Shown: positions 1 through 64,000 of the stretch, one piece after another | Numbering within the stretch: position 1 is the first letter of the stretch | Layout of the letters: the number at the start of each line of letters is the position of its first letter | NCBI RefSeq assembly: GCF_902779965.1 | Contig: NZ_CACZDK010000005.1 | Coordinates: 1 to 64,000 of the forward strand | From: Fibrobacter succinogenes | GTDB lineage: Bacteria; Fibrobacterota; Fibrobacteria; Fibrobacterales; Fibrobacteraceae | Direction of reading: 5' to 3' | DNA length: 64,000 nucleotides | Made by a program: the position numbers and the translations under genes | The notes under the pieces: model-generated | Databases searched by the model: none | Seen by the model: only the letters and a program-made list of their open reading frames with translations | Told to the model about the DNA's origin: nothing

Positions 1-303
1 GCCGTCCATCTGAGCAGCACCAGTCACCATGTTCTTCACATAGTCAGCATGCCCCGGGCAGTCGACGTGTGCGTAGTGACGGTTAGCGGTGGTGTATTCG
101 ACGTGAGAAGTATTGATCGTGATACCACGAGCCTTTTCTTCTGGAGCGTTGTCGATTTCGTCGAAACGCTTTGCAGCGGCGAGACCCTTAGCTGCGAGAG
201 TCGTGCAGATTGCTGCAGTAAGAGTGGTTTTACCGTGGTCAACGTGACCGATGGTGCCGATGTTGCAATGCGGCTTACTTCTGTCAAAATGTTCTTTTGC
301 CAT
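1..303 (-). CDS. tuf: Elongation factor Tu, N-terminal part (cut by window edge)
   Basis: EF-Tu delivers aminoacyl-tRNA to the ribosome as a GTP complex. Only the first ~101 residues lie in the window; the gene continues to the left of position 1. The reverse strand reads [16 protein letters not shown], the P-loop GHVDHGKT, an intact switch I (RGITIN) and the DCPGHAD G3 motif, so this is a canonical, functional EF-Tu. The ATG is at 303 with a GGAG ribosome-binding site at 312-315. It is the last gene of a tRNA-Thr, tRNA-Tyr, tRNA-Thr, tuf operon, an arrangement like the E. coli thrU-tyrU-glyT-thrT-tufB operon. It is the reference against which the divergent EF-Tu paralogue at 20517 should be compared. 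Confidence 0.97.
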
Positions 304-326
304 TATTCTATCTCCATTTTAGTGAG

Positions 327-398
<72 letters not shown>

Positions 399-401
399 AT
401 A

Positions 402-433
402 AGCCCTACGATGCCTTTAGACACCGTAGGGCT
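402..433. other. Hairpin between tRNA-Thr and tRNA-Tyr
   Basis: A perfect 9-bp inverted repeat (AGCCCTACG at 402-410, CGTAGGGCT at 425-433) fills the 44-base gap between two tRNA genes. There is no T-run on either side, so it is unlikely to be a simple terminator. It stands where many bacteria have tRNA-Gly in this operon. It could be a processing or stability element of the tRNA-tuf transcript. Confidence 0.6.
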
Positions 434-442
434 AGATTGTCG

Positions 443-525
443 TGGGCCGTCGTGGTTTCGAACCACGGTAGGCGTAAGCCAACGGATTTACAGTCCGTCC
501 CCTTTAACCACTCGGGCAACGACCC
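443..525 (-). tRNA. tRNA-Tyr(GTA)
   Basis: An 83-nt class II tRNA with a long variable arm. The acceptor GGGTCGT pairs with ACGGCCC (one G-U), followed by discriminator A at 443. The anticodon arm CGGACTGTAAATCCG gives anticodon GTA. The T-arm is CGTGG-TTCGAAA-CCACG. It is the second tRNA of the operon, 8 bases after tRNA-Thr(TGT). Confidence 0.95.
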
Positions 526-533
526 ATTATGTA

Positions 534-606
534 AGCCAAAGATAGGAATCGAACCTACGACCGGCTGATTACAAATCAGCTGCTCTACCAGCTGAGCTAC
601 TTTGGC
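534..606 (-). tRNA. tRNA-Thr(TGT)
   Basis: Cloverleaf on the reverse strand: acceptor GCCAAAG/CTTTGGC, D-arm AGCTCAGCTGGTAGAGC, anticodon arm CTGATTTGTAATCAG with anticodon TGT (reads ACA/ACG), and T-loop GTTCGATTC. It is the first gene of the tRNA-tuf operon, with the promoter about 45 bases upstream. Confidence 0.95.
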
Positions 607-648
607 ACTCTTTTGTTTCAGTTCACTTGAGGAACTAAAGCGTGGCAA

Positions 649-677
649 ATTTAACAAGATTTATGTGGTTTTGTCAA
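649..677 (-). promoter_or_regulatory. Promoter of the tRNA-tuf operon
   Basis: On the reverse strand a perfect -35 box TTGACA (677-672) is separated by exactly 17 bases from TTAAAT (654-649), a good -10 box. The predicted start lies about 35 bases before tRNA-Thr(TGT). It is a sigma70-like promoter, as expected for a stable-RNA operon. Confidence 0.75.
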
Positions 678-973
678 CAAGAATTGCGTTTTTTTTTGAA
701 AAAAAATGAAATTTCTCAAAATACACGTAAACAAACTAGAGCAAAGAGTGTTAGTTGACTGTTGATAGATTTTTAAGTGAAAAAATGAGCACTAATTTTT
801 GAGAATTTTTCTATATTTGTCTCGTAAATTGCACTAACACAAGGAGATGCTCGCTCGTAGGCGGGCATGACAGAACCCAAAAAGCACCCCTAGTAACTAG
901 TAACTCAGAACTCGAAACTCATTTTACTACTTTATACACTCGAACTTATACCCACATTCTATATATATTACAC
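678..973. other. Intergenic region with low-complexity words
   Basis: No gene seen. AT-rich to ~840, with a TATATTTG box at 812-819. From 840 there is a short repeat-like text: a GCTCGCTCGTAGGCGGGCATGACA-like fragment (see dispersed repeats) and CTAGTAACTAGTAACTCAGAACTCG, the same low-complexity word family found at 29950-30010 and 62088-62160. An AT-rich TATATATT stretch ends four bases before the thioesterase ATG. Confidence 0.5.
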
Positions 974-1387
974 ATGGAAAACAATTTTTCTTTTAAGACC
1001 CGCATTCAAGTCCGTTACGCCGAAACTGACGCCATGGGCGTCGTGCACCACGCCACCTACCCCATCTGGTTTGAACAGGCCCGTGTTGACTTTTTCCGCG
1101 CCGTTGGAGCCCCCTACGACGAAGTCGAACGCGAAGGATTCGCAAGCCCGGTCCTCGAATTGAACGTGCAGTACAAGCGCCCGTGCCGCTTTGGTGATTT
1201 TGTCGATGTAGAAACCAAGCTTGTGCACGAAGGACGTTGCAAATACAAGTTCCTCTATCAGGTGACTTTGAACGGCGAACTTTGCACGACCGGTTATTCC
1301 GTACATGTATTCACGAAGGGCGGAGTCCCGACACGCGACAGGCCCGAATGCATCAAGAAAGTCGAAGACAAAATCTTTAGCGACTAA
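974..1387 (+). CDS. YbgC/4-hydroxybenzoyl-CoA-type hotdog thioesterase
   Basis: Predicted cytoplasmic acyl-CoA thioesterase of the single-hotdog YbgC/FadM family; 137 residues is the usual length. Residues 14-26 (RYAETDAMGVVHH) carry the family signature, with D19 as the catalytic Asp; the later NVQYKRPCRFGD segment is the typical second strand region. Substrate cannot be read from sequence; YbgC proteins hydrolyse short- or medium-chain acyl-CoAs and are often linked to envelope lipid metabolism. No Shine-Dalgarno sequence precedes the ATG; the upstream sequence is a TATAT-rich stretch, so the message may have a very short leader. rarA follows after 18 bases and is probably cotranscribed. 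Confidence 0.85.
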   Translation: MENNFSFKTRIQVRYAETDAMGVVHHATYPIWFEQARVDFFRAVGAPYDEVEREGFASPVLELNVQYKRPCRFGDFVDVETKLVHEGRCKYKFLYQVTLNGELCTTGYSVHVFTKGGVPTRDRPECIKKVEDKIFSD

Positions 1388-1405
1388 TTTTTATATAGTA
1401 CAATC

Positions 1406-2710
1406 ATGGACGCCCCTTTAGCAGAACGCCTACGCCCGCAAAACCTCGACGAGTTTCTTGGACAAAACAAGATTCTCGGACAGCAGAGTTTGCTTCGCAA
1501 GAGTCTCGAAAACGACTCGATTCCCAGCATGATTTTCTGGGGTCCTCCGGGTTGCGGAAAGACTAGCCTCGCCCACGTCATCAAGCAGCACACCAAGAAA
1601 CGCTTTGTTGCGCTCTCGGCAGTCGCTAGCGGCGTGAAAGAGGTCAAGGAAGTTCTCGCGGACGCACGCCAGATGAAGCACGCGTTCATGGATACGATTC
1701 TCTTCATCGACGAAATCCACCGCTTTAACAAAGGCCAGCAAGACGCATTGCTTGGTGCGGTGGAAGATGGCACGGTGACGCTCATCGGAGCAACCACGGA
1801 GAATCCTGGCTTTGAAGTGAACGGGGCTTTGCTCAGCCGCTGCCAGCTGATTTTGTTCGCACCGCTCAGCAAAGAGGACTTGCGGACACTCATTTTCAGT
1901 GCCTTGCGAGACCACCCACGCGGTTTACAGCTCAAGGACGTCGAAGTCGAAGACGCTGTTGTCGATAAACTCATTGCGCAATCCGAAGGCGACGCGCGAT
2001 TCTTGCTGAACCAGCTCGAATGGATTGGCAAGAACCTCGGCGACAACAAAGTCATTGACGAAAAACTGCTCGAAGAATTCCAGTACAAGAAGCCCCTGCG
2101 TTACGACAAAAGCGGCGAAGAGCATTACAACCTGATTTCGGCGTTGCACAAATCCGTGCGCGGTTCCGACCCAGACGCGGCACTTTACTGGATGCACCGC
2201 ATGCTGCAAGGCGGCGAAGACCCGCGATTCATTTTGCGTCGCCTCATGCGCATGAGCATGGAAGACATCGGGCTTGCAGACCCGAATGCGCTACTGCTTG
2301 CAACAAGCGCCCGCGAAGCGTACGACTTCATGGGAATCCCGGAAGGCTTGATCGCACTTGACGAGCTCGCCGTTTATTTGGCACTCGCGCCCAAGAGCAA
2401 CAGTCTCGAACTCGCCGGTATGAAAGCAGACGCCATCGTAAAGCAGACGGGAACGCTCCCCGTGCCGCGCGCCTATCGCAATTCCGTGACTCGCGTCGGC
2501 AAGCAGCTCGGCTACGGAAACGGCTACGAGTACGATCACGACAGCCCGGGTGGCTACTCTGCGCAGGAGCATTTGCCCACGCAACTTGTCGGCACGACGA
2601 TTTACGAGCCCAAGCCCTACGGACGCGAAAAGGCACTCGGCGAACGCCTCGCGCAGTTGAAGCAGATTAAAAAGGAACGGCAAGAAAAAGAAGTAGGCGG
2701 TAGACAGTAG
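1406..2710 (+). CDS. rarA: Replication-associated recombination protein A (AAA+ ATPase)
   Basis: RarA/MgsA is a clamp-loader-like AAA+ ATPase acting at stalled replication forks and single-strand gaps. The protein has 434 residues, normal for the family. Walker A GPPGCGKT is at ~46-53, Walker B ILFIDEIHRF at ~98-107, and the sensor-like GATTENPGFE motif follows, all typical of RarA. The C-terminal part carries the MgsA tetramerisation region (RFILRRLMRMSMEDIGLADP and the YEYDHDSPGGY stretch). The ATG at 1406 has no clear ribosome-binding site; TATAGT lies seven bases upstream. It follows the thioesterase gene by 18 bases. A low-complexity tail and a dispersed repeat come after the stop. Confidence 0.95.
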   Translation: MDAPLAERLRPQNLDEFLGQNKILGQQSLLRKSLENDSIPSMIFWGPPGCGKTSLAHVIKQHTKKRFVALSAVASGVKEVKEVLADARQMKHAFMDTILFIDEIHRFNKGQQDALLGAVEDGTVTLIGATTENPGFEVNGALLSRCQLILFAPLSKEDLRTLIFSALRDHPRGLQLKDVEVEDAVVDKLIAQSEGDARFLLNQLEWIGKNLGDNKVIDEKLLEEFQYKKPLRYDKSGEEHYNLISALHKSVRGSDPDAALYWMHRMLQGGEDPRFILRRLMRMSMEDIGLADPNALLLATSAREAYDFMGIPEGLIALDELAVYLALAPKSNSLELAGMKADAIVKQTGTLPVPRAYRNSVTRVGKQLGYGNGYEYDHDSPGGYSAQEHLPTQLVGTTIYEPKPYGREKALGERLAQLKQIKKERQEKEVGGRQ

Positions 2711-2737
2711 GCGGTCGGAAGGAAGGAAGAAGGAAAC

Positions 2738-2828
2738 GTCATCCTGAACGAATGTGAAGGATCCAGTCATTTTTGTTTATGCGTTACAAGACTTCACTGG
2801 ATCCCCTCCCTGACGGTCGAGGATGACA
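2738..2828. repeat. Dispersed inverted repeat GTCATCC...GGATCCAGT
   Basis: Two inverted copies of one repeat: GTCATCCTGAACG...GGATCCAGT (2738-2767) and its mirror ACTGGATCC...GGATGAC (2796-2827). Related single copies occur at 11166-11203, 30024-30060 and 62182-62218, always between genes. No open reading frame, so it is a short non-coding repeat family. Confidence 0.7.
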
Positions 2829-2899
2829 GTGTAAGGGATTTCAGGCAATAACGGTCGCGAGAGTCGCAGACAATACACAAAGAACTTGGAGGGAAGAAA

Positions 2900-4600
2900 A
2901 TGGACTTTACAGCAATCAAGAAATACCCGAGTCAAATTTCGACGGCATTCAAGCGGTTTCCGCTCGCATCAGCATTTGCCATTTTTGCATCAGTCGCATT
3001 CATCTACGTTTATGAAAACTTCAATTATCCATATTTTAGCAAATTAACTTATTGGCTGTCCATCTATCCGATGGCGGCCACAATGATAGCCCTCACGATT
3101 TCGCTGGTCCAGGAATCCCGGAAAAAATTCAGCACCATCCCCCATGTCGTCGCCGGGGCCGTATGGCTAGCCATCTCCATCGCACTAGCCTTTCACCGCG
3201 TTCAATCCGACACCTATGCCGAAAACGCTTATGTCTGGATAACATTAAAATTTATCTATACAACCGTTTTCTTGAGCATTTTCATCGCCCCATTTTTCAA
3301 GCAAAAAGACGAAAACGGATTCTGGGCATTCTTGATGAAGAATATAAAAGCCGCTGTCATCGCCATCGTTATTTCAGCATTCCTGCTCGCCGCAATTGAC
3401 GGACTCCTATTCGGATTTTTAAACCTGTTCGACATCAAGGTCTCTGGAAGCCCTTTTGCCTACTCGGCGATCATCTGTTCATGCACCATATTCCCCATCT
3501 TGTTTTTCTCAGGCATTCCCTCCATCGATGAATGCCTGCAAGAAACACCTGCTTTGAACAAATTCCAAGCCAGTGCGAACAAGTTCCTGTTCTTGCCGGT
3601 GATTTCGCTCTATATCATTCTCCTTTACGCCTACATCGCAAAAATCATCATCCAGTGGGAAATGCCCAAAGGAATGGTTTCCTACCTCGTTTCGGCATCC
3701 ATGTTGCTCATGCTTCTGCGTGTCACGCTGACGCTCCCCGAACGCATCAACCCCAAGCCATCTTTCGAAAAGACGCTCCTGAAAATTCTCCCCGCCGCCT
3801 GCATCCCTCTTGTCATCCTGATGTCCGTCGGCATCATGCGCAGAATCTCCGATTACGGGATTTCAGAAAACCGCTATTACGTCGTCGCCATCAACATCTT
3901 CTTCTATGCCATAATTGCAATCCTCCTTACACCCAAAATCATTTGCAAATCCAAGTACATTGCCATCGTTTTTTGCAGCATGTTCTTTATCGCCACAAAC
4001 GGTCCCCTGAGCGCCCTCAATGTCACGCACCGCATCTGGATGGAAAGCATCAAGACTGAACTTGCCGAAGAAGGCTACAACAAATTCCCGTTAAGCATGG
4101 AAGACGCTCAAAATTTCGTTGACCGATTAAAGGTCAAGAACACCCCCCATACAGAAACAGTCCTCTCACGATTAAAAAAACTCAATATAAGAGGTGACGA
4201 AGATCTCGCCCAATATATTACCATCAAAAACCGCTATAACATCAACTATGATTCTAACAATAACAGCAATCGCGTTTCCATCATCAAAACATATATTCCC
4301 GCAAAAGACAAATATTTCGCCATTCCTCAAAACGTATCCCAAGTCTCTTACCTTTACAAGATCTTCCATCAAGAAGATTACGAATTCAGCAATGACACGC
4401 TATTTTTCCAGCTCAAACCACAAAAGCTCGACAAAACTTTCAAGTTTTTTATAACAATAACAGATTTGAAACAAAAAAATGTTCGACTCCTTGAAACCGA
4501 AGGAGCAAAAATTGTAGTCGAAAGCTTTGACATCAATATCATAAGCGGCAACAATAAAGAGAGCTATTTCACCATCCACGGCTTCCTTTTCCTGGAGTAA
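2900..4600 (+). CDS. DUF4153-like membrane protein, copy 1 of array
   Basis: A 566-residue integral membrane protein of unknown function. The first ~390 residues contain about ten hydrophobic segments; the last ~170 are hydrophilic and end in GFLFLE. The segment LPVISLYIILLYAYIAKIII followed by QWEMPKGMVSYLV closely resembles the conserved core of DUF4153 proteins. A GGAGGG ribosome-binding site lies upstream of the ATG. It heads a three-gene array with copies 2 and 3 and is highly similar to copy 2 (a 92-base block at 3998-4089 is identical to 5702-5793). Its last codons CTG GAG TAA provide the ribosome-binding site for copy 2. The assignment to DUF4153 is by eye. Confidence 0.75.
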   Translation: MDFTAIKKYPSQISTAFKRFPLASAFAIFASVAFIYVYENFNYPYFSKLTYWLSIYPMAATMIALTISLVQESRKKFSTIPHVVAGAVWLAISIALAFHRVQSDTYAENAYVWITLKFIYTTVFLSIFIAPFFKQKDENGFWAFLMKNIKAAVIAIVISAFLLAAIDGLLFGFLNLFDIKVSGSPFAYSAIICSCTIFPILFFSGIPSIDECLQETPALNKFQASANKFLFLPVISLYIILLYAYIAKIIIQWEMPKGMVSYLVSASMLLMLLRVTLTLPERINPKPSFEKTLLKILPAACIPLVILMSVGIMRRISDYGISENRYYVVAINIFFYAIIAILLTPKIICKSKYIAIVFCSMFFIATNGPLSALNVTHRIWMESIKTELAEEGYNKFPLSMEDAQNFVDRLKVKNTPHTETVLSRLKKLNIRGDEDLAQYITIKNRYNINYDSNNNSNRVSIIKTYIPAKDKYFAIPQNVSQVSYLYKIFHQEDYEFSNDTLFFQLKPQKLDKTFKFFITITDLKQKNVRLLETEGAKIVVESFDINIISGNNKESYFTIHGFLFLE

Positions 4601-4603
4601 ATC

Positions 4604-6304
4604 ATGGACTTTACAGCAATCAAGAAATATCCGAGTCAAATCTCGACGGCATTCAAGCGGTTTCCGCTCGCATCGGCATTTGCCATTTTTGCATCAGTCG
4701 CATTCATATATGACATAAAATGTTCTAATTCACCCTTTACCAATCGCCTTGAACATTGGCTGCTCATTTACCCCATCGCGGCAATGCTCATTTCGCTCGC
4801 GGTATCGCTCGTCCAAGAATCCCGACAAAGCTTTAGCAAAATTCCACAAATCGTGGCAAGTGCCATATGGATTGCCATCTCTGTTGCATTAACGCTTTAC
4901 TTTCCCAAAGACTCCAACGACCACAATCAAATCTATGTTGGAACGACCTACTTTCTCATATACACCACAACTTTTTTAAGTATTTTCATCGCCCCATTTT
5001 TCAAACAAAAAAATGAAAACGGCTTTTGGGTATTTCTAACAAAGAGCATAAAAGTTTTCGTCATCTCCATCGTCATCACTTACGTATTAGACACAGCAGT
5101 CAACCTGCTCCTATTAGGATTTTTTCATCTTTTCGACATCAGGATGCCCGAAAAAACATTCTTATACATAACCGTTTTTTGCACTTGCACCGTCTGCCCC
5201 ATCCTGATTTTTTCTGGCCTTCCCTCCATCGACGACTGCCTGCAAGAAACCCCTGCCTTGAATAAATTCGAAACCAGCACGAACAAGTTCCTATTCTTGC
5301 CGGTGCTTTCGCTCTACATCATCCTTCTTTACGCCTACATTGCAAAAATCATCATCCAATGGGAAATGCCCAAAGGAATGGTTTCCTACCTCGTTTCCGC
5401 ATCCATGTTATTCATGGTTCTGCAGGTTACGCTGATGCACCCCAAACGCATCAACCCCAAACAATCTTTCGAAAAGAAACTCCTGAAAATTCTCCCCGCC
5501 GCCTGCATTCCCCTCGTGATTTTGATGTCCGTTGGTATCTTCCGCCGAATCGCTGACTACGGGATTTCAGAAAGCCGCTATTACGTCGTCGCCATCAACA
5601 TTTTCTTCTATGCCATAATTGCAATCCTCCTTACACCCAAAATCATTTGCAAATCCAAGTACATCGCAATCATCTTTTGCAGTATTTTCCTCATCCTCAC
5701 GAACGGTCCCCTGAGCGCCCTCAATGTCACGCACCGCATCTGGATGGAAAGCATCAAGACTGAACTTGCCGAAGAAGGCTACAACAAATTCCCACTAAGC
5801 GAAGAAGACTCCCAAAAATTCATCGACCAATTGAAAGCCAAGAAGAGCCCGCAAACAGAAACAGTCATCTCGCGAATAAAATCTCGCAATATAAAATTTG
5901 ACAAAGAACTAGCCCAATACATCACAACAAACAATATCAATTTTCACACTAATAATTACGATAAAATCGAACCCATTTCCATCCTCATTGCATTCATCCA
6001 CGCACCCAAAGACAACTATCTCGACATTCCTCAAAACGTATCCAAAGTCTCTTACTTTTACAAGACCTTCCGTCAAGAAGATTACGAATTCCGCAATGAC
6101 ACGCTCTTTTTCCAGCTCAGCCCCAAAAAGCTCGATAAGACATTCAAGTTCTTTATAACAAAAGAAGCTCTGGAACAAAAAAACGTGCGCATCCTTGAAA
6201 CCGAAGGAGCCAAAATCGGTGTCGAAAAATTGGACATCAATATCATAAAGGATGACAAAAAAGAGAGCTATTTCAACATCCGCGGATTCCTCTTCTTGGA
6301 GTAA
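4604..6304 (+). CDS. DUF4153-like membrane protein, copy 2 of array
   Basis: A 566-residue paralogue of the preceding gene, three bases downstream of its stop. The N-terminus MDFTAIKKYPSQISTAFKRF is identical to copy 1. Similarity is patchy: the N-terminus, the central QWEMPKGMVSYLVSASM region and the ALNVTHRIWMESIKTELAEE region are nearly or fully identical, while the loops at ~45-110 and 395-460 diverge. That pattern suggests recent duplication with gene conversion. The C-terminal codons TTG GAG TAA again place a GGAG before the next ATG. The hydrophilic C-terminal domain is more variable than the membrane part. Function unknown; all three copies should be made in similar amounts from one mRNA. 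Confidence 0.75.
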   Translation: MDFTAIKKYPSQISTAFKRFPLASAFAIFASVAFIYDIKCSNSPFTNRLEHWLLIYPIAAMLISLAVSLVQESRQSFSKIPQIVASAIWIAISVALTLYFPKDSNDHNQIYVGTTYFLIYTTTFLSIFIAPFFKQKNENGFWVFLTKSIKVFVISIVITYVLDTAVNLLLLGFFHLFDIRMPEKTFLYITVFCTCTVCPILIFSGLPSIDDCLQETPALNKFETSTNKFLFLPVLSLYIILLYAYIAKIIIQWEMPKGMVSYLVSASMLFMVLQVTLMHPKRINPKQSFEKKLLKILPAACIPLVILMSVGIFRRIADYGISESRYYVVAINIFFYAIIAILLTPKIICKSKYIAIIFCSIFLILTNGPLSALNVTHRIWMESIKTELAEEGYNKFPLSEEDSQKFIDQLKAKKSPQTETVISRIKSRNIKFDKELAQYITTNNINFHTNNYDKIEPISILIAFIHAPKDNYLDIPQNVSKVSYFYKTFRQEDYEFRNDTLFFQLSPKKLDKTFKFFITKEALEQKNVRILETEGAKIGVEKLDINIIKDDKKESYFNIRGFLFLE

Positions 6305-6307
6305 AAC

Positions 6308-8026
6308 ATGGACTTTACAAAAATCAAAAAATACCCGAGTCAAATCACGAGCGCATTCAAGCGATTCCCGCTCGCATCGACATTTGCCATCTTTACATTC
6401 TACGCATTCGTCATGATTTACGACTTGGGGCCAGCCATTTCCGATGAAGCCGGCAAGCCATTTTTATGGTTAAGCATTTACCCAGTCGCGGCAATGCTCA
6501 TTGCAGTCGCCACATCGCTATTCCAAGAATCACAAAAAAGCACAAGCCATCATTCCCAAATCATCACTAGCAGTGCATGGATAATCATCTCAGCCGCATT
6601 AGTTTCTTTTCTCTTTACTAAAAACGAAGACAATCTTTTTTACTTCACAAGCACCATCATACTTGTTTATATAGTAGCCCTTTTCAGCATTTTCTTCGCC
6701 CCGTTCTGGAAACAAAAAGACGAGAACGCATTTTGGAATTTTTTGCAAAAGAACATCAAGGCCTTAATAACCGCAGTCATCATCTCCGCAATTTTACTCG
6801 GCGCCATCGAAGGCCTAGTATTTGGTTTTGCCGGGCTTTTCGACACGGATTTCAGCGAGAACGTTTACATTTACATCTTCCTTTTTTGTTCTTGCACAGT
6901 GCTCCCCATATTGTATTTTACAGGGATCCCTTCCATTGACGAATGCATTGAAGAAGCACCATCTTTGAACAAATTCACAACAAGCACGATTCGTTTCCTC
7001 TTTATCCCGGTACTTGCAATCGGCATTGCGCTCTTTTATGCCTATATCATCAAGTTCATTGTGCAATGGGACATGCCCGAAGGCGTAGTATCCGCATTTG
7101 TTTCTGGATTCATGGTTTACATGCTCGCGCTTGCCACCGTGATGTACCCTGCGCACCTAACATCAAGCGAAACTCTCGAAAAACGGCTTTTAAAAATATT
7201 CCCTGCCGCCTGTATTCCCCTTGTCGTTCTAATGACCATCGACATCATCACCATGTTGCTCGATAGTGACATCGACGAAGAGTTCTTCTACATCATCGCC
7301 ATTAACATTTACTTTTACGCCGTTATCGCCATATGGCTCATCGACAAAATCAAGCGCAAATTCCGATACATAGCCTTGACTTTCTGCGTACTGTTCTTTA
7401 TCTGCACAGACACACCCTTAAACGCCCCAATAATCACCCGCCACATATGGGCCCAAAGCATTGAAAACGCACTTATCGAGCAAGGCTACAGCAACTTCCC
7501 GCTAAGTGAAGAAGACGAGAACAAGTTTATTGCAGCCCTTAAAAAAAGGAATGATAAAAATGCCAAAAAGGTCTTGTTGCGAATCCAGAAACTCGACGAC
7601 GAATATTTAACCCGATATTTTTCCGAAAAGATTTCCTTAATCGACGAACCTGAATCCTGCTGTACCGCCCCCGACACGACCGAAAAATTCGAAACCTTCG
7701 AAGCGGACATAAACAACACCAACCAGAATGCGCTTAAAATTCCCCAAGGCGCAAAACAAGCCTTTTTCATAGATCTTAATTTCGATAACGACGATTTCGA
7801 ATACCGTGGCGACACGCTCTCGTTCTTGATCAACATTACCGATGACCAGGACACCTCAAAACATTCCACTTACAATTTCCGCATCACCAAGCAAGAACTC
7901 AAGATAGATTCCTTAAACACCATCGAAACGGATAGCGCTATAATAGGGATAAGGGAACTGCATACAGAGCAAAGATCCGAAACAAGTCATTCGCTCAGAA
8001 TCGACGGCTTACTTTTTATAAAGTAA
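6308..8026 (+). CDS. DUF4153-like membrane protein, copy 3 of array
   Basis: A 572-residue paralogue, three bases after copy 2, with the start MDFTKIKKYPSQITSAFKRF. It is more diverged than copies 1 and 2 but has the same topology: multi-pass membrane part, the YAYIIKFIVQWDMPEGVVSAF core, then a soluble C-terminal domain ending GLLFIK. Unlike copies 1, 2 and 4 its last codons are AAA TAA rather than GAG TAA, so no ribosome-binding site is carried forward; it is the last gene of the array. The next gene, TIGR02147, begins 174 bases later with its own presumptive control region. Confidence 0.75.
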   Translation: MDFTKIKKYPSQITSAFKRFPLASTFAIFTFYAFVMIYDLGPAISDEAGKPFLWLSIYPVAAMLIAVATSLFQESQKSTSHHSQIITSSAWIIISAALVSFLFTKNEDNLFYFTSTIILVYIVALFSIFFAPFWKQKDENAFWNFLQKNIKALITAVIISAILLGAIEGLVFGFAGLFDTDFSENVYIYIFLFCSCTVLPILYFTGIPSIDECIEEAPSLNKFTTSTIRFLFIPVLAIGIALFYAYIIKFIVQWDMPEGVVSAFVSGFMVYMLALATVMYPAHLTSSETLEKRLLKIFPAACIPLVVLMTIDIITMLLDSDIDEEFFYIIAINIYFYAVIAIWLIDKIKRKFRYIALTFCVLFFICTDTPLNAPIITRHIWAQSIENALIEQGYSNFPLSEEDENKFIAALKKRNDKNAKKVLLRIQKLDDEYLTRYFSEKISLIDEPESCCTAPDTTEKFETFEADINNTNQNALKIPQGAKQAFFIDLNFDNDDFEYRGDTLSFLINITDDQDTSKHSTYNFRITKQELKIDSLNTIETDSAIIGIRELHTEQRSETSHSLRIDGLLFIK

Positions 8027-8099
8027 ATCAAGCAGACAAGCCGTTTACCTCATTCGTCATACAACCTAAAACCCACCTCTCTCATCCCTCACATAACAA

Positions 8100-8119
8100 A
8101 TGACACACATTTGTATCAT
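8100..8119. promoter_or_regulatory. ATGACACA/TGTATCAT inverted repeat upstream of TIGR02147 gene
   Basis: An imperfect palindrome, ATGACACA (8100-8107) and TGTATCAT (8112-8119), one mismatch, about 80 bases before the TIGR02147 start. The same half-site ATGATAC occurs upstream of the second TIGR02147 gene (46659-46672 and 46729-46754). A likely operator, possibly for autoregulation; this is inference. Confidence 0.45.
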
Positions 8120-8200
8120 ATTTTAAAATTTTCAAATATTTCTTTAAAAAATTGCCATTTTTTACCATAAAAACGCATATTTTGTAATATTTTTTATTTC

Positions 8201-9049
8201 ATGAATCCAATAATCGAATACAACGATTACCGCCTTTACATGCGAGACTTTTATGAAGAACGTAAGAGAGTCTCCTATTTTACTTGGCGAGAATTTGCAA
8301 GCCTTGCCGGTTTTGTTTCCCCGACCTACCTCAAGCTGGTATGCGACGGGAAAACGCGCCTGAGCAAGCCCGGAATAGATAAAGTCGCACGAGCCATGGG
8401 GTTAAAAGGGTTCGATTACACCTATTTCAGGCTACTCGTCAAATTCGGGAACGCGAAAAGTGCCGAAGAGAAGGAGGAGGCACTCCGCGAACTCGGGCGC
8501 GAAGCAAACATGAATAAAATCCGCATCCTTGACGCAGACACATTCCGCTACTACGAGATGCCCACCTGCCCCATCGTACGTGAACTCGCCCCGCTCATGC
8601 CAAACGCCGACCCAAGCGAAATCGCCGAAAAAATCCGAGAAAAAACATCAGCACTAAACGTCCGCGAAATTTTGCAGTTCCTGGTAAAAACCGGACTCCT
8701 CGTAAAAACAGGCGATGGCACTTACGAGCAAACTGAAAAATCGGTCAAAGGATCCAAAGAAGCGATTCCGCTCGCCATCCGCACCATGAACAAAAAGATG
8801 GCTGCGCTCGCCACACGCTCCATCGAAAAAGACCCCGTCGAAGAACGCAACTTTTCAGGCGTCACCATGGGCATCAATGAATCCGCCTACGCACGCATCA
8901 TCGATGTTATCAACGACTGTCGCAAAAAAGTAATCGACATTGCACGCGAATGTCAAAACATCAACCAGGTTTACCGTCTGAATTTACAACTTTTTCCATT
9001 AACAGATAAAGTAAACAATAAGGACTGCAAAAAAGGGGGACAACAATGA
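8201..9049 (+). CDS. TIGR02147 family protein, putative transcriptional regulator
   Basis: A 282-residue member of the Fibrobacter paralogous family TIGR02147 (C-terminal part corresponds to DUF4423). The N-terminal ~75 residues (FTWREFASLAGFVSPTYLKL, then LSKPGIDKVARAMGL) read like a lambda-repressor-type helix-turn-helix; the rest is mostly helical and ends VYRLNLQLFPLTDK, strongly conserved with the paralogue at 45783. Probably a DNA-binding regulator; the ligand or signal is unknown. Its stop overlaps the start of the following lipoprotein gene (ATGA at 9046-9049), so the two are translationally coupled. The pairing recurs at 44181-46616. No Shine-Dalgarno sequence; the leader is AT-rich. 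Confidence 0.85.
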   Translation: MNPIIEYNDYRLYMRDFYEERKRVSYFTWREFASLAGFVSPTYLKLVCDGKTRLSKPGIDKVARAMGLKGFDYTYFRLLVKFGNAKSAEEKEEALRELGREANMNKIRILDADTFRYYEMPTCPIVRELAPLMPNADPSEIAEKIREKTSALNVREILQFLVKTGLLVKTGDGTYEQTEKSVKGSKEAIPLAIRTMNKKMAALATRSIEKDPVEERNFSGVTMGINESAYARIIDVINDCRKKVIDIARECQNINQVYRLNLQLFPLTDKVNNKDCKKGGQQ

Positions 9050-11145
9050 GCCCGTTGAAATATTTAATTCTCGCATGCTCTATCGTTTTTTTCGCCTGCT
9101 CCGAAAAAATAGCAGGGACTTGGGAAGACGAGAGCACGTTCGCTCAACAAAGTTCTTCGAGCGTTGTAGAAAGTTCTGCCGAAAGTTCGTCTAGCGATAT
9201 TGTCACAGAACCATCCGAAATAGAAGTTTATTGGATTGATTCCATAGAAACGAAAGTTTACTATGGATGTGGGAGCAAAGGCGGCGTCGTAACATACAGC
9301 AAGAATCCTCTCGCTCTCGACAGTGAGAGCGAAACCCATTCATCTTCCAATGGTGTAATTTCTCCCGTCATTCGATACATCGTGCCTGAAGATACAAGCG
9401 AACCTCATATCATCACACTCGACAGCATTATCGAAGGCCGCGTCGCAAAACTTGTCGCAAGCGGAATTTCCGAAAGTGATGCGAACAGCACCGCCCAATG
9501 GGAACTCTTTAGAGCCATTGGCATCGACACCATCCTCCTGGAAAGCACCCAAATAAAGCCAATAGATATAAACAGTGCCATCAACTATATTTTTGGGGGA
9601 ACAACAAAATCCGATTTCTTCAAGGAAGTCAAGGAAGCATTCACCGAGACGGGAACCCTCGAGCAAAAGCACTATTGCAATTTTGACATGTCCCATATAA
9701 GGACATATTCATCGCTCTACGAAGTAAAATCAATATATAATCCCAACAGTCTATTCGCTAGCCACATTCTTTACAATCAAGATGATTACAAGCCAAAAGG
9801 ATGCAGCGGAGGTCCGTTACTTGTAGTACCCATTGACATAACAAGCAACATCGAACGCAAATGCTTAAATCTTCCATACTGCAACAGTTCCATCAAAGAC
9901 TCCGTTATCAAAACAAGTTTCAACGGCATTGGAGAAAGAGCGTTTATTTGCAGAGAATCCGTCTGGGATGCGGCAACGGATAAGGAAGCCGAAACCTACG
10001 GCATCCCTTGCGACAAAGAAGGCAAGTACATCGTACATTCCAAACAGCCCGAATATTCATATATGTGCAGCCTAGACTCCGGTTGGCATGCTGTTTACAC
10101 CATCGATGCAGAAACTTATGACATCCCATGCGATAAGTACGGCAAATTGTTCAAAAGTCCGAATAGACCAAACATCACTTACGTCTGCAAAGATGTAAAT
10201 ACAATAGCTTTATCCGGCAAACTTGGCTTATATTCCTGCCGTACGATCTCGATACAAGACCCTTACAGCCCACATGCCAGCTGTCGCAAGGTTGGATGGG
10301 AAATTGCAAAACTAATTGATTTTGAAACAGCCGATGTTGAATGCGATTCCGAAGGCAAAACACATCAAAGTCCATCAGACTCCACTCTCTATTACGTCTG
10401 TCACAAAAATAAATGGACAGAATTTTACAACGCCCCATGCGACACAGACAACAAACGCATCAAAACCAAAGACCGTTTAGGATTCTTTATATGCTACAAC
10501 AAAACTTGGCGATACTCATATCGTTGGAATTCAGATTATCCGGCAGAATACTATCTCAATCCTGACATAGATTACGGACATTTCACAGATCCGCGCGACA
10601 ATCGAGAATACAGCACCATCGAATACAAAGGCAAAACTTGGATGGCAGAAAACATGAAATACGAAGGTGCATCCGAGAACGAACGTAAGGAAATGACTTT
10701 TTGCAACGGCAACTGTGAAAACGTGGGACGTTATTACAACCACGAAATTGCAGGGGAAATTTGTCCCGACGGATGGCGGCTACCCGACTCCTCGGACATC
10801 ATAGCACTTGGCGACTCTTCAACAATCCATAAACTTTATACGCAATTTAGCGGCATCGGTAATGAAGAACCAGACTCAACTCTCAATCCTTACGGCATGA
10901 GCTTTTTACCTATTGGAAAAATAGAAGTTAAAATAACATCAAATTCAGGAACAACGAGCTACAAATCATCGTTATCAGACAAACCATGTGTGCCCCTATG
11001 GCTGAACAAAACAGATGGTAACGGAAATCGGCTCTACGCAACAATCGGATTTAACGACATTGATTTTCAATGGTACACGCCACAGCAATCACCCCCCAAC
11101 GAAAAAAACAACCTATTCATCCCAATCCGTTGCATAAAAAAGTAA
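9046..11145 (+). CDS. Surface lipoprotein with Cys repeats and TIGR02145 domain
   Basis: A 699-residue predicted lipoprotein. The signal peptide runs to C18 (IVFFAC), followed by a Ser-rich linker typical of Fibrobacter lipoproteins. Residues ~299-500 hold four to five imperfect ~40-residue repeats with the pattern CDxxGK...YxC...W, which probably form disulfides outside the cell. The last ~180 residues (YSTIEYKGKTWMAENM, then GEICPDGWRLPDSSD) are the F. succinogenes major paralogous domain TIGR02145, related to FGE/SUMF1-type folds. It overlaps the TIGR02147 gene by four bases. A role at the cell surface, such as substrate binding, is inferred from architecture only. A terminator-like hairpin follows at 11248. 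Confidence 0.85.
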   Translation: MSPLKYLILACSIVFFACSEKIAGTWEDESTFAQQSSSSVVESSAESSSSDIVTEPSEIEVYWIDSIETKVYYGCGSKGGVVTYSKNPLALDSESETHSSSNGVISPVIRYIVPEDTSEPHIITLDSIIEGRVAKLVASGISESDANSTAQWELFRAIGIDTILLESTQIKPIDINSAINYIFGGTTKSDFFKEVKEAFTETGTLEQKHYCNFDMSHIRTYSSLYEVKSIYNPNSLFASHILYNQDDYKPKGCSGGPLLVVPIDITSNIERKCLNLPYCNSSIKDSVIKTSFNGIGERAFICRESVWDAATDKEAETYGIPCDKEGKYIVHSKQPEYSYMCSLDSGWHAVYTIDAETYDIPCDKYGKLFKSPNRPNITYVCKDVNTIALSGKLGLYSCRTISIQDPYSPHASCRKVGWEIAKLIDFETADVECDSEGKTHQSPSDSTLYYVCHKNKWTEFYNAPCDTDNKRIKTKDRLGFFICYNKTWRYSYRWNSDYPAEYYLNPDIDYGHFTDPRDNREYSTIEYKGKTWMAENMKYEGASENERKEMTFCNGNCENVGRYYNHEIAGEICPDGWRLPDSSDIIALGDSSTIHKLYTQFSGIGNEEPDSTLNPYGMSFLPIGKIEVKITSNSGTTSYKSSLSDKPCVPLWLNKTDGNGNRLYATIGFNDIDFQWYTPQQSPPNEKNNLFIPIRCIKK

Positions 11146-11165
11146 ATCGGTTATTGGTTAGCATC

Positions 11166-11247
11166 GTCATTCTGAGCGACCTCAGGGAGTGAAGAATCCA
11201 GTAACATTCTTCATTACACAGTCATCCCGGCCTCTGCACTCTCTGTC
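11166..11247. repeat. Dispersed repeat copies (GTCATTCTGAG..GAATCCAGT; GTCATCCCGG)
   Basis: A GTCATTCTGAGCG...AATCCAGTAA element (11166-11203) is followed by two GTCATCCCG starts at 11221 and 11246. They belong to the same family as 2738-2828 and 62182-62218. No gene here. Confidence 0.6.
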
Positions 11248-11275
11248 ATCCCGCACTTGTTGCGGGATTTTCTTT
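11248..11275 (+). terminator. Terminator-like hairpin
   Basis: ATCCCGCA (11248-11255) and TGCGGGAT (11261-11268) form a perfect 8-bp stem followed by TTTCTTTTT. It ends the TIGR02147/lipoprotein operon and insulates DUF4153 copy 4. Confidence 0.65.
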
Positions 11276-11298
11276 TTGCAATACTCTCGAACATATCT

Positions 11299-11305
11299 TA
11301 TATTT
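11299..11305 (+). promoter_or_regulatory. TATATTT box before DUF4153 copy 4
   Basis: TATATTT ends eight bases before the ATG at 11314 and no Shine-Dalgarno is present. It matches a box seen before several other genes here and suggests a near-leaderless mRNA. Confidence 0.35.
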
Positions 11306-11313
11306 AAAAACAA

Positions 11314-13062
11314 ATGTTGAAATTACTCAAAGAATACCCGACCTTGATTCTGGCCGCGTTTAAGCGGTTCCCGCTAGCCATAGCGTTTGCGTTCTTGACA
11401 TCAGTTGCGTTCATATTCTGCGTTGATGGGTTACCTAAGCTATTCCCCACAAGAACGACCTTTAGCCGAATCCTTGATTTTTGGTTACTTATTTACCCTG
11501 TCGCAGCCACGCTCATCGCCCTCACGACATCGCTCATTCAGGAATCCCGAAAAAGCACACGCAAGATGCCGCAAATTCTTACGAGCGTAAGTTGGCTTGT
11601 CATTTCATTTACACTCAGTCTTTGTTTTATCACTGCAAACAACTGGGGCGGCAAAGAATCTATAGGTCATATAATCATTTGTATTTACGTTCTCGTTTGT
11701 ATAGCCTTGATTTATGGACCGTTTTGGAATCAAAAGAACGATAACGCTCTTTGGGTATTTGGCAACAAAATAAGCGACTCAATCGCCATATCTTTTTTTA
11801 TTGTAATTTTATTTAGCATCGCATCATTTGCACTCCTAAAAGCAATCAACGCCATATCAAACAATACAGACTCCAGTTCAGCCCCGTTTGGGCTAGTAAT
11901 CGTTTTCACAATATTCCCCATCCTGTGCATGGCAGGCTTACCGTCCATTGACAAATGCATCGGGGAAACGCCCACATTAAAAGATTATATAACCACCATA
12001 AAATTGAAGATAAAATCAAAGCAGTTCAGTATTTCTTTCGACAGCTTCAAACACATATTTTTACCGCTTTACGCCATTTACATTGTTACCGTCCATATTT
12101 ACGACATCACAGCCCTGCTGCAATGGGATCTCCCAACAGAAGCAATCTTTTATCTTGCAATCGGCGCCTTAGCTTGCGTAGTCATAATCAATAACGAATA
12201 TTACCCTGCACTTATACAACCCGAACATTCTTCTGAAAAGACAATCGTTACTGTTCTCTCCTATACTTGCATTTTCCCCATTGCCACGGCAACCATTGCG
12301 GTCATCCAAAGAATTTCTGAATACGGCATTACGACAAACCGATATTGCGCATTGGTATCTTGTATTTTCTTATGCATATTCGTTATACTCAACTGTATCC
12401 CCAAAATCATTCTATCTAAATATGTCATCATCATTTTCTGTGCGATACTCATGGCATCCTCGATCGGGCCATTCAGCGTAACAAACATTACCCACAACGC
12501 CTGGCTCAAGAACACAGAGAAAACGCTCGTAAGCGAAGGCTACACTGCATACCCGCTCAGCGAAAAAGACACGAAAAAGTTTTTCTCGGATCTTTGGAAT
12601 AAAGACGGGCACACGGCAAGCATCATCGCCTACCAAGTGAATAAACTCCATTCAAGATCGATCGAAAAACTTTACCAGTACTTCCCCGAAAGTAGCGACC
12701 TCGCGGACATTTCCAAAAAGTACCCTACAATTAGCAAGACTATTAAAAACGACGAAGTCCACACGATGCCCGAAAATTTCAGCAAATTCGCATTCGTGGT
12801 TTACACTTTCAAACACGAAGAGCTCGTGACGCGAAACGACACGCTGTTTTTCAGTTACCCGCTCAAGGACATCGACTCGACAAGCAGCAAGGTTTTCAGT
12901 TTCTACATACCAAAGCAAAGTTGGCTTGATAAGGACATAAAGGTCCTCGAAACCGAAGGAGCCAGATTCGAAGTAGAATACATCAGATTTCGCCAATGGG
13001 AAAACAAAAAGCACCAACGCGAAAGAGACCTGCGCCTCGTCGGGATGCTGTTCATGGAGTAA
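11314..13062 (+). CDS. DUF4153-like membrane protein, copy 4 (solitary)
   Basis: A 582-residue paralogue of the genes at 2900-8026. It keeps the same N-terminal motif (LKEYPTLILAAFKRFPLAIA), the multi-pass membrane region, and a soluble C-terminal domain ending GMLFME. It is the most diverged of the four. It stands apart from the array, separated by the TIGR02147/lipoprotein cassette and a terminator. Its final codons ATG GAG TAA still contain the GGAG used for coupling in copies 1 and 2, although no gene follows on this strand, which hints that it once belonged to a longer array. The start has no ribosome-binding site and is preceded by a TATATTT box. Confidence 0.75.
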   Translation: MLKLLKEYPTLILAAFKRFPLAIAFAFLTSVAFIFCVDGLPKLFPTRTTFSRILDFWLLIYPVAATLIALTTSLIQESRKSTRKMPQILTSVSWLVISFTLSLCFITANNWGGKESIGHIIICIYVLVCIALIYGPFWNQKNDNALWVFGNKISDSIAISFFIVILFSIASFALLKAINAISNNTDSSSAPFGLVIVFTIFPILCMAGLPSIDKCIGETPTLKDYITTIKLKIKSKQFSISFDSFKHIFLPLYAIYIVTVHIYDITALLQWDLPTEAIFYLAIGALACVVIINNEYYPALIQPEHSSEKTIVTVLSYTCIFPIATATIAVIQRISEYGITTNRYCALVSCIFLCIFVILNCIPKIILSKYVIIIFCAILMASSIGPFSVTNITHNAWLKNTEKTLVSEGYTAYPLSEKDTKKFFSDLWNKDGHTASIIAYQVNKLHSRSIEKLYQYFPESSDLADISKKYPTISKTIKNDEVHTMPENFSKFAFVVYTFKHEELVTRNDTLFFSYPLKDIDSTSSKVFSFYIPKQSWLDKDIKVLETEGARFEVEYIRFRQWENKKHQRERDLRLVGMLFME

Positions 13063-13281
13063 ATCTGGACGCTAGTTGTTGGTCGTTAGTTAGTGACGTC
13101 ATGGCGGACCTGATCAGCCATCTCTTGCGTCTAAAATTGATGCATTCAGCATCCTTGGTATTGGCTCAAATATAGAGAAAGACAAGTCCTTCTACATCTC
13201 TCGCCTCGCTCAAGTTTCCGACTCAAGGCAGAAACGACGATATTTGGAGAATTATTGCATACAAATTCATTTAAGTTACCT

Positions 13282-14505
13282 TCAATCCAACACACGAACC
13301 ATGCGCATGCCTTGAAAAGCTGGCTTTTTAAATGTAGCGTTAGTAATTATTTCATCGCGAGGAAGGCACTTGTATTTAATCAAGTCACGGCATGCTTTAC
13401 CAGGATTATGAAAACCCGATATGCTGCAAGGATTAACCCCATAATAACCATTATAACCATCCGGTACAAAATACGATTCATTAGCATTTCCATAAGTATC
13501 ATATAAGCCATACCGATTAGGAGCATACTGTTTTACTGGGTAAAGACCAGATTTTTTTTCGGCACAATGGATATCCGCATATTTTTTTAGCGAATCCTCA
13601 ATAAATTCGTTTCCCCAGGAAAAGACTTTTGATCGTCCTGCATTTTGAAGAATATACCATTCGTCGTAGTAAGGAAGCCTATAGCCATTGGCCGAATCGT
13701 TATAGGTACACTCTGTCAGTTTAGGGCAGTTTTTAACACTTTCAAGCCCGTCCTTTTTTGATCGAAAACTCAAATAATAATGATAATATATAGAAGGATA
13801 ATCCAACACCTCTAAGGAATCCGATGATGGATAATACTCTTCGTTAAGGAATAATACAGAATGTTGTTTAGGAAATTTTTCCCCTTCACGCAGCCAAAGC
13901 GCATCTCGGACACGTAACTCAGTTTTATCTACAATCAAGTCGTAATCCATATGAACCGCATATGATGTATCTCTTATTTTCCCATATTCAAAGCGTCCAA
14001 CACCTCCATAAACGATGAAATCTTTTCCTTTGAGATTCACAATGGCCTGATTTACTAAAATCCAACTAGAATCAGCATCAGTTAAATCGTTCAGATTTCG
14101 AGCATAAAGAACAAGAATACTTCTTGTATAAGGTGAGCCATCTACATAAAGACAATTCTTGGAATCCATTCGTGCAGAGCCGTTTACAATCCAGATTCCA
14201 TCACCCGTATTAAATTCTTTTTCAGGACAAAATATCACTCCTTGATTCCAATCTACTTCGTACCATCTCTTATGGCCACTAGATTTCGTTGGTTTTACGG
14301 ATTTATAGGAACGCAGCCCTGCAACAGGTTTCGCCTTTGAGGCTATGTAATACTTTTTAAAGCCCTTTTCTTGAAACGCATTCTGCGCCTCACGCATATC
14401 GTGCAGAACTGACACGCAATTGCCATTTGCATCAAAAACGCAAAAGTCATTGCCAAAGGAAAAAGAAAGATAAACAAGCAATAGTAAAAGAAATTTTTTC
14501 ATCAT
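13282..14505 (-). CDS. Secreted FGE-sulfatase (SUMF1)-like protein
   Basis: About 407 residues from the chosen start MMKKFLLLLLVYLSFSFG, a clear signal peptide; an in-frame ATG 39 bases upstream (14544) would add a charged extension before it and is less likely. The C-terminal third carries a degenerate formylglycine-generating-enzyme-type domain: GYRLPYYDEWYIL (for RLPTEAEWEYA), FSWGNEF, YPVKQYAPNRYGLYDTYGNANE (for PNxxGLYDMxGNVWEW) and a final FQGMRMVR. The catalytic Cys pair of true FGEs cannot be identified, so it is probably a binding or structural relative, as is common for Fibrobacter surface proteins. The ~270 N-terminal residues are unrecognised. It is convergent with DUF4153 copy 4; a TATATTT box lies ~55 bases upstream. 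Confidence 0.7.
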   Translation of the reverse strand: MMKKFLLLLLVYLSFSFGNDFCVFDANGNCVSVLHDMREAQNAFQEKGFKKYYIASKAKPVAGLRSYKSVKPTKSSGHKRWYEVDWNQGVIFCPEKEFNTGDGIWIVNGSARMDSKNCLYVDGSPYTRSILVLYARNLNDLTDADSSWILVNQAIVNLKGKDFIVYGGVGRFEYGKIRDTSYAVHMDYDLIVDKTELRVRDALWLREGEKFPKQHSVLFLNEEYYPSSDSLEVLDYPSIYYHYYLSFRSKKDGLESVKNCPKLTECTYNDSANGYRLPYYDEWYILQNAGRSKVFSWGNEFIEDSLKKYADIHCAEKKSGLYPVKQYAPNRYGLYDTYGNANESYFVPDGYNGYYGVNPCSISGFHNPGKACRDLIKYKCLPRDEIITNATFKKPAFQGMRMVRVLD

Positions 14506-14560
14506 GCAAAAAAAAGCGTTCCGCCCCAGAAACACGTTTAACATTTAGCTCATACGATTT

Positions 14561-14567
14561 AAATATA
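14561..14567 (-). promoter_or_regulatory. TATATTT box upstream of the FGE-like gene
   Basis: The reverse strand reads TTTTTGTATATTTAAATCG about 55 bases before the chosen start codon. Same box as at 28278-28284 and 50158-50165. Confidence 0.35.
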
Positions 14568-14627
14568 CAAAAACCAAAATTAACTTATATAGACTTCATA
14601 TATACGGCCTAAATCGCCCTTTTGGAG

Positions 14628-14657
14628 TTGACATTTATCTATGCATATAACTATATT
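14628..14657 (+). promoter_or_regulatory. Promoter of ahcY
   Basis: A perfect -35 box TTGACA (14628-14633), an 18-base spacer and TATATT (14652-14657) stand 61 bases before the ahcY start codon. No SAH- or SAM-riboswitch motif was recognisable in the ~60-base leader. Confidence 0.6.
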
Positions 14658-14718
14658 TACGCATAAATAAGATTGATAAAATCGCGCGGACACAAAAACC
14701 ACGCCAAAAGGAAACATT

Positions 14719-16179
14719 ATGGAATACAAAATTAAGGATATCAACCTTGCTGTGGAAGGCCGCAAGGAACTCGACCTCGCCGAAACCGAAATGCCGGGCC
14801 TCATGGCTCTCCGCAAGGAATATGCCGGCAAGAAGCCGCTGGCTGGCGCCCGCATCATGGGTAGCCTCCACATGACCGTGCAGACCGCTATTTTGATTGA
14901 AACCCTCGTGGACCTGGGTGCCGATGTGCGTTGGGTGAGCTGCAACATCTTCAGCACGCAGGATAACGCCGCTGCCGCCGTGGTAGTGGGCAAGAAGGGC
15001 ACCATCGACAATCCGCAGGGCGTGCCTGTTTTCGCTTGGAAGGGTGAAACCCTCGAAGAATATTGGGAAAATACCGCCAAGGCTCTCGTTTGGCCCGACG
15101 GCAAGACTCCGGACCTCATCGTGGATGACGGCGGCGACGCTACCATGCTCGTGACCTGCGGTGCCGAATTCGAAGATGCCGGCAAGGTGCCTGAATTCAA
15201 CCCGGAAACCGACTCCGAAGAATGGGGCGTATTCCTCGCCACCTGCCGTAAGATTTTCGAAAAGGATCCGAAGCAGTGGACCCGCGCCCGCGAAACTCTC
15301 CGCGGCGTTTCCGAAGAAACCACTACCGGCGTGCATCGCCTTTACCAGATGGCCCAGGCCAAGCGCCTCAAGTTCCCGGCTATCAACGTGAACGATTCCG
15401 TGACCAAGTCCAAGTTCGACAACCTCTACGGTTGCCGCCACTCCCTCATCGACGGCATCAACCGTGCCACCGACGTGATGATGGCTGGTAAGATTGCTGT
15501 GGTTTGCGGCTACGGCGACGTGGGTAAGGGCTGCGCTCAGTCCCTCCGCGGTCAGGGTGCTCGCGTGATTATCACCGAAATCGACCCGATTTGCGCTCTG
15601 CAGGCTGTGATGGAAGGCTACGAAGTCAAGACCCTCGACGAAGTGGTTAGCTACGCCGACATCTTCGTGACCACCACGGGGAACACCGGCATCATTAGCG
15701 CCGCCCAGATGGAAAAAATGAAGCACCGCGCCATCGTCGGTAACATCGGTCACTTCGACAACGAAATCGACATGGCCGGCCTCAAGAAGATTCCAGGCAT
15801 CAAGCGTAACGAAATCAAGCCGCAGTACGACGAATGGATTTTCCCCGACGGTCACAGCATCCTTATCCTTGCTGAAGGCCGCCTGCTGAACCTCGGCTGC
15901 GCCACCGGCCACCCGAGCTTCGTGATGAGCGCAAGCTTCACGAACCAGACCATCGCCCAGATCGACCTCTGGCTCAACGCTCAGGGCAAGCAGACCGTCG
16001 CTGGCATCAAGTACGAAAGCGGCGTCGTGTACACGCTCCCGAAGATCCTCGACGAGAAGGTCGCTCGCCTCCACCTCGAAAAGCTCGGCGTCCACCTGAC
16101 GACCCTCACCAAGGCCCAAGCCGACTACATCGGCGTACCTGTGGAAGGCCCGTACAAGGCGGATCACTACAGATACTAG
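14719..16179 (+). CDS. ahcY: S-adenosylhomocysteine hydrolase
   Basis: Adenosylhomocysteinase splits S-adenosylhomocysteine into homocysteine and adenosine, removing the inhibitor of methyltransferases. The 486 residues match the long bacterial form. The NAD-binding loop [20 protein letters not shown] is at ~262-281, the active-site region [20 protein letters not shown] precedes it, and the C-terminal [24 protein letters not shown] is the family signature that reaches the partner subunit's NAD. An AAAGGA ribosome-binding site stands seven bases upstream of the ATG. Codon use is strongly biased, as expected for a highly expressed enzyme. It appears monocistronic: own promoter, and a strong hairpin terminator at 16233. 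Confidence 0.97.
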
Positions 16180-16232
16180 TAAACAGTGGTTAGTGGCTAG
16201 TGGTTAGAAATAACTACTAGAGACAAAAGAAG

Positions 16233-16291
16233 ATAAAGTTCACGAAGGTCGGTGAGCCTGCCGAACCGCCGAAGTGAACTTTATTTTTTGG
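16233..16291 (+). terminator. Long terminator hairpin after ahcY
   Basis: A perfect 11-bp stem, ATAAAGTTCAC (16233-16243) with GTGAACTTTAT (16274-16284), encloses a second small hairpin and is followed by TTTTTT. Confidence 0.8.
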
Positions 16292-16648
16292 AGTCATCCT
16301 AAACACGCGTCATTGCGAAGGGCGAATCGCCCCGAGGCAAAAGTGTGCAAGGCGATTCCAGTAAAATATGCTTGCATATTTTTATTGGTGAGCCGTAGCC
16401 ACGGACGCCAAAGGCGTCAATCCACCCCTGATTTGTCATCCCCGCGTAAGCGAGGATCTCCCTATAAAATTCCCCCGTGCAAATTAATGTGCGGGGATTT
16501 TTAATTTGCATCACCTTATGTTTGAAATATTGGAAATATTTTTTATTTTAGGGCGAAGAATCGACAAATGTCATTTTTTCGCCCCGGATTTATTCCGGGG
16601 CGGCATCGCCTTTAAAAAATCCCTCACACTCGCTGGGGGATATTTCAC
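16292..16648. repeat. Repeat-rich intergenic region
   Basis: No gene seen. It contains GTCATCC and GTCATTGCGAAGGGCGAATCG-type dispersed repeat words, a GTCATCCCCGCGTAAGCGAGGAT hairpin unit (~16436-16457), a weak CCCCG..CGGGG hairpin with T-run (16472-16500), and a perfect hairpin CGCCCCGGA/TCCGGGGCG (16580-16602). The low-complexity words GTGGTTAGTGGCTAGTGGTTAG precede it at 16186-16208. Confidence 0.6.
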
Positions 16649-17881
16649 TTATAGAACCCAAAAACCGAACGTGAGCGGAATCGTCACCTTCGCGCTTCCG
16701 GACTCCACCGTGCCAAACGTCATCTGACCAACAGCATCCCTGATCGCATTATCGAATTCCTCGTAGCCGGTCGAGGAATAAGCGACGGTTGGACGGGCAA
16801 CTTCACCGCTCGGGGCAATCTCAAATCTCAAGACAACGCGGCCTTTGAATCTGGGTTTCTTCTTCAAGAACTTGTTGTAAATGTGTTTCAATCCTGGCGA
16901 CCGCTGGCGCATGGTTTCCGCAACATCTTCGGCGGAACGTGAACCGCGCACCTTAACATCTTTTGTCCACAGAAACTCGACCCAGCCGAAAGCCTTAGCT
17001 TTATAGTCCTTCATCCTGCCAGCCGACTCCGTAAAAAACTTATCGCTAAATTTTTTCGAAATTTTCTTCCTGACAGTCTCCTCCATTATACTCGGACGAG
17101 TCTCAACAAGCCTTAAATCACCGCTAGGATTAATCTTTGGACGCTCTAAACCGGACAACCGGTAAATTTCTTGATAGGCCCATTCCATTGCACTAACGCG
17201 AAAAGCATCATCGTCTTTATTGACATTGACCATGACCTCGACATACCTGAAACCAATCTCTTTCAACGCAATTATCAAAGGGTGCAATTCATGGAACTTG
17301 TTATGCCTAAAAAAACTACCATCAATAACTAAATAAATCCTGTCAGCGTCCCACCTGTCAGCATACCACTTGCGATAACGAATCAAGGTGCTGACAATAA
17401 CATCAAACGCAGAAAGCGGAGCGATAGCGGCATCTCCCCGCCATATCCTTCGCATAGAATTCGGGGAAAGCGTAGCAAGCGAATCCCCTTCGGCGGGCAA
17501 TTTCAAATCCCTCGGCGGATTCATGCCCAGGTCGCCCTCGCCCGGAAGGCTGAGATAATCGCCCTTGCCATCAATATAGACGCTATCCGGTGCCGCGATC
17601 AGTGCCGAATACAGATAACGGGGGAACGGATAATAGACCGCCCAGAGGAGACGCCCTGGATCCTCTTCGAAATCCTTCTCGATTACAGCATAGCGATGCG
17701 GGTACGGGTAATCGAGAACCTTATAATACACAGACGGGTTAGGAAACCAACCAAAAGCGCCGACAACAAGATAATCGTCTTTCACGTTAACGTTAAGCAT
17801 CAAGTCCTGTTCCCAGCAGTGACCGTAGCCAAAATAAAGCGACACCGCAAGGGCAATGGTAAAAAGAATCCGGTCCGTCAT
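16649..17881 (-). CDS. Secreted protein with C-terminal TonB/AgmX-like domain
   Basis: A 410-residue protein with an N-terminal signal peptide or anchor (FTIALAVSLYFGYGHC). The last ~75 residues (KPRFKGRVVLRFEIAPSGEV, then YSSTGYEEFDNAIRDAVGQM) match the TonB C-terminal/AgmX-PglI type domain, usually a periplasmic protein-protein contact module. The middle contains two long unrecognised stretches, one (SAFDVIVSTLIRYRKW, then IYLVIDGSF) resembling the ExbD-like or MotB-like pattern seen in these fusions, which I cannot confirm. Possible role in envelope energy transduction. The gene downstream in transcription is across repeats; the DUF3791 gene lies 60 bases upstream on the same strand. Confidence 0.6.
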   Translation of the reverse strand: MTDRILFTIALAVSLYFGYGHCWEQDLMLNVNVKDDYLVVGAFGWFPNPSVYYKVLDYPYPHRYAVIEKDFEEDPGRLLWAVYYPFPRYLYSALIAAPDSVYIDGKGDYLSLPGEGDLGMNPPRDLKLPAEGDSLATLSPNSMRRIWRGDAAIAPLSAFDVIVSTLIRYRKWYADRWDADRIYLVIDGSFFRHNKFHELHPLIIALKEIGFRYVEVMVNVNKDDDAFRVSAMEWAYQEIYRLSGLERPKINPSGDLRLVETRPSIMEETVRKKISKKFSDKFFTESAGRMKDYKAKAFGWVEFLWTKDVKVRGSRSAEDVAETMRQRSPGLKHIYNKFLKKKPRFKGRVVLRFEIAPSGEVARPTVAYSSTGYEEFDNAIRDAVGQMTFGTVESGSAKVTIPLTFGFWVL

Positions 17882-17941
17882 TTTACTTCTCCAAAAACTC
17901 CAGCATTATCATCGAGGAAAAATAGGCAACCGAAATCTCCC

Positions 17942-18373
17942 TCATCTCACCTCTTTCAGCAGTTCCGAATTTCTCTGAATATCCTTTTCAATAAGCCCGC
18001 AAATATAAAGAGCACTTTGTCCGTAAAGTCCTAGCGAATCGTCATCAAGGCATTTGCCTGTCGGTGACGTATATACAATTCGTATGGCATCATTTTCTGA
18101 AATGGAATAAATTTCCATCAGCATTGATACCACTTGTGGAATCAAGATAGACTTAACAAGATGATGTGAATCTTCGCTTTTTTTCCCGCTAAACCACTTG
18201 TCAAAAAAATCCATCAGGTATTCTTTGCCCATGCCGTGCAAGTCTTCATAGTCGTCTTGCAACATTTTAAGCAAACCAGAGTGCGCAAAAAGCTCGTAGA
18301 CTTCGCTCGAAGCCTTGCCGGTATATTCGGCGTAGTTTTCAATACAGTATGTCTTAAACGAAAGAACAGACAT
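17942..18373 (-). CDS. DUF3791-like protein
   Basis: A 143-residue soluble protein. Two halves are visible: MSVLSFKTYCIENYAEYTGK with LQDDYEDLHGMGKEYLMDFF, and a second half with VVSMLMEIYSISENDAIRIV and DSLGLYGQSALYICGLIEKD. This pattern resembles DUF3791-family proteins, which in gut bacteria often sit next to DUF3990 partners in loci thought to be toxin-antitoxin-like; no such partner is visible next to it here. Function unknown. It may share a transcript with the TonB-like gene 60 bases downstream. Recognition is by memory of the family pattern and moderately certain. Confidence 0.5.
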   Translation of the reverse strand: MSVLSFKTYCIENYAEYTGKASSEVYELFAHSGLLKMLQDDYEDLHGMGKEYLMDFFDKWFSGKKSEDSHHLVKSILIPQVVSMLMEIYSISENDAIRIVYTSPTGKCLDDDSLGLYGQSALYICGLIEKDIQRNSELLKEVR

Positions 18374-18531
18374 TTTGTGCCTTGGGTTTATTCGGAATAT
18401 AACTTTTTTTCAAGACACCCTCTTTCTTTCCCATCCCCCATTTCCGCAATTTTATACAATTTTTTACAATTCAAGCATGCCTCCATCTTTTTGTATTTTA
18501 TATTATAACGAAATAAAAGAAGGAGTCTTTT

Positions 18532-19392
18532 ATGGAAACCAATAAAATCGCAAGAATAAATTCCATTCCCAACAGCGAAATAAAGCAGCGAGCATGGAAC
18601 ATCCTCATGCAAAACCCAAAGAAATCCATACTCTTTATTTTGTTTTATCTCTTTATTGCCATAATAATTTCCATTCCGTTCGATACAAGAATATGGGGAA
18701 TCAACGAATCCTCAGCCCCCATAAAATTCATCTTGGCAAACCTTATTTGTGCAACTCTCTGCTATCTAGTCCTTGCGCCCATCACAGTTGGCTTTTATAA
18801 ATTCTTTCTAGAATGTTCTAGAAACTTTCCAACACCATACTCCGTTCTATTCTTCGGTTATAAAAAATACGTCAGAAACACAATCGCAATTTTATTAATC
18901 GACTTCATATTTTACGGACTATTCGCAATAATAAATGCAGCCTTAGCTATTATATGCTTAATTCTTGCAGCGTTTCTTATTGGAGAAATCAATAGCTCAG
19001 TTCCCATTCTTGTGCTGCTTAGCAACATCCTTTCTTTCTTTGAGATGCCCCTCGACAAAAGCCTCATTTGCATTTTCATAAGTATCGTAGTTATCGCATT
19101 TTCAGTATTTATTTTATACCAAACATTTGCTTTAGCAGAATTTTTCCCATTCGTTCTCGCCGAAGACAACAAGACAGGAGCCACTAAATTACTGAGTTCT
19201 TTTTGGGCGAAATCTTCTCCCTACAACCTCAAAACGATTAACCTTTTTCTCAGTTTCACGGGATGGTGGATACTCGCCATATGCACCTTGGGCATCGCTA
19301 TGTTATGGGTAGGCCCTTATTGGTGTTACGCCAAGACCGAGCTTTACAAAGAAATCACCAGCAAAGAAAAAGCTACAGAAACTTCAGAATAA
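18532..19392 (+). CDS. DUF975-family integral membrane protein
   Basis: A 286-residue membrane protein with about six hydrophobic segments. The layout resembles DUF975 proteins: a short cytoplasmic N-terminus (IKQRAWNILMQNPKKSILFI), paired helices, an acidic loop (FVLAEDNKTGATKLLSSFWA), and the motif GWWILAICTLGIAMLWVGPY close to the C-terminus. Function unknown. A good ribosome-binding site (AAGGAG) lies eight bases upstream. The upstream region has an 18-base sequence (18445-18462) repeated upstream of the cupin gene. A clear terminator follows at 19406. Confidence 0.65.
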   Translation: METNKIARINSIPNSEIKQRAWNILMQNPKKSILFILFYLFIAIIISIPFDTRIWGINESSAPIKFILANLICATLCYLVLAPITVGFYKFFLECSRNFPTPYSVLFFGYKKYVRNTIAILLIDFIFYGLFAIINAALAIICLILAAFLIGEINSSVPILVLLSNILSFFEMPLDKSLICIFISIVVIAFSVFILYQTFALAEFFPFVLAEDNKTGATKLLSSFWAKSSPYNLKTINLFLSFTGWWILAICTLGIAMLWVGPYWCYAKTELYKEITSKEKATETSE

Positions 19393-19405
19393 GTTTATAC
19401 AAAAT

Positions 19406-19437
19406 AGTCTCGCATTAACACGAGACTTTTTATTTTT
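19406..19437 (+). terminator. Terminator after DUF975 gene
   Basis: AGTCTCG (19406-19412) pairs with CGAGACT (19421-19427), followed by TTTTATTTTT. Confidence 0.8.
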
Positions 19438-19441
19438 ACAC

Positions 19442-19726
19442 TTACCTATTCCAGCCGGAATGTCCGTCACCATAAGCAACGCCACCGCCATCATCATCGT
19501 AGCCGCCCAACGACGAAGTGCTTTTCACGCCGAGCCAGCCGCGCATTCTTTTTATTCTCGCTGAGGTCGCTGCGTTTTCCTCCGCGGCATTCTCCTCGCC
19601 GTTCGCGGCATTTTTTGCGGAGACATTCCCTTTGTCATCTTTCGAGGCGCACTTCAAAGCGACATTTTCAGCATGTCCACCCACTTGCAAGCTAGCACCT
19701 TGCGTTTCTTCAAGAATCTCAGCCAT
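19442..19726 (-). CDS. Small acidic/Gly-rich peptide (94 residues), unknown
   Basis: The start is set at 19726 because a strong GGGAGGA ribosome-binding site (19733-19739 on the reverse strand) stands six bases upstream; an upstream in-frame ATG (19792) has none. The product begins MAEILEETQGASLQVGGH, has an Ala/Asn/Glu-rich middle and a basic patch ARIKRMRGWLG, and ends in a Gly/Asp/Tyr/Ser-rich tail (SSLGGYDDDGGGVAYGDGHS then GWNR). There is no signal peptide. The layout, an acidic leader plus a short tail rich in Gly, Ser, Tyr and His, recalls a ribosomally made peptide precursor, but no modifying enzyme is adjacent. A TATATTT box (19759-19765) lies upstream. Confidence 0.6.
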   Translation of the reverse strand: MAEILEETQGASLQVGGHAENVALKCASKDDKGNVSAKNAANGEENAAEENAATSARIKRMRGWLGVKSTSSLGGYDDDGGGVAYGDGHSGWNR

Positions 19727-19758
19727 GTCATTTCCTCCCGCAAAAAATTTTACCTCGA

Positions 19759-19765
19759 AAATATA
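19759..19765 (-). promoter_or_regulatory. TATATTT box upstream of the small-peptide gene
   Basis: The reverse strand reads AGCTATATTTTCGAGG, 33 bases before the start codon at 19726. Confidence 0.35.
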
Positions 19766-19811
19766 GCTATTTACATGATAGCAACAAAGCAAACCACCGT
19801 CTTTAAAAACC

Positions 19812-20333
19812 TCAATGCCCAGAGAACTGCGTCAAAGCCTCCACGCGATATCCCGAAAGTACATCGCGCCCTTTAAGGTCTAAAAGTTCTATGATAAATG
19901 CGCAGCATTCCACTTTGCCGCCCACTTTTTCAATAAGCTGAATTGCAGCACGTGCCGTTCCACCTGTAGCAAGCAAATCATCGATAAGAACAACGCGATC
20001 CCCAGGCTTAATGGCATCTTTGTGAATTTCTATGCAAGCAGAGCCGTACTCCAAATCGTACGTGACACCGACCGTTTCCCGCGGGAGTTTACCTTTTTTG
20101 CGCACAGGCACAAATGGCTTGTGAAATCGTTCCGCAACAGACATGCCAAACAAAAAACCGCGCGCTTCAAGCCCCGCAACAACATCGAACTCTATTTTTT
20201 CAATAACTTTGTAAAGACTATCCATCGTCAACTTGAGTGCATCGGCATTTCCCAAAATCCCCGTAATATCGCGGAAAAGAACCCCAGGCTTCGGAAAATC
20301 AGGAACTGATATAATGTAGTCTTCAATTTTCAT
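19812..20333 (-). CDS. apt: Adenine phosphoribosyltransferase
   Basis: Converts adenine and PRPP to AMP (purine salvage). 173 residues is the standard size. The PRPP-binding motif VVLIDDLLATGGTARAA spans residues 114-130, the N-terminal IISVPDFPKPGVLFRDITGI is diagnostic for Apt, and LEARGFLFG (55-63) is the flexible loop region. A GGAGGGCGG ribosome-binding site is adjacent. It is transcribed divergently from the EF-Tu paralogue; the small-peptide gene follows downstream on the same strand. It links to ahcY through adenine and adenosine recycling, but the two are not in one operon. Confidence 0.96.
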   Translation of the reverse strand: MKIEDYIISVPDFPKPGVLFRDITGILGNADALKLTMDSLYKVIEKIEFDVVAGLEARGFLFGMSVAERFHKPFVPVRKKGKLPRETVGVTYDLEYGSACIEIHKDAIKPGDRVVLIDDLLATGGTARAAIQLIEKVGGKVECCAFIIELLDLKGRDVLSGYRVEALTQFSGH

Positions 20334-20431
20334 GGCGCCCGCCCTCCAACTTTATATAATTAAAATAATTTAAATCAGCACGATGTAAAAGAGCATATAA
20401 GAAAAATAATTTTACATAAAGACATTCTCCT

Positions 20432-20491
20432 TAAATTTGCTCATAATAATATGTACAAAACAAATCACAACTAAATTTAAAAGTTTTGTAC
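20432..20491 (+). promoter_or_regulatory. Promoter box and 9-bp inverted repeat before EF-Tu paralogue
   Basis: TAAATTTG (20432-20439) resembles the Bacteroidetes-type -7 box TAnnTTTG. A perfect inverted repeat GTACAAAAC (20453-20461) and GTTTTGTAC (20483-20491) follows with a 21-base spacer, ending 13 bases before the AAGGAG ribosome-binding site. It could be a leader hairpin or an operator. Confidence 0.45.
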
Positions 20492-20516
20492 TCACGATTT
20501 TATTAAGGAGAAAACA

Positions 20517-21965
20517 ATGGCTAAAGAACGTTTTAAAAGATCCAAACCACATTTCAACCTTGGAATCATCGGCCACGTCGATCATGGCAAAACAACATTG
20601 ATAGCCGCTCTATCCAAAATTTTCGGCACCATATCTAATGGAAATGATCCAGAAGAAAGAGATCGCAACTCCTCACCAAGCCAAATAGAATTTGAAACAG
20701 AAAACCGCCACTACTCTATAGGCAACAACGGATCCCACAGCGATTTTGTGAAGAACATGATAACTGGCGCCGCTCAGATGGATGGCGCAATCCTCGTCGT
20801 TGCAGCACCCGATGGCCCAATGCCGCAAACGCGTGAATACGTTCTGCTAGCACATCAATTAGGCTTAGAAAAAATGGTCGTATTCTTGAACAAGTGCGAC
20901 ATGGTTAACGATCCTGAAATGCTTGAACTCGTAGAACTCGAAATCCGCAACATGCTCTCTCAATATGATTTCGACGGAGATAATACCCCGATTATCCGCG
21001 GATCCGCCCTTAAGGCGCTCGAAGACGATCCCATGTGGAAAAACAAAATCATCGAGCTCATGAACGTTTGCGACACGTATTTACCTCTCAAGGAACCCAA
21101 AGATTTGCCTTTCCTCTTGCCTATCGAAGATGTTTTCAACATCACCGGGCGCGGAACAGTTGTCACCGGACGCGTCAAACGAGGAACCCTACACTTAATG
21201 GACAAAGTCGAACGTGTCGGCATTCGCGAAACTGCAGAATACTTTACCACCGGCATCGAAATGTTCCGCAAGATTCTTGACGAAGCACAAGCCGGCGACA
21301 ATGTAGGTGTACTCCTCCGTGGCGCACAAAAATCAGATTTCGTTCGCGGCATGGTTCTCGCAAAACCGGGATCCATCTTTGCGCATACCAAATTCAGAGG
21401 CCAAATTTACGTGTTAAAAAAGGACGAAGGTGGCCGCCACACACCATTCATGAATGGCTACCGTCCTCAATTTTATTTTTGGTGTTCCGATATTACCGGA
21501 ACCGTCGAGCTCCCCTGCAACGTCGAGATGGTTACTCCTGGCAGCTCCGCAATCATTGACGTACAATTGATAGCCCCTATCGCAATGGAAAAAGGAACTC
21601 AATTCGCCATACGCGAAGGCGGACGCACCGTCGCAAGCGGCACAGTTATTGAATTTCTCGATTACGATATTCCTGCAGACAACAAATTCCTCTTGCAAAT
21701 CGACGAGTCTTACGTCATTATTGGTCGAGGACTCTGTGTTACTGGAACTATTAAAAAAGGAACCATCCGCCTAAACGACAAGGTTAAAGGCGCAGGACTA
21801 CAAGCAAGTAAATCATACATTGTTACGGGCATTTCTCTCATCAACTCGACAAATGCAGTTAGCAATGTTAGCGAAGCACGCGCTGATGATAAAGTAAGTA
21901 TTTTGCTCAGAGGTGCAACAAAGGCTGAAATTAGCGGCGAAAAATATCTCATCTCCGTAAATTAA
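20517..21965 (+). CDS. Divergent EF-Tu paralogue lacking switch motifs, with extra domain II
   Basis: 482 residues, ~85 longer than EF-Tu. Domain order: G domain (1-~195), EF-Tu domain II (~197-296), domain III (~297-385), and an added C-terminal domain (~388-482) that aligns with domain II ([20 protein letters not shown] against [20 protein letters not shown]; also [16 protein letters not shown] against [16 protein letters not shown]). The P-loop GHVDHGKT (19-26), NKCD (125-128) and GSALKAL (162-168) remain. Switch I has lost RGITIN and is about ten residues shorter; DCPGHAD is replaced by NNGSHSD (70-76), so the Mg-coordinating Asp and the Gly of DxxG are gone while the catalytic-position His (H74) stays. 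Strong ribosome-binding site AAGGAG. Probably binds guanine nucleotide but cannot switch normally; role unknown. Confidence 0.85.
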
Positions 21966-21986
21966 ATCTCCATATAAGAAACACAG

Positions 21987-22016
21987 CTCCCTTGGTGTAA
22001 TGCCGAGGGAGTTTTT
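21987..22016 (+). terminator. Terminator after the EF-Tu paralogue
   Basis: CTCCCTTGG (21987-21995) pairs with CCGAGGGAG (22003-22011), one G-U, followed by TTTTT. Confidence 0.8.
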
Positions 22017-22140
22017 CGCAATTTTATACAATTTTTTTCGAAGTTCCTTTTATAGAATACGGGTACAACCGCGGCGCAATTTCGACAAGCATCGCAAACT
22101 TTCAAAATCGCGCCACACAATCGAATAAAAGGAATACAAT

Positions 22141-22530
22141 ATGGAAAAAGAACTTTTTGAAAAATTCAACAACGGCGAACTCAGACTCCCCAGCAACACA
22201 AAAGCATTCAAGGATATCGCCTGGAGCAAGCACCCGACTTTTGAAGGAGTCGAACTCAAGCACATCATCACCTCGAAAGAAACTGGCGGCACATTCAGCT
22301 ACCACCTCGTTCGCATCGCACCAAATAAAAGCATCAAGAATCACATTCACGAAACGCAACTCGAAACTCACGAAATCATCGCTGGGAGCGGCGTGTGCAT
22401 AAATGACGGCGTCAAACTCGATTACGTCCCAGGCGTGATTTCGATTATGCCCGCAAAAATTCCCCACGAAGTAAACGCAGGCGACGAAGGGCTTTACATG
22501 TTCGCAAAATTCATTCCCGCGCTATGTTAA
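22141..22530 (+). CDS. Small cupin-domain protein
   Basis: A 129-residue single-domain cupin. Metal-binding motif 1 is visible as HIHETQLETHEIIAGSG (HxH, then E, then G), and motif 2 as PGVISIMPAKIPHEV with a His. Such small cupins bind metals or small ligands and may be isomerases, dioxygenases or sensors; the substrate cannot be told. An AAAGGA ribosome-binding site lies upstream. The gene is convergent with a cupin-AraC regulator whose stop lies 52 bases away, so the pair may be functionally related. The upstream region shares an 18-base sequence with that of the DUF975 gene. Confidence 0.75.
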   Translation: MEKELFEKFNNGELRLPSNTKAFKDIAWSKHPTFEGVELKHIITSKETGGTFSYHLVRIAPNKSIKNHIHETQLETHEIIAGSGVCINDGVKLDYVPGVISIMPAKIPHEVNAGDEGLYMFAKFIPALC

Positions 22531-22581
22531 AGATGGCGCCCCAGAACAAGTCCGGGGTGACAAAGAGGCCGTCATGACGAT

Positions 22582-23211
22582 TTAGGCATTATTTGATGCG
22601 GGTTTCACGGCCCGCTTATATTCTTTAGGCGAGAGCCCAACTAATTTTTTAAAGCAACGGTCCATGTGACTTTGGTCGTAAAATCCGGCATCGTAAGTCA
22701 CTTCGGACGCGCTTCTTTCGGCAAGCAGTTTTTGCGCCTTGCGGACTTTGCATTGCATCTGGAACTGGTGCGGCGTAAGCCCGAATGCCTTTTTAAATTC
22801 CCGAATCATGTAGAACGGGCTGATGCAAGAATCATGCGCCATCTGTTCAATCAAATAGATGTTCTCGGGATTTTCGAGAATGCTTTTGCGCAACTCATTC
22901 AAGCGAGCAACAGCATTTTCATAATCGCCCGCACTTTTCGATTCATCGACTTTTATGCACAACACAACCATCGAATAGCTTCGCCCATCGAACGTCTTGA
23001 TTTCGTGCAATACGTTCGGCGGAATCTGGAACTTATCGCCGGCACTGTAAATTTCCGCAACCCCGTTCATCACCAAGCAAACCGACCCTTCTTCGATATA
23101 GCCGACAGTCAAATGATCCGTATGCGTATGCGACGGATACGACTTTTGCCAATCCTTATAGCGCACGCATTCAATTTGATCATTCTTTTTACTGTACGAA
23201 ATTTCGGGCAT
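22582..23211 (-). CDS. AraC-family transcriptional regulator with cupin sensor
   Basis: 209 residues: an N-terminal cupin-like ligand domain (SHTHTDHLTVGYIEEGSVCL then MNG, and FQIPPNVLHEI) and a C-terminal AraC double helix-turn-helix (~110-205; ISPFYMIREFKKAFGLTPHQ then FQMQCKVRKAQKLL, and FYDQSHMDRCFKKLVGLSP then KEYKR). The second helix-turn-helix contains the GF.DQSHF-like signature with H retained. A local activator is the usual role of such proteins; the neighbouring convergent cupin gene is a plausible but unproven target. It lies downstream of the vWA gene but is separated from it by a strong terminator hairpin (23241-23295). Confidence 0.9.
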   Translation of the reverse strand: MPEISYSKKNDQIECVRYKDWQKSYPSHTHTDHLTVGYIEEGSVCLVMNGVAEIYSAGDKFQIPPNVLHEIKTFDGRSYSMVVLCIKVDESKSAGDYENAVARLNELRKSILENPENIYLIEQMAHDSCISPFYMIREFKKAFGLTPHQFQMQCKVRKAQKLLAERSASEVTYDAGFYDQSHMDRCFKKLVGLSPKEYKRAVKPASNNA

Positions 23212-23240
23212 CAGCGCAAATTATAGCAATTGATACTGCA

Positions 23241-23295
23241 TTATAAAAAAAGATGCCCGTTGTCTTTCCGAACTTATTTCGAGACAATCGGGCAT
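23241..23295 (-). terminator. Terminator of the vWA-protein gene
   Basis: On the reverse strand ATGCCCGATTGTCT (23295-23282) pairs with AGACAACGGGCAT (one bulged base), followed by CTTTTTTTATAA. It separates the vWA gene from araC. Confidence 0.75.
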
Positions 23296-23363
23296 GCAAA
23301 GGTTCAGTTTATTTTTATCCGTCCTAATTTATCTTTCATATTTATCGATCGTTAGTCACCTCC

Positions 23364-25079
23364 TTACTTAACATATTTCTTGATAAGCCTAATCATGATA
23401 TCCGTAAGGCTTTCCACATTGTAATTACCTACAGATGCCTTGATGTGAGAATTTCCAATGCCGCTGTCATCCGTGAGGAACACATAGGTGCCACCCGTAG
23501 CAACATCAAAGAATCTCAACATAAATTCCGTATCCTTATCCACACCGCTAGCCGCCACCGGAATCAACTTGATGCCATGTTTTGCATAGAGCATGATGGA
23601 TTCCTGAAGGCTTTCGATGATATCATTCTCATGATGCGCAGGAGCATCAAGAATGAGGAACGCAATGCGTGCGCGGGCCGATCCATTCCAGGAAAGATCC
23701 TGCAGCGAAGCCTCAAGCGCAGAATGGACAGCTTCAGGATAATCGCCACCGCCAGAAGCGCTCTGTTCCGAAACAAAATCCTGCGTTTCAGAAGCATCAT
23801 CAGTAAAGTCGCTAGCACGCGTCAGGTAAGCATCTCCTTCATCACGGTAAAACAGAGCTGCCGTGCGCAAAGCCACCTTGCTTTCCGAACTTGCATGGTC
23901 AATAATGTAACTGAGATCAGACTTGAGGAATTTAATTTCATCGCTCATGGAACCCGTTGCATCCACGATGAATGCAACATCGGCTTTTGCTTTCGGGTGC
24001 CTGATTTCATCATCGACCACAACGTTGACATTAAATTTTTTGTCACCCATAGTGGTGAGCTTTACAGATTCCTTTACCCAGTCACCATCGACCTTCAATG
24101 AGTATTCCTTAGCATTGGGTTTCTTGGAGCGATCTTTAAACAAGTTTATCCAGCAGTATGCATACCCGGCATTATCTGTCTTGGTTGCAAATTCCTTTGA
24201 ATTGCTGTTAAAGAGTTCCACGTCAACATTGGCGATACCGACCCTGTTGCCATCAACCACTCTTACCACTACGAGATTTTTCGGATAAAATTTCCAGTAA
24301 TCGGTCTTCCCACTATAATCGTCATCATCGAGAAGATTTGTCCAAAACTTCCAATTGTCCAAATCGTTCCACTCGCCTGCAGTGAGCAATCCAGCCCTTC
24401 GGCTTTCATTCCTGCCACTATGCCTTCTTCTATAAGTAGGCTCATCGTCGCGTTCAACAACACGTTCATAGCGTTCAGAAACTCGAACCTTGCTTTTTTT
24501 CAGAGAGGGTTCATCTCGTGCTACTCCCATATCAATAGATCTTGATGTTGTTCTAGTTTTCGCTTTAGAAGATCTTATACCTGAAGCGCTACCTCCAAGC
24601 AGTCCCGCTAAACCATCTCCAATACCGCCTGAACCAGCAGCAACATAACCTTCGTTAAAACCGCCAGATCCACGTCTACCGCCAAGTACTGTTTTTCCCG
24701 ATGTAGAAAGACCGCTTACGCTTTTCATTACTTTATCTATATCTTTTGTAAATTTAGCTTCTCCAGAAACAGGTCTTGAAGCCAACATTTTTAGCACTCC
24801 GCGATCAAGAGACGCCTTTGGCATCCCTTTAGAGCCATGATCCTTCGCACGTTCCGAATGATCCGATGTAGTGGTCGATAAAAACGATGCTGACTCTTCA
24901 ATGGATTCACTTTCATCGGCACGTTTTGCAACTTCCGTGCGACCATCATCAGACTCATCAACTTCTGTAGTTTTGCCGTCAGTTGTTTTTTTACTTTCGC
25001 TCTCACCGCCGCTAAAGATAAAGAGAATGGCGCCAGCAAAAGCTACGATTGCAATAAGAATGAACAGTTTGTTTTTCAT
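23364..25079 (-). CDS. Membrane-anchored von Willebrand factor A domain protein
   Basis: 571 residues. An N-terminal membrane anchor (LFILIAIVAFAGAILFIFSG) is followed by ~110 residues of charged, disordered sequence, a Gly-rich stretch (~133-165, with GSGGIGDGLAGLLGGSASGI) resembling those of AgmX/TonB-like envelope proteins, an Arg-rich segment, a carboxypeptidase-regulatory-like beta domain (~265-345, VVVRVVDGNRVGIANVDVEL) and a vWA domain (~360-571). The MIDAS motif is DATGSMSDE with a later SASGGGDYPEAV segment, so metal binding is likely. Such proteins mediate contacts in the periplasm or at the surface. Ribosome-binding site GGGAGGA five bases upstream. Monocistronic; terminator at 23241-23295. 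Confidence 0.8.
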   Translation of the reverse strand: MKNKLFILIAIVAFAGAILFIFSGGESESKKTTDGKTTEVDESDDGRTEVAKRADESESIEESASFLSTTTSDHSERAKDHGSKGMPKASLDRGVLKMLASRPVSGEAKFTKDIDKVMKSVSGLSTSGKTVLGGRRGSGGFNEGYVAAGSGGIGDGLAGLLGGSASGIRSSKAKTRTTSRSIDMGVARDEPSLKKSKVRVSERYERVVERDDEPTYRRRHSGRNESRRAGLLTAGEWNDLDNWKFWTNLLDDDDYSGKTDYWKFYPKNLVVVRVVDGNRVGIANVDVELFNSNSKEFATKTDNAGYAYCWINLFKDRSKKPNAKEYSLKVDGDWVKESVKLTTMGDKKFNVNVVVDDEIRHPKAKADVAFIVDATGSMSDEIKFLKSDLSYIIDHASSESKVALRTAALFYRDEGDAYLTRASDFTDDASETQDFVSEQSASGGGDYPEAVHSALEASLQDLSWNGSARARIAFLILDAPAHHENDIIESLQESIMLYAKHGIKLIPVAASGVDKDTEFMLRFFDVATGGTYVFLTDDSGIGNSHIKASVGNYNVESLTDIMIRLIKKYVK

Positions 25080-25251
25080 GATGTCCTCCCTTGTTTTTCC
25101 TTCAAACTAGCACATTCGATTTTGCGAAACCAGCGATTTTGCAAAGAAGGCGGATAAATGATTTTTACATTTTTCATTGTAATTTTTTTGTCATTTAATA
25201 ACACAATTCCTTTACACAATCAGTCCCCTAGCAAAGTCTCTCCAAATTATC

Positions 25252-25259
25252 TATTTTTG
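25252..25259 (+). promoter_or_regulatory. TATTTTTG box before the SGNH gene
   Basis: TATTTTTG matches TAnnTTTG and is followed by GCTCG; it lies 28 bases before the ATG at 25288. The same TATTTTTGC occurs at 52168. Confidence 0.35.
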
Positions 25260-25287
25260 CTCGTCGTCCATTTTTCGCGGAGTAGCT

Positions 25288-26499
25288 ATGTCAAAAGAAT
25301 TTTCGAAATGGGTTGCCTGCTGGGGTAACGCCACATCCATCACAGACCGGAAAGAAGCAACATACGCCAAGGATTTAATGCTCCGCTATCCGATTCGCGC
25401 CTGCTTTTCGGGGAACAAATTGCGATTCCATTTTTCGAACCTCACCGGCACAGAACCGGTGACCATCAGCGAAGCATATGTCGCCAAATCCGCGCAGCCC
25501 CAAACGGCAAACGCACAGTCCGCAGCCACAGTCGCCGCGCAGTCTATAACCGCGCCATCTTCGAATTACATTCCGACTGCGATTACTTTTAGCGGCAAGC
25601 AATCCGCCACAATCCCTGCCGGCGAAGAAATCTTGAGTGATGAAATTTTATTCAATGTAACCGCAGGCGAAACATTTGACGTGAGCCTTTACTTTGCAAA
25701 TTTCACACAAATGAACGCAGGCACGGCCATCACGGGACCGCTTTCGGGTGGCAAGTACAGCTATGGCAACTTCGCAAAATCTGCAACCCTCCCTGACGAC
25801 CTCACGCGCAAAACAAACTGGATTTACTTCCTCAATACAATCGATATTTTCACCGAAGAAAAAAACTTTGCGCTAGTGTGCTTCGGCGATTCCATCACCG
25901 CGCAAGACTGGCCCGATTACCTCACACTCCGCTGCGCCCGCGAAGGATTCAACAATGTCGCCATCATCCGCCGCGCCGTGAGCGGCACTCGCATTTTACG
26001 CGAATACAGCTGCATCACCTACGCTGCATACGGCCTTAAAGGCGCCACACGCTTCCCCATCGAAATGAATGTTGCTGGCGCCCGCGCGGTTATCGTACAA
26101 CACGGCATCAACGACATCATCCACCCCGTCGGCGTTGAAGTCAACAAATTCCGCCCCTGGAGCGACATGCCCACAGCAGACGACCTCATCAACGGCGTCC
26201 GCACACTTTACATCACGCATGCACGCAAGCTCGGTCTCAAGATTTACAGCGGCACGCTCCTCCCGATTTACGGCTGGCGCACCTACAACGAGAACCGCGA
26301 TATCATCCGCACGGCATTCAACGAATGGCTCCGCACCGCACCCGATTTCGATGGTTGTGTTGACTTCGATAAAGCCGTCCGCGGTCACGACGATCCCAAA
26401 CGATTCAGCAACGGTTTTGATTCCGGCGACCATCTGCACCCCAGCGCCAAAGCATACGAGGCCATGGCTGAATGCGTCCCCGAAGAATTGTTGAAATAA
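25288..26499 (+). CDS. SGNH/GDSL-family hydrolase (probable carbohydrate esterase)
   Basis: 403 residues, no signal peptide visible. The C-terminal ~210 residues form an SGNH hydrolase: block I CFGDSITAQDW (nucleophile Ser in GDS), block II AVSGTRIL (Gly), block III VIVQHGINDI (GxND), block V SGDHLHPSAKAYEAM (DxxH). The N-terminal ~190 residues form a beta-rich domain (ACFSGNKLRFHFSNLTGTEP) common in such esterases. Likely deacetylates a sugar or polysaccharide, which would fit a fibre-degrading organism, but the substrate is inferred. Start at 25288 with GGAG six bases upstream. The ImmA-like gene follows 38 bases downstream. Confidence 0.85.
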   Translation: MSKEFSKWVACWGNATSITDRKEATYAKDLMLRYPIRACFSGNKLRFHFSNLTGTEPVTISEAYVAKSAQPQTANAQSAATVAAQSITAPSSNYIPTAITFSGKQSATIPAGEEILSDEILFNVTAGETFDVSLYFANFTQMNAGTAITGPLSGGKYSYGNFAKSATLPDDLTRKTNWIYFLNTIDIFTEEKNFALVCFGDSITAQDWPDYLTLRCAREGFNNVAIIRRAVSGTRILREYSCITYAAYGLKGATRFPIEMNVAGARAVIVQHGINDIIHPVGVEVNKFRPWSDMPTADDLINGVRTLYITHARKLGLKIYSGTLLPIYGWRTYNENRDIIRTAFNEWLRTAPDFDGCVDFDKAVRGHDDPKRFSNGFDSGDHLHPSAKAYEAMAECVPEELLK

Positions 26500-26537
26500 A
26501 TTTGTCCATAAGGACGTTAATTATTTATTTTTAGAAT

Positions 26538-27560
26538 ATGAGTTTGAAAGAATCCATCAAGCAAATTCAAAAACGGGAGCTTATCACGCAAGACGAACTT
26601 ATCCGTCGTCTTGGCTGTTCCCGCAGTAGCCTTATGGAACGCGGCACCACCGAAGCAAATACGGCATTCAAACTTGCATTCGGAAACAACGAAACCAATA
26701 ACGCAAGCGACACACAAAACCCCAAATCTCAAGATTCTAAAGAACTCGAAAAGTTCCTCCCGTGGGTACGCAAGTTCCCCATCCGCGCTTTGCAAAACAA
26801 GGGACTCATTCCTGCAAACGCCAAAAATGCAGAACTCGTGCGCGCCGTTTTCCGCTTCATGCAAATCGGAAGCATTGCCGGATTCAACAACTACTATAGC
26901 ACCGCATTGCAAACTGCAAACCCGCAAACATACGCGGCATGGATCCGTTTAGGTGAACTCCAAGTCAAACGTCTAACAACAGACTTTACGCCTGAACAAG
27001 ATGCAATTCTTGCAAACCTAAAGTTTTTACGGAAAAACGTTTTTCTTCACGGTCAAAATTTGCGCAACGTCGCCCGAGAAGCTCTCCAAAATTGCGGAAT
27101 AGAATTCCTCGAAGTGGAACCGTTCCTCACCGCGCCCACCCCGACATGCGCTTTTTATTGGAGAGGTTACCGCCCCGTCATTCAGTTCCCGACAACCAAG
27201 ATAGACGATTCAAAATTCCTTGAAGCGCTGTTCCACGCGGTTGCACACGTGCTTTACCACCCCTTACGAACATCCTGCTTGCAACTCGGCAATCATGCGA
27301 TGCCAATTGCGGCGCAGCCCAACCCCTCCGCCGCCAAGAGCGTCCAAGAAATCGAAGCCGAAAAATTCGCCCAAGACATGCTCCTCTCCGAAGCCGAAGA
27401 ATGCGAACTCATCTGCTGCGGTCGCTTTAATGAGCGCCGTTGCATCCAACATTTTTCCGGCGTATTCCACGTGCGCCCAGGAATCCTCGTCGAGCGCTTA
27501 CAGCAACAAGGCAAAATCAAACGCAACTCGCTGCTGAACGATTTTAAAATCGCAGTTTAA
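26538..27560 (+). CDS. HTH protein with degenerate ImmA/IrrE-type peptidase domain
   Basis: 340 residues. The N-terminus (~1-45) could form a small helix-turn-helix (LITQDELIRRLGCSRSSLME). The C-terminal ~180 residues follow the layout of ImmA/IrrE metallopeptidases fused to HigA/XRE antitoxins: YRPVIQFPTTKIDDSKFLEA, then LFHAVAHVLYHP, then the distal EIEAEKFAQDMLLSE (third ligand E273). The zinc motif HExxH is HAVAH at 233-237 (CAC GCG GTT GCA CAC), so both His ligands remain but the catalytic Glu is Ala. It is probably a non-catalytic sensor or antitoxin-like regulator. No toxin partner is adjacent. No ribosome-binding site; TAGAAT directly precedes the ATG. Confidence 0.65.
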   Translation: MSLKESIKQIQKRELITQDELIRRLGCSRSSLMERGTTEANTAFKLAFGNNETNNASDTQNPKSQDSKELEKFLPWVRKFPIRALQNKGLIPANAKNAELVRAVFRFMQIGSIAGFNNYYSTALQTANPQTYAAWIRLGELQVKRLTTDFTPEQDAILANLKFLRKNVFLHGQNLRNVAREALQNCGIEFLEVEPFLTAPTPTCAFYWRGYRPVIQFPTTKIDDSKFLEALFHAVAHVLYHPLRTSCLQLGNHAMPIAAQPNPSAAKSVQEIEAEKFAQDMLLSEAEECELICCGRFNERRCIQHFSGVFHVRPGILVERLQQQGKIKRNSLLNDFKIAV

Positions 27561-27621
27561 AAGAAACGAAACATCACTGGATGTTTCGCGCTTCCGAGCC
27601 TATCCTGCAACATTTCGGCAT

Positions 27622-27650
27622 AAAAAAAATCCGGTCAAACCGGATTTTTC
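27622..27650. terminator. Bidirectional terminator
   Basis: AAAAAATCCGGT-CAA-ACCGGATTTTT forms a 9-bp stem flanked by A and T runs; it serves the convergent genes ending at 27560 and 27690. Confidence 0.85.
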
Positions 27651-27689
27651 GCATTCAAGTTTGCGCGCCGTCCTCACGCGCATCCCGAA

Positions 27690-28271
27690 CTAGTAGTTAA
27701 TTCCAAAGAACAGGTTGACGCTCTTGAAGCTCTTGCCAAAATCAACCTTGGAAGCGATGATATCAAAGCCAACACCGGCTTCCAGCTGAACTGCAGAATT
27801 GTGGAAGAAGTTTATACCAAGTTCGCCGCCAAGACTCATGCCCAAAGCCCAACGTTCACCGAAATCCCAATCATCAAAGTGGGAATCGAACTGCAAGCCC
27901 AAACCGAGACCGCCGCCAATAAACGGAGAAACATCATCATCAACGAAAGAATAGCGACCACCCAAAAGCATATTGCCATGGATCTGCCACCCTTCACCAA
28001 AAGTGAAGTTCCACGTACTGATTGCAGTGATTGCACCATGCGTCGTCATTTCCCAAATATGCCCATAACGGATAAGAGGGAATCCCATTTCTTTATCCTG
28101 TGACGTATTCTTTTCGGAATCTTCCCAGTTACGCCAGAAAGAAAGGCCAAAAGCAGCCGTCTGGAAACTATAGACCGGACGCTGGAGTTTTTTCTCCGGT
28201 TCAATGGTATCGTTGTTCTGGGCAAATGCCGCAAGAACGAGGAAGGAAATAAGTACTAATATCTTTTTCAT
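27690..28271 (-). CDS. Small outer-membrane beta-barrel protein
   Basis: 193 residues with a signal peptide (MKKILVLISFLVLAAFAQ). The mature part alternates polar and hydrophobic residues with repeated aromatic and Gly-rich strands (ISTWNFTFGEGWQIHGNMLL, SPFIGGGLGLGLQFDSHFDD) and ends in a strand with terminal Tyr (VNLFFGINY), the usual signal for outer-membrane insertion. Its size suggests an eight-stranded barrel like OmpA/OmpX types; no specific family recognised. It is transcribed divergently from murJ across a 72-base region that holds TATATTT boxes on both strands. Confidence 0.7.
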   Translation of the reverse strand: MKKILVLISFLVLAAFAQNNDTIEPEKKLQRPVYSFQTAAFGLSFWRNWEDSEKNTSQDKEMGFPLIRYGHIWEMTTHGAITAISTWNFTFGEGWQIHGNMLLGGRYSFVDDDVSPFIGGGLGLGLQFDSHFDDWDFGERWALGMSLGGELGINFFHNSAVQLEAGVGFDIIASKVDFGKSFKSVNLFFGINY

Positions 28272-28277
28272 AATAGG

Positions 28278-28284
28278 AAATATA
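28278..28284 (-). promoter_or_regulatory. TATATTT box before the barrel-protein gene
   Basis: The reverse strand reads TTTTTGTATATTTCC; the box ends six bases before the start codon at 28271, giving a very short leader. Confidence 0.35.
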
Positions 28285-28326
28285 CAAAAAGATTACACAA
28301 TAAGTTCAAAGAACATTTAACCATTC

Positions 28327-28333
28327 TATATTT
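28327..28333 (+). promoter_or_regulatory. TATATTT box before murJ
   Basis: TATATTT at 28327-28333 ends ten bases before the murJ ATG (28344), with no Shine-Dalgarno between them. Confidence 0.4.
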
Positions 28334-28343
28334 TACAGCACAC

Positions 28344-29936
28344 ATGAATAAAGCCGCTATTATTGTTGCCGTTTCGATGCTCCTGAGCCGCGTACTCGGG
28401 ATTTTCCGTGAAATGCTCCTTGCCCACGCTGCTGGCGTGTCGCTCGAAAAAAATGCACTCGACCTCGCGTTCATGATTCCAGACATCCTGAATCACGTGG
28501 TCAGCACCGGATTCTTGTCGATTATATTCATCCCGATTTTCACGGGCTACAAAGTCGCAGGTGACGAACGTGGCGGCTGGAAGTTCTTCAGCAACGTGCT
28601 CAATACGTTTGGAATTGCGCTCCTCATTCTCGTGATTCCGGCATTTATCTGGATGAAGGAACTCATCGCACTCCTGACCGTCGATGGCGTGACGCCCGAA
28701 CTTTTGGAACGCGCCACCTATTACGGGCGCATTATTCTTCCGGGGCAGATTTTCATTTTCGTGGGGAGCATCCTTGTCGCGGTACAGCATACCCGCAAGC
28801 AGTTCCTAATTCCCTCCCTCACGGGCCTCATCTACAACATCGCAATTGTGGGCGGCGGTGCCGCAGGCCTTGCCCTCACGAATTACACCGGCAATGATTA
28901 CGGACTCTCGGGATTTGCATGGGGCGTACCCGTCGGAGCGTTCATCGGATTTTTCGCCCTCCAGATTTTTGGAGCCAAGCGCGGCGGTGTTCATTATGAA
29001 TTTATCATTGAACCCAAGCACCCTGACATTATTCGTTACTTCAAGATGATGCTCCCCATGTCTCTTGGCGTGGGTTCCATGTTCGGTCTTGAATTTATCA
29101 TCCGAAGCTTTGGTGCAAATTTCGGCACAAGCGGCATTTCGAGCCTCAACTATGCTTACCGCGTCATGTACACGCTCGTCGCTGTATTCGGCTTCTCGGT
29201 CTCGGTCACGAGCTATCCCGACATGGCTCGTCTCGTCAAGGAAGGCGACTTCCCGCAACTCAACCGCAAAATCTGGAAGAGCCTCTCGCGCATGTTCTGC
29301 ATCTTGATTCCAGCAGTTGTCGCCGTGTGGGCACTCAGCTTCCCCGCCGTGCGCATCCTCTTTGAACGTGGCGCATTCCACCGCGAAACGACCGAAGCGA
29401 TTTCTGAAATTCTCCGCTGGTACTTGCCCGTGAGCCTTGGGCTCTGCCTGCAGGCGGTTCTCGTCCGCAGCTTCTACGCTTGCGAACGCATGTGGGTCCC
29501 CACACTTTTGAATACCGGCATTTTTGCAGCAACCATTCCCGCCTACATTTTGCTGGGCGAACCCGAAGTGGGTCTTGGCATCAAGAGCGTCCCGATTATC
29601 GGCGCTACAGGCGCAATACTGCAAGTGATTTCGATGATCTTTATGTGGGCAAAGAAGAACGGCACTGACGGCATGAAGGATGCGCTCCTCAATATGGCAC
29701 GTGCACTCGTCGCCTTCGGCATCATGATTGCAGCCGCCATCGGTCTTGATTGCATTTCGGATGATTTTGTCCGCAATGCAAACTTTGTAACGCTCGTCGT
29801 TTACGCTTGCGCCGCAGGCATTGCGCTCTTTACGCTCACGCTTATTGTCCAGCGCTACCTCGGCAGCAAAGACGCCAAGGACATTTTAAACGAACTTCTT
29901 GGGAAAGTGCTCCGCAAGTTGCACCTAGCGCATTAA
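28344..29936 (+). CDS. murJ: Lipid II flippase MurJ (MviN)
   Basis: 530 residues with ~14 predicted membrane segments, the usual size of MurJ. MurJ flips the peptidoglycan precursor lipid II across the inner membrane. The N-terminus (VAVSMLLSRVLGIFREMLLA) is the classic MurJ signature with the conserved Arg residues; further conserved stretches are FFSNVLNTFGIALL, MLPMSLGVGSMFGLEFIIRS, and FERGAFHRETTEA, in which the FERGxF motif is diagnostic. It starts at 28344 with no Shine-Dalgarno and a TATATTT box just upstream. Appears monocistronic; repeats follow. Confidence 0.95.
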   Translation: MNKAAIIVAVSMLLSRVLGIFREMLLAHAAGVSLEKNALDLAFMIPDILNHVVSTGFLSIIFIPIFTGYKVAGDERGGWKFFSNVLNTFGIALLILVIPAFIWMKELIALLTVDGVTPELLERATYYGRIILPGQIFIFVGSILVAVQHTRKQFLIPSLTGLIYNIAIVGGGAAGLALTNYTGNDYGLSGFAWGVPVGAFIGFFALQIFGAKRGGVHYEFIIEPKHPDIIRYFKMMLPMSLGVGSMFGLEFIIRSFGANFGTSGISSLNYAYRVMYTLVAVFGFSVSVTSYPDMARLVKEGDFPQLNRKIWKSLSRMFCILIPAVVAVWALSFPAVRILFERGAFHRETTEAISEILRWYLPVSLGLCLQAVLVRSFYACERMWVPTLLNTGIFAATIPAYILLGEPEVGLGIKSVPIIGATGAILQVISMIFMWAKKNGTDGMKDALLNMARALVAFGIMIAAAIGLDCISDDFVRNANFVTLVVYACAAGIALFTLTLIVQRYLGSKDAKDILNELLGKVLRKLHLAH

Positions 29937-30110
29937 GCGCCTTCGGCGCAGTTACTAGTTAATAGTCACTTCGCCCTACGGGCTAGTTACTAGTCTTTAG
30001 TTATTAGAGAATCTTGAAAAAAAGTCATTCTCGACTGAGCGTAGCGAAGGAGGGAATCCATACATTGTACCATAAAAAATTATGGATGGGGTAACCCCCT
30101 CCCTTTAGGT
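29937..30110. repeat. Low-complexity and dispersed repeats
   Basis: Contains CGCCTTCGGCGC, several TAGTTACTAGT/TAGTTAATAGT words, a GTCATTCTCGACTGAGCG...GGGAATCCA element (30024-30060) and GGGTAACCCCCTCCC. No gene here. Confidence 0.6.
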
Positions 30111-30141
30111 TCAGTAAGCTCAAAACTTTTTTCCGTATTCA

Positions 30142-30501
30142 TCACCTTTCTGGCGGTAAAATTTCTTCTGGCAACGATCCGTAGCTAGAGACTTTATCGC
30201 CTTCAAAGCCGTTGATCATCCATTTGACGAAACCCACAGTTCCGCCAAGCACGGCGCCAGTTGCAAAGCCTACCCCAGCAGCACTCAATGCAACAAGTTT
30301 GAAAGGAAATAGGCGAATATCCATTACATCCACTGCACGCAAACAACCACTACCATTCGTAGCCACGAACCAACCGGGGACTGCCATAGCCGTTGCAGTA
30401 TTCGCCCCATAACGAATCATGGGGTTCGGGTTCTTGTTTGATGCACAACCAACAAGGCTCAACACAAGCAACATGCAAACGACTAGCTTCAAAAGACTCA
30501 T
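30142..30501 (-). CDS. Small lipoprotein with Gly-rich hydrophobic segment
   Basis: 119 residues. Signal peptide with lipobox LSLVGC (C19), so exported and lipidated. A Gly/Ala-rich hydrophobic stretch (VALSAAGVGFATGAVLGGTV then GFVKW, ~70-95) may pack in the membrane like the glycine-zipper lipoproteins. The tail SSYGSLPEEILPPER is hydrophilic. Family not recognised. It is last of three minus-strand genes (30142-31701) that lie 40 and 6 bases apart and may form an operon. Confidence 0.65.
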   Translation of the reverse strand: MSLLKLVVCMLLVLSLVGCASNKNPNPMIRYGANTATAMAVPGWFVATNGSGCLRAVDVMDIRLFPFKLVALSAAGVGFATGAVLGGTVGFVKWMINGFEGDKVSSYGSLPEEILPPER

Positions 30502-30540
30502 ACTCGCAATATAAAGAATTTCAAAAGGAGAATTCTGAAT

Positions 30541-30789
30541 TTACCTTAATTTCACACCATATTCAGAATCAAAACCAGCCCTAAAACGACCTAGAGTAGC
30601 CCCATTTTCTAGAGTTCCACCTGCATTATAAGCCTCAGGAAGCGAGGAATCAGCAGAAAAACCTTTTTTGGAACCATACGCTCCATGAAGCATCAGAACA
30701 CTATAATTTTCAATGGATTTCATCGGTTTGGGAATAGACCAACAATTAATGGCAAAAGCCATTATCAATACAAATAGATATTTCATCAT
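30541..30789 (-). pseudogene. Truncated secreted alpha/beta-hydrolase-like remnant
   Basis: 82 residues with signal peptide MMKYLFVLIMAFAINCWS and the segment YSVLMLHGAYGSKKGF. That segment looks like the beginning of an alpha/beta hydrolase (LHG oxyanion region), followed by SSLPEAYNAGGTLENGATLG. The normal fold needs more than 200 residues with a later GxSxG and His; here the frame stops after FDSEYGVKLR and only 40 bases separate it from the next gene. It still has a ribosome-binding site (AGGAAG). I read it as the 5' remnant of a larger hydrolase, although a genuine small secreted protein cannot be excluded. Confidence 0.45.
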
Positions 30790-30795
30790 ATCTTC

Positions 30796-31701
30796 CTATT
30801 TCAAATAAATTACAGTTCCATCATTTCGATAAAATTCTAATTCCCTATTTCCCGTCCATTTTACATCAGAGCAAGTTATTTCATTTTTTATCAAAGAACA
30901 AATTCGCACCCCCAATTCCATCATATTTCCGCTAAAATGACCTTCATAAATTTTTTCCATTGGAGCAAAAATACTATCCGACCCATTTTTTAAGACAAAG
31001 CTATTTCCATTTTCTTTATTTAAAACAAGACAATACACATCATTTCCCCAAGCTCTCACATCATCGCATTCTCTAATCCATTCTAAATCTTTATCAATGC
31101 GCTTATATACAACTGTTTTCGCAACAGTATCCAGCACCGCATACTGGCAGCTGTCTCCTCCTGCATTTAACGACTTTTCATTACGCACAATAAATGTTCC
31201 GTCAACCCATTCCTTTACAGAATTTCCTCTAAACACAACAGAACACCCTTCCAAATTTCGATTAAACGATATTTTATGAGGTTTTTCCCCTATTTTCCAT
31301 AAAGAAATTGAATTTTCTCGCTGTACATTTAGATGTCCCCAAATTACAGAATCAGAGAATTGACCATCCCACAAACCAAGAGTCCAGCTTCCAGAAATCG
31401 AATCACACCATCTTGGACCATCTTCCTGCACCCGGTAATTATAAACACACAGCCTTGCATTTTCACAACCATCATCTTCAAGATACTCCCCATTCCAACG
31501 ATCTGTATATTCATGCCAACAGCGGTAATCTTCAACCATCACCAACGAATCATCAACAAAACCCATCACCTTAGCTCCGCTTCGTTTTTCTTCCCATTCG
31601 AAAGTAGTATCCGAACACCCCCACATGCATACGCATGCAAAGGCAACCACCAAAACAGCGAGCACTTTTCTTAGCCCAAACTTGTTCATTTTATTTTCCA
31701 T
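30796..31701 (-). CDS. Lipoprotein of unknown function
   Basis: About 301 residues. The start at 31701 is chosen because it has an AGGAG eight bases upstream and begins a proper signal peptide (MENKMNKFGLRKVLAVLVVA, lipobox Cys at 29); an upstream in-frame ATG (31845) would place 48 extra residues before it. The mature protein is rich in Trp and Cys and beta-strand-like (VMGFVDDSLVMVEDYRCWHE, LWDGQFSDSVIWGHLNV), suggesting a repeated-strand fold such as a propeller. No family recognised. It is probably cotranscribed with the remnant and the small lipoprotein downstream. Confidence 0.65.
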   Translation of the reverse strand: MENKMNKFGLRKVLAVLVVAFACVCMWGCSDTTFEWEEKRSGAKVMGFVDDSLVMVEDYRCWHEYTDRWNGEYLEDDGCENARLCVYNYRVQEDGPRWCDSISGSWTLGLWDGQFSDSVIWGHLNVQRENSISLWKIGEKPHKISFNRNLEGCSVVFRGNSVKEWVDGTFIVRNEKSLNAGGDSCQYAVLDTVAKTVVYKRIDKDLEWIRECDDVRAWGNDVYCLVLNKENGNSFVLKNGSDSIFAPMEKIYEGHFSGNMMELGVRICSLIKNEITCSDVKWTGNRELEFYRNDGTVIYLK

Positions 31702-32044
31702 AAGAGGTTCTCCTATGTTTAAAATTTTCCAATATAAATTTACATACAAAAGTGTTATATGCAAGAGCAAGACTTTACTGGATTGATGGCTGCGCCGTCC
31801 GAGGCTTCGGCTCAAAAAACATCGAAAAACGAATGAAGCAGTCAAATTTATTTGACTATTTCTGAGTTCAAGATGTGACGCGAAGCGTCAAATAAGTCTG
31901 CAAGCAGCCCTGCTTTATTCGCCTTGCACTCTTTTCTTCACCCTTTGGGTTCAGGATGACGAAAAAGCGGGTTCAGAATGACGTAGAAAAAAGCGATGCC
32001 GGAACGGAGTCCGGCATGACATTTTACTGAATAACAGCTATGAA
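31702..32044. repeat. Repeat-rich intergenic region
   Basis: No gene seen. Upstream region of the lipoprotein gene to ~31770; then dispersed repeat text: ACTGGATTGATGG, GACGCGAAGCGTC hairpin (~31877), TTCAGGATGACGAAAAAGC, TTCAGAATGACGTAG, and GATGCCGGAACGGAGTCCGGCATGACA (a CCGGC hairpin unit near 31997-32021). Same family as 16292-16648, 50383-50460 and 60060-60130. Confidence 0.55.
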
Positions 32045-33850
32045 CTATCTCTTACCGTCGCGCATTCTATACAGCACGCAAGCGATATCGATAGGGCGCG
32101 GGAGGCTCATTTCGCGGCTTAGGCCTTGCGGCAAATTGCGGAATCCGACATTCTTGATTTTTTCGCAGAGCGCATTGATGCGTTCCATAATCGTTGCAGA
32201 CTTTTGCGGCTCACCATTTGCAGAATCATTGTTGCTCGCTGCATTCTGGCAGAGGTTCAACAGCATAAAGCCTGCACCGAATCGCTGTTGCTTATCCACG
32301 AGCGCTCCCGCCTTAGATGTATCCGAAACGAGGAACCCAATTTGCAATAAAGTATCGCCCGAAATTTTGACTTTCACTTGGCGCTCTACAGCAGATGCAG
32401 GGCGAAGTGACGGGAGCAACGGTTTCACGTATTCAGCAAAGTCGCGACACTGCGGTTCCACAAATGCGGGCAAGTTAGGCGCGATTTTTGCGGCATCACC
32501 GACGCAACTACCTGCACCATCCACGCCAACCGTTCCAGCAGCCGAACCAACAACACTATCAGCAAGCCCCGCCGCTACATTCTTTCCATTAATTCTTGCA
32601 CATTCCGCCTTGTACGAAGCCATCACGATAATGTTGTCTGCCAAATCCAAAAAATCACCGCAGGCGCCAGCTACCAGAATAAAGCTACGATTCTGGATTT
32701 CACGGATGCGGTCCGTCAGCGGGATAAGCGGTTCGCGATCATCGCCCAAGAGCCTCCTCACACGGACATCGCGAATCAAAAAGTTCACAGCAGAGGAGTC
32801 TTCGTCAATCAAAAACACATCGCTCCCAGCTTCCATCGCTTCCATCAAGTTTGCGGCCTCGCTCGTCGAACCCGATGCACAAGCGGTCGTAAAGTTCTTT
32901 GTCGAAATTCCGCCCGGCAAATCACGCACAAACTGCGATAGGTCTGTTCCGCGAACGCTGCGGCCATCTTCAACGCCCACGCGCACCGCCGATTCGCTAA
33001 TGACAATGCCTTCGCGGCCATCGCCCGGAATATGCGGGTAAACAGCCTTCGTGAGCGCCTGCAACAAAGTCGATTTTCCATGGAACGCCCCGCCCGAAAT
33101 CACGGTAATGCCTTTCGGGATTCCCATACCGCGAATCTCGCGACCGTTTGCGACAAGCGTCACCGCCATTTCAGCAGGCGCGGTAAACGGCACAGCCCCT
33201 TCCATCGGGAGTTCACTAAGTCCCGACGCGCGCGGCAAAACAGCACCATCCGGCACAAACGCACAAAGTCCACGTTCTTCAAGCTGCGACAAAATTTCCT
33301 TGCGCTCGGCAAGCACGCGGTAATGTTCAACAAGTTCAGGCTCAACACCATCCGGCTTTGACTCGCCCGAATTATAAAGCGCCGCCGAAACCAAGTCCGG
33401 GAGCACCATCGTCAAAATCTCGGCAGCAGCTTCGGCCTGGATTTTGCGACCATCGCCCGGCAAGCGCACTTGCAGACAAGCCCGCAGTTCACCATTATCG
33501 ACCCAAAGCGCGTTCCGCACCAGCATTTCAGGTCCAGCAGTGTCAAAAACAACCGCGGCATCCCTATCGGGATACTTTTCACGAACAAGTGCAGAAAGTT
33601 TACGGTAAAGAAAATCGCTCAACGCGAGGCGCCGTTCAAAAGAGCTACCCCATTCGCTTGGGAACCCCAGCATCAGCAAGTTCGACTTAATTATCACACG
33701 CGAAGCCGGTGCATACGGGTCACCCTGCACATGGAGAAATTCCAGCACAAAGTCACCAAAATCCCACGTCCTATCCGCGAGGGATTTGTAAAGCCCATAA
33801 TTTTTCCCTTGTAAACTGCGAATTTTTTGATAAAGCGCTTTCATGTACAA
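32045..33850 (-). CDS. COG3044-type predicted ABC-class ATPase
   Basis: 601 residues (599 if the second ATG at 33844 is used), close to the usual length of COG3044 (ABC_ATPase) proteins. Walker A is GGAFHGKSTLLQAL at ~265; Walker B-like SDVFLIDEDSSAVNFLIRD is at ~350; a signature-like TACASGSTSEAANLMEA segment precedes it. These soluble ATPases have no membrane domain, and their role is unknown; some authors place them near nucleic-acid metabolism. The C-terminal ~70 residues (INALCEKIKNVGFRNLPQGL then SREMSLPRPIDIACVLYR) are typical. No ribosome-binding site. Solitary and divergent from the PEGA gene. Confidence 0.85.
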   Translation of the reverse strand: MYMKALYQKIRSLQGKNYGLYKSLADRTWDFGDFVLEFLHVQGDPYAPASRVIIKSNLLMLGFPSEWGSSFERRLALSDFLYRKLSALVREKYPDRDAAVVFDTAGPEMLVRNALWVDNGELRACLQVRLPGDGRKIQAEAAAEILTMVLPDLVSAALYNSGESKPDGVEPELVEHYRVLAERKEILSQLEERGLCAFVPDGAVLPRASGLSELPMEGAVPFTAPAEMAVTLVANGREIRGMGIPKGITVISGGAFHGKSTLLQALTKAVYPHIPGDGREGIVISESAVRVGVEDGRSVRGTDLSQFVRDLPGGISTKNFTTACASGSTSEAANLMEAMEAGSDVFLIDEDSSAVNFLIRDVRVRRLLGDDREPLIPLTDRIREIQNRSFILVAGACGDFLDLADNIIVMASYKAECARINGKNVAAGLADSVVGSAAGTVGVDGAGSCVGDAAKIAPNLPAFVEPQCRDFAEYVKPLLPSLRPASAVERQVKVKISGDTLLQIGFLVSDTSKAGALVDKQQRFGAGFMLLNLCQNAASNNDSANGEPQKSATIMERINALCEKIKNVGFRNLPQGLSREMSLPRPIDIACVLYRMRDGKR

Positions 33851-33975
33851 AAATTAGTTAATCCAGACCAAATATTTACGTACTTTTTACGGCACTTTAA
33901 CATTTATCCATGTAAAAAAGAATTAAATTCTTAATGTCTAATAAACCATTTACAAGCAAAACAGGAGTACCTGCA

Positions 33976-34524
33976 ATGAAAAAGCTGTATATTTTTGCCT
34001 TGATGATGGCTTTCCTCTTCACGACCGTTGTCGCTGACGAAGAAGATCCACCTCCGCGTGGCAAGGCCGCAACCATTAATATCATTACCGAACCGCCTAA
34101 TAGCGATGTGTTCCTTGGTGGTGAACCTCTCGGCAAGAGCCCGATCAAGGATAAAGAAGTCAAGTCTGGCCGCCAGACTCTCGTTGTTATCGACCAGGGC
34201 TTTGAACTCGTCAACAAGCGCGTGAACGTCTGGCCGGGCAAGGATAGTCGCAACAACTTCGACTTCAGCACCAAGATTCCGAAGGGCCACATTAAGATCA
34301 CGACCAATCCGCCGCGCTGCCTCATCTTCGTCGATGGCGAACAGGCTGACAAGACAGATGGTGCAGAACTCGTTGTTCACAACCTTGACGCAGGTGACCA
34401 CATGGTTCGCGCACAGTGCAGCAACCGCAAGAGCGCAGAAGCACTCGTGACCGTCAAGGGCGAAGAAACGGCAGAAGTTCATCTTGACGCTACCAGCGGT
34501 TCCAAGAAGAAGAAGAAACGTTAA
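33976..34524 (+). CDS. Secreted PEGA-domain protein
   Basis: 182 residues from the chosen start MKKLYIFALMMAFLFTTVVA (AGGAG eight bases upstream; an earlier in-frame ATG at 33934 has no site and would bury the signal peptide). Two tandem PEGA domains follow: residues ~33-98 (INIITEPPNSDVFLGGEPLG) and ~101-170 (IKITTNPPRCLIFVDGEQAD), each with the PPxxxVFVDG-like beta-hairpin. PEGA domains are extracytoplasmic and often found in surface or S-layer-associated proteins. The tail KKKKKR may bind anionic polymers. A strong terminator follows, so it is probably monocistronic. Confidence 0.85.
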   Translation: MKKLYIFALMMAFLFTTVVADEEDPPPRGKAATINIITEPPNSDVFLGGEPLGKSPIKDKEVKSGRQTLVVIDQGFELVNKRVNVWPGKDSRNNFDFSTKIPKGHIKITTNPPRCLIFVDGEQADKTDGAELVVHNLDAGDHMVRAQCSNRKSAEALVTVKGEETAEVHLDATSGSKKKKKR

Positions 34525-34562
34525 TCCGCGTTTTTCGAACGAAAAATTGATTTTTTTCAAAG

Positions 34563-34588
34563 AACTCTCCGTTTGGAGAGTTTTTTTT
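34563..34588 (+). terminator. Terminator after PEGA gene
   Basis: AACTCTCC (34563-34570) and GGAGAGTT (34575-34582) with a GTTT loop, followed by a T-run. Confidence 0.85.
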
Positions 34589-34639
34589 ATGTTTTTTTTG
34601 TATGTTTATAACAAAACATTTCCAATCTAGGAGAAAAAA

Positions 34640-35248
34640 ATGTCTAAAATTTGGATTTTTGCCCTCTGCGCAGGCCTCGCTTTCCTCTCTGGTTGCGCTA
34701 GTGACGGTGGTAAAAAAGTCACCCGCCTCGACGCAAACTCTGTTACCGACCTCTCCGGCAGTTGGAACGATACCGACTCCCGCCTCGTCGCCGAAGAAAT
34801 GATCAACGACTGCCTCGGTCGTCCGTGGTACAGCCAGTTCTCCGCCCAGAAGGGTTCCGTGCCGACTATCGTGATTGGCAAAGTTCGCAACAAGAGCCAC
34901 GAACATATCCGCGTTGAAACGTTCATCAAGGATATTGAACGCGCCCTCATCAATTCCGGCAAGGCCGAATTCGTTGCAAACGCCAACGAACGTGGCGACC
35001 TCCGCGATGAGCTTGCAGACCAGCAGGGCAACGTTACTGAAGAAACGATGAAGGACGCAGGCATGGAAATCGGCGCAGACCTCATGCTCACCGGCACCAT
35101 AAACTCCGTCATCGACCAGGAAGGCGGCGAACAGGTCGTCTTCTACCAGATCGACATGGAACTCACCGACATCCAGAGCCACCGCAAGGTTTGGATTGGC
35201 GACAAGAAAATCAAGAAGTACATGTCCAAGAGCAGCGTGAAGTTCTAG
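34640..35248 (+). CDS. lpoB: LpoB-like penicillin-binding-protein activator lipoprotein
   Basis: 202 residues. Lipobox AFLSGC (C19), then a short linker and a LpoB-type domain: SWNDTDSRLVAEEMINDCLG, PTIVIGKVRNKSHEHIRVET, FIKDIERALINSGKAEFVAN, ADLMLTGTINSVIDQ and FYQIDMELTDIQSHRKVW. In E. coli LpoB is an outer-membrane lipoprotein that reaches through the periplasm to activate PBP1b. The linker here is short, so it may act differently. AGGAG ribosome-binding site eight bases upstream. A COG3014 lipoprotein gene follows, a frequent neighbour of LpoB-like genes. Confidence 0.85.
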   Translation: MSKIWIFALCAGLAFLSGCASDGGKKVTRLDANSVTDLSGSWNDTDSRLVAEEMINDCLGRPWYSQFSAQKGSVPTIVIGKVRNKSHEHIRVETFIKDIERALINSGKAEFVANANERGDLRDELADQQGNVTEETMKDAGMEIGADLMLTGTINSVIDQEGGEQVVFYQIDMELTDIQSHRKVWIGDKKIKKYMSKSSVKF

Positions 35249-35372
35249 TTTGAATAGTTGGCAGAACTTAGACCGCTACGCTCTTAGAACTTAGTTGCAA
35301 AAGCTTACTGAAAAAGCAATATTCTAAGCACTAACATCTAAGATCTAAGCTCTAAGTTCTAATAACTGTAAA
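35249..35372. repeat. Low-complexity AACTTAG / CTAAG repeats
   Basis: TTGGCAGAACTTAGACC...TCTTAGAACTTAGTTG on one side, and the mirrored TCTAAGCACTAACATCTAAG...CTCTAAGTTCTAA on the other, so the block could fold on itself. The same words recur at 62120-62165. Confidence 0.55.
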
Positions 35373-35373
35373 C

Positions 35374-35397
35374 GCTCGCACCCGCGAGCATTTTTTA
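35374..35397 (+). terminator. Terminator after lpoB
   Basis: GCTCGC (35374-35379) with GCGAGC (35384-35389), followed by ATTTTTTAT. Confidence 0.7.
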
Positions 35398-35412
35398 TAT
35401 ACATTTAATCAT

Positions 35413-36813
35413 ATGAAACGATTTATTCTACTCTTTTCTGCCGCTTTATTGTTTTCGGCTTGCGCAAACAAGTCCCTCACTCGCTACGAGGCTTTAGCCC
35501 CCGTTTTTGAGCACAAGGGTTACGAAGCAACAATCAATGAAATCAAGAAACAGCAAGAAGACCTCTACGGTGAAAAGACGGAGTTCCTCTATTACTTTGA
35601 CCTGGGTGTACTCTACCACTATAGCGGGAACTACCAGGAAAGTGCCGCCAACTTCGACAAGGCTGAAAAGATTTATGACGACCTTTACACACATTCTGTG
35701 ACAAACGAAGCAGCCGCCATCGTCACTAACGACAACATCCGCCCATACAGAGCCCGCCCCTTCGAAGTGCTCGTGCTCCATGAAATGCAAATCATGAACT
35801 ACCTTGCACAAAAGAATATCGATGGAGCCATGGTCGAAGTGAACCGCGCCCAAAAGGCGATGACTGAACTTTACCAAAAAGATAACCACAAGACAAACGA
35901 CAACGGCTTTTTGCGCTACCTTACCGCCATCGTCTACGAAATGGCCGGAGAGCCCGACGAAGCGGCAATCGCTTACTACAAGACGGTCAAGGCTTACAAC
36001 GAAAACATCCTGAACCTCCCGAAAGAAGCGCGCCAATTCATCATCGAAAGCTTAAAACGCTCGGACCGCGAAGATGATATCAAAACGCTCGGACTCGACA
36101 TGGCGACAGAAACATCCAAGGCCCAAGCCTATTATGATCTCGGACAAGAAATTATTGTTATCGGTTACGCTGGACACGGCCCGATTTTGAACGAACTGCG
36201 CATGTCGGGAACGTATGTCAACGGCGGTCTTTTGAACCTCACTTATAAAGACGGAAAGACCGGCCAAATGGTAAGCACTAACGTAGGTGCTCCGCCTGTC
36301 GCAGGCGCAAGCAATGGCGAAACATTCCACATCACTTTTGCAATCCCCGAAGCCCACTCGTTCAGAAGCATGGTCAACCACTTTAACGTGTCAGTCGATG
36401 GCAAGTCTGGAATCCGCCCCGAAAAAGTAATGGCGCTCGACAAGGAACTTGAAATGAACCTCAAGGACGACTTTGCGAACACCATGACACGCACCGCCAT
36501 CCGCGTCGTCCTCCGCACAATCGCGTCCCAGGCTGCAAAAAAAGCCATGAAGTCGGATAACGCCTTGTTTAACCTCTTCACAAGCATCGGTACAGATATT
36601 GCTCAAGACCAGCTCGAAAAGGCAGACCTCCGCATAGCACTCTTCTTGCCGAACTCCTTCCAGATGACCCGCATTCCTGTTGAGCCAGGATCGCACGAAG
36701 TCACCGTTGCCGCCGAAGGAAGTGACGGAAATACAGTCAACGTTTTTAATTTTGGCAATGTAGAAGTGAAAAAAGGTGAAAAGAAGTTCATCTTCGTGCC
36801 GGCAATCAAGTAA
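35413..36813 (+). CDS. COG3014-family TPR lipoprotein
   Basis: 466 residues. Signal peptide with lipobox LLFSAC (C17). Residues ~45-210 contain TPR-like helical repeats (YYFDLGVLYHYSGNYQESAA, FLRYLTAIVYEMAGEPDEAA), followed by a beta-rich C-terminal domain (GYAGHGPILNELRMSGTYVN, VTVAAEGSDGNTVNVFNFGN). This matches the COG3014 family, conserved envelope lipoproteins of unknown function often found beside LpoB-like genes. A terminator lies between lpoB and this gene, so they may be transcribed separately. No ribosome-binding site; a TATAT stretch lies 12 bases upstream. Confidence 0.8.
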   Translation: MKRFILLFSAALLFSACANKSLTRYEALAPVFEHKGYEATINEIKKQQEDLYGEKTEFLYYFDLGVLYHYSGNYQESAANFDKAEKIYDDLYTHSVTNEAAAIVTNDNIRPYRARPFEVLVLHEMQIMNYLAQKNIDGAMVEVNRAQKAMTELYQKDNHKTNDNGFLRYLTAIVYEMAGEPDEAAIAYYKTVKAYNENILNLPKEARQFIIESLKRSDREDDIKTLGLDMATETSKAQAYYDLGQEIIVIGYAGHGPILNELRMSGTYVNGGLLNLTYKDGKTGQMVSTNVGAPPVAGASNGETFHITFAIPEAHSFRSMVNHFNVSVDGKSGIRPEKVMALDKELEMNLKDDFANTMTRTAIRVVLRTIASQAAKKAMKSDNALFNLFTSIGTDIAQDQLEKADLRIALFLPNSFQMTRIPVEPGSHEVTVAAEGSDGNTVNVFNFGNVEVKKGEKKFIFVPAIK

Positions 36814-36921
36814 AAATGGAATAAACAGGCGAAAATGCACCATTTTCTAAATTGTAAAAACCATTTTTCCTAATAATTATTTAGTTTCAAGAGCAAAAAC
36901 AAATCCTAGGAGCAATAATCA

Positions 36922-37701
36922 ATGAATTTCAAACTCATTTTCGCAGCGGCAGCTATGCTTGCCACCCAGTCCTTTGCTATTGCAGGCATTGGCGCTCACT
37001 ACACCCCGAATGTTGGTACCAAGCTCAGATCAGCAGACCGCGCTGACTTCAAGACCGAAAACGTGAACTTGGAAGGCAAGCTTGGCTTTAGCCATGGCAA
37101 CTTCTCCTATATCCAGGGCTTCGGTTTCAAAGCATGGGTCGACGTTCTCCCGTTCGTTGATCTCGAAGCCACCTTCAATATCCAATTCGCCTCCTATAAC
37201 GCCGCTCTCTGGACTTACGACGATGGTGAACCGGTAAAGCATCCTTTGGAAATTGAACTCGGCGGCACTCCGTTTGCAAAAGCAACTCCGAAGTACATCG
37301 CCATGAACGCAGACCTCTCCGTCACCAAGCCGTTCTCCATTCCATTGTTCCCGATCCGTCCGTATGTCGGTGGCGGCCTCACCTTCCACTGGAACACGTT
37401 CGTCTTGAACAAGGCTTTTGTTGAGAATATCATCGACGACATGTACGAAGAAGCCAAGGCTAAGAACGTAGACTTCTCGATGGACGAAAAGAAACTTGCC
37501 GAAAAAGTTGTCGACTACGCCAGGGACGAAAGCCTCACCAAGAGCATCGGCATCCACTTGCTCGCCGGTGTCCGCTTCAAGCTCCCGATCATCCCGATTG
37601 CAGCCTATGCAAACGTCAAGTGCTATCTCGGTGGTGACTACGATAGCGATATCGACGCCGGTAACTTTGCATTCGAACTCGGTGGCGGTTTTGCCCTCTA
37701 A
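36922..37701 (+). CDS. Outer-membrane beta-barrel protein
   Basis: 259 residues with a signal peptide (MNFKLIFAAAAMLATQSFAI). The rest reads as amphipathic strands (LEGKLGFSHGNFSYIQGFGF, ADLSVTKPFSIPLFPIRPYV) with a central ~40-residue helical insertion (FVENIIDDMYEEAKAKNVDF) that may be a periplasmic or surface loop, and ends in a strand FAFELGGGFAL. A barrel of porin or OmpW-like type is likely; the substrate is unknown. An AGGAG ribosome-binding site lies upstream. The two-component genes follow after 47 bases, so it could belong to their operon or be their target. Confidence 0.7.
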   Translation: MNFKLIFAAAAMLATQSFAIAGIGAHYTPNVGTKLRSADRADFKTENVNLEGKLGFSHGNFSYIQGFGFKAWVDVLPFVDLEATFNIQFASYNAALWTYDDGEPVKHPLEIELGGTPFAKATPKYIAMNADLSVTKPFSIPLFPIRPYVGGGLTFHWNTFVLNKAFVENIIDDMYEEAKAKNVDFSMDEKKLAEKVVDYARDESLTKSIGIHLLAGVRFKLPIIPIAAYANVKCYLGGDYDSDIDAGNFAFELGGGFAL

Positions 37702-37748
37702 TTTTGTAGATTAAAAAAAGTTGGTTAGAAGAGAGTAGGTATCTAAGA

Positions 37749-38477
37749 ATGACTCAAAATACAAGCAGCACGAACATCCTCATCATCGAAGATGAAATTG
37801 CCATTGCCGAAGGCCTCGTAGACCTCTGCGAGCTCAACGGTTACCGCGTCAAGCACGTTGTTGACGGCGAAAGCGGCCTTGCCGAAGCACTTTCCGGACA
37901 GTACGGACTCGTACTCCTGGACCTCATGCTTCCGGGCATGGACGGCTTTACCGTTTGCGACAAGATCCGCGAAAAGGACAAGAGCCTCCCGATTATCATC
38001 CTTTCTGCAAAGAATTCCGATGACGATATCATCAACGGGCTCAAGTTCGGCGCCGACGACTACATCCCGAAGCCGTTCTCCGTGCCGATGCTCCTTGCAC
38101 GTATCGAAGCAGTGCTCCGCCGTAGCCGCCAGACGATGGAAAATGAAGGCAAGCTTGTAGCCGGCAACCTCCGCGTGAACTTCCGTGAATATACGGGCGT
38201 TCGCGGTACAGAAGAACTGGCATTTACCCGCAAGGAAATTGAAATTCTTGAATACCTCTGGAACAACCGCGACCACGCTATTCCGCGTTCCGAACTTCTC
38301 CGCAAGGTCTGGGGTTACGAAAACGCAGAATCCGTCGACACTCGCACGGTTGACATCCACATCACCAAACTCCGCAAGAAGATTGAAGACGATCCGGCTC
38401 ATCCGAAGCTGCTCGTCACTTTCCGCGGTGAAGGTTATCAGATGCGTTCGGCACCAGAATGCGAGAAATCAGTATAA
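37749..38477 (+). CDS. OmpR-family response regulator
   Basis: 242 residues. Receiver domain (1-~122) with acidic pair E14/D15, phospho-acceptor D58 (VLLDLMLPGMDG), Thr/Ser switch position S87 and K108 (YIPKPF). DNA-binding winged helix (~145-238) with FTRKEIEILEYLWNNRDHAI and DTRTVDIHITKLRKKIED plus the final FRGEGYQM, typical of OmpR/PhoB. The histidine-kinase gene overlaps it by 19 bases, so the pair is cognate and coupled. Targets are unknown; the upstream outer-membrane and lipoprotein genes are reasonable candidates. Confidence 0.95.
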   Translation: MTQNTSSTNILIIEDEIAIAEGLVDLCELNGYRVKHVVDGESGLAEALSGQYGLVLLDLMLPGMDGFTVCDKIREKDKSLPIIILSAKNSDDDIINGLKFGADDYIPKPFSVPMLLARIEAVLRRSRQTMENEGKLVAGNLRVNFREYTGVRGTEELAFTRKEIEILEYLWNNRDHAIPRSELLRKVWGYENAESVDTRTVDIHITKLRKKIEDDPAHPKLLVTFRGEGYQMRSAPECEKSV

Positions 38478-40375
38478 AAATCTCAACATACCTCTCTAGC
38501 AAGTACAAGGCTCTTCGGAGCCTTATTCTTGCCTCTAAAGATCGTCTCATTTTTGTGGCGATTTTTGTCATTATTGCGATTCCCGTAATAATGCTTTTAA
38601 GCCATTCTTACGCACAGTTGCAAACGTCGTCGCTCTTTGGTTACAAGGAACATGCGTTCTCTGTGCTACAGAATTTGAACAAGAACATTACAGCGGACTT
38701 GGCGATTGAAGACAGGCGCTCTTATGCCGACTATCGCTTTATCCGCTCGGTTCCCGTATTCGGTGGTGAAGAAATCACCATGTCCGAGCTTGCGGAATTC
38801 CCGCTCCGCAGCCATTACGTAGGTCTCATTGGGCACTTCCAGATTGACCCGTCCGGCAACTTGAGTACACCTGTACTCCCCGATGGAGTCCTTGAAAAAA
38901 TCCCGATGGTCGATAGGGACAGGCGCGTCGCCATTCGCAACAAAATAAGCAAGATTCTCAACACATCTGGATTCCCTGCAATTTCTTCGGCTACAACTAA
39001 CATAACGCCATCGAGCAGCGCCGAAAAAATCGACTCGACACAGAAAAACGATAGCAGGCTCATCGACCAGATTTACAAACAAGATCTCGATATCGCAAGC
39101 ACGCGCAAGAAAAAGAAAACGAACAAGCCCCGCGTAGAGCACATTACCGAAACCGGAGATTTTGCATTTGGAGTCGAATCCACAAAGCTCGATACGACAG
39201 GCCTTCTCGTCCGCTTGATCAACAATGAATCGACGCACTCCATGGAAGCGGAAATCGACTTTTTCCAAGCCATCGTCGATTCGAACTACATCATTTTCCA
39301 CCGCACGGTCAGACGCGGCCCCGATGTATTCATCCAGGGCTTTATTGTAGAAGCGCGCGCCTACCTCACAAACCTTGTTAAAAACGAAATCGAAAAATAC
39401 AAGGGCGTAACTAAAGGCAATCAGCAAGACCCGCTCGTACTCGCATTCTTCCACAAGAATAAAGCGTTTGTAGCCTTTGGCGAACGCAATAACATCACCA
39501 CAGAACTCCTCTCGGAATCGTTGCAGGCGCCTCTCTCGGATATTAAATTCAAGATGTACACTACGCAGCGCGCCCCAGGCGGTGAATTTGTCTTGTTCAT
39601 CGGATTCTTGATGCTAGCCGTGCTTGCCATCGGTTTGATTTCAATTTACCATGTGACGCAAAGCCGCGTGAAGCTTGCCGCAAAGCGCCAGGATTTTGTT
39701 TCAGCCATTACGCACGAACTCAAGACTCCACTCACCGCTATCAAGATGTATGCGGAACTGTTGCAGAATTCTTGGGTTGCAAGCGAAGAAAAGAAACAGA
39801 AGTATTACGGACAAATCGCCAGCGAAGCAGACCGTCTTTCTAGACTTATCCAAAATGTGCTGAACCTCTCGAAGCTCGATGGAAACCGCTGGAACGTGCA
39901 ACTCCGCATGGACAAGCCCAAAAAAGTTCTGGACGATTTCATCTCAACTTACAGCAAGAATGTGGAAAAGCAGGGCTTTGAACTTACCGTTTCTTCGGAT
40001 ACCGATGCCGACAACATCAGCCTCATGATTGACCGCGACGCCATCATGCAGATTCTGATGAACCTCGTCGATAACTCGCTCAAGTTCTCCAAGAACGCCG
40101 ATTACAAGATGATCAACGTGGAACTGCGAATCAAGGGCACCGACATGTACCTCGCCGTACGCGACTACGGTCCGGGCATTCCGCCGAACGAAATGAAAAA
40201 AGTCTTCCAGGAATTCTACCGAGTCGAAAACGAAATGACAAGGCAGACAAGTGGCACAGGCATCGGACTTTCGATGGTCAAAAAATTGTGCACATTATGT
40301 AATATGAACATAGAATTGGAAAACGCGAACCCCGGTTTGCGCACGAAAATTCATTTCCCAAGTCTGTCGATTTAG
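38459..40375 (+). CDS. Membrane sensor histidine kinase
   Basis: 638 residues. Membrane segment 1 at ~23-44 (LIFVAIFVIIAIPVIMLLSH), a long ~330-residue extracytoplasmic sensor region with no recognised domain, membrane segment 2 at ~380-402 (FVLFIGFLMLAVLAIGLISI), then the kinase core: H-box FVSAITHELKTPL (His ~419), N-box MNLVDNSLKFS, G1 DYGPGIP, and G2 GTGIGLSMVKKL. No HAMP domain is obvious between the membrane and the H-box. The start overlaps the regulator gene by 19 bases. Together they form a complete two-component system, probably sensing an envelope signal. Confidence 0.95.
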   Translation: MREISIKISTYLSSKYKALRSLILASKDRLIFVAIFVIIAIPVIMLLSHSYAQLQTSSLFGYKEHAFSVLQNLNKNITADLAIEDRRSYADYRFIRSVPVFGGEEITMSELAEFPLRSHYVGLIGHFQIDPSGNLSTPVLPDGVLEKIPMVDRDRRVAIRNKISKILNTSGFPAISSATTNITPSSSAEKIDSTQKNDSRLIDQIYKQDLDIASTRKKKKTNKPRVEHITETGDFAFGVESTKLDTTGLLVRLINNESTHSMEAEIDFFQAIVDSNYIIFHRTVRRGPDVFIQGFIVEARAYLTNLVKNEIEKYKGVTKGNQQDPLVLAFFHKNKAFVAFGERNNITTELLSESLQAPLSDIKFKMYTTQRAPGGEFVLFIGFLMLAVLAIGLISIYHVTQSRVKLAAKRQDFVSAITHELKTPLTAIKMYAELLQNSWVASEEKKQKYYGQIASEADRLSRLIQNVLNLSKLDGNRWNVQLRMDKPKKVLDDFISTYSKNVEKQGFELTVSSDTDADNISLMIDRDAIMQILMNLVDNSLKFSKNADYKMINVELRIKGTDMYLAVRDYGPGIPPNEMKKVFQEFYRVENEMTRQTSGTGIGLSMVKKLCTLCNMNIELENANPGLRTKIHFPSLSI

Positions 40376-40446
40376 CAGTAGACAGTAGACGGTAGCAAGT
40401 AGGAAGTGGATAGTAAATAGTGGTTAGTTGTTAGTTGTTAGAGATT
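40376..40446. repeat. Low-complexity AGTAGACGG/GTTAG words
   Basis: AGCAGTAGACAGTAGACGGTAGC, AAGTAGGAAGTGGATAG and GTGGTTAGTTGTTAGTTGTTAG follow the stop codon directly. Related to 2700-2735, 16186-16208 and 61901-61961. Confidence 0.5.
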
Positions 40447-40449
40447 GTC

Positions 40450-40476
40450 ATCCTCGCGAAAGCGAGGATCTTTTTT
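40450..40476 (+). terminator. Terminator after the histidine-kinase gene
   Basis: ATCCTCGC-GAAA-GCGAGGAT followed by CTTTTTTAT. The stem also contains the GTCATCC dispersed-repeat start, so the repeat may have been co-opted as a terminator. Confidence 0.75.
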
Positions 40477-40491
40477 ATCGTTTACTATATT

Positions 40492-40529
40492 TTTTATGGT
40501 TTCTCTTTTTTTAAACGGGAACCATAAAA
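40492..40529 (+). promoter_or_regulatory. Leader hairpin before phosphofructokinase gene
   Basis: TTTTATGGTT (40492-40501) and AACCATAAAA (40520-40529), a perfect 10-bp inverted repeat with an 18-base loop, end 16 bases before the ATG. A TATATTT box overlaps its left edge (40486-40492). Operator or 5' hairpin. Confidence 0.45.
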
Positions 40530-40545
40530 TTCAAAGAGGCACGGT

Positions 40546-41883
40546 ATGACTCAGGACGATATCATCAAGAATCCGTTGGATTATGATCTTTCCATTGAAA
40601 CCGTTGGCAAGGGCACGCTTAAGTCCCCGATGAACGGCGTTCCTTTCGTTTCTGAAAACGATAAAGTCAGCCTTACCACTGACGTCAATCTCATCTCTGA
40701 TTACTTAGCGAAGGGCATCCCGGTACCTTCACTCGAAGTGGCCGGCCCTCGACAGACAATTTTCCACGACCCCGCCTGGACGCGCGCAGGTATCGTAACT
40801 TGCGGAGGCCTCTGCCCAGGCCTCAATAACGTGATCAAGGGCCTTGTACAGGTGCTCTGGTTCGACTACGGCGTAAGGAACATCTTCGGTATCCCGTACG
40901 GCTACCGCGGCCTGAACCCGAATTACGGCTACTCCCCCATCGTGCTTGACCCGGATGTGGTCGACGCCATCCAGGAAGACGGCGGTACGATTCTCGGTAG
41001 CTCCCGCGGCATGCAGGACCCGGCAGTCATGGTCGATACGCTCATGCGCTTGAACATCAACGTATTGTTCTGCATCGGCGGTGACGGTACGCTCCGCGGC
41101 GCACACGCCATTGCCGAAGAAGTCAAGAAGCGTAAGCAGCCCATCTCGATTATCGGCATCCCGAAGACGATCGACAACGACTTGAACCTGATTGACAGAA
41201 CGTTCGGTTTTGAAACCGCCGTGCTTAGCGCTACAGACGTGATTACAAGCGCGCATATCGAAGCTAACGGAGCATTCAACGGTCTTGGCCTCGTAAAGCT
41301 CATGGGCCGCGATTCCGGCTTTATTGCCGCATACGCATCGCTTGCGACAACAGTTGTGAACATCTGCCTCGTCCCCGAAGTCCCCTTTACGCTCGATGGG
41401 CTTTTTAAGGCTCTTGAAAGCCGATACGCCAGTGGCAAGACGCATGCCGTGATTGCCGTCGCCGAAGGCGCCGGACAGGAACTTTTCAAGAACCAGGAAG
41501 AACGCCGCGATGCTAGCGGCAACATTCTGAAGAACGATATCGGTGAATTCCTGACCAAAAAAATCAAGGAACATTTCGACAGCGTCGGCAAGGAAATCAA
41601 CATCAAGTACTTCGACCCGAGCTACACGGTGCGTAGCATCCCCGCCAAAGGCACAGATGCCATTTTCTGCTTCCAACTCGCCGAAAGTGCCGTACATGCA
41701 GGCATGGCAGGCAAGACGGACATGGTCGTTGGCAGCATGAACAACGTTTTCTCGCACGTGCCTATCGAATACGCCGTCAGCGAACGCAAGAAAATCAACC
41801 CCAACGGAACCCTGTGGCACGCCGTTCTCGGTATCACTCGCCAACAGGACTATTTCTCCGGCAAGGGCAAACGCAGCAAGTAA
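40546..41883 (+). CDS. pfkA: 6-phosphofructokinase (long form, predicted ATP-dependent)
   Basis: Phosphorylates fructose 6-phosphate in glycolysis. 445 residues, longer than E. coli PfkA (~320), as in the plant/trypanosome/spirochaete-type long PFKs. Seen: TCGGLCPGLNNVIKG (~84-98), GGDGT (~178) and PKTIDNDLNLIDRTFGFETA (~206-225). In this family Gly in GGDGT favours ATP whereas GGDDT is typical of pyrophosphate enzymes; Lys in PKTID occurs in both pyrophosphate enzymes and long ATP-PFKs. So ATP is predicted. GAGG stands ten bases before the ATG, after a 10-bp hairpin. The 47-codon gene and a TPR gene follow closely. Confidence 0.9.
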   Translation: MTQDDIIKNPLDYDLSIETVGKGTLKSPMNGVPFVSENDKVSLTTDVNLISDYLAKGIPVPSLEVAGPRQTIFHDPAWTRAGIVTCGGLCPGLNNVIKGLVQVLWFDYGVRNIFGIPYGYRGLNPNYGYSPIVLDPDVVDAIQEDGGTILGSSRGMQDPAVMVDTLMRLNINVLFCIGGDGTLRGAHAIAEEVKKRKQPISIIGIPKTIDNDLNLIDRTFGFETAVLSATDVITSAHIEANGAFNGLGLVKLMGRDSGFIAAYASLATTVVNICLVPEVPFTLDGLFKALESRYASGKTHAVIAVAEGAGQELFKNQEERRDASGNILKNDIGEFLTKKIKEHFDSVGKEINIKYFDPSYTVRSIPAKGTDAIFCFQLAESAVHAGMAGKTDMVVGSMNNVFSHVPIEYAVSERKKINPNGTLWHAVLGITRQQDYFSGKGKRSK

Positions 41884-41905
41884 CCATTAATTTATTTTAT
41901 ATACT

Positions 41906-42049
41906 ATGTTAAAAAAAGAAGAAAAAGTCATAATCCGCACTGCATTGATGGAGTACCGCAATCTTTTGTTCAAAACATTCCACGGCACAGACGAAGAAAA
42001 AAATCGCATTGCCATGGTGAACAAATTGCTCCAGAACTGGAAAGTCTAG
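41906..42049 (+). CDS. Small 47-residue protein, unknown
   Basis: ATG at 41906, TAG at 42047-42049. Product: a charged, helical 47-residue peptide (MLKKEEKVIIRTALMEYRNL, then LFKTFHGTDEEKNRIAMVNK, then LLQNWKV), no signal peptide. It lies 22 bases after pfkA and 7 bases before the TPR gene, filling the gap neatly, and its codon choice resembles the neighbours. No ribosome-binding site; TATACT abuts the ATG. Probably a real small gene; function unknown. Confidence 0.55.
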   Translation: MLKKEEKVIIRTALMEYRNLLFKTFHGTDEEKNRIAMVNKLLQNWKV

Positions 42050-42056
42050 CGTAATC

Positions 42057-42899
42057 ATGAAGATTACGCCCCACATTTTTCTCGTATTGTTGCTCGCGTT
42101 TAGTTTTGCGGGAGCAAACGATTACCTGCACATAGCGGATTCCTGCTATGCGGCAAGAGCGTTGCGCGCTAACGGCGACAAGGCCGATGCAAAGAACGCG
42201 AGAATCATGAAGGAAAATTACCGCAAGGCGATGGAAGATTCCACTGTTCTGGAACAAGCGACGGAAGGCTACGTCAAGACGCTGTACTTTTGCTTTAGAT
42301 TCGTGCAGTTCGACGAAAAGAAGCGCCAGCTCCATTTGGACACATTGATGGACGCCAGCAAAAGCGCCTACGAAAAGTTCCCGAAGAACAAGGAAATCGC
42401 ACACGTTTACGCCTCGACGCTTTCGATGTGGGGTTCCGAGCGGAACGTGTTTTCTTCGCTCAAGGAAGGTATCGCAGGTAAAGTTCGCGATGTCGCAACC
42501 GCAGCCGAAGACTGGCAGATTCTCGGGCGCGCGCATTTCGTATTGCCCTATGTGCCGCTAATCCTCTCGTGGCCAGACGAAAAGCTTGCTGACAAATACT
42601 TGACGATGGCACTTGAAAAGAACCGCAAGGATATTTACAACTATTACTTCCTTGCCGACCTGCGCTACGATCAAAGCCGTTACGATGATGCCGTGGAACT
42701 GATTGTACAGGGCCTAGATGCAGGCGTTCGCCCCGGCTACATTCTCGAAGACAAGCGCGCACGCTGGCACTTGAAAGAACTGTGGAAGAAAATCGACTAC
42801 AAGCATAGAGACAAGCTTTCGCCAAAGCATCTTGAGGATGGCGAAAACATCCGAAAAGCAATTGAAGCGCTGAGAAAAGCAAATCAAAAGAAGAAATAA
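42057..42899 (+). CDS. Secreted TPR-like protein
   Basis: 280 residues with signal peptide (IFLVLLLAFSFAGANDYL). The mature protein is helical with TPR-like pairs (YRKAMEDSTVLEQATEGYVK, YEKFPKNKEIAHVYASTLSM, YNYYFLADLRYDQSRYDDAV) and a Lys-rich C-terminus. The pattern of a periplasmic helical protein with a GSERNVFSSLKEGIAGKVRD segment resembles TRAP-transporter TatT-type components, but no other transporter genes are near. Function unknown. It starts seven bases after the small gene and probably shares its transcript. Confidence 0.65.
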   Translation: MKITPHIFLVLLLAFSFAGANDYLHIADSCYAARALRANGDKADAKNARIMKENYRKAMEDSTVLEQATEGYVKTLYFCFRFVQFDEKKRQLHLDTLMDASKSAYEKFPKNKEIAHVYASTLSMWGSERNVFSSLKEGIAGKVRDVATAAEDWQILGRAHFVLPYVPLILSWPDEKLADKYLTMALEKNRKDIYNYYFLADLRYDQSRYDDAVELIVQGLDAGVRPGYILEDKRARWHLKELWKKIDYKHRDKLSPKHLEDGENIRKAIEALRKANQKKK

Positions 42900-43035
42900 G
42901 GTGAGAGTTTCTGCTCTTTATTTTGGCTTGAATATTTTATTTAATTTTAAAATTTACAAACAAGTTACAAACATACACTTGCCAGCATATTCAATTATTG
43001 GTACATTACCGCATGACCCTTGAAAAGGCCTCAGG

Positions 43036-43065
43036 CATCCGAAAATTTTCGGATGTTTTCTTTTT
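43036..43065 (+). terminator. Hairpin with T-run just before the Rpn gene
   Basis: CATCCGAAAATTTTCGGATG is a perfect palindrome (43036-43055) followed by TTTTCTTTTT. It ends the upstream operon, or, since the AGGAGG ribosome-binding site of the nuclease starts 14 bases after the stem, attenuates read-through into it. Confidence 0.7.
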
Positions 43066-43078
43066 ACCAGGAGGCTAA

Positions 43079-44059
43079 ATGAATCAAGGACAAATTCTAT
43101 TTCGCAACCATGATGGATTCTTCCATTACGTGTACGGCGTTCCAAAAAACGCTAAAACTCTGTTGAACATCTGCCGCAAAAACAGCCATGATCTTGATCG
43201 AATTCTTTCCGATGTCGATTTAGACACGCTTGTGCGCTTGCCGGGGTCGTACAACGAAGTGGGCGAACGCGGTGAAGCCGATATCGCATTCAAGGCTCAC
43301 ATTTTGAACGGTGGGGAAATCAACGTTGGCATTCTCATGGAACACAAATCTAAAAGAAAAAAGAACGTGTTAAATCAAGTGGGTCGCTACGCCCTTAGGG
43401 TCATCATGGATCATGATGACGAAATTTTCAGTTGGATTCCCACAAAAGCGGTTATCATCTACAACGGCCCTACAGAGTGGGATCCATTGGCAGAATTCCG
43501 TAAAAAAGCTCGTGCCAAGTTTCAAGGAAATGAACTACCTTTCGAATGCGTTCTTGTAAATCTCGCGAACATAGATGAATCAGTCTGTCTCGAATCGGAC
43601 ACACCCTCTGCAGCCATCGGGGCAATTGCGATGAAATACGCCTTTAACCCAGAAGGGTTTAAGGCTGTAATTCCGATTGTGGAAAAAATGCTTCAAAAAA
43701 TGCCGAGCGACGAGCAGACTACTCTTATCGAAAAAATCATATTATATTTAGGTGAGTATATTGATGAATTTGCTGTGGAGGAACTTCAAATGGCATGGAA
43801 AAGTATCGGACAGAGAATGGGCTTTGTAAGCGCAGGCGATGCCCGCCGTGCCGCTGAAAAAGAAGGACGTAGAGACGGATTTAAGAAAGGACATGCCGAA
43901 GGACATGCCGAGGGACGCGCTGAAGGACGCGCTGAAGGACGCACAGAGGGGCATGCAGAAGGTCTCACCGAAGGACAGAACAACGCATTCGACGCGATGC
44001 GCAAAATCGGCATTCCCGAGGAAAAAATTCAAGAAGCCAAGGCTCTGCTAAAATCCTAA
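43079..44059 (+). CDS. Rpn-family PD-(D/E)XK recombination-promoting nuclease
   Basis: 326 residues of the Rpn/transposase_31 family: DNA endonucleases that raise recA-independent recombination in E. coli. The N-terminal nuclease has FFHYVYGVPKNAKTLL, then the catalytic constellation GEADIAFKA (Asp) and ILMEHKSKRKKN (E-x-K). The C-terminal third has a helical segment and seven 4-residue units (G-H/R-A/T-E) coded by seven 12-bp tandem repeats at 43889-43972, then a small C-terminal helix. A strong AGGAGG ribosome-binding site follows a terminator-like palindrome. Flanked by terminators on both sides, it looks like an independent mobile or selfish unit, though no terminal repeats were found. 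Confidence 0.85.
   Translation: MNQGQILFRNHDGFFHYVYGVPKNAKTLLNICRKNSHDLDRILSDVDLDTLVRLPGSYNEVGERGEADIAFKAHILNGGEINVGILMEHKSKRKKNVLNQVGRYALRVIMDHDDEIFSWIPTKAVIIYNGPTEWDPLAEFRKKARAKFQGNELPFECVLVNLANIDESVCLESDTPSAAIGAIAMKYAFNPEGFKAVIPIVEKMLQKMPSDEQTTLIEKIILYLGEYIDEFAVEELQMAWKSIGQRMGFVSAGDARRAAEKEGRRDGFKKGHAEGHAEGRAEGRAEGRTEGHAEGLTEGQNNAFDAMRKIGIPEEKIQEAKALLKS
43889..43972 (+). repeat. Seven 12-bp tandem repeats within the Rpn gene
   Basis: Units of the type GGACATGCCGAA and GGACGCGCTGAA, two adjacent units (43913-43936) identical. Copy number could vary without shifting the frame. Confidence 0.85.
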
Positions 44060-44104
44060 AAATTCATCAAAATCAACTAAACAAAAATTATTACACGCAA
44101 TAAC

Positions 44105-44134
44105 AAAAAAGACGGACAACAAACCGTCTTTTTT
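44105..44134. terminator. Bidirectional terminator
   Basis: AAAAAAGACGG (44105-44115) and CCGTCTTTTTT (44124-44134). It lies between the convergent Rpn and lipoprotein genes. Confidence 0.85.
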
Positions 44135-44180
44135 CCAATTCGTCGTCCGGCCCCTTAAGGGAAAGAATCCCGTTAAACTT

Positions 44181-45779
44181 TTACTCATTTCGGTTAGAAC
44201 CGATGGCTAATATATTCAATAATACAATAGAGTTACCCGAATATGTCTGAATATGGAATTTTACTTTAGCAACATGTTTGGCAGCTTCTTCACCAGAAAT
44301 AACTTCATGCTTTTTATCAGTATCAGGCTGCTTGAATTGGTTCCATTCAAAACACTGTGTAGATTCACTGCTTTCAAGAACAACCTCTGGCAAAGCACCA
44401 CCTATTTTGGAATTAATAGAATCTCCAAGATCCAGTTGCATTGAAAGCGAGACATCACCACCAGCATATTCATAATTAGCAACAACGCAAATTCCATTCC
44501 AATTCTGAATGTCGGCAGAAAGCATTTCGCCGTTTGTATCAAAGCCAGCTACATAAAAACCGACATCAGAAAATAAGGAATTATCCACGTAGCCTTTTCC
44601 AAACACTACAGCAATAGACAGACTATCAATAGGATAATAATCAGGGAGATTACTTATATTTCCATAAACTGTTTCGTATGTCGAATGCCATTCATACTCT
44701 ATTTTTGCACCCTTTTCAGAATTATCTTCAAAGAAAAATGTTCCAGCATTATTCCCAAATTTGGAAGGGCGATATGAATGTGCTTTTGTATTCACCTGAT
44801 AGTCTCCGACTGACCATAAATCTCCATGTCCAGGGACAACACAAGTTTTACCGCCTTTGCCTTTGCAAGGGTCAACTTCTGGAGGCGCTGATTGATTTTC
44901 TTGATCCCTGCCTGTACCGATGGCTAAAAAACTGAAAGATCCATTATCGGAACCAGGTTGTGCCTGGAAATGGAATATGACCTTTTCAACATGTTTTGCA
45001 GCCTCTTCTCCAGAAATGATTTCATGAGCCCCTTCTATATCCGGCTGCTTGAATTGATTCCAGTCGTAGCACAAAACTTCATTTGTTCGACGAGGTCGAG
45101 ATTCAAAAGGAAAAAGATTAGATTTTTCCTCCTTTTGCGTAATTACCGTTACCGACGGCAAAGCATAACCCATTATTTGATTAAGGGAATCGCCTAAATC
45201 AAGCTGTATTACCGGATCAATTGAACCTCTGTACATCATGCAGATTCCTTTCCAATTTGAAACGTCTGCTGAAAGCGCTGTTCCGTCGGAGTCAAATCCC
45301 GCTACGTAAAAACCAATATTGAAGTAAGAATTTTCAGTCATGCTATCTGGATCAAACTGATAATCACCGGAAAGAAAACCATTATATTTGGAAGAACTGT
45401 CTGGGTGCAAGAATACCCGCGTTACGCTCCCTTCTATAGAATCCGTTTCAAAAAAGATTTCTCCCGCATGTTCTCCAAATTTGTCGAAATCCGAGGCATA
45501 AACATTCGTTTTTACAACAGGATCTCCTATTGATAACAAATCACCATCACCAAACATTTGACCATGTAAACATCCAACATCCCCCCAATCTCCGCTAACT
45601 TTACAGAGGACTAGATGATCTTTAGACGAACTCGAAAGTTCCGAATCGACACTGCTCGACGAAGAACTTTTTTCTGCCGTTAATACACTCGGGTCATCAG
45701 ACGATCCCGAGACATCCGCCCCTGAGCATGCGAGCACCACAAGCGATGCCACATATACCATATATAATTTCATATTCAT
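44181..45779 (-). CDS. Surface lipoprotein with duplicated ~230-residue domain
   Basis: 532 residues. A signal peptide with Cys in VVLACSG and a Ser-rich linker (SSSSSSVDSELSSSS) are followed by two tandem copies of one domain, ~56-282 and ~293-532. Shared landmarks: HGDLWSVGD / GDGDLLSIGD; FGNNAGTFFFED / FGEHAGEIFFET; GFYVAGFD; LSADIQNWNGIC / LSADVSNWKGIC; LDLGDSIN / LDLGDSLN; WNQFKQPD; ISGEEAAKHV. Jelly-roll carbohydrate-binding-like modules come to mind, but the family is not identified. Three bases separate it from the TIGR02147 gene, whose final GAG GAG codons provide the ribosome-binding site. Counterpart of the cassette at 8201-11145. Confidence 0.8.
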   Translation of the reverse strand: MNMKLYMVYVASLVVLACSGADVSGSSDDPSVLTAEKSSSSSSVDSELSSSSKDHLVLCKVSGDWGDVGCLHGQMFGDGDLLSIGDPVVKTNVYASDFDKFGEHAGEIFFETDSIEGSVTRVFLHPDSSSKYNGFLSGDYQFDPDSMTENSYFNIGFYVAGFDSDGTALSADVSNWKGICMMYRGSIDPVIQLDLGDSLNQIMGYALPSVTVITQKEEKSNLFPFESRPRRTNEVLCYDWNQFKQPDIEGAHEIISGEEAAKHVEKVIFHFQAQPGSDNGSFSFLAIGTGRDQENQSAPPEVDPCKGKGGKTCVVPGHGDLWSVGDYQVNTKAHSYRPSKFGNNAGTFFFEDNSEKGAKIEYEWHSTYETVYGNISNLPDYYPIDSLSIAVVFGKGYVDNSLFSDVGFYVAGFDTNGEMLSADIQNWNGICVVANYEYAGGDVSLSMQLDLGDSINSKIGGALPEVVLESSESTQCFEWNQFKQPDTDKKHEVISGEEAAKHVAKVKFHIQTYSGNSIVLLNILAIGSNRNE

Positions 45780-45782
45780 TTT

Positions 45783-46616
45783 TTACTCCTCCAATTTTCC
45801 CTTGACCTTTTTCGATAGCGGGAAAAACTGTAAATTTAGCCTGTAAACCTGATCAAGCTTTCCGCAACTCGCCGCTATCGAAATAATTTTCTTGCGGCAT
45901 GCTTCCAGCTCTTTCACGATTTCTTCGTAACCTTCGCGATTCACGCCCAATGTAACGCCAGCGACATGACGATCTTCGGCATTGAACTGATCAATAGATT
46001 CTATTCCAAGGCGCCCCATTTCACGGTGCATCATGCGGATTGCAAACGGCAGGGCTTCTTTGGAACCAGCAACAGCCTTATCCGTTTGCTCATAAACATT
46101 TTCACGAGTCTGCTTAAGGAAACCTGCATTTTCAAGAAAATTGAGAGACTTGCGAACCTCTTGCGCCGAAACTGTCTGGCAACATTTTTTGGCGATTTCT
46201 CCTGGCATAGCTCCCGGCATCATCGGGGCAAGTTCACGCACTACTGGATTTCTCCAACTTTCATAATACTCAAAAGCGTTCTCGTCAATCAAGCGCACTT
46301 TGTTTGCAGCTGAAATAGCCGCCATTTTGTCAAGGTACTCCTTTTTCACATCATCTTTTTGTGCATTGACAAAATTCACCATCGCTTCGAAATAATCAAT
46401 TTCATACCCAACAAGACCCATGGCGACCGCCACACGATTCATCGCCACACGACTCAGGGAACTCTTGCCATCACACACAAGTTTCAAATACGAAGGAGAT
46501 GTGAAACCAGCAATCCTTGCAAACTCTCGCCAAGTAAACGCCGATGTTCTCTTGCGTTCTTCGTAAAAGTCGGCCATATAGACCCGGTAATCATTATATT
46601 CAACAATCGGTCTCAT
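45783..46616 (-). CDS. TIGR02147 family protein, putative transcriptional regulator
   Basis: 277 residues, paralogous to 8201-9049 over the whole length: IEYNDYRVYMADFYEERKRT, FTWREFARIAGFTSPSYLKL, PVVRELAPMMPGAMPGEIAK, VYRLNLQFFPLSKKVKG. An N-terminal HTH-like segment is followed by the DUF4423-type domain. Presumed regulator of its partner lipoprotein gene, with which it is translationally coupled. A perfect 26-base palindrome and an additional ATGATACAAA half-site lie upstream (46729-46754, 46659-46668). No Shine-Dalgarno; a TATATATT stretch is ten bases upstream of the start. Confidence 0.85.
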   Translation of the reverse strand: MRPIVEYNDYRVYMADFYEERKRTSAFTWREFARIAGFTSPSYLKLVCDGKSSLSRVAMNRVAVAMGLVGYEIDYFEAMVNFVNAQKDDVKKEYLDKMAAISAANKVRLIDENAFEYYESWRNPVVRELAPMMPGAMPGEIAKKCCQTVSAQEVRKSLNFLENAGFLKQTRENVYEQTDKAVAGSKEALPFAIRMMHREMGRLGIESIDQFNAEDRHVAGVTLGVNREGYEEIVKELEACRKKIISIAASCGKLDQVYRLNLQFFPLSKKVKGKLEE

Positions 46617-46728
46617 GTAAGTTAATATATATTAAAAGAAAGCCAACGTCAATACACAATGATACAAAATACAAAAATATTTCAAATTTAGGTGTTTTTA
46701 ATAAAAAAACAGCAAAATCAGAAATATC

Positions 46729-46754
46729 GTAAATGATACAAAAGTATCATTTAC
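46729..46754. promoter_or_regulatory. Perfect ATGATAC/GTATCAT palindrome upstream of TIGR02147 gene
   Basis: Two 11-base arms, GTAAATGATAC (46729-46739) and GTATCATTTAC (46744-46754), with an AAAA spacer. No T-run follows on either strand, so it is not a terminator for the peptidase gene ending at 46779. A further half-site, ATGATACAAA, is at 46659-46668. The half-site is shared with 8112-8119. Probable operator. Confidence 0.55.
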
Positions 46755-46778
46755 GCCTTGTTTCTCAATCTCCTTTTG

Positions 46779-49700
46779 TTAGAATGCGTAAGCGACCTGC
46801 GTTGCGTCCGTCGGATTGAAATCAACACGGTACACGCGAGAATACTGATGGATGTCAACATCTCGACCGAGAATGCGACCATAAATCGCCTTATACACCT
46901 GGCCCATGACAACTTTTGCCTTCGGAGCATAGACGGTCCCTGCCCAAAGGCCTTCGATGCAGACTTTCTGCGATGAATGGTGCGCCAGCTTAAACCCTCT
47001 GGCTACATTCACCCAATATTGAGTATTACTTGCAGGTTCACTATTGTATGTTCTCCAAATAATTTTTCCGTTTGTATGGAGAACAGTGCCTTTACCCGGT
47101 TCGGCAAAACGCACTGTCGAATTAGGCTCAATCTGAAGCATGCTATCCACAAACATTTCACCCGGCTCAATAACCAGTGTGGCTCCAGATTCCACGCGAA
47201 GCGAGTAGAATGTATCCCCGTCCTTCAAACGATACGATTCACCTCCATGTACCACTTTAGTTTGAGACTTGGCAATAGAAGGCATGGGAACCGAATATGC
47301 GTAGGTATATTCATTTTTCCAATCATTTACATATTGCAGAGTTACATTTCCTTCTATGGAAGCCCCATCTTGTTTGGTAAGGTAATCTAAAGGATTTTGC
47401 GATTGCAAATACATAGCCAAAGCTTCTTCAACGTCATTGTTTTCCCTTATAAATTTCGAAAATTCCGAAGGCGCTTTCTTTACTGCATACAAGTTAACAT
47501 CTTCATGGACAACAGAAGAACCACGTAAAAACGGATACGAATGCTTCCCAGGATAACGAGGTTCACCGACACCATCTACAAAAGCACCTTTATCATATCT
47601 AACATCTACATTCCCCACATGAGCGCGAGCTCCTATATTGATTGGCTCATACGAAATATCATATGAAAATTTATTTTCATCGGAAGCCGCTACATTGCAA
47701 TAAGAATCGCTCACCATATGTGTATTGTAGCATTTCACGCCGTCGTTAATTCGCACGTATTCACGTCCAAAAATTGTATAGTTTTCCGGAACGTCCATGT
47801 TAACAACAACTCTGCCACCCTTGAGGCCATCTTCGATACCGTCGCCATCATCATCCGGGTCAAGTTCCGCCGGAATGTCATTCTGATTTTTATCATAGGT
47901 TGCACGAATTTCGTACAAATCATGAGCGAATTCATAAGCATCGTATATATGTTCTACATAGCAATTGGAACAAGCACCATCAGCCGTCACCGTATAATCA
48001 AAGATTTCTCGTTTATCTTCAATACCGTCATTATCGGAATCTACAAGATTCTTATTCAAACAAATGCTTTCATGTGTCAAGTCTACACAAAATCTTGTAT
48101 TTTCTTCAAAATCCGTAATACCGTCACCATCAGAATCCGTATGAACAAGAGGATTTGACATTTCAACATTGCCATAGGTAACATCTGGAATAAAATAGCC
48201 TTTAATTCGCTCACCATAATTTAAAGATGTTCCAAGATTTCCTTGGTTATCAACAAAAGCAAAATAGAACGCATAATTGCTAGCATCGCCCACATAGCCA
48301 TAGATAAGCATCGCATGTCCAGCAAGCGTCGCATGTCCAGGAACATGCAAGTAAATGAGCTTGTTATTGTCAATCGCATTTTTGACAGTCGCATAAGAAG
48401 GCGCTCCCTTTCCATAATTCAGCCTATTCACTTTCAACGCCCATTTCAACGCTTCTACAACATTTCCCATAGGTTCACCAGTTGCAGGATCGAGAAGATC
48501 CTCTTTTGTTAGCGTATCAATTCTTATGAATCCACCCTCCGGGCGGAACGGGGACAATAGAGGATCTTCTATTTTATAGAGCCCATAGTAAACGATTTCA
48601 TCCTGAGTCAAATTGCCTCCATAAAAGTGATTCATCACTTCCGTGGCAATCGCCCAGCATCTAGTATTCTCATGCCATTCTATTGCAGCGGCATCCATAT
48701 TGGGCCTATCCCAAGAATAACCGGGCGTTACAGTCAAATAGTTAAGGTCCAACATTCTCGTGTCACGACGGCCCTTAATTTGATGTATTTTAAGCTGTTT
48801 AAAAATACTAGTATTGATATTGGCTTTTTGAATATCAATATTTTCCACGTTCATCTCCAAAGCCCCATTATACATGCGACTAGTCCAAAATTCATCTTCT
48901 CCAACCACAGTCCATGAATAAAGCCCTTCAGTCAGTTCCAAAGATAAAGACGTGTTAGGCGTACTCAAATTATAAATATCATTATTATTTCGATCACGTA
49001 CAACAACCCTGTACGAATCAACTCCTTGCACTGGAAGCCAGCTGAAAAGAACCTTATTATCCCCTGGAATCTGCTTAATAACAGGCTTATTCGCAGAAGT
49101 CTTAATCGGCAAAGGTACAGAAACAAATTCATCAGGATTGTCGTTACTGGTAAAGCTAAACCAATCATCCGTTTTTACACCAGACTTGTTCGGTTTAAGA
49201 CGGAAAAATACATCTTTGGAGTAATCAGCATTATAGCTTTGAACTTGCTTTTCTGCAGGAAAAAACGCCCGCAAATCGTTCCATACTCCGGCATTAACCG
49301 CATCAGCAGCATGTGCGCCAGGTTCACCCCACGCAACATACGAAACAACAGAATTATTTTGTTTCAAGAAAGCTTCGCCATAGCCGCCCCAATTAAAGTT
49401 TGACAAAATTTGCGATTTACCAGCATTTCCACATGCCGTTTGATTTTGGCAAATACGGAGAACTTCGCCAGATTCAAGAGAACCATTTATCGAGAATGCG
49501 GAATTATTCGCATCAACTAACTGAAAATTCGACAAGACTACGGTAGATTTACCATCGTTTTTTAATTCAAGCCAAGAATTTTCTGAAAACTTGAGACCCG
49601 AGATTTTAACAGTCTTCGGCTCCGGCGCAATTTGAACATCAGGAACAGTCCCAAAAACAACATCATCGCCAGAAAGCAGCACTACTTTCGTATTCTTTTT

Positions 49701-50097
49701 AAATGAAGAAAAAGCCTGATAACTATAATCTTTCGACTTATCCCAACTCGACCAATTTTCGTTATGCAAAGAAATGCTGAATCCATCCATATTGGGATAA
49801 TATCCTACAGAAATAGAAGGCATTCCCAATTCAAAATAAGCAAGGTCTTCATTTACATCATTTACTGATATTGAAGCACCGGCCAAATAATGTTCATCAA
49901 CAGCATACGCCGAAGATGGCTTGTGAAAATAGTATCGAAGTTTTGCATCCCTGATAGGAGAACCGGAATCATTGTTGATTCTGAGTTTAATCCCAGTTAT
50001 GGACGAGTTGTTGTGCTGTTCATCGTAAAAGTCTACAGAAACAGCAAATGCCTGGCTCGCCAAAAGAATTGCGAGCATAAAACTGTTTTTTTTTCAT
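46779..50097 (-). CDS. Large secreted cysteine-peptidase-like protein, start interrupted by A9 tract
   Basis: About 1100 residues. Domains: CBM-like N-terminal region (RINNDSGSPIRDAKLRYYFH), a lamin-tail-like part (~150-300), a fibronectin-type region (~330-410), a papain/C39-like peptidase (~455-640: Cys in NTRCWAIATEVMNHFYGG, His in LAGHAMLIYGY, FVDNQGN), three Asp-rich calcium motifs (DSDGDGITD, DSDNDGIED, DDDGDGIED; ~645-745) and a C-terminal beta domain. The open frame starts at 50078 (MLAILLASQAFA), without ribosome-binding site or positive n-region. An ATG at 50097 with AAGGGAA upstream gives MKKNSFMLAILLASQAFA only if one A of the A9 run (50086-50094) is skipped. Expression probably needs slippage or is phase-variable. 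Confidence 0.7.
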
Positions 50098-50157
50098 ACA
50101 TTTCCCTTATTTTTGTTTTTTTTTCAAACAATTCCATACTTCCAAAAAAACTTTATT

Positions 50158-50186
50158 CAAATATACAATATTAATTTTAAAACAAA
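50158..50186 (-). promoter_or_regulatory. Putative TTTG-N17-TATATTTG promoter
   Basis: On the reverse strand TTTG (50186-50183), 17 bases, then TATATTTG (50165-50158), close to the Bacteroidetes-type TTTG/TAnnTTTG promoter (normal spacing 19-21). A start near 50150 would give a ~53-base leader for the peptidase gene. Confidence 0.4.
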
Positions 50187-50269
50187 TTAGTGTATTTGTA
50201 CAAACGTTACTTATACAAACAAAATTAACATTTTGCAAACAAATCAGACAAAAACTTAAGAAAAAATAA

Positions 50270-50298
50270 AAAGACGGATTACAATCCGTTTTTTTTGC
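50270..50298. terminator. Bidirectional terminator 1
   Basis: AAAAAGACGGATT-AC-AATCCGTTTTTTTT. It lies between pta and the peptidase gene. Confidence 0.8.
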
Positions 50299-50590
50299 TT
50301 TAGATACACAATTTTGCAAGAATATCACACAAGCGAGAATCGCGAAGCAAAAAAAAACGGACTTTAAAAGTCCGTTTTTTTTATTGGAGATTCCGGCGCA
50401 AGGCCGGAATGACATTTTTGGCTTTTACGAGAAAGGGATGCCCGCTTAAAGCGGGCATGACAAGCGCGAGAGTTTCGCGCAGTTCGCAGATCCTTACTTT
50501 TGTGAGCTACAAGAGCCTCGTATCAACGAGGCATGGTTGCGAGAGTGAGGCGAAGACGGAGGTTCTATTTTGCAATAGAGCCGAACGGTC
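50299..50590. repeat. Intergenic region with second terminator and hairpin repeats
   Basis: A second bidirectional terminator sits at 50349-50382 (ACGGACTTT/AAAGTCCGT with A and T runs). From 50388 come two hairpin units of the dispersed family: GATTCCGGCGCAAGGCCGGAATGACA and GATGCCCGCTTAAAGCGGGCATGACA. A hairpin GGTTCTATT/AATAGAGCC (50561-50582) lies just past the pta stop codon. No gene. Confidence 0.6.
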
Positions 50591-51994
50591 TTATTTTTGA
50601 GCCTGAACTGCCGTCAAAGCAATCGTATAGACGATGTCTTCGACGAGGGCGCCGCGGGACAAGTCGTTCACCGGCTTGGCGAGGCCCTGAAGCATCGGGC
50701 CGATAGCGATTGTGCCATGAGCGGAGCGCTGCACAGCCTTATAACCGATATTACCGGCAGAGAGGTCCGGGAACACGAACACGGTAGCCTTGCCAGCGAC
50801 CGGGCTGTTCGGGGCCTTGAGGGCGCCAACACTCGGAACGGTAGCAGCATCGTACTGGAGCGGGCCATCGATGAGCATTTCGGGGCGGGCAGCCTTTGCT
50901 GCGGCAGTTGCAGCCACGACGAGGTCTGCATCCGGGCCCTTGCCCGAATTGATGGTGCTGTAAGAAAGCATGGCCACGCGGCTCGGGAGGCCGAAAGCCT
51001 TTGCGGTGTCATCGCACTGGAGAGCGATATCGGCAAGTTCTTCAGCAAGCGGGTTCAGGTTGATAGCGCAGTCGCCATAGATGTATGTCTTGTCCTTCAT
51101 GCACATGAAGAACACAGAGCTTACGGACTTTACGCCCGGAGCGGTACGGATAATCTGGAGAGCCGGGCGGAGCGTATCAGCCGTGGAGTGGATGGCGCCA
51201 GAAACGAGGCCGTCCACTTCGCCGAACTTGAGCATCATCGTCGCAAGCATTACGTTGTCAGAAAGAGCAGCACGTGCAGATTCCGGAGTCATGCCCTTGG
51301 CCTTGCGGAGTTCCACGAGAGTCGGCACGTACTTTTCGGCAAGTTCTGCACTCGGTTCGATGATTTCAATGTTGGCCGGGAGCTTCACACCTACAGACCT
51401 TGCTGTAGCTTCGATGTCAGCCTTCTTGCCAATGAGCACCGGCACAGCGATGTTGCGTTCGACGGCGAGGCAAGCGGCCTGCACGGTACGCGGTTCGGAA
51501 CCTTCCGGAAGCACGATGCGCTTCACGCACTTGGATGCTTTAGAGAGGAGGCTTGCGCGGAACATGGCCTGGCTTACGCGGCGTTCGGCAGCCGGAGCGG
51601 CGAGGTCACCGGCGAGGCACTTTTCGCAGCGGAGCAAGCGCTTGGGGCAGAAGAGTTCAGCATCTTCGCCATCGGCAAAAATCTTTGCATCGAGAGCAGA
51701 AGCGAGATCGTCGTTATACTTGTGAGCAATGACATCGTTCATGCCTGTTGCACCTTCTACGACAACTGCATCGACTGCATCAAAATCTTGAGCGAGGAAA
51801 TTGGCGCAGATCTTTTCCATGAGCACGGCGGACTTACCAGCCTTGATTTCTTCTACGCTATCTGCAGCGCTGATAACATCGAGCGGCTTGTAGACAGAGG
51901 CAATGAGACCAGCCTTGGTAACAGCGTCAACGATTTCCTGGACTTTGGCTTCCATCTTGGAAGCTGCCGTGGCAACTAGGTAAACACGATTCAT
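50591..51994 (-). CDS. pta: Phosphate acetyltransferase
   Basis: Interconverts acetyl-CoA and acetyl phosphate; with acetate kinase it forms the acetate branch of fermentation. 467 residues from the start at 51994, chosen for its GGAG six bases upstream (an in-frame ATG at 52045 lacks a site). The C-terminal ~325 residues are the complete PTA domain ([60 protein letters not shown], then [22 protein letters not shown]). The N-terminal ~140 residues correspond to a shortened P-loop-like domain without a GKT motif, and the DRTGG domain of long Pta proteins is missing. Codon bias is strong, fitting a central fermentation enzyme. Confidence 0.95.
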
Positions 51995-52146
51995 TTTTAT
52001 CTCCATTTTGAATTTACAAGTGTAAAAGTAGGATTTTAGCCCCAATCTAGCACCTCTTTTAATGAAAAAAATTGCTTATTATAGCCCTATATACAAACTT
52101 TCAATTTTACTACACGAAAAACAACCCATTTTACACTAAAGCCCTC

Positions 52147-52175
52147 TTGACAAACATCCTTTATTGTTATTTTTG
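52147..52175 (+). promoter_or_regulatory. Promoter candidate before fibro-slime gene 1
   Basis: TTGACA (52147-52152) and TATTTTTG (52168-52175, matching TAnnTTTG) with a 15-base spacer; the gene starts ~60 bases further on. Confidence 0.4.
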
Positions 52176-52236
52176 CGAAAAGTGTATGGGAAACACTGTG
52201 GGCAAGGAGGGGGAACTAATATCTTAGGAGTCACGG

Positions 52237-55200
52237 ATGAGGATCAGTGGGCTAATATCCAAGGTTTTGGTGTGTTTGGCGTTATTCGGTGCCTGTGCTT
52301 TTGCACAGACGGTTGCAATTGCGCACATCATTTACGACGGCAATGTCTTATTCTATGCCGACAACGAAAGCAATTTCGTGTACAAATCGCTTGAAAAAGG
52401 CGACGATGGGACATACACCATCGAATTCACCGACGAGCGCCTGGCCAATGGCAAAAAGGATGTCCGTCACCTGCAATTCGGGGTGGGCTGTAGCGGCAAT
52501 ACATGCCATACGGACCTGAGTCCCGACAACAAGCCGTTGCTCGGAACGCTATTCCCTAAATACAGGGAAAATTCCATTCAAGACGGCAAGTACATTTACG
52601 ACAAGGAAGAAGTCTGGATTGTCATCAACGACGACAAGACTCTGACGATTTCAGACACTAAACCAACGGTCGCGGTCAAGCCTAAGAAACATATCCGCTT
52701 CCTCACCCCGTGGACGAACACCAACGCCATCATGTTCTTGAATGGCATGGAAAACTACATGAGCCCGGTAGGTTCCCCGTATTGCGGTTGGTTCGAAAGC
52801 ATGGTTACAAAGCCAGCCGACAGCGCATGGGTTTACTTTAAGCAGACTATCGGTACAACATTTGTCGGAGCCGAAGGCACCGTCGAAGGTGATTCCGCAC
52901 TTGCCCCTATATTGCTCGATTCCGCACTCGCCGTTAGCGATACAATCTGGATTGTCGCTTACCAGTATGGCACCCCCGAAATTCATGTCGATTATCCGGG
53001 CGTTCTTGGCGAATGCCTCCCGAAGATCCTTCCCGTGATGATGTTCGACTGGTACGACGGTTCCATGAATTCCGACGGCTCCAAGAACGGCCTCAGCTAC
53101 GGAGAAGGTGGCGCCGGACGCACAGGATTTGACATTCGTGGAGTCCCGATGTTTGGCACTGGAACTAGCGAAGACTTTGGGCAAGACGGCTGCAAAGGTG
53201 AACCGATGACGGGCATGGTCGAAAAACAGCTCGGTGCAAACGGTGTTCCCGTGATGGCCAAGAACTTCCCCGACAATTGCAAAAACGCATCGCACCTCAA
53301 CAACTGGTTCCTCCCCGAAGTCGTTGCCGAAAAGGACGGCAAGCAATATACAAACGTCACCTGCCGCGACCTCGAACTTACGCTTACGAACGACGGTTTC
53401 TGGCTCGGGCAAAAAGATGACGAAAGCCCAGAACATGGACTCTTCTTGCTCGACGACTTCCGCTGGCTCGATAGCGCACAAACTGTTGAAAACCCGCACT
53501 ACGATTCCCTCAGCGGTGGAAAAGACGCTCCTGGTTACCACAATTACGGCTTCACCATGAAGATCCAGGCGGAATTTGTCTATGTCAAAGGGCAGTACTT
53601 TGAATTCAACGGTGACGACGATGTGTGGGTGTTCATTAACAACAAACTCGTTGTCGATATTGGCGGTCTACACAAGAAAGTCAAGAGATCCGTAAACCTC
53701 GACGACCTTGGACTTACTCCGGGTGAAACTTATCCGTTCCACATTTTCTACGCCGAACGCAAGCGCACACAATCGAACTTCATGATGCGCACGTCCATCG
53801 ACCTGAAGGTGGAATCCAGCATGCTCCTCACGAATCTCTCTACGGATACAACGATTATCAAGAAAGAAGTATGGCAGACCATCCGTGAAAAGACACTTGC
53901 TTGCGATTTCTCCTCGAACTCGGAACAAAAGCGCACAGAACGCGGCCCATCCAACTTTACGTTGTTCGGAAAGAGTCTCCCGATGACGGGTGTTGCCTTA
54001 GGTAAGCTCGACACCGCATACTACGGCGGCATCACAATTACAAACGATTACACGATGCTCACCATCAACACGACGACTATCGCCCGCATGCAAACGCTTC
54101 CGCCGGGAACTTACTACGTTCGCGTTGCCCTCAAGAACAATCCCAAGGAATACAAGGATGTTTACTTCACGGTTCCACCAACGGAACTTCCGAACATCGC
54201 CTTTGCAAATATCATTGATTCCAGCTACTGCTTTATAGCAGACATCGTAAAGCGAGATACGCTCTGCCTCGACAAGTACTGGAAGCCGCTCGGAAGCGAA
54301 GCAAATCGCGACATCAGTAGCGACTCGCTCCCCATCAACATGAACAAGAACGAAAAGCTTTGGGCAGGCCGCATTTACCCCATCAACGTTTCTTATGTTG
54401 AAGACTGGGCCCGCAGCTACAGCGGCATGACCGTTCAAGTTTCGACAAACAATCCGAAACTCATCCCATGCGATTCCCTGGGCTCTCCGCTCCCGAATAG
54501 CGAGTTTGTACTCATCGAAGGAAAGAACACTTTCTACGTGAAGGCGACAGGAGCTGTTGACAACGGAACGATTACTATTTCTTCAACTGTTGCCAAAAAC
54601 AAGAGCGTCAACTGGACAAACATCAACATCGCAGAACCGCCTGTTCCGCAAATCGAAACCGCATTCATCTATGACAGAAACGGTGACGGTCGCGGCGACA
54701 GCGTCTGGATTAGCTTTAACAAGCCGCTTGGCGGCAATAGTGTTCTCAACGCCATCTCGTTTACGTTCGGGCTTACGCATTACGAAATTACAAACGTAAG
54801 CTATGCCGAAGGCGCCCGCGAGCTTTCGCTCACCGCCGAAGGCGATGGATTTGGCACAGCCATATCCACGGGCGGCGCACAAGAACCTTACGCCGGAAAA
54901 ATCACTGCGCTTTACACCTACACAAACCCCGAAGACCACACCATTTCGCACTTTTCCGTCGACGGCGTTCTCAGTGACGCCATCGGCCCCATCATCATGG
55001 CTGCCGAGATTTCGTACACTGACGATGGAAAGACGATGCTGAGCCTTACATTCAGCGAAGGCGTTACCGCAGCCACCGCAAGTTCAAACTTGTTCAACTA
55101 CCGCAGTTACGGCAGCGGCTCGCTTTCAACTATCGTTCAAGAAGCTGATTACATCGTTACTTCACCGGCAAACCGCTGGAAGCTCATCTTCTCGAAAAAG

Positions 55201-56145
55201 AGCAACTCCGATATCATTCCTATCGTGGGCGACTCCATACGTATCAAGCCGCCTTCCGAAGGCGGACTCGCAGTCGATCTCGTCGGCATCCCGGCTCACG
55301 ACAAGAACCCGTGGGTACGCATCACCGGCGAACAACGCATTACCGTAACAAGCCCGGCCGTCGTCACCATGGACAAGAACTCGCCGAACTTCGACAAAAC
55401 TCGTAAAATCGTCAGCAGCGATTCCGCAACTGTCCCCATCCTCGTACATAGCGATAAACCGCTTACGGCAAATCAGGTCGGCGAAATTTACGGCACCCAA
55501 GGTCATTACCTCGGCGACATGAACTTATCCGAACTTGTCGAAAACGAAATCAGCGAAATTGCAAAAGTTGTAAAAACAAGCACAGTCTTCGAAGACAAGG
55601 AAGCCGTGAAGATTGGAAGCCCGGCAACCACCATTACACTTGAAACGATCATTTCCATGCTGGATCGCAAGGAAATTTCGTACAAGGATGCAAAGGAACG
55701 GTTCGGTGTAAACGATGTCATTCTCAACGCCTATGACAACGGGCTACTGAACAAGGACAACCTGCACAACTACACGCACGGTACACCCGAAGACATCAAG
55801 ACCATCGCCGAATCCATGGCCGACAAAACCGAATTCAGCTACAAGACGATTTATTACTCTAGCCTCGGACATTTCGTCAACAGCGACAATGGTCAAATCG
55901 CCTGTAACGACGATATTTTCAAGACGGATGGCGCCAAGAACTGCCTCGGAAACGAAGACCACCTCTATCTCGCCTGGAACATGCGCTCGAAAAAGGGCCG
56001 CCTCGTCGGCACAGGCGTGTACATAGCCCGCCTTGAAATCCGCCTCATCGTGAACGGCAAGAGAATCACCAAGCGCACACAGGACTTCCTCTGGGGATTC
56101 CGCCACCCCAACATTCCAATTGAAGATTTTGGCATAAAAAAGTAA
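52237..56145 (+). CDS. Fibro-slime domain surface protein 1
   Basis: 1302 residues. Signal peptide (VLVCLALFGACAFAQ). A beta-rich N-terminal region (RFLTPWTNTNAIMFLNG) leads to the fibro-slime domain TIGR02148 (~430-535; FEFNGDDDVWVFINNKLVVD, then IGGLHKKV, YPFHIFYAERKRTQSNFMMR), a PA14-like fold also found in Dictyostelium spore-coat proteins. Then Ig-like regions with a calcium-type motif (DRNGDGRGDSVW, ~812) and a C-terminal module (LAWNMRSKKGRLVGTGVYIA, then TQDFLWGFRH) resembling a FlgD-type Ig domain, maybe an export or anchoring signal. Fibro-slime proteins of F. succinogenes have been linked to outer membrane and cellulose adhesion. Ribosome-binding site AGGAG; terminator at 56167; paralogue follows. 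Confidence 0.92.
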   Translation: MRISGLISKVLVCLALFGACAFAQTVAIAHIIYDGNVLFYADNESNFVYKSLEKGDDGTYTIEFTDERLANGKKDVRHLQFGVGCSGNTCHTDLSPDNKPLLGTLFPKYRENSIQDGKYIYDKEEVWIVINDDKTLTISDTKPTVAVKPKKHIRFLTPWTNTNAIMFLNGMENYMSPVGSPYCGWFESMVTKPADSAWVYFKQTIGTTFVGAEGTVEGDSALAPILLDSALAVSDTIWIVAYQYGTPEIHVDYPGVLGECLPKILPVMMFDWYDGSMNSDGSKNGLSYGEGGAGRTGFDIRGVPMFGTGTSEDFGQDGCKGEPMTGMVEKQLGANGVPVMAKNFPDNCKNASHLNNWFLPEVVAEKDGKQYTNVTCRDLELTLTNDGFWLGQKDDESPEHGLFLLDDFRWLDSAQTVENPHYDSLSGGKDAPGYHNYGFTMKIQAEFVYVKGQYFEFNGDDDVWVFINNKLVVDIGGLHKKVKRSVNLDDLGLTPGETYPFHIFYAERKRTQSNFMMRTSIDLKVESSMLLTNLSTDTTIIKKEVWQTIREKTLACDFSSNSEQKRTERGPSNFTLFGKSLPMTGVALGKLDTAYYGGITITNDYTMLTINTTTIARMQTLPPGTYYVRVALKNNPKEYKDVYFTVPPTELPNIAFANIIDSSYCFIADIVKRDTLCLDKYWKPLGSEANRDISSDSLPINMNKNEKLWAGRIYPINVSYVEDWARSYSGMTVQVSTNNPKLIPCDSLGSPLPNSEFVLIEGKNTFYVKATGAVDNGTITISSTVAKNKSVNWTNINIAEPPVPQIETAFIYDRNGDGRGDSVWISFNKPLGGNSVLNAISFTFGLTHYEITNVSYAEGARELSLTAEGDGFGTAISTGGAQEPYAGKITALYTYTNPEDHTISHFSVDGVLSDAIGPIIMAAEISYTDDGKTMLSLTFSEGVTAATASSNLFNYRSYGSGSLSTIVQEADYIVTSPANRWKLIFSKKSNSDIIPIVGDSIRIKPPSEGGLAVDLVGIPAHDKNPWVRITGEQRITVTSPAVVTMDKNSPNFDKTRKIVSSDSATVPILVHSDKPLTANQVGEIYGTQGHYLGDMNLSELVENEISEIAKVVKTSTVFEDKEAVKIGSPATTITLETIISMLDRKEISYKDAKERFGVNDVILNAYDNGLLNKDNLHNYTHGTPEDIKTIAESMADKTEFSYKTIYYSSLGHFVNSDNGQIACNDDIFKTDGAKNCLGNEDHLYLAWNMRSKKGRLVGTGVYIARLEIRLIVNGKRITKRTQDFLWGFRHPNIPIEDFGIKK

Positions 56146-56166
56146 TTTTGAAATCTGCTAATTTTA

Positions 56167-56200
56167 CCCTCGGATCTTGATTCCGAGGGCTTTTTTTTTT
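56167..56200 (+). terminator. Terminator between fibro-slime genes
   Basis: CCCTCGGA (56167-56174) and TCCGAGGG (56182-56189) followed by C and ten T. Confidence 0.9.
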
Positions 56201-56352
56201 GAAAAAACGGAACTTTTCCCCCTCGCAAAGTATTCTCTACACAAGCGTTGCTGTAATCGCAATTTATTTTACAAATTCATAAAAAAAAATTGATATGAAT
56301 CACAATATTAAATGTATTTTCATAAGGAATAACAGTATTCAGGGAGTCGTGG

Positions 56353-59300
56353 ATGCGGTGTAAAAACATGATCTTTAGTGTATTTTTAATACTCTTATGT
56401 GCAGTCATTCCGTCAATGGCTGCAGAATATCCTATTCATATATTAAGTCGTCCCAACACTTACGACGCTCTATCCATGACCATAGGCAATGGTGTTGGAG
56501 CAACATGTATAGCACTAACCCCTAACGCAGACGGCTCGTTTGACACGCAGCAAAACGTAACGAACAACCAAAGAATCTACTTTTACAGCAACGAAAGATG
56601 CACCGGCAGAGCATTAGGCAACGTCACTGTACGTCTTAATTCTGACGTTATTAAAATCAATATCACCATTAACAATACTAGAACAAACGCATCCGTAACC
56701 GCTGCCTACGAGAACGCTCCCAAAAAGACAATCCGCTTCTTTGTCCCCTGGACTAACACGAACGCCATCCTCTATGTCGCTGGCGGCAAATCTGATACGA
56801 TGACCACCATCAAGAACTTCTGCGGATGGTTCGAAGCCAAAGTCACTCCGCCCGAAGGATCTTTCCAAGTCTACTTCAAGCAGACTCTCGGCTATGAATA
56901 CGTCACCGACATTCATAATTCCATCAAGATAACGCCAATTGAACAATCGACTTTACTCTCGCTCGATGAAGCCGCTGCCCAAGCAGACACCATCTGGGTC
57001 AAGGCAGGCAAGGATATCGGGGCAGCAACAACGATTTACACCAAGTACCCGGGCGTTTTAGGCGATTGCCCCACCAAGACACTCCCTGTAATGATGTTTG
57101 ACTGGCTCCATGGTACAAACGGCGATGGCGACGATGAAGGCTCAAATGGCGACCCGGCAAATGGCGTGAGCGCGGACTTCGGTTCCAGCGGATGCGCACA
57201 CCATACCAGAGGAATGGTTCAAGAAATGCTTGGCCCCAATGGCGTACCCATACCTGCCGACCCTTTCCCAGAAGATTGCAAGATTACAACACATCTCGCT
57301 CAATGGTTCTTGCCAGAAGTCATCACAACTAAGAACGGCGTTCCCTATACTAACGCCACCTGCCGTTCCATTGAATTGAGTCTCCAGAATGACGGTCTCT
57401 GGCTCGGCCAAAAAGACGACAATAGCACCGAAGGAGGCTTATTCCTCCTCGATGACTTCGAATACCTTGATGCCGAAAAGACAATACCGAACCCCTACTT
57501 CGACAATATTTCGGGAAGAGGCAAGAGACATAATTACGGCTTTACCATGAAAATCCAGGCCACGTTCGAATACATTCCGGGCCAGTACTTTGAATTCAAC
57601 GGTGACGATGACGTGTGGGTGTTCATCAATAACCGTCTCGTCGTAGATATCGGTGGCCAGCATACAAAAGTCTTTGGTGCAGTGAATCTCGACACGCTCG
57701 GGCTTCAAGAAGGCAAGAACTATCCGTTCCATATCTTCTATGCCGAACGCCATACAACCCAGTCCAACTTTATGATGAGAACGTCCATCGACCTGAAGAC
57801 CGAAGCAAGTATCCTCGCCAAAGACATGTCCGATGCAGGACTTATCAATTACGAAATATTCCAGCGCATTAGCAAGCAAGCCCTTTCTTGCGATTTCTCT
57901 GGAACAACAACGGTAGATACCGTAGCTGCCCCGTCTAACTTTACCTTGTTCGGTAGCGGAGCATATGCCGAGGGCGTCCCTCTGGATAGCGTTGGCGTTT
58001 GGTTTGGCGGCATTGTCATCAAGCCGGGCTACACCGGGTTCACCATCGATACGGCACAAATCAAGTCGAAGAGAGCTCTCCCACCGGGAACCTATCAATT
58101 ACGTTTCTCATTGCAGAAAGATGAATCCCAGTATGACGAAATCACATTTGTCATAGACAAGTACGCAGCACTCCCCATTGTCTATGCCCGCGTCGATAAC
58201 CAAAATCAATGGAGATCCCTTGGAGCGGAAGTCGATGGCACTGTCGATACACTCGGCAAATGGGTGAACACGCGTTACCCTGTAAATATTATGCTCGATG
58301 ATGGAGCTGCTTTTGACGACATGGTTTATGTTATCACGAACAACCCTGCTGTAATTCCCTGCGATGAAAACGGAACTCCCATCACGGCAATTACGCTCAA
58401 GAACGGCAAGGCGACATTCTACGTCAAGGCAACCGCACCAGTTCAAGGAATCAAGATTATCGTCTCTAGCGCAGACGAATCGCAAAAAGCAGTTTGGAAG
58501 AACATCTCATTCATGGAACCGCCTGTACCACAAGTCGTTTTCGCCTGCATATTCGACAGGGATGGCGATGGACGTGGCGATAGCGTTTATGCAAAGCTCA
58601 GTAAACCATATGGGAACACTCAAGTCAACAACTACGTCAAATTGGATTCCGTTCAACTGGAATTTGGCGAAAAGTTCCCGACGATTCTCGATATAAACGA
58701 CATTAAAACAAGCGCCCATGACAGCACCATGATAATCACTACCGCCGGTGGCTTTGGAGCCGTTCCATTCACAGGTGGTGCTGAATCCATCTATAGCGGA
58801 AAGATTACACCTTTCTGGAAATATCAGGACGCACCAATCAGCCTTACAAGCGATGTGACCGACTCCATTGGCCCAGTCATTACATCTGCAGATATTTCTT
58901 ACAGCAATGACGGTTCTACAGTACTCTTAGTTTCTTTCAGTGAAGGGTTAGATTGCGAAGATGATGTTGCCGCAACGTACTTCACGTATTTCTTCAGGCA
59001 AACAGCTACTGAAAGACAAGATATCGTCCCAGATATTATTGCCAAAGAAAAGAAATTTAGATGGAGACTCATCTTTAGAAGTTCCAACAACGACAAGGAA
59101 AATATCCCGGTCATGGGCGACTCCATCAAGCTGGTTCCCGGCGTTCACATGGACCTTCTCCACAGAAGTACTCCTGTAACGAACCCGTATGTTCGCATCT
59201 CCGGCGAGCAGAAGATTGTTGTCACAAGCGCTCCAGTCGTAACGATTGGCGAATCAGATGTTTCTAGAGAAATTATTACAAGCCCCACACCGACTATTCC

Positions 59301-59982
59301 GAAGATTGTTCCAGCTGACCAATCCAAAACAGCAAAGGAAATCGCAACCGAATACGGAGCGCAAGGCCATTACCTTGGCGACCTGAGCCTTTCAAGCTTA
59401 GTGAAAGACGAAGTCACGAACATTGAAGCCGCCATCAAGAACGCCAACCAAAAAGCAATTGAAAAAGAAGGCAAAAAGCTAACAGATCTCATTGTCGAAA
59501 AAGGTGTTAAAGCCGTAGATAAGGAATATGATCTTGGTAAAGAATTCATGAACGCCTACAGCAACGAAATAATCTCGCTTGAGGATATCAAGGAAATAAC
59601 CAAAGGCAATTCAGCCATAACTGCCAAAATAACGAAGAAACTCGCCGAAGAGACAAAACTGCGCTATCAGACAAAGTATTTCACAAGCCTTGGCATTTTC
59701 GTGAATAGCACTTCGGGTTCATTCAGCTGCATAGATACCAGCAGTAACGTGAACAAGCCGTATAACGGCAACTGCCTTGACAAGGACAACGACGGAAAGA
59801 TATTCCTCGCCTGGAATATGCGTTCCAAGAAAGGAAGGCTCGTCGGCACAGGAGTTTACATTGCAAGACTTACGTATGAAATCAAGATTGGATCCAGAAC
59901 TGTCGTAGACCGCACGCAGGACTTCCTCTGGGGTGTGCGTCACGGCAAGACAAAGGGATTCACCATCGATTTGCGTGAATAA
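56353..59982 (+). CDS. Fibro-slime domain surface protein 2
   Basis: 1209 residues, a paralogue of the preceding gene with the same order: signal peptide (SVFLILLCAVIPSMAAE), N-terminal beta region (RFFVPWTNTNAILYVAG), fibro-slime domain (~395-490; FEFNGDDDVWVFINNRLVVD, AERHTTQSNFMMRTSIDL), Ig-like parts with DRDGDGRGDSVY, a helical stretch (DEVTNIEAAIKNANQKAIEK), and the C-terminal LAWNMRSKKGRLVGTGVYIA/TQDFLWGVRH module. The N-terminal ~120 residues and the helical stretch differ most between the two, while the fibro-slime core and C-terminal module are nearly identical. Ribosome-binding site GGGAG in a leader (GGGAGTCGTGGATG) like that of gene 1. Own terminator at 60004. Role in adhesion inferred from family. 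Confidence 0.92.
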   Translation: MRCKNMIFSVFLILLCAVIPSMAAEYPIHILSRPNTYDALSMTIGNGVGATCIALTPNADGSFDTQQNVTNNQRIYFYSNERCTGRALGNVTVRLNSDVIKINITINNTRTNASVTAAYENAPKKTIRFFVPWTNTNAILYVAGGKSDTMTTIKNFCGWFEAKVTPPEGSFQVYFKQTLGYEYVTDIHNSIKITPIEQSTLLSLDEAAAQADTIWVKAGKDIGAATTIYTKYPGVLGDCPTKTLPVMMFDWLHGTNGDGDDEGSNGDPANGVSADFGSSGCAHHTRGMVQEMLGPNGVPIPADPFPEDCKITTHLAQWFLPEVITTKNGVPYTNATCRSIELSLQNDGLWLGQKDDNSTEGGLFLLDDFEYLDAEKTIPNPYFDNISGRGKRHNYGFTMKIQATFEYIPGQYFEFNGDDDVWVFINNRLVVDIGGQHTKVFGAVNLDTLGLQEGKNYPFHIFYAERHTTQSNFMMRTSIDLKTEASILAKDMSDAGLINYEIFQRISKQALSCDFSGTTTVDTVAAPSNFTLFGSGAYAEGVPLDSVGVWFGGIVIKPGYTGFTIDTAQIKSKRALPPGTYQLRFSLQKDESQYDEITFVIDKYAALPIVYARVDNQNQWRSLGAEVDGTVDTLGKWVNTRYPVNIMLDDGAAFDDMVYVITNNPAVIPCDENGTPITAITLKNGKATFYVKATAPVQGIKIIVSSADESQKAVWKNISFMEPPVPQVVFACIFDRDGDGRGDSVYAKLSKPYGNTQVNNYVKLDSVQLEFGEKFPTILDINDIKTSAHDSTMIITTAGGFGAVPFTGGAESIYSGKITPFWKYQDAPISLTSDVTDSIGPVITSADISYSNDGSTVLLVSFSEGLDCEDDVAATYFTYFFRQTATERQDIVPDIIAKEKKFRWRLIFRSSNNDKENIPVMGDSIKLVPGVHMDLLHRSTPVTNPYVRISGEQKIVVTSAPVVTIGESDVSREIITSPTPTIPKIVPADQSKTAKEIATEYGAQGHYLGDLSLSSLVKDEVTNIEAAIKNANQKAIEKEGKKLTDLIVEKGVKAVDKEYDLGKEFMNAYSNEIISLEDIKEITKGNSAITAKITKKLAEETKLRYQTKYFTSLGIFVNSTSGSFSCIDTSSNVNKPYNGNCLDKDNDGKIFLAWNMRSKKGRLVGTGVYIARLTYEIKIGSRTVVDRTQDFLWGVRHGKTKGFTIDLRE

Positions 59983-60003
59983 GAGCTTTCCCCTCTCTCT
60001 AAA

Positions 60004-60034
60004 GGCGCCTGCTCGCTCGGCAGGCGTCTTTTTT
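60004..60034 (+). terminator. Terminator after fibro-slime gene 2
   Basis: CGCCTGC (60006-60012) and GCAGGCG (60020-60026) followed by TCTTTTTTG. Confidence 0.85.
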
Positions 60035-60061
60035 GTTTAAAATTTTAAGAATAAATGTCAT

Positions 60062-60132
60062 AATGGAGATTCCCGCTCGGTGGCGGGAATGACAAGGGGA
60101 AAAAGCGACCCACGCCTTCGCGGGAATGACAG
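60062..60132. repeat. Dispersed hairpin repeats
   Basis: Two units: GAGATTCCCGCTCGGTGG..CGGGAATGACA and CACGCCTTCGCGGGAATGACA. Same family as 50388-50452. Confidence 0.55.
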
Positions 60133-60135
60133 AGC

Positions 60136-60175
60136 AAAAAAAAGAATCCGTCGGTGATTGCCGGCGAATTCTTTT
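60136..60175 (-). terminator. Terminator of the ribonuclease G gene
   Basis: On the reverse strand AAAAGAATTCGCCGG pairs with CCGACGGATTCTTTT (one mismatch), followed by TTTT. Confidence 0.75.
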
Positions 60176-60221
60176 ACGTTAAACGCGAAAACGTTATCGC
60201 GAGAAGTGCGGGAGCGACAAC

Positions 60222-61757
60222 TTATGCGAAGTTGTACAAATCCGTAATGTCTTCGCCCGACTTGTCGTACATCCAGAACTGGTTTACGTGAGCCGATTCA
60301 TCTTCCACGAGGGAAATCTTGATGTTGTGCTTGTATTCCAGATAGTTGAACATGCGGTTCAAGTCCTTGCAAAGGACATCGACGACCGGAGCGCTCACCA
60401 CGAGGGTTACTTCGCGGAGACGGGCCTTGGTGTGGGCACGTGCAAGCCAGCGGTCAATCATGCCAAGCGTCGATTCCAGCGTGGCAATGCGGCCACTGCC
60501 GTTGCACACGGGGCAGCATTCGGTCTTTTCGGTCATGAGGTTCACGCGGACGCGCTTACGGGTCACTTCCATGAGGCCGAACTGGCTAATCGGAGCCGGG
60601 CTGATCGGAGCCTTGTCGCGGCGGATTGCCTTGCGGAATTCCTGATAGACGGCTTCGCGGTCTTCGTCCGTTTCCATATCGATGAAGTCGATGATGATAA
60701 GACCACCCACATCGCGGAGACGGAGCTGCTTTGCAATTTCGTGGCAAGCATCGAGGTTCGTTTCGAGAATGATCTTGCCCTGGTCCTTGCCGTGGACCTT
60801 CGGACCCGTGTTCACGTCGATGGACACGAGAGCTTCGGTCTGTTCAATGACGAGGTTGCCACCGCGCGGAAGCGGGACCTGGCGCTGCAAAGAGCGAGCG
60901 TAGTCGTTTTCGATCTTGAAGTATTCGAACAAGCTTTCGCTGGAGCTCCAGAGCTTGACCTTGTCGAGCTTATCTGGAGAGAGAACCTTCAGATATTCAC
61001 GAAGGGCAAAGTATTCGTCGCGGTTGTCGATATACACGTAGTCCGTGTTTTCGCCGAAATATTCGCGAACAGTCTGTTCAATGGAATCGGATTCTTCGTA
61101 GATGCAGGTCTCGGGCGGCATGGTTTCGAAGTTGTACTTCGTCTGTTCCCATTTGCTTTCGAGTTCGCGCATCTGCTTGTTGATTTCGAATTCGGATTCG
61201 TTGAGGCCGTTGGTGCGGACAATGTAGCCTACATCGCGACCCTTGAGGCGGCGTACGACCTTCTTGAACTCGCGGCGCTTGACCGGATCGCGTTCACGCT
61301 TGGACACACCGACGAAATTTGTACCGGGCATGCAAACCAAGAAACGACCAGCAAAGCTCAAGTGCGTCGTCAAACGGGCACCCTTAGTGCTAATCGGTTC
61401 CTTGACCACCTGCACCATGATTTCTTGACCTTCCTGGAGAATTTCATCAATCGAAATTTCCTTAGATGCATCGCCTTCGTCATCATCGTCACCATATTCT
61501 CGGCGCAACAATTCGTTGCGGTCCATGGCGTCTTCCTGATGCAAAAAGCCAGCCTTCTCCAGACCAATGTCAATGAATGCCGCCTTGAGTGCGGGAAGCA
61601 CCTTCTGAACGACACCCTTATAAATATTGCCCAGAACTCGATTAGACGAAACACCTTCCACAACCAATTCTGCGAGTTCACCATCTTCCATGATGGCGAT
61701 GCGCTTTTCGTACGGCGTTTTACTAATCAAGATTCCGCGCTTACACTTATTTGCCAT
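60222..61757 (-). CDS. rng: Ribonuclease G (Rne/Rng family)
   Basis: Single-strand endoribonuclease for rRNA maturation and mRNA decay. 511 residues from the start at 61757, which has TAGGAG six bases upstream (a 41-codon in-frame extension to 61877 is unlikely). S1 domain at ~33-125 (LGNIYKGVVQKVLPALKAAF, then IDIG), with an acidic insertion DDDDEGDAS; catalytic Asp residues in VSIDVNTGP and LIIIDFIDM; zinc-link motif CPVCNGSG. It lacks the long C-terminal scaffold of RNase E, so RNase G is the better name. The N-terminus MANKCKRGILISKTPYEKRI is typical. Followed by a terminator at 60136-60175. Confidence 0.95.
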   Translation of the reverse strand: MANKCKRGILISKTPYEKRIAIMEDGELAELVVEGVSSNRVLGNIYKGVVQKVLPALKAAFIDIGLEKAGFLHQEDAMDRNELLRREYGDDDDEGDASKEISIDEILQEGQEIMVQVVKEPISTKGARLTTHLSFAGRFLVCMPGTNFVGVSKRERDPVKRREFKKVVRRLKGRDVGYIVRTNGLNESEFEINKQMRELESKWEQTKYNFETMPPETCIYEESDSIEQTVREYFGENTDYVYIDNRDEYFALREYLKVLSPDKLDKVKLWSSSESLFEYFKIENDYARSLQRQVPLPRGGNLVIEQTEALVSIDVNTGPKVHGKDQGKIILETNLDACHEIAKQLRLRDVGGLIIIDFIDMETDEDREAVYQEFRKAIRRDKAPISPAPISQFGLMEVTRKRVRVNLMTEKTECCPVCNGSGRIATLESTLGMIDRWLARAHTKARLREVTLVVSAPVVDVLCKDLNRMFNYLEYKHNIKISLVEDESAHVNQFWMYDKSGEDITDLYNFA

Positions 61758-62302
61758 TAAAACTCCTAAAGGGTAAAGCAAAACTTGATAGATATCCCCA
61801 AGACCAGTCCAAAAGTATGGACCGTATCCGAGCCTCCAACGTTTCTTGACGGAAAGTACCGCCCGCCTGCATTGCAAGGCCTGGGGACCATAAATATAAC
61901 AAGTAGGAAGTAGGAAGTAGGAAGTAGGAAGTTAAAATGTAGAGAGAAATAGGAAGTAGGACAAATGCGTAGGTCGAGAGTCGCGACAAAACTTGTTTTG
62001 GCATGACCGAGACCAGCATTTGGTACTTGAGCGGAGCGAAAGTACAAGTAGGAAGTTAAAATGTAGAGAGAAATAGGAAGTAGGAGGCTTTAGTTACTAG
62101 TTCTGAGTTACTAGTTACTAGAGCTTAGTTGGCAGAACTTAGAACTTAGTTGGCAGTGGGAAGAGTTTAGAATTTAGGGACGTCATCCTGACACCATAGG
62201 TGGAAGGATCCAGTAAAGTTTTAGTTGGTAGAGCTTAGAGAAAAGCGGCAATGGGCTTGCTCATTGGGAGACAAGTCGACTGGCTAGAATTTTTGTAATT
62301 TC
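61758..62302. repeat. Intergenic region with direct and low-complexity repeats
   Basis: No gene. Four tandem GGAAGTA-type units (61901-61930) lead into a 40-base sequence that occurs twice in direct orientation (61922-61961 and 62046-62085; AAGTAGGAAGTTAAAATG...GGAAGTAGGA). Then TAGTTACTAGTTCTGAGTTAC words (62090-62120), AGAACTTAGTTGGCAG words (62120-62165) and a GTCATCCTGACACC...GGATCCAGTAAAG element (62182-62218). TAGAAT stands 12 bases before the next ATG. Confidence 0.6.
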
Positions 62303-63172
62303 ATGGATATGCTTACCGAAGTCAATCTCAAAGACAAAGATTATCTAAAAGCGTACGAGGAGCAAATCCGAACACTCCCCCTAGACGAGCTGTATGAAGT
62401 TTTAGATATCATCAAACGCGACCCTTCCCGCGAACGCATTGACATTGTCGAAAAAAGAATTCAAGAATTAGAAGGAACAACCTTCGTCGAAAAGAAAAAA
62501 GAGAAATCGCAAATCGAACTACAACCAAACAGTGAAACTCAAGTCAAAAAAGACGAAGCAGAAGAATCAAAGTCTGAGACATTCTACATCAACCAGCCTT
62601 CATCCAATTACAAAGGAACGTTGTCTGAACGGGAATTAGCCGAAGCACGCTTGTTTGCACATTTAGTCGATGAAAAATATAAAAATGCGCCACCACCGCC
62701 TCGCCAACGTACTCCCGTAGATATATTAGTTAACTTGTTCTTTTTCACACTTGTATTTGGCAGCTGGATCTTTATCACTGCAATAGGCGGCTACCACAAT
62801 CAAAAAGGAACGCTTGTATATTACCCTGAACATAGCATTTCGGATTCTATAGCAATCGCTTCATATTTCTGCCTTGTCGGATGTTTTATTTTCGCACGCT
62901 GCTATAAAAAAGAAGGTTCAATAGGTGTAGGCATTGCAGGATTTTTCTGGATTAAATCTTTTTGGGGATTTCTTAAAGGGATTTACCCAGGCTTTTTCGT
63001 AACACCCAATGCATCCTTGTCTCGGATTATATCAATGTCAATCCTTATTTTATCATCGTTGTTCGTTGTCAAAGTTATTACGACCAACGAAAAAAGCTAT
63101 ATGAAAAAAACTTTGCTAATGGTTCTTTTTTGTCTTGCCATTGAACAAGTCGGCTGGCTGGAATATTTATAA
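62303..63172 (+). CDS. Membrane protein with long cytoplasmic N-terminus, unknown
   Basis: 289 residues. The first ~130 are charged, helical and partly coiled-coil-like (LPLDELYEVLDIIKRDPSRE; EKKKEKSQIELQPNSETQVK) with a short Pro run (APPPPRQR); the last ~155 contain about five hydrophobic segments (ILVNLFFFTLVFGSWIFITA, IAIASYFCLVGCFIFARCYK, IISMSILILSSLFVVKVITT). No family recognised. No Shine-Dalgarno sequence. It is convergent with the M23 gene, 14 bases away, without an obvious terminator between them. Confidence 0.6.
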   Translation: MDMLTEVNLKDKDYLKAYEEQIRTLPLDELYEVLDIIKRDPSRERIDIVEKRIQELEGTTFVEKKKEKSQIELQPNSETQVKKDEAEESKSETFYINQPSSNYKGTLSERELAEARLFAHLVDEKYKNAPPPPRQRTPVDILVNLFFFTLVFGSWIFITAIGGYHNQKGTLVYYPEHSISDSIAIASYFCLVGCFIFARCYKKEGSIGVGIAGFFWIKSFWGFLKGIYPGFFVTPNASLSRIISMSILILSSLFVVKVITTNEKSYMKKTLLMVLFCLAIEQVGWLEYL

Positions 63173-63186
63173 CCAACAACTATTGA

Positions 63187-64000
63187 TTACTTTGTAATAA
63201 AGTAATCTTCGGGATTGACAGGGACGCCATTCACGCGGATTTCATAGTGCAGGCCAAGACTCGACTGGAGGCCGCTCTTGCCAATCAACGCAATCGGATC
63301 GCCACGACGCACTTTTGCGCCAGGCTTTAAAAGCGTTTCACCAAGATGCGCGTAGAACGTTTTCACATGCTCCATGTGCTCGATTTTCATGGTCAGTCCA
63401 AAACCGCGATGCTTGCGAACTTCTACGACGGTTCCGCCACCAGTTGCATAAACCGTATCGCCCTCAGCCGCCAAAAAGTCAACACCTCTGTGCGGAAGTT
63501 CCTGATCGGTAAACGCATCGAACACCATTTCGAATCGGCTCTTGATATCGTGATGATTCTTGAGCGGATGAAGCACCGGGACGCTCGCCGCAAGCGCAGA
63601 ATCCTTTTCCAAGATATTCAAAGTCTTGCGTAACGTTGTTCTCATTTCAATCAAATTCTTTTTCGGAGAACCATCGTCTTCTGATCCATTTTCAAGAGTG
63701 AACCCCAGCCCGCCAAGTTTCATGGAACTATCGCGAACCATGCGAGTCTCTTCAATCTTTAAAATCGTTGTATCCACAACCGTGCGGATTTTCTTGATTT
63801 CACCCTTGATCACAGAATTCTGGTGATAGACATCCATCAAGTTGCCGTTCGACAAGTTTTCCACAATCTGAACCGGCGAGAAAGTGAAAAAGCCTATAAT
63901 TGCGCAAATAGTTAGAACAAAATAAACAATAGCTTTCCGTACGGAGAACGTTATATCTCGTCCCTTGGTATCCCTGTTCGGATAAATGTGCACCTCAAGC
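63187..64000 (-). CDS. M23 (LytM)-like peptidase, partial at window end, catalytic His missing
   Basis: The frame stays open to the window edge, so the true start may lie beyond 64000; the first in-frame start visible is a GTG at 63993 with no well-placed ribosome-binding site. A membrane anchor (AIVYFVLTICAIIGFFTFSP, ~21-40) is followed by a coiled-coil region (~50-130) and an M23 domain. The zinc ligands in HRGVDF and the final LHYEI are present, as is FYAHLG. The usual HxH reads GLH (SSLGLHYEIR), so the first, catalytic His is Gly. It resembles non-catalytic LytM activators (EnvC/NlpD type), which control cell-wall amidases. Confidence 0.8.
   Translation of the reverse strand, partial: LEVHIYPNRDTKGRDITFSVRKAIVYFVLTICAIIGFFTFSPVQIVENLSNGNLMDVYHQNSVIKGEIKKIRTVVDTTILKIEETRMVRDSSMKLGGLGFTLENGSEDDGSPKKNLIEMRTTLRKTLNILEKDSALAASVPVLHPLKNHHDIKSRFEMVFDAFTDQELPHRGVDFLAAEGDTVYATGGGTVVEVRKHRGFGLTMKIEHMEHVKTFYAHLGETLLKPGAKVRRGDPIALIGKSGLQSSLGLHYEIRVNGVPVNPEDYFITK

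Follow-up and report, generated by a model that had tools for sequence, protein, structure and literature searches.

A nine-adenine start tract places a predicted secreted peptidase gene of Fibrobacter succinogenes out of frame: a possible OFF allele made by slippage

The gene for a large predicted peptidase, encoded on the minus strand of a 64,000-nt stretch of a Fibrobacter succinogenes contig (hereafter the window), carries nine A residues directly after its apparent start codon, and this A9 run separates the start codon from the frame of a signal peptide. We consider it an evenly balanced proposition that the run is an OFF-length allele of a start tract prone to slippage, the true start being the ATG at 50097 and the gene behaving phase-variably whether or not such behavior is selected. 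For this reading we infer a genuine, revertible length change in the DNA, produced by slippage. New here is an orthologue in a second species, represented by genome G096, that is broken at the same start tract with A7. The relevant features of the window are as follows.

46779..50078, minus strand: long ORF of 1,099 aa, with a CBM3-like N-terminus, an LTD-like region, a C39-like cysteine peptidase domain, TSP3-like acidic repeats and a DUF7305-like C-terminus (all matches weak or sub-threshold)
50076..50078, minus strand: ATG of the mechanical ORF call, inside the hydrophobic core of the would-be signal peptide
50086..50094, minus strand: A9 homopolymer (start tract), directly 3' of the ATG at 50097; with A8 this ATG would read into the signal-peptide frame
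50094..50096, minus strand: TGA overlapping the ATG at 50097, closing the long-ORF frame upstream
50095..50097, minus strand: ATG, probable ancestral start, aligned with the starts of L007, L008, L105, L103 and L036; with A9 its frame closes after 25 codons
50099..50101, minus strand: second ATG, in the third frame, overlapping the end of the Shine-Dalgarno region (read by eye)
50102..50108, minus strand: Shine-Dalgarno-like AAGGGAA
50116..50124, minus strand: second A9, in the leader of the peptidase gene; TGAAAAAAAAACA is present twice
50274..50289, minus strand: terminator-like hairpin 3' of pta

Read along the minus strand, the order is AAGGGAA (50108-50102), ATGT, ATG (50097-50095), A9 (50094-50086), CAGTTTT, ATG (50078-50076), CTC and GCA, with CAGTTTTATGCTCGC standing after A9. 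A preliminary description of this DNA had placed the Shine-Dalgarno-like motif 5 nt from the ATG at 50097; the distance is 4 nt. With A9, the frame of that ATG yields a 25-codon product beginning MKKKQFYARNSFGEPGICCFCR, whereas the -1 frame, equivalent to A8, reads MKKNSFMLAILLASQAFAV, and the predicted A8 product begins MKKNSFMLAILLASQAFA, followed by V. The long frame is open for 1,104 codons, and its sole plausible start near the 5' end is the ATG at 50078 (1,099 codons): frame reading agrees with the earlier account that the TGA lies six codons before this ATG, and no ATG, GTG or TTG occurs in the long-ORF frame between the two. The layout given in that account was otherwise correct but left unmentioned the overlapping ATG at 50101-50099, which could likewise lead into the long frame by a -1 shift on A_AAA_AAA. 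The arrangement is more than a chance one: among 27 ATG-A8+ sites genome-wide, this site alone precedes a coding-length ORF that lacks another upstream start, and a further match, L054, looks non-coding, with a pair of open frames of about 110 codons that overlap each other. Inside the peptidase gene, no A/T run other than the start tract reaches seven, in the window species and in G096 alike. The two copies of TGAAAAAAAAACA lie 30 nt apart (50086-50124), so that two A9 runs flank the Shine-Dalgarno motif. The terminator-like hairpin after pta suggests separate transcription of the peptidase gene.

Orthologues in G027 (66%), G004 (58%), G075 (62%) and G068 (61%) have in-frame starts at the aligned ATG and begin with MKKQYGLILAAILAGQAFA, MKIKSIVLALVMVSQIFA, MKKLNYMVLAMALASHSFA and MRTTKLNGIMLAMVLAGQVHA, respectively, N-termini judged by eye to be signal peptides; the G068 sequence at the start is identical to L036 (Fibrobacter sp. 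UBA7003). Since the aligned ATG opens a signal peptide in the orthologues with intact frames, the start at 50078 is, on this alignment, a mechanical ORF call. Re-reading of the sequence, the frames and the aligned starts thus upheld two earlier proposals, that A9 splits the signal-peptide frame and that the A8 form is a signal peptide. The tract itself is A6 in G027, A4 in G004, A6 in G075 and absent in G068 (by locus, A6 in L007 and L105, A4 in L008, and ATGAGAACA in L103 and L036), and a long run is therefore not conserved: the four other close orthologues have at most six A or interrupted runs. The lengths A9 and A7, both OFF, occur in two species, the remaining orthologues are in frame with A6 or fewer, and no A8 allele was seen among the orthologues compared. 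No close strain of the window species was found in the collections searched.

The second broken orthologue, L104 in G096, shares 60% identity with the window protein and belongs to a different species; it is also out of frame, and it is also restored by A8. Its start is a perfect AAGGAG-aaagt-ATG followed by A7, the locus reading AAGGAGaaagtATG, A7 and CAGCTTTGCG, and the A7 frame stops after 11 codons (MKKTALRWLLH). A8 would give MKKNSFALAIALVCQAFA, which matches the A8 form of the window gene. In both species, the MKKNSF tract is one base off A8, in opposite directions. An in-frame ATGATG located 48-51 nt upstream in L104 could also serve as a start, but it lacks a clear Shine-Dalgarno motif.

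SD-ATG-poly(A) start sites were surveyed across 80 Fibrobacter genomes, a census limited by small counts and by the non-independence of orthologues. Among AAGGAG-ATG-A7 starts, 61 of the 62 examined are in frame, a count that covers one recurrent orthologue family in part; the sole exception is the G096 peptidase orthologue. At SD-ATG-A8 sites, approximately 52 genes are in frame and two are convincingly broken: L128 (G072), which needs A7 (MKKISLAIIFICCSLALA), and L146 (G003), which needs A9 (MKKKVLYFIAITLCAC); both have A8 after the start, which lies near the middle of each locus, and both encode exported-type proteins. At SD-ATG-A9 sites, approximately 13 genes are in frame and two are broken, namely the window gene and L089 (also L294; G013:C1:126348-126369, minus strand). 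The latter shows a Shine-Dalgarno motif, ATG and A9, followed by a frame that stays open for at least 499 codons, and needs A8; its A8 form, MKKNIYASALLLFVLGC, has a lipoprotein signal peptide, the protein contains an HEVAH motif, and the G090 orthologue (84%) is in frame with A7G. Other broken-start candidates (L121, L148, L200, L207, L213, L219 and L222) proved to be non-genes, antisense frames or genes with another start, and the 5-A pattern offered too few sites to serve as a baseline. Broken starts become more frequent between A7 and A9, but not significantly so (1/62 vs 2/15, Fisher p = 0.10). At the overall broken-start rate of about 5/133, the chance of one broken orthologue in six is approximately 20%, and the two broken orthologues are weak statistics. 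Because SD-ATG-poly(A) start tracts mostly belong to exported proteins anyway, export is not enriched among the broken starts.

Under the favored reading, translation would truly start at the ATG at 50097, and an A8 tract would encode the signal-peptide n-region (MKKN...). Slippage during replication would shift the tract length by one, A8 yielding an exported CBM3/C39-like peptidase and A7 or A9 a short dead peptide; the A9 of the window would accordingly be an out-of-frame length allele with export OFF. As in a contingency locus, tract length sets the reading frame and the product is of the exported type, judging by eye from the orthologue signal peptides. DNA slippage among A7, A8 and A9 is preferred because one step each explains both alleles and because the vaa adhesin gene of Mycoplasma hominis provides a precedent. 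That L089 (A9), L128 and L146 (A8), all of exported type, share the same fault favors the OFF-allele reading. The unconserved tract argues against an evolved switch, and the apparent decay of L296, a relative of L089 in G096, also counts against this reading. The phase variation proposed earlier is thus strengthened by the second out-of-frame orthologue and the vaa precedent and weakened by the lack of a long tract in most orthologues.

The N-terminal likeness of the encoded protein to CBM3 has an E-value of 8e-6, and the LTD, TSP3 and DUF7305 matches are weak. In the peptidase domain, C64, H178 and N201 are invariant among 13 relatives, as a Cys-His-Asn triad would be, and are probably the catalytic residues. 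Peptidase_C39_2 is matched by 7 of the 13 relatives at E-values up to 1 (best 6.9e-7), but the window protein scores 14.9 bits against a gathering score of 24, below the cut-off; the term "giant peptidase" used earlier is therefore fair as regards the invariant residues and the weak family matches, though not by the Pfam threshold for the window protein itself. A PDB profile search with the peptidase domain returned chance matches only, and the AlphaFold model of the domain has a mean pLDDT of 35.5. These features fit a predicted secreted, perhaps plant-fibre-associated peptidase. The pairwise comparison with G027 gives dN 0.24, dS 1.43 and a dN/dS of about 0.17, a low value that reflects past selection and says nothing of the gene being on. 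Both broken species retain an undamaged 3.3-kb ORF; with the low dN/dS, this means that the start break is recent or tolerated, or that the gene is still used.

The main rival, which we regard as possible though doubtful, is simple loss, that is, a one-base slippage where a dispensable accessory gene mutates most readily, marking the onset of a pseudogene without any switching. The gene is indeed patchy, with relatives at E-values below 1e-60 in 10 of 80 genomes (the window's own included), and the window genome holds a paralogue with its own signal peptide on C27. The peptidase also diverges faster than its neighbors: the block around it is syntenic with G027, where it is 64% identical, compared with 98% for pfk, 96% for a TPR gene, 85% for a regulator, 98% for pta and 83% for a fibro-slime gene. 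In G096, L296 (G096:C23:39366-40877), a relative of L089, is off by one A at its start and has its frame interrupted by two TAG codons; it looks like a pseudogene, and ordinary decay therefore occurs in that genome. Against simple loss, neither broken orthologue carries a further lesion in its 3.3-kb ORF, and one tract has been broken twice, in opposite directions, each time one base from A8.

As side observations on this neighborhood, TIGR02147 and fibro-slime proteins are encoded in the window, and the segment downstream of the peptidase (44181-46616) encodes a TIGR02147 regulator as well as a protein whose two halves are related to each other; relatives of this second protein adjoin the peptidase in G027, G004 and G096. 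The open-frame signal at 34592 was set aside because it runs antisense to two genes of the plus strand.

A sequencing or assembly error hiding a true A8 genome is unlikely. The assembly is a draft of 76 contigs with an unstated platform, and singleton frameshifts are often errors (PMC3711429). However, coding A8-A10 runs are in frame in 15 of the 16 inspected in this assembly (the ATG-A8+ loci with a plausible gene plus four runs, none with a frame change across it, in the 384 kb formed by a 320-kb sample and the window), which argues against a generally error-prone assembly. Moreover, the G096 orthologue is broken at only A7, and published Fibrobacter isolate genomes, among which the window genome is not known to be, are mostly Illumina-sequenced (PMC6291624).

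Least probable, and in our view a marginal prospect, is that the tract is fixed at A9 and that RNA polymerase slippage (A8 or A11 mRNA), or a -1 ribosomal shift on A_AAA_AAA from the ATG at 50101, still yields the protein. A9 reaches the run length associated with transcriptional slippage (upward of about 9 A or T), tssM1 (11 A) and further genes listed have productive poly(A) runs of 10-11 (PMC4256274, PMC6260861), and the slippery heptamer is in frame with the ATG at 50101. Nevertheless, A9 requires -1 or +2, and the usual +1 insertion would not restore the frame; bacterial runs mainly undergo +1 insertion, homopolymer deletions being rare in E. coli (PMC5574713), and the poly(A) runs tested with the E. 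coli polymerase showed none (PMC6260861). The transcriptional slippage raised in the preliminary description is therefore less favored. As for the ribosomal shift, the heptamer is in frame only with the ATG at 50101, which stands too near the Shine-Dalgarno motif, and the slippery site is not conserved in orthologues. Finally, the window and G096 genes need opposite shifts, and G096 has no ATG at the equivalent of 50101.

Among the papers searched, none deals with phase variation in Fibrobacter. If the tract switches, it would represent bet-hedging of a secreted peptidase in a cellulose-degrading gut genus. A mechanical ORF call shifts the start to 50078 and drops the signal peptide, thereby hiding such cases, and the loci with this fault form a small set (the window gene, L104, L089, L128 and L146). 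A bolder reading, possible though doubtful, is that A7-A9 runs directly after the start codon of Fibrobacter signal-peptide genes constitute an export-switch class in which length slippage gates accessory secreted enzymes and lipoproteins.

Among known cases, the window gene resembles the pseudogenes and the singleton frameshifts covered by the GeneTack survey in having a single homopolymer indel, but unlike those singletons it has an orthologue broken at the same site, forming a two-member cluster (PMC3711429). It shares with Citrobacter rodentium tssM1, a case of transcriptional slippage, an out-of-frame poly(A) run in an otherwise intact gene; tssM1, however, has A11, is restored by an added A and needs both forms, whereas the window tract is A9, needs -1 or +2 and is N-terminal (PMC4256274). 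For M. hominis vaa, the account in PMC524362, citing Zhang and Wise 1997, gives A8 as ON and A7 or A9 as OFF, with switching at 1e-3 to 1e-4. Unlike vaa as described there, with its reported switching frequency, the Fibrobacter case is known from genome sequences alone and in another phylum, and its tract lies immediately 3' of the start codon and is not conserved in orthologues. In common with vaa, according to the same account, it has a poly(A) tract at the 5' end of a gene for a surface or exported product, with A8 in frame and A7 and A9 out of frame.
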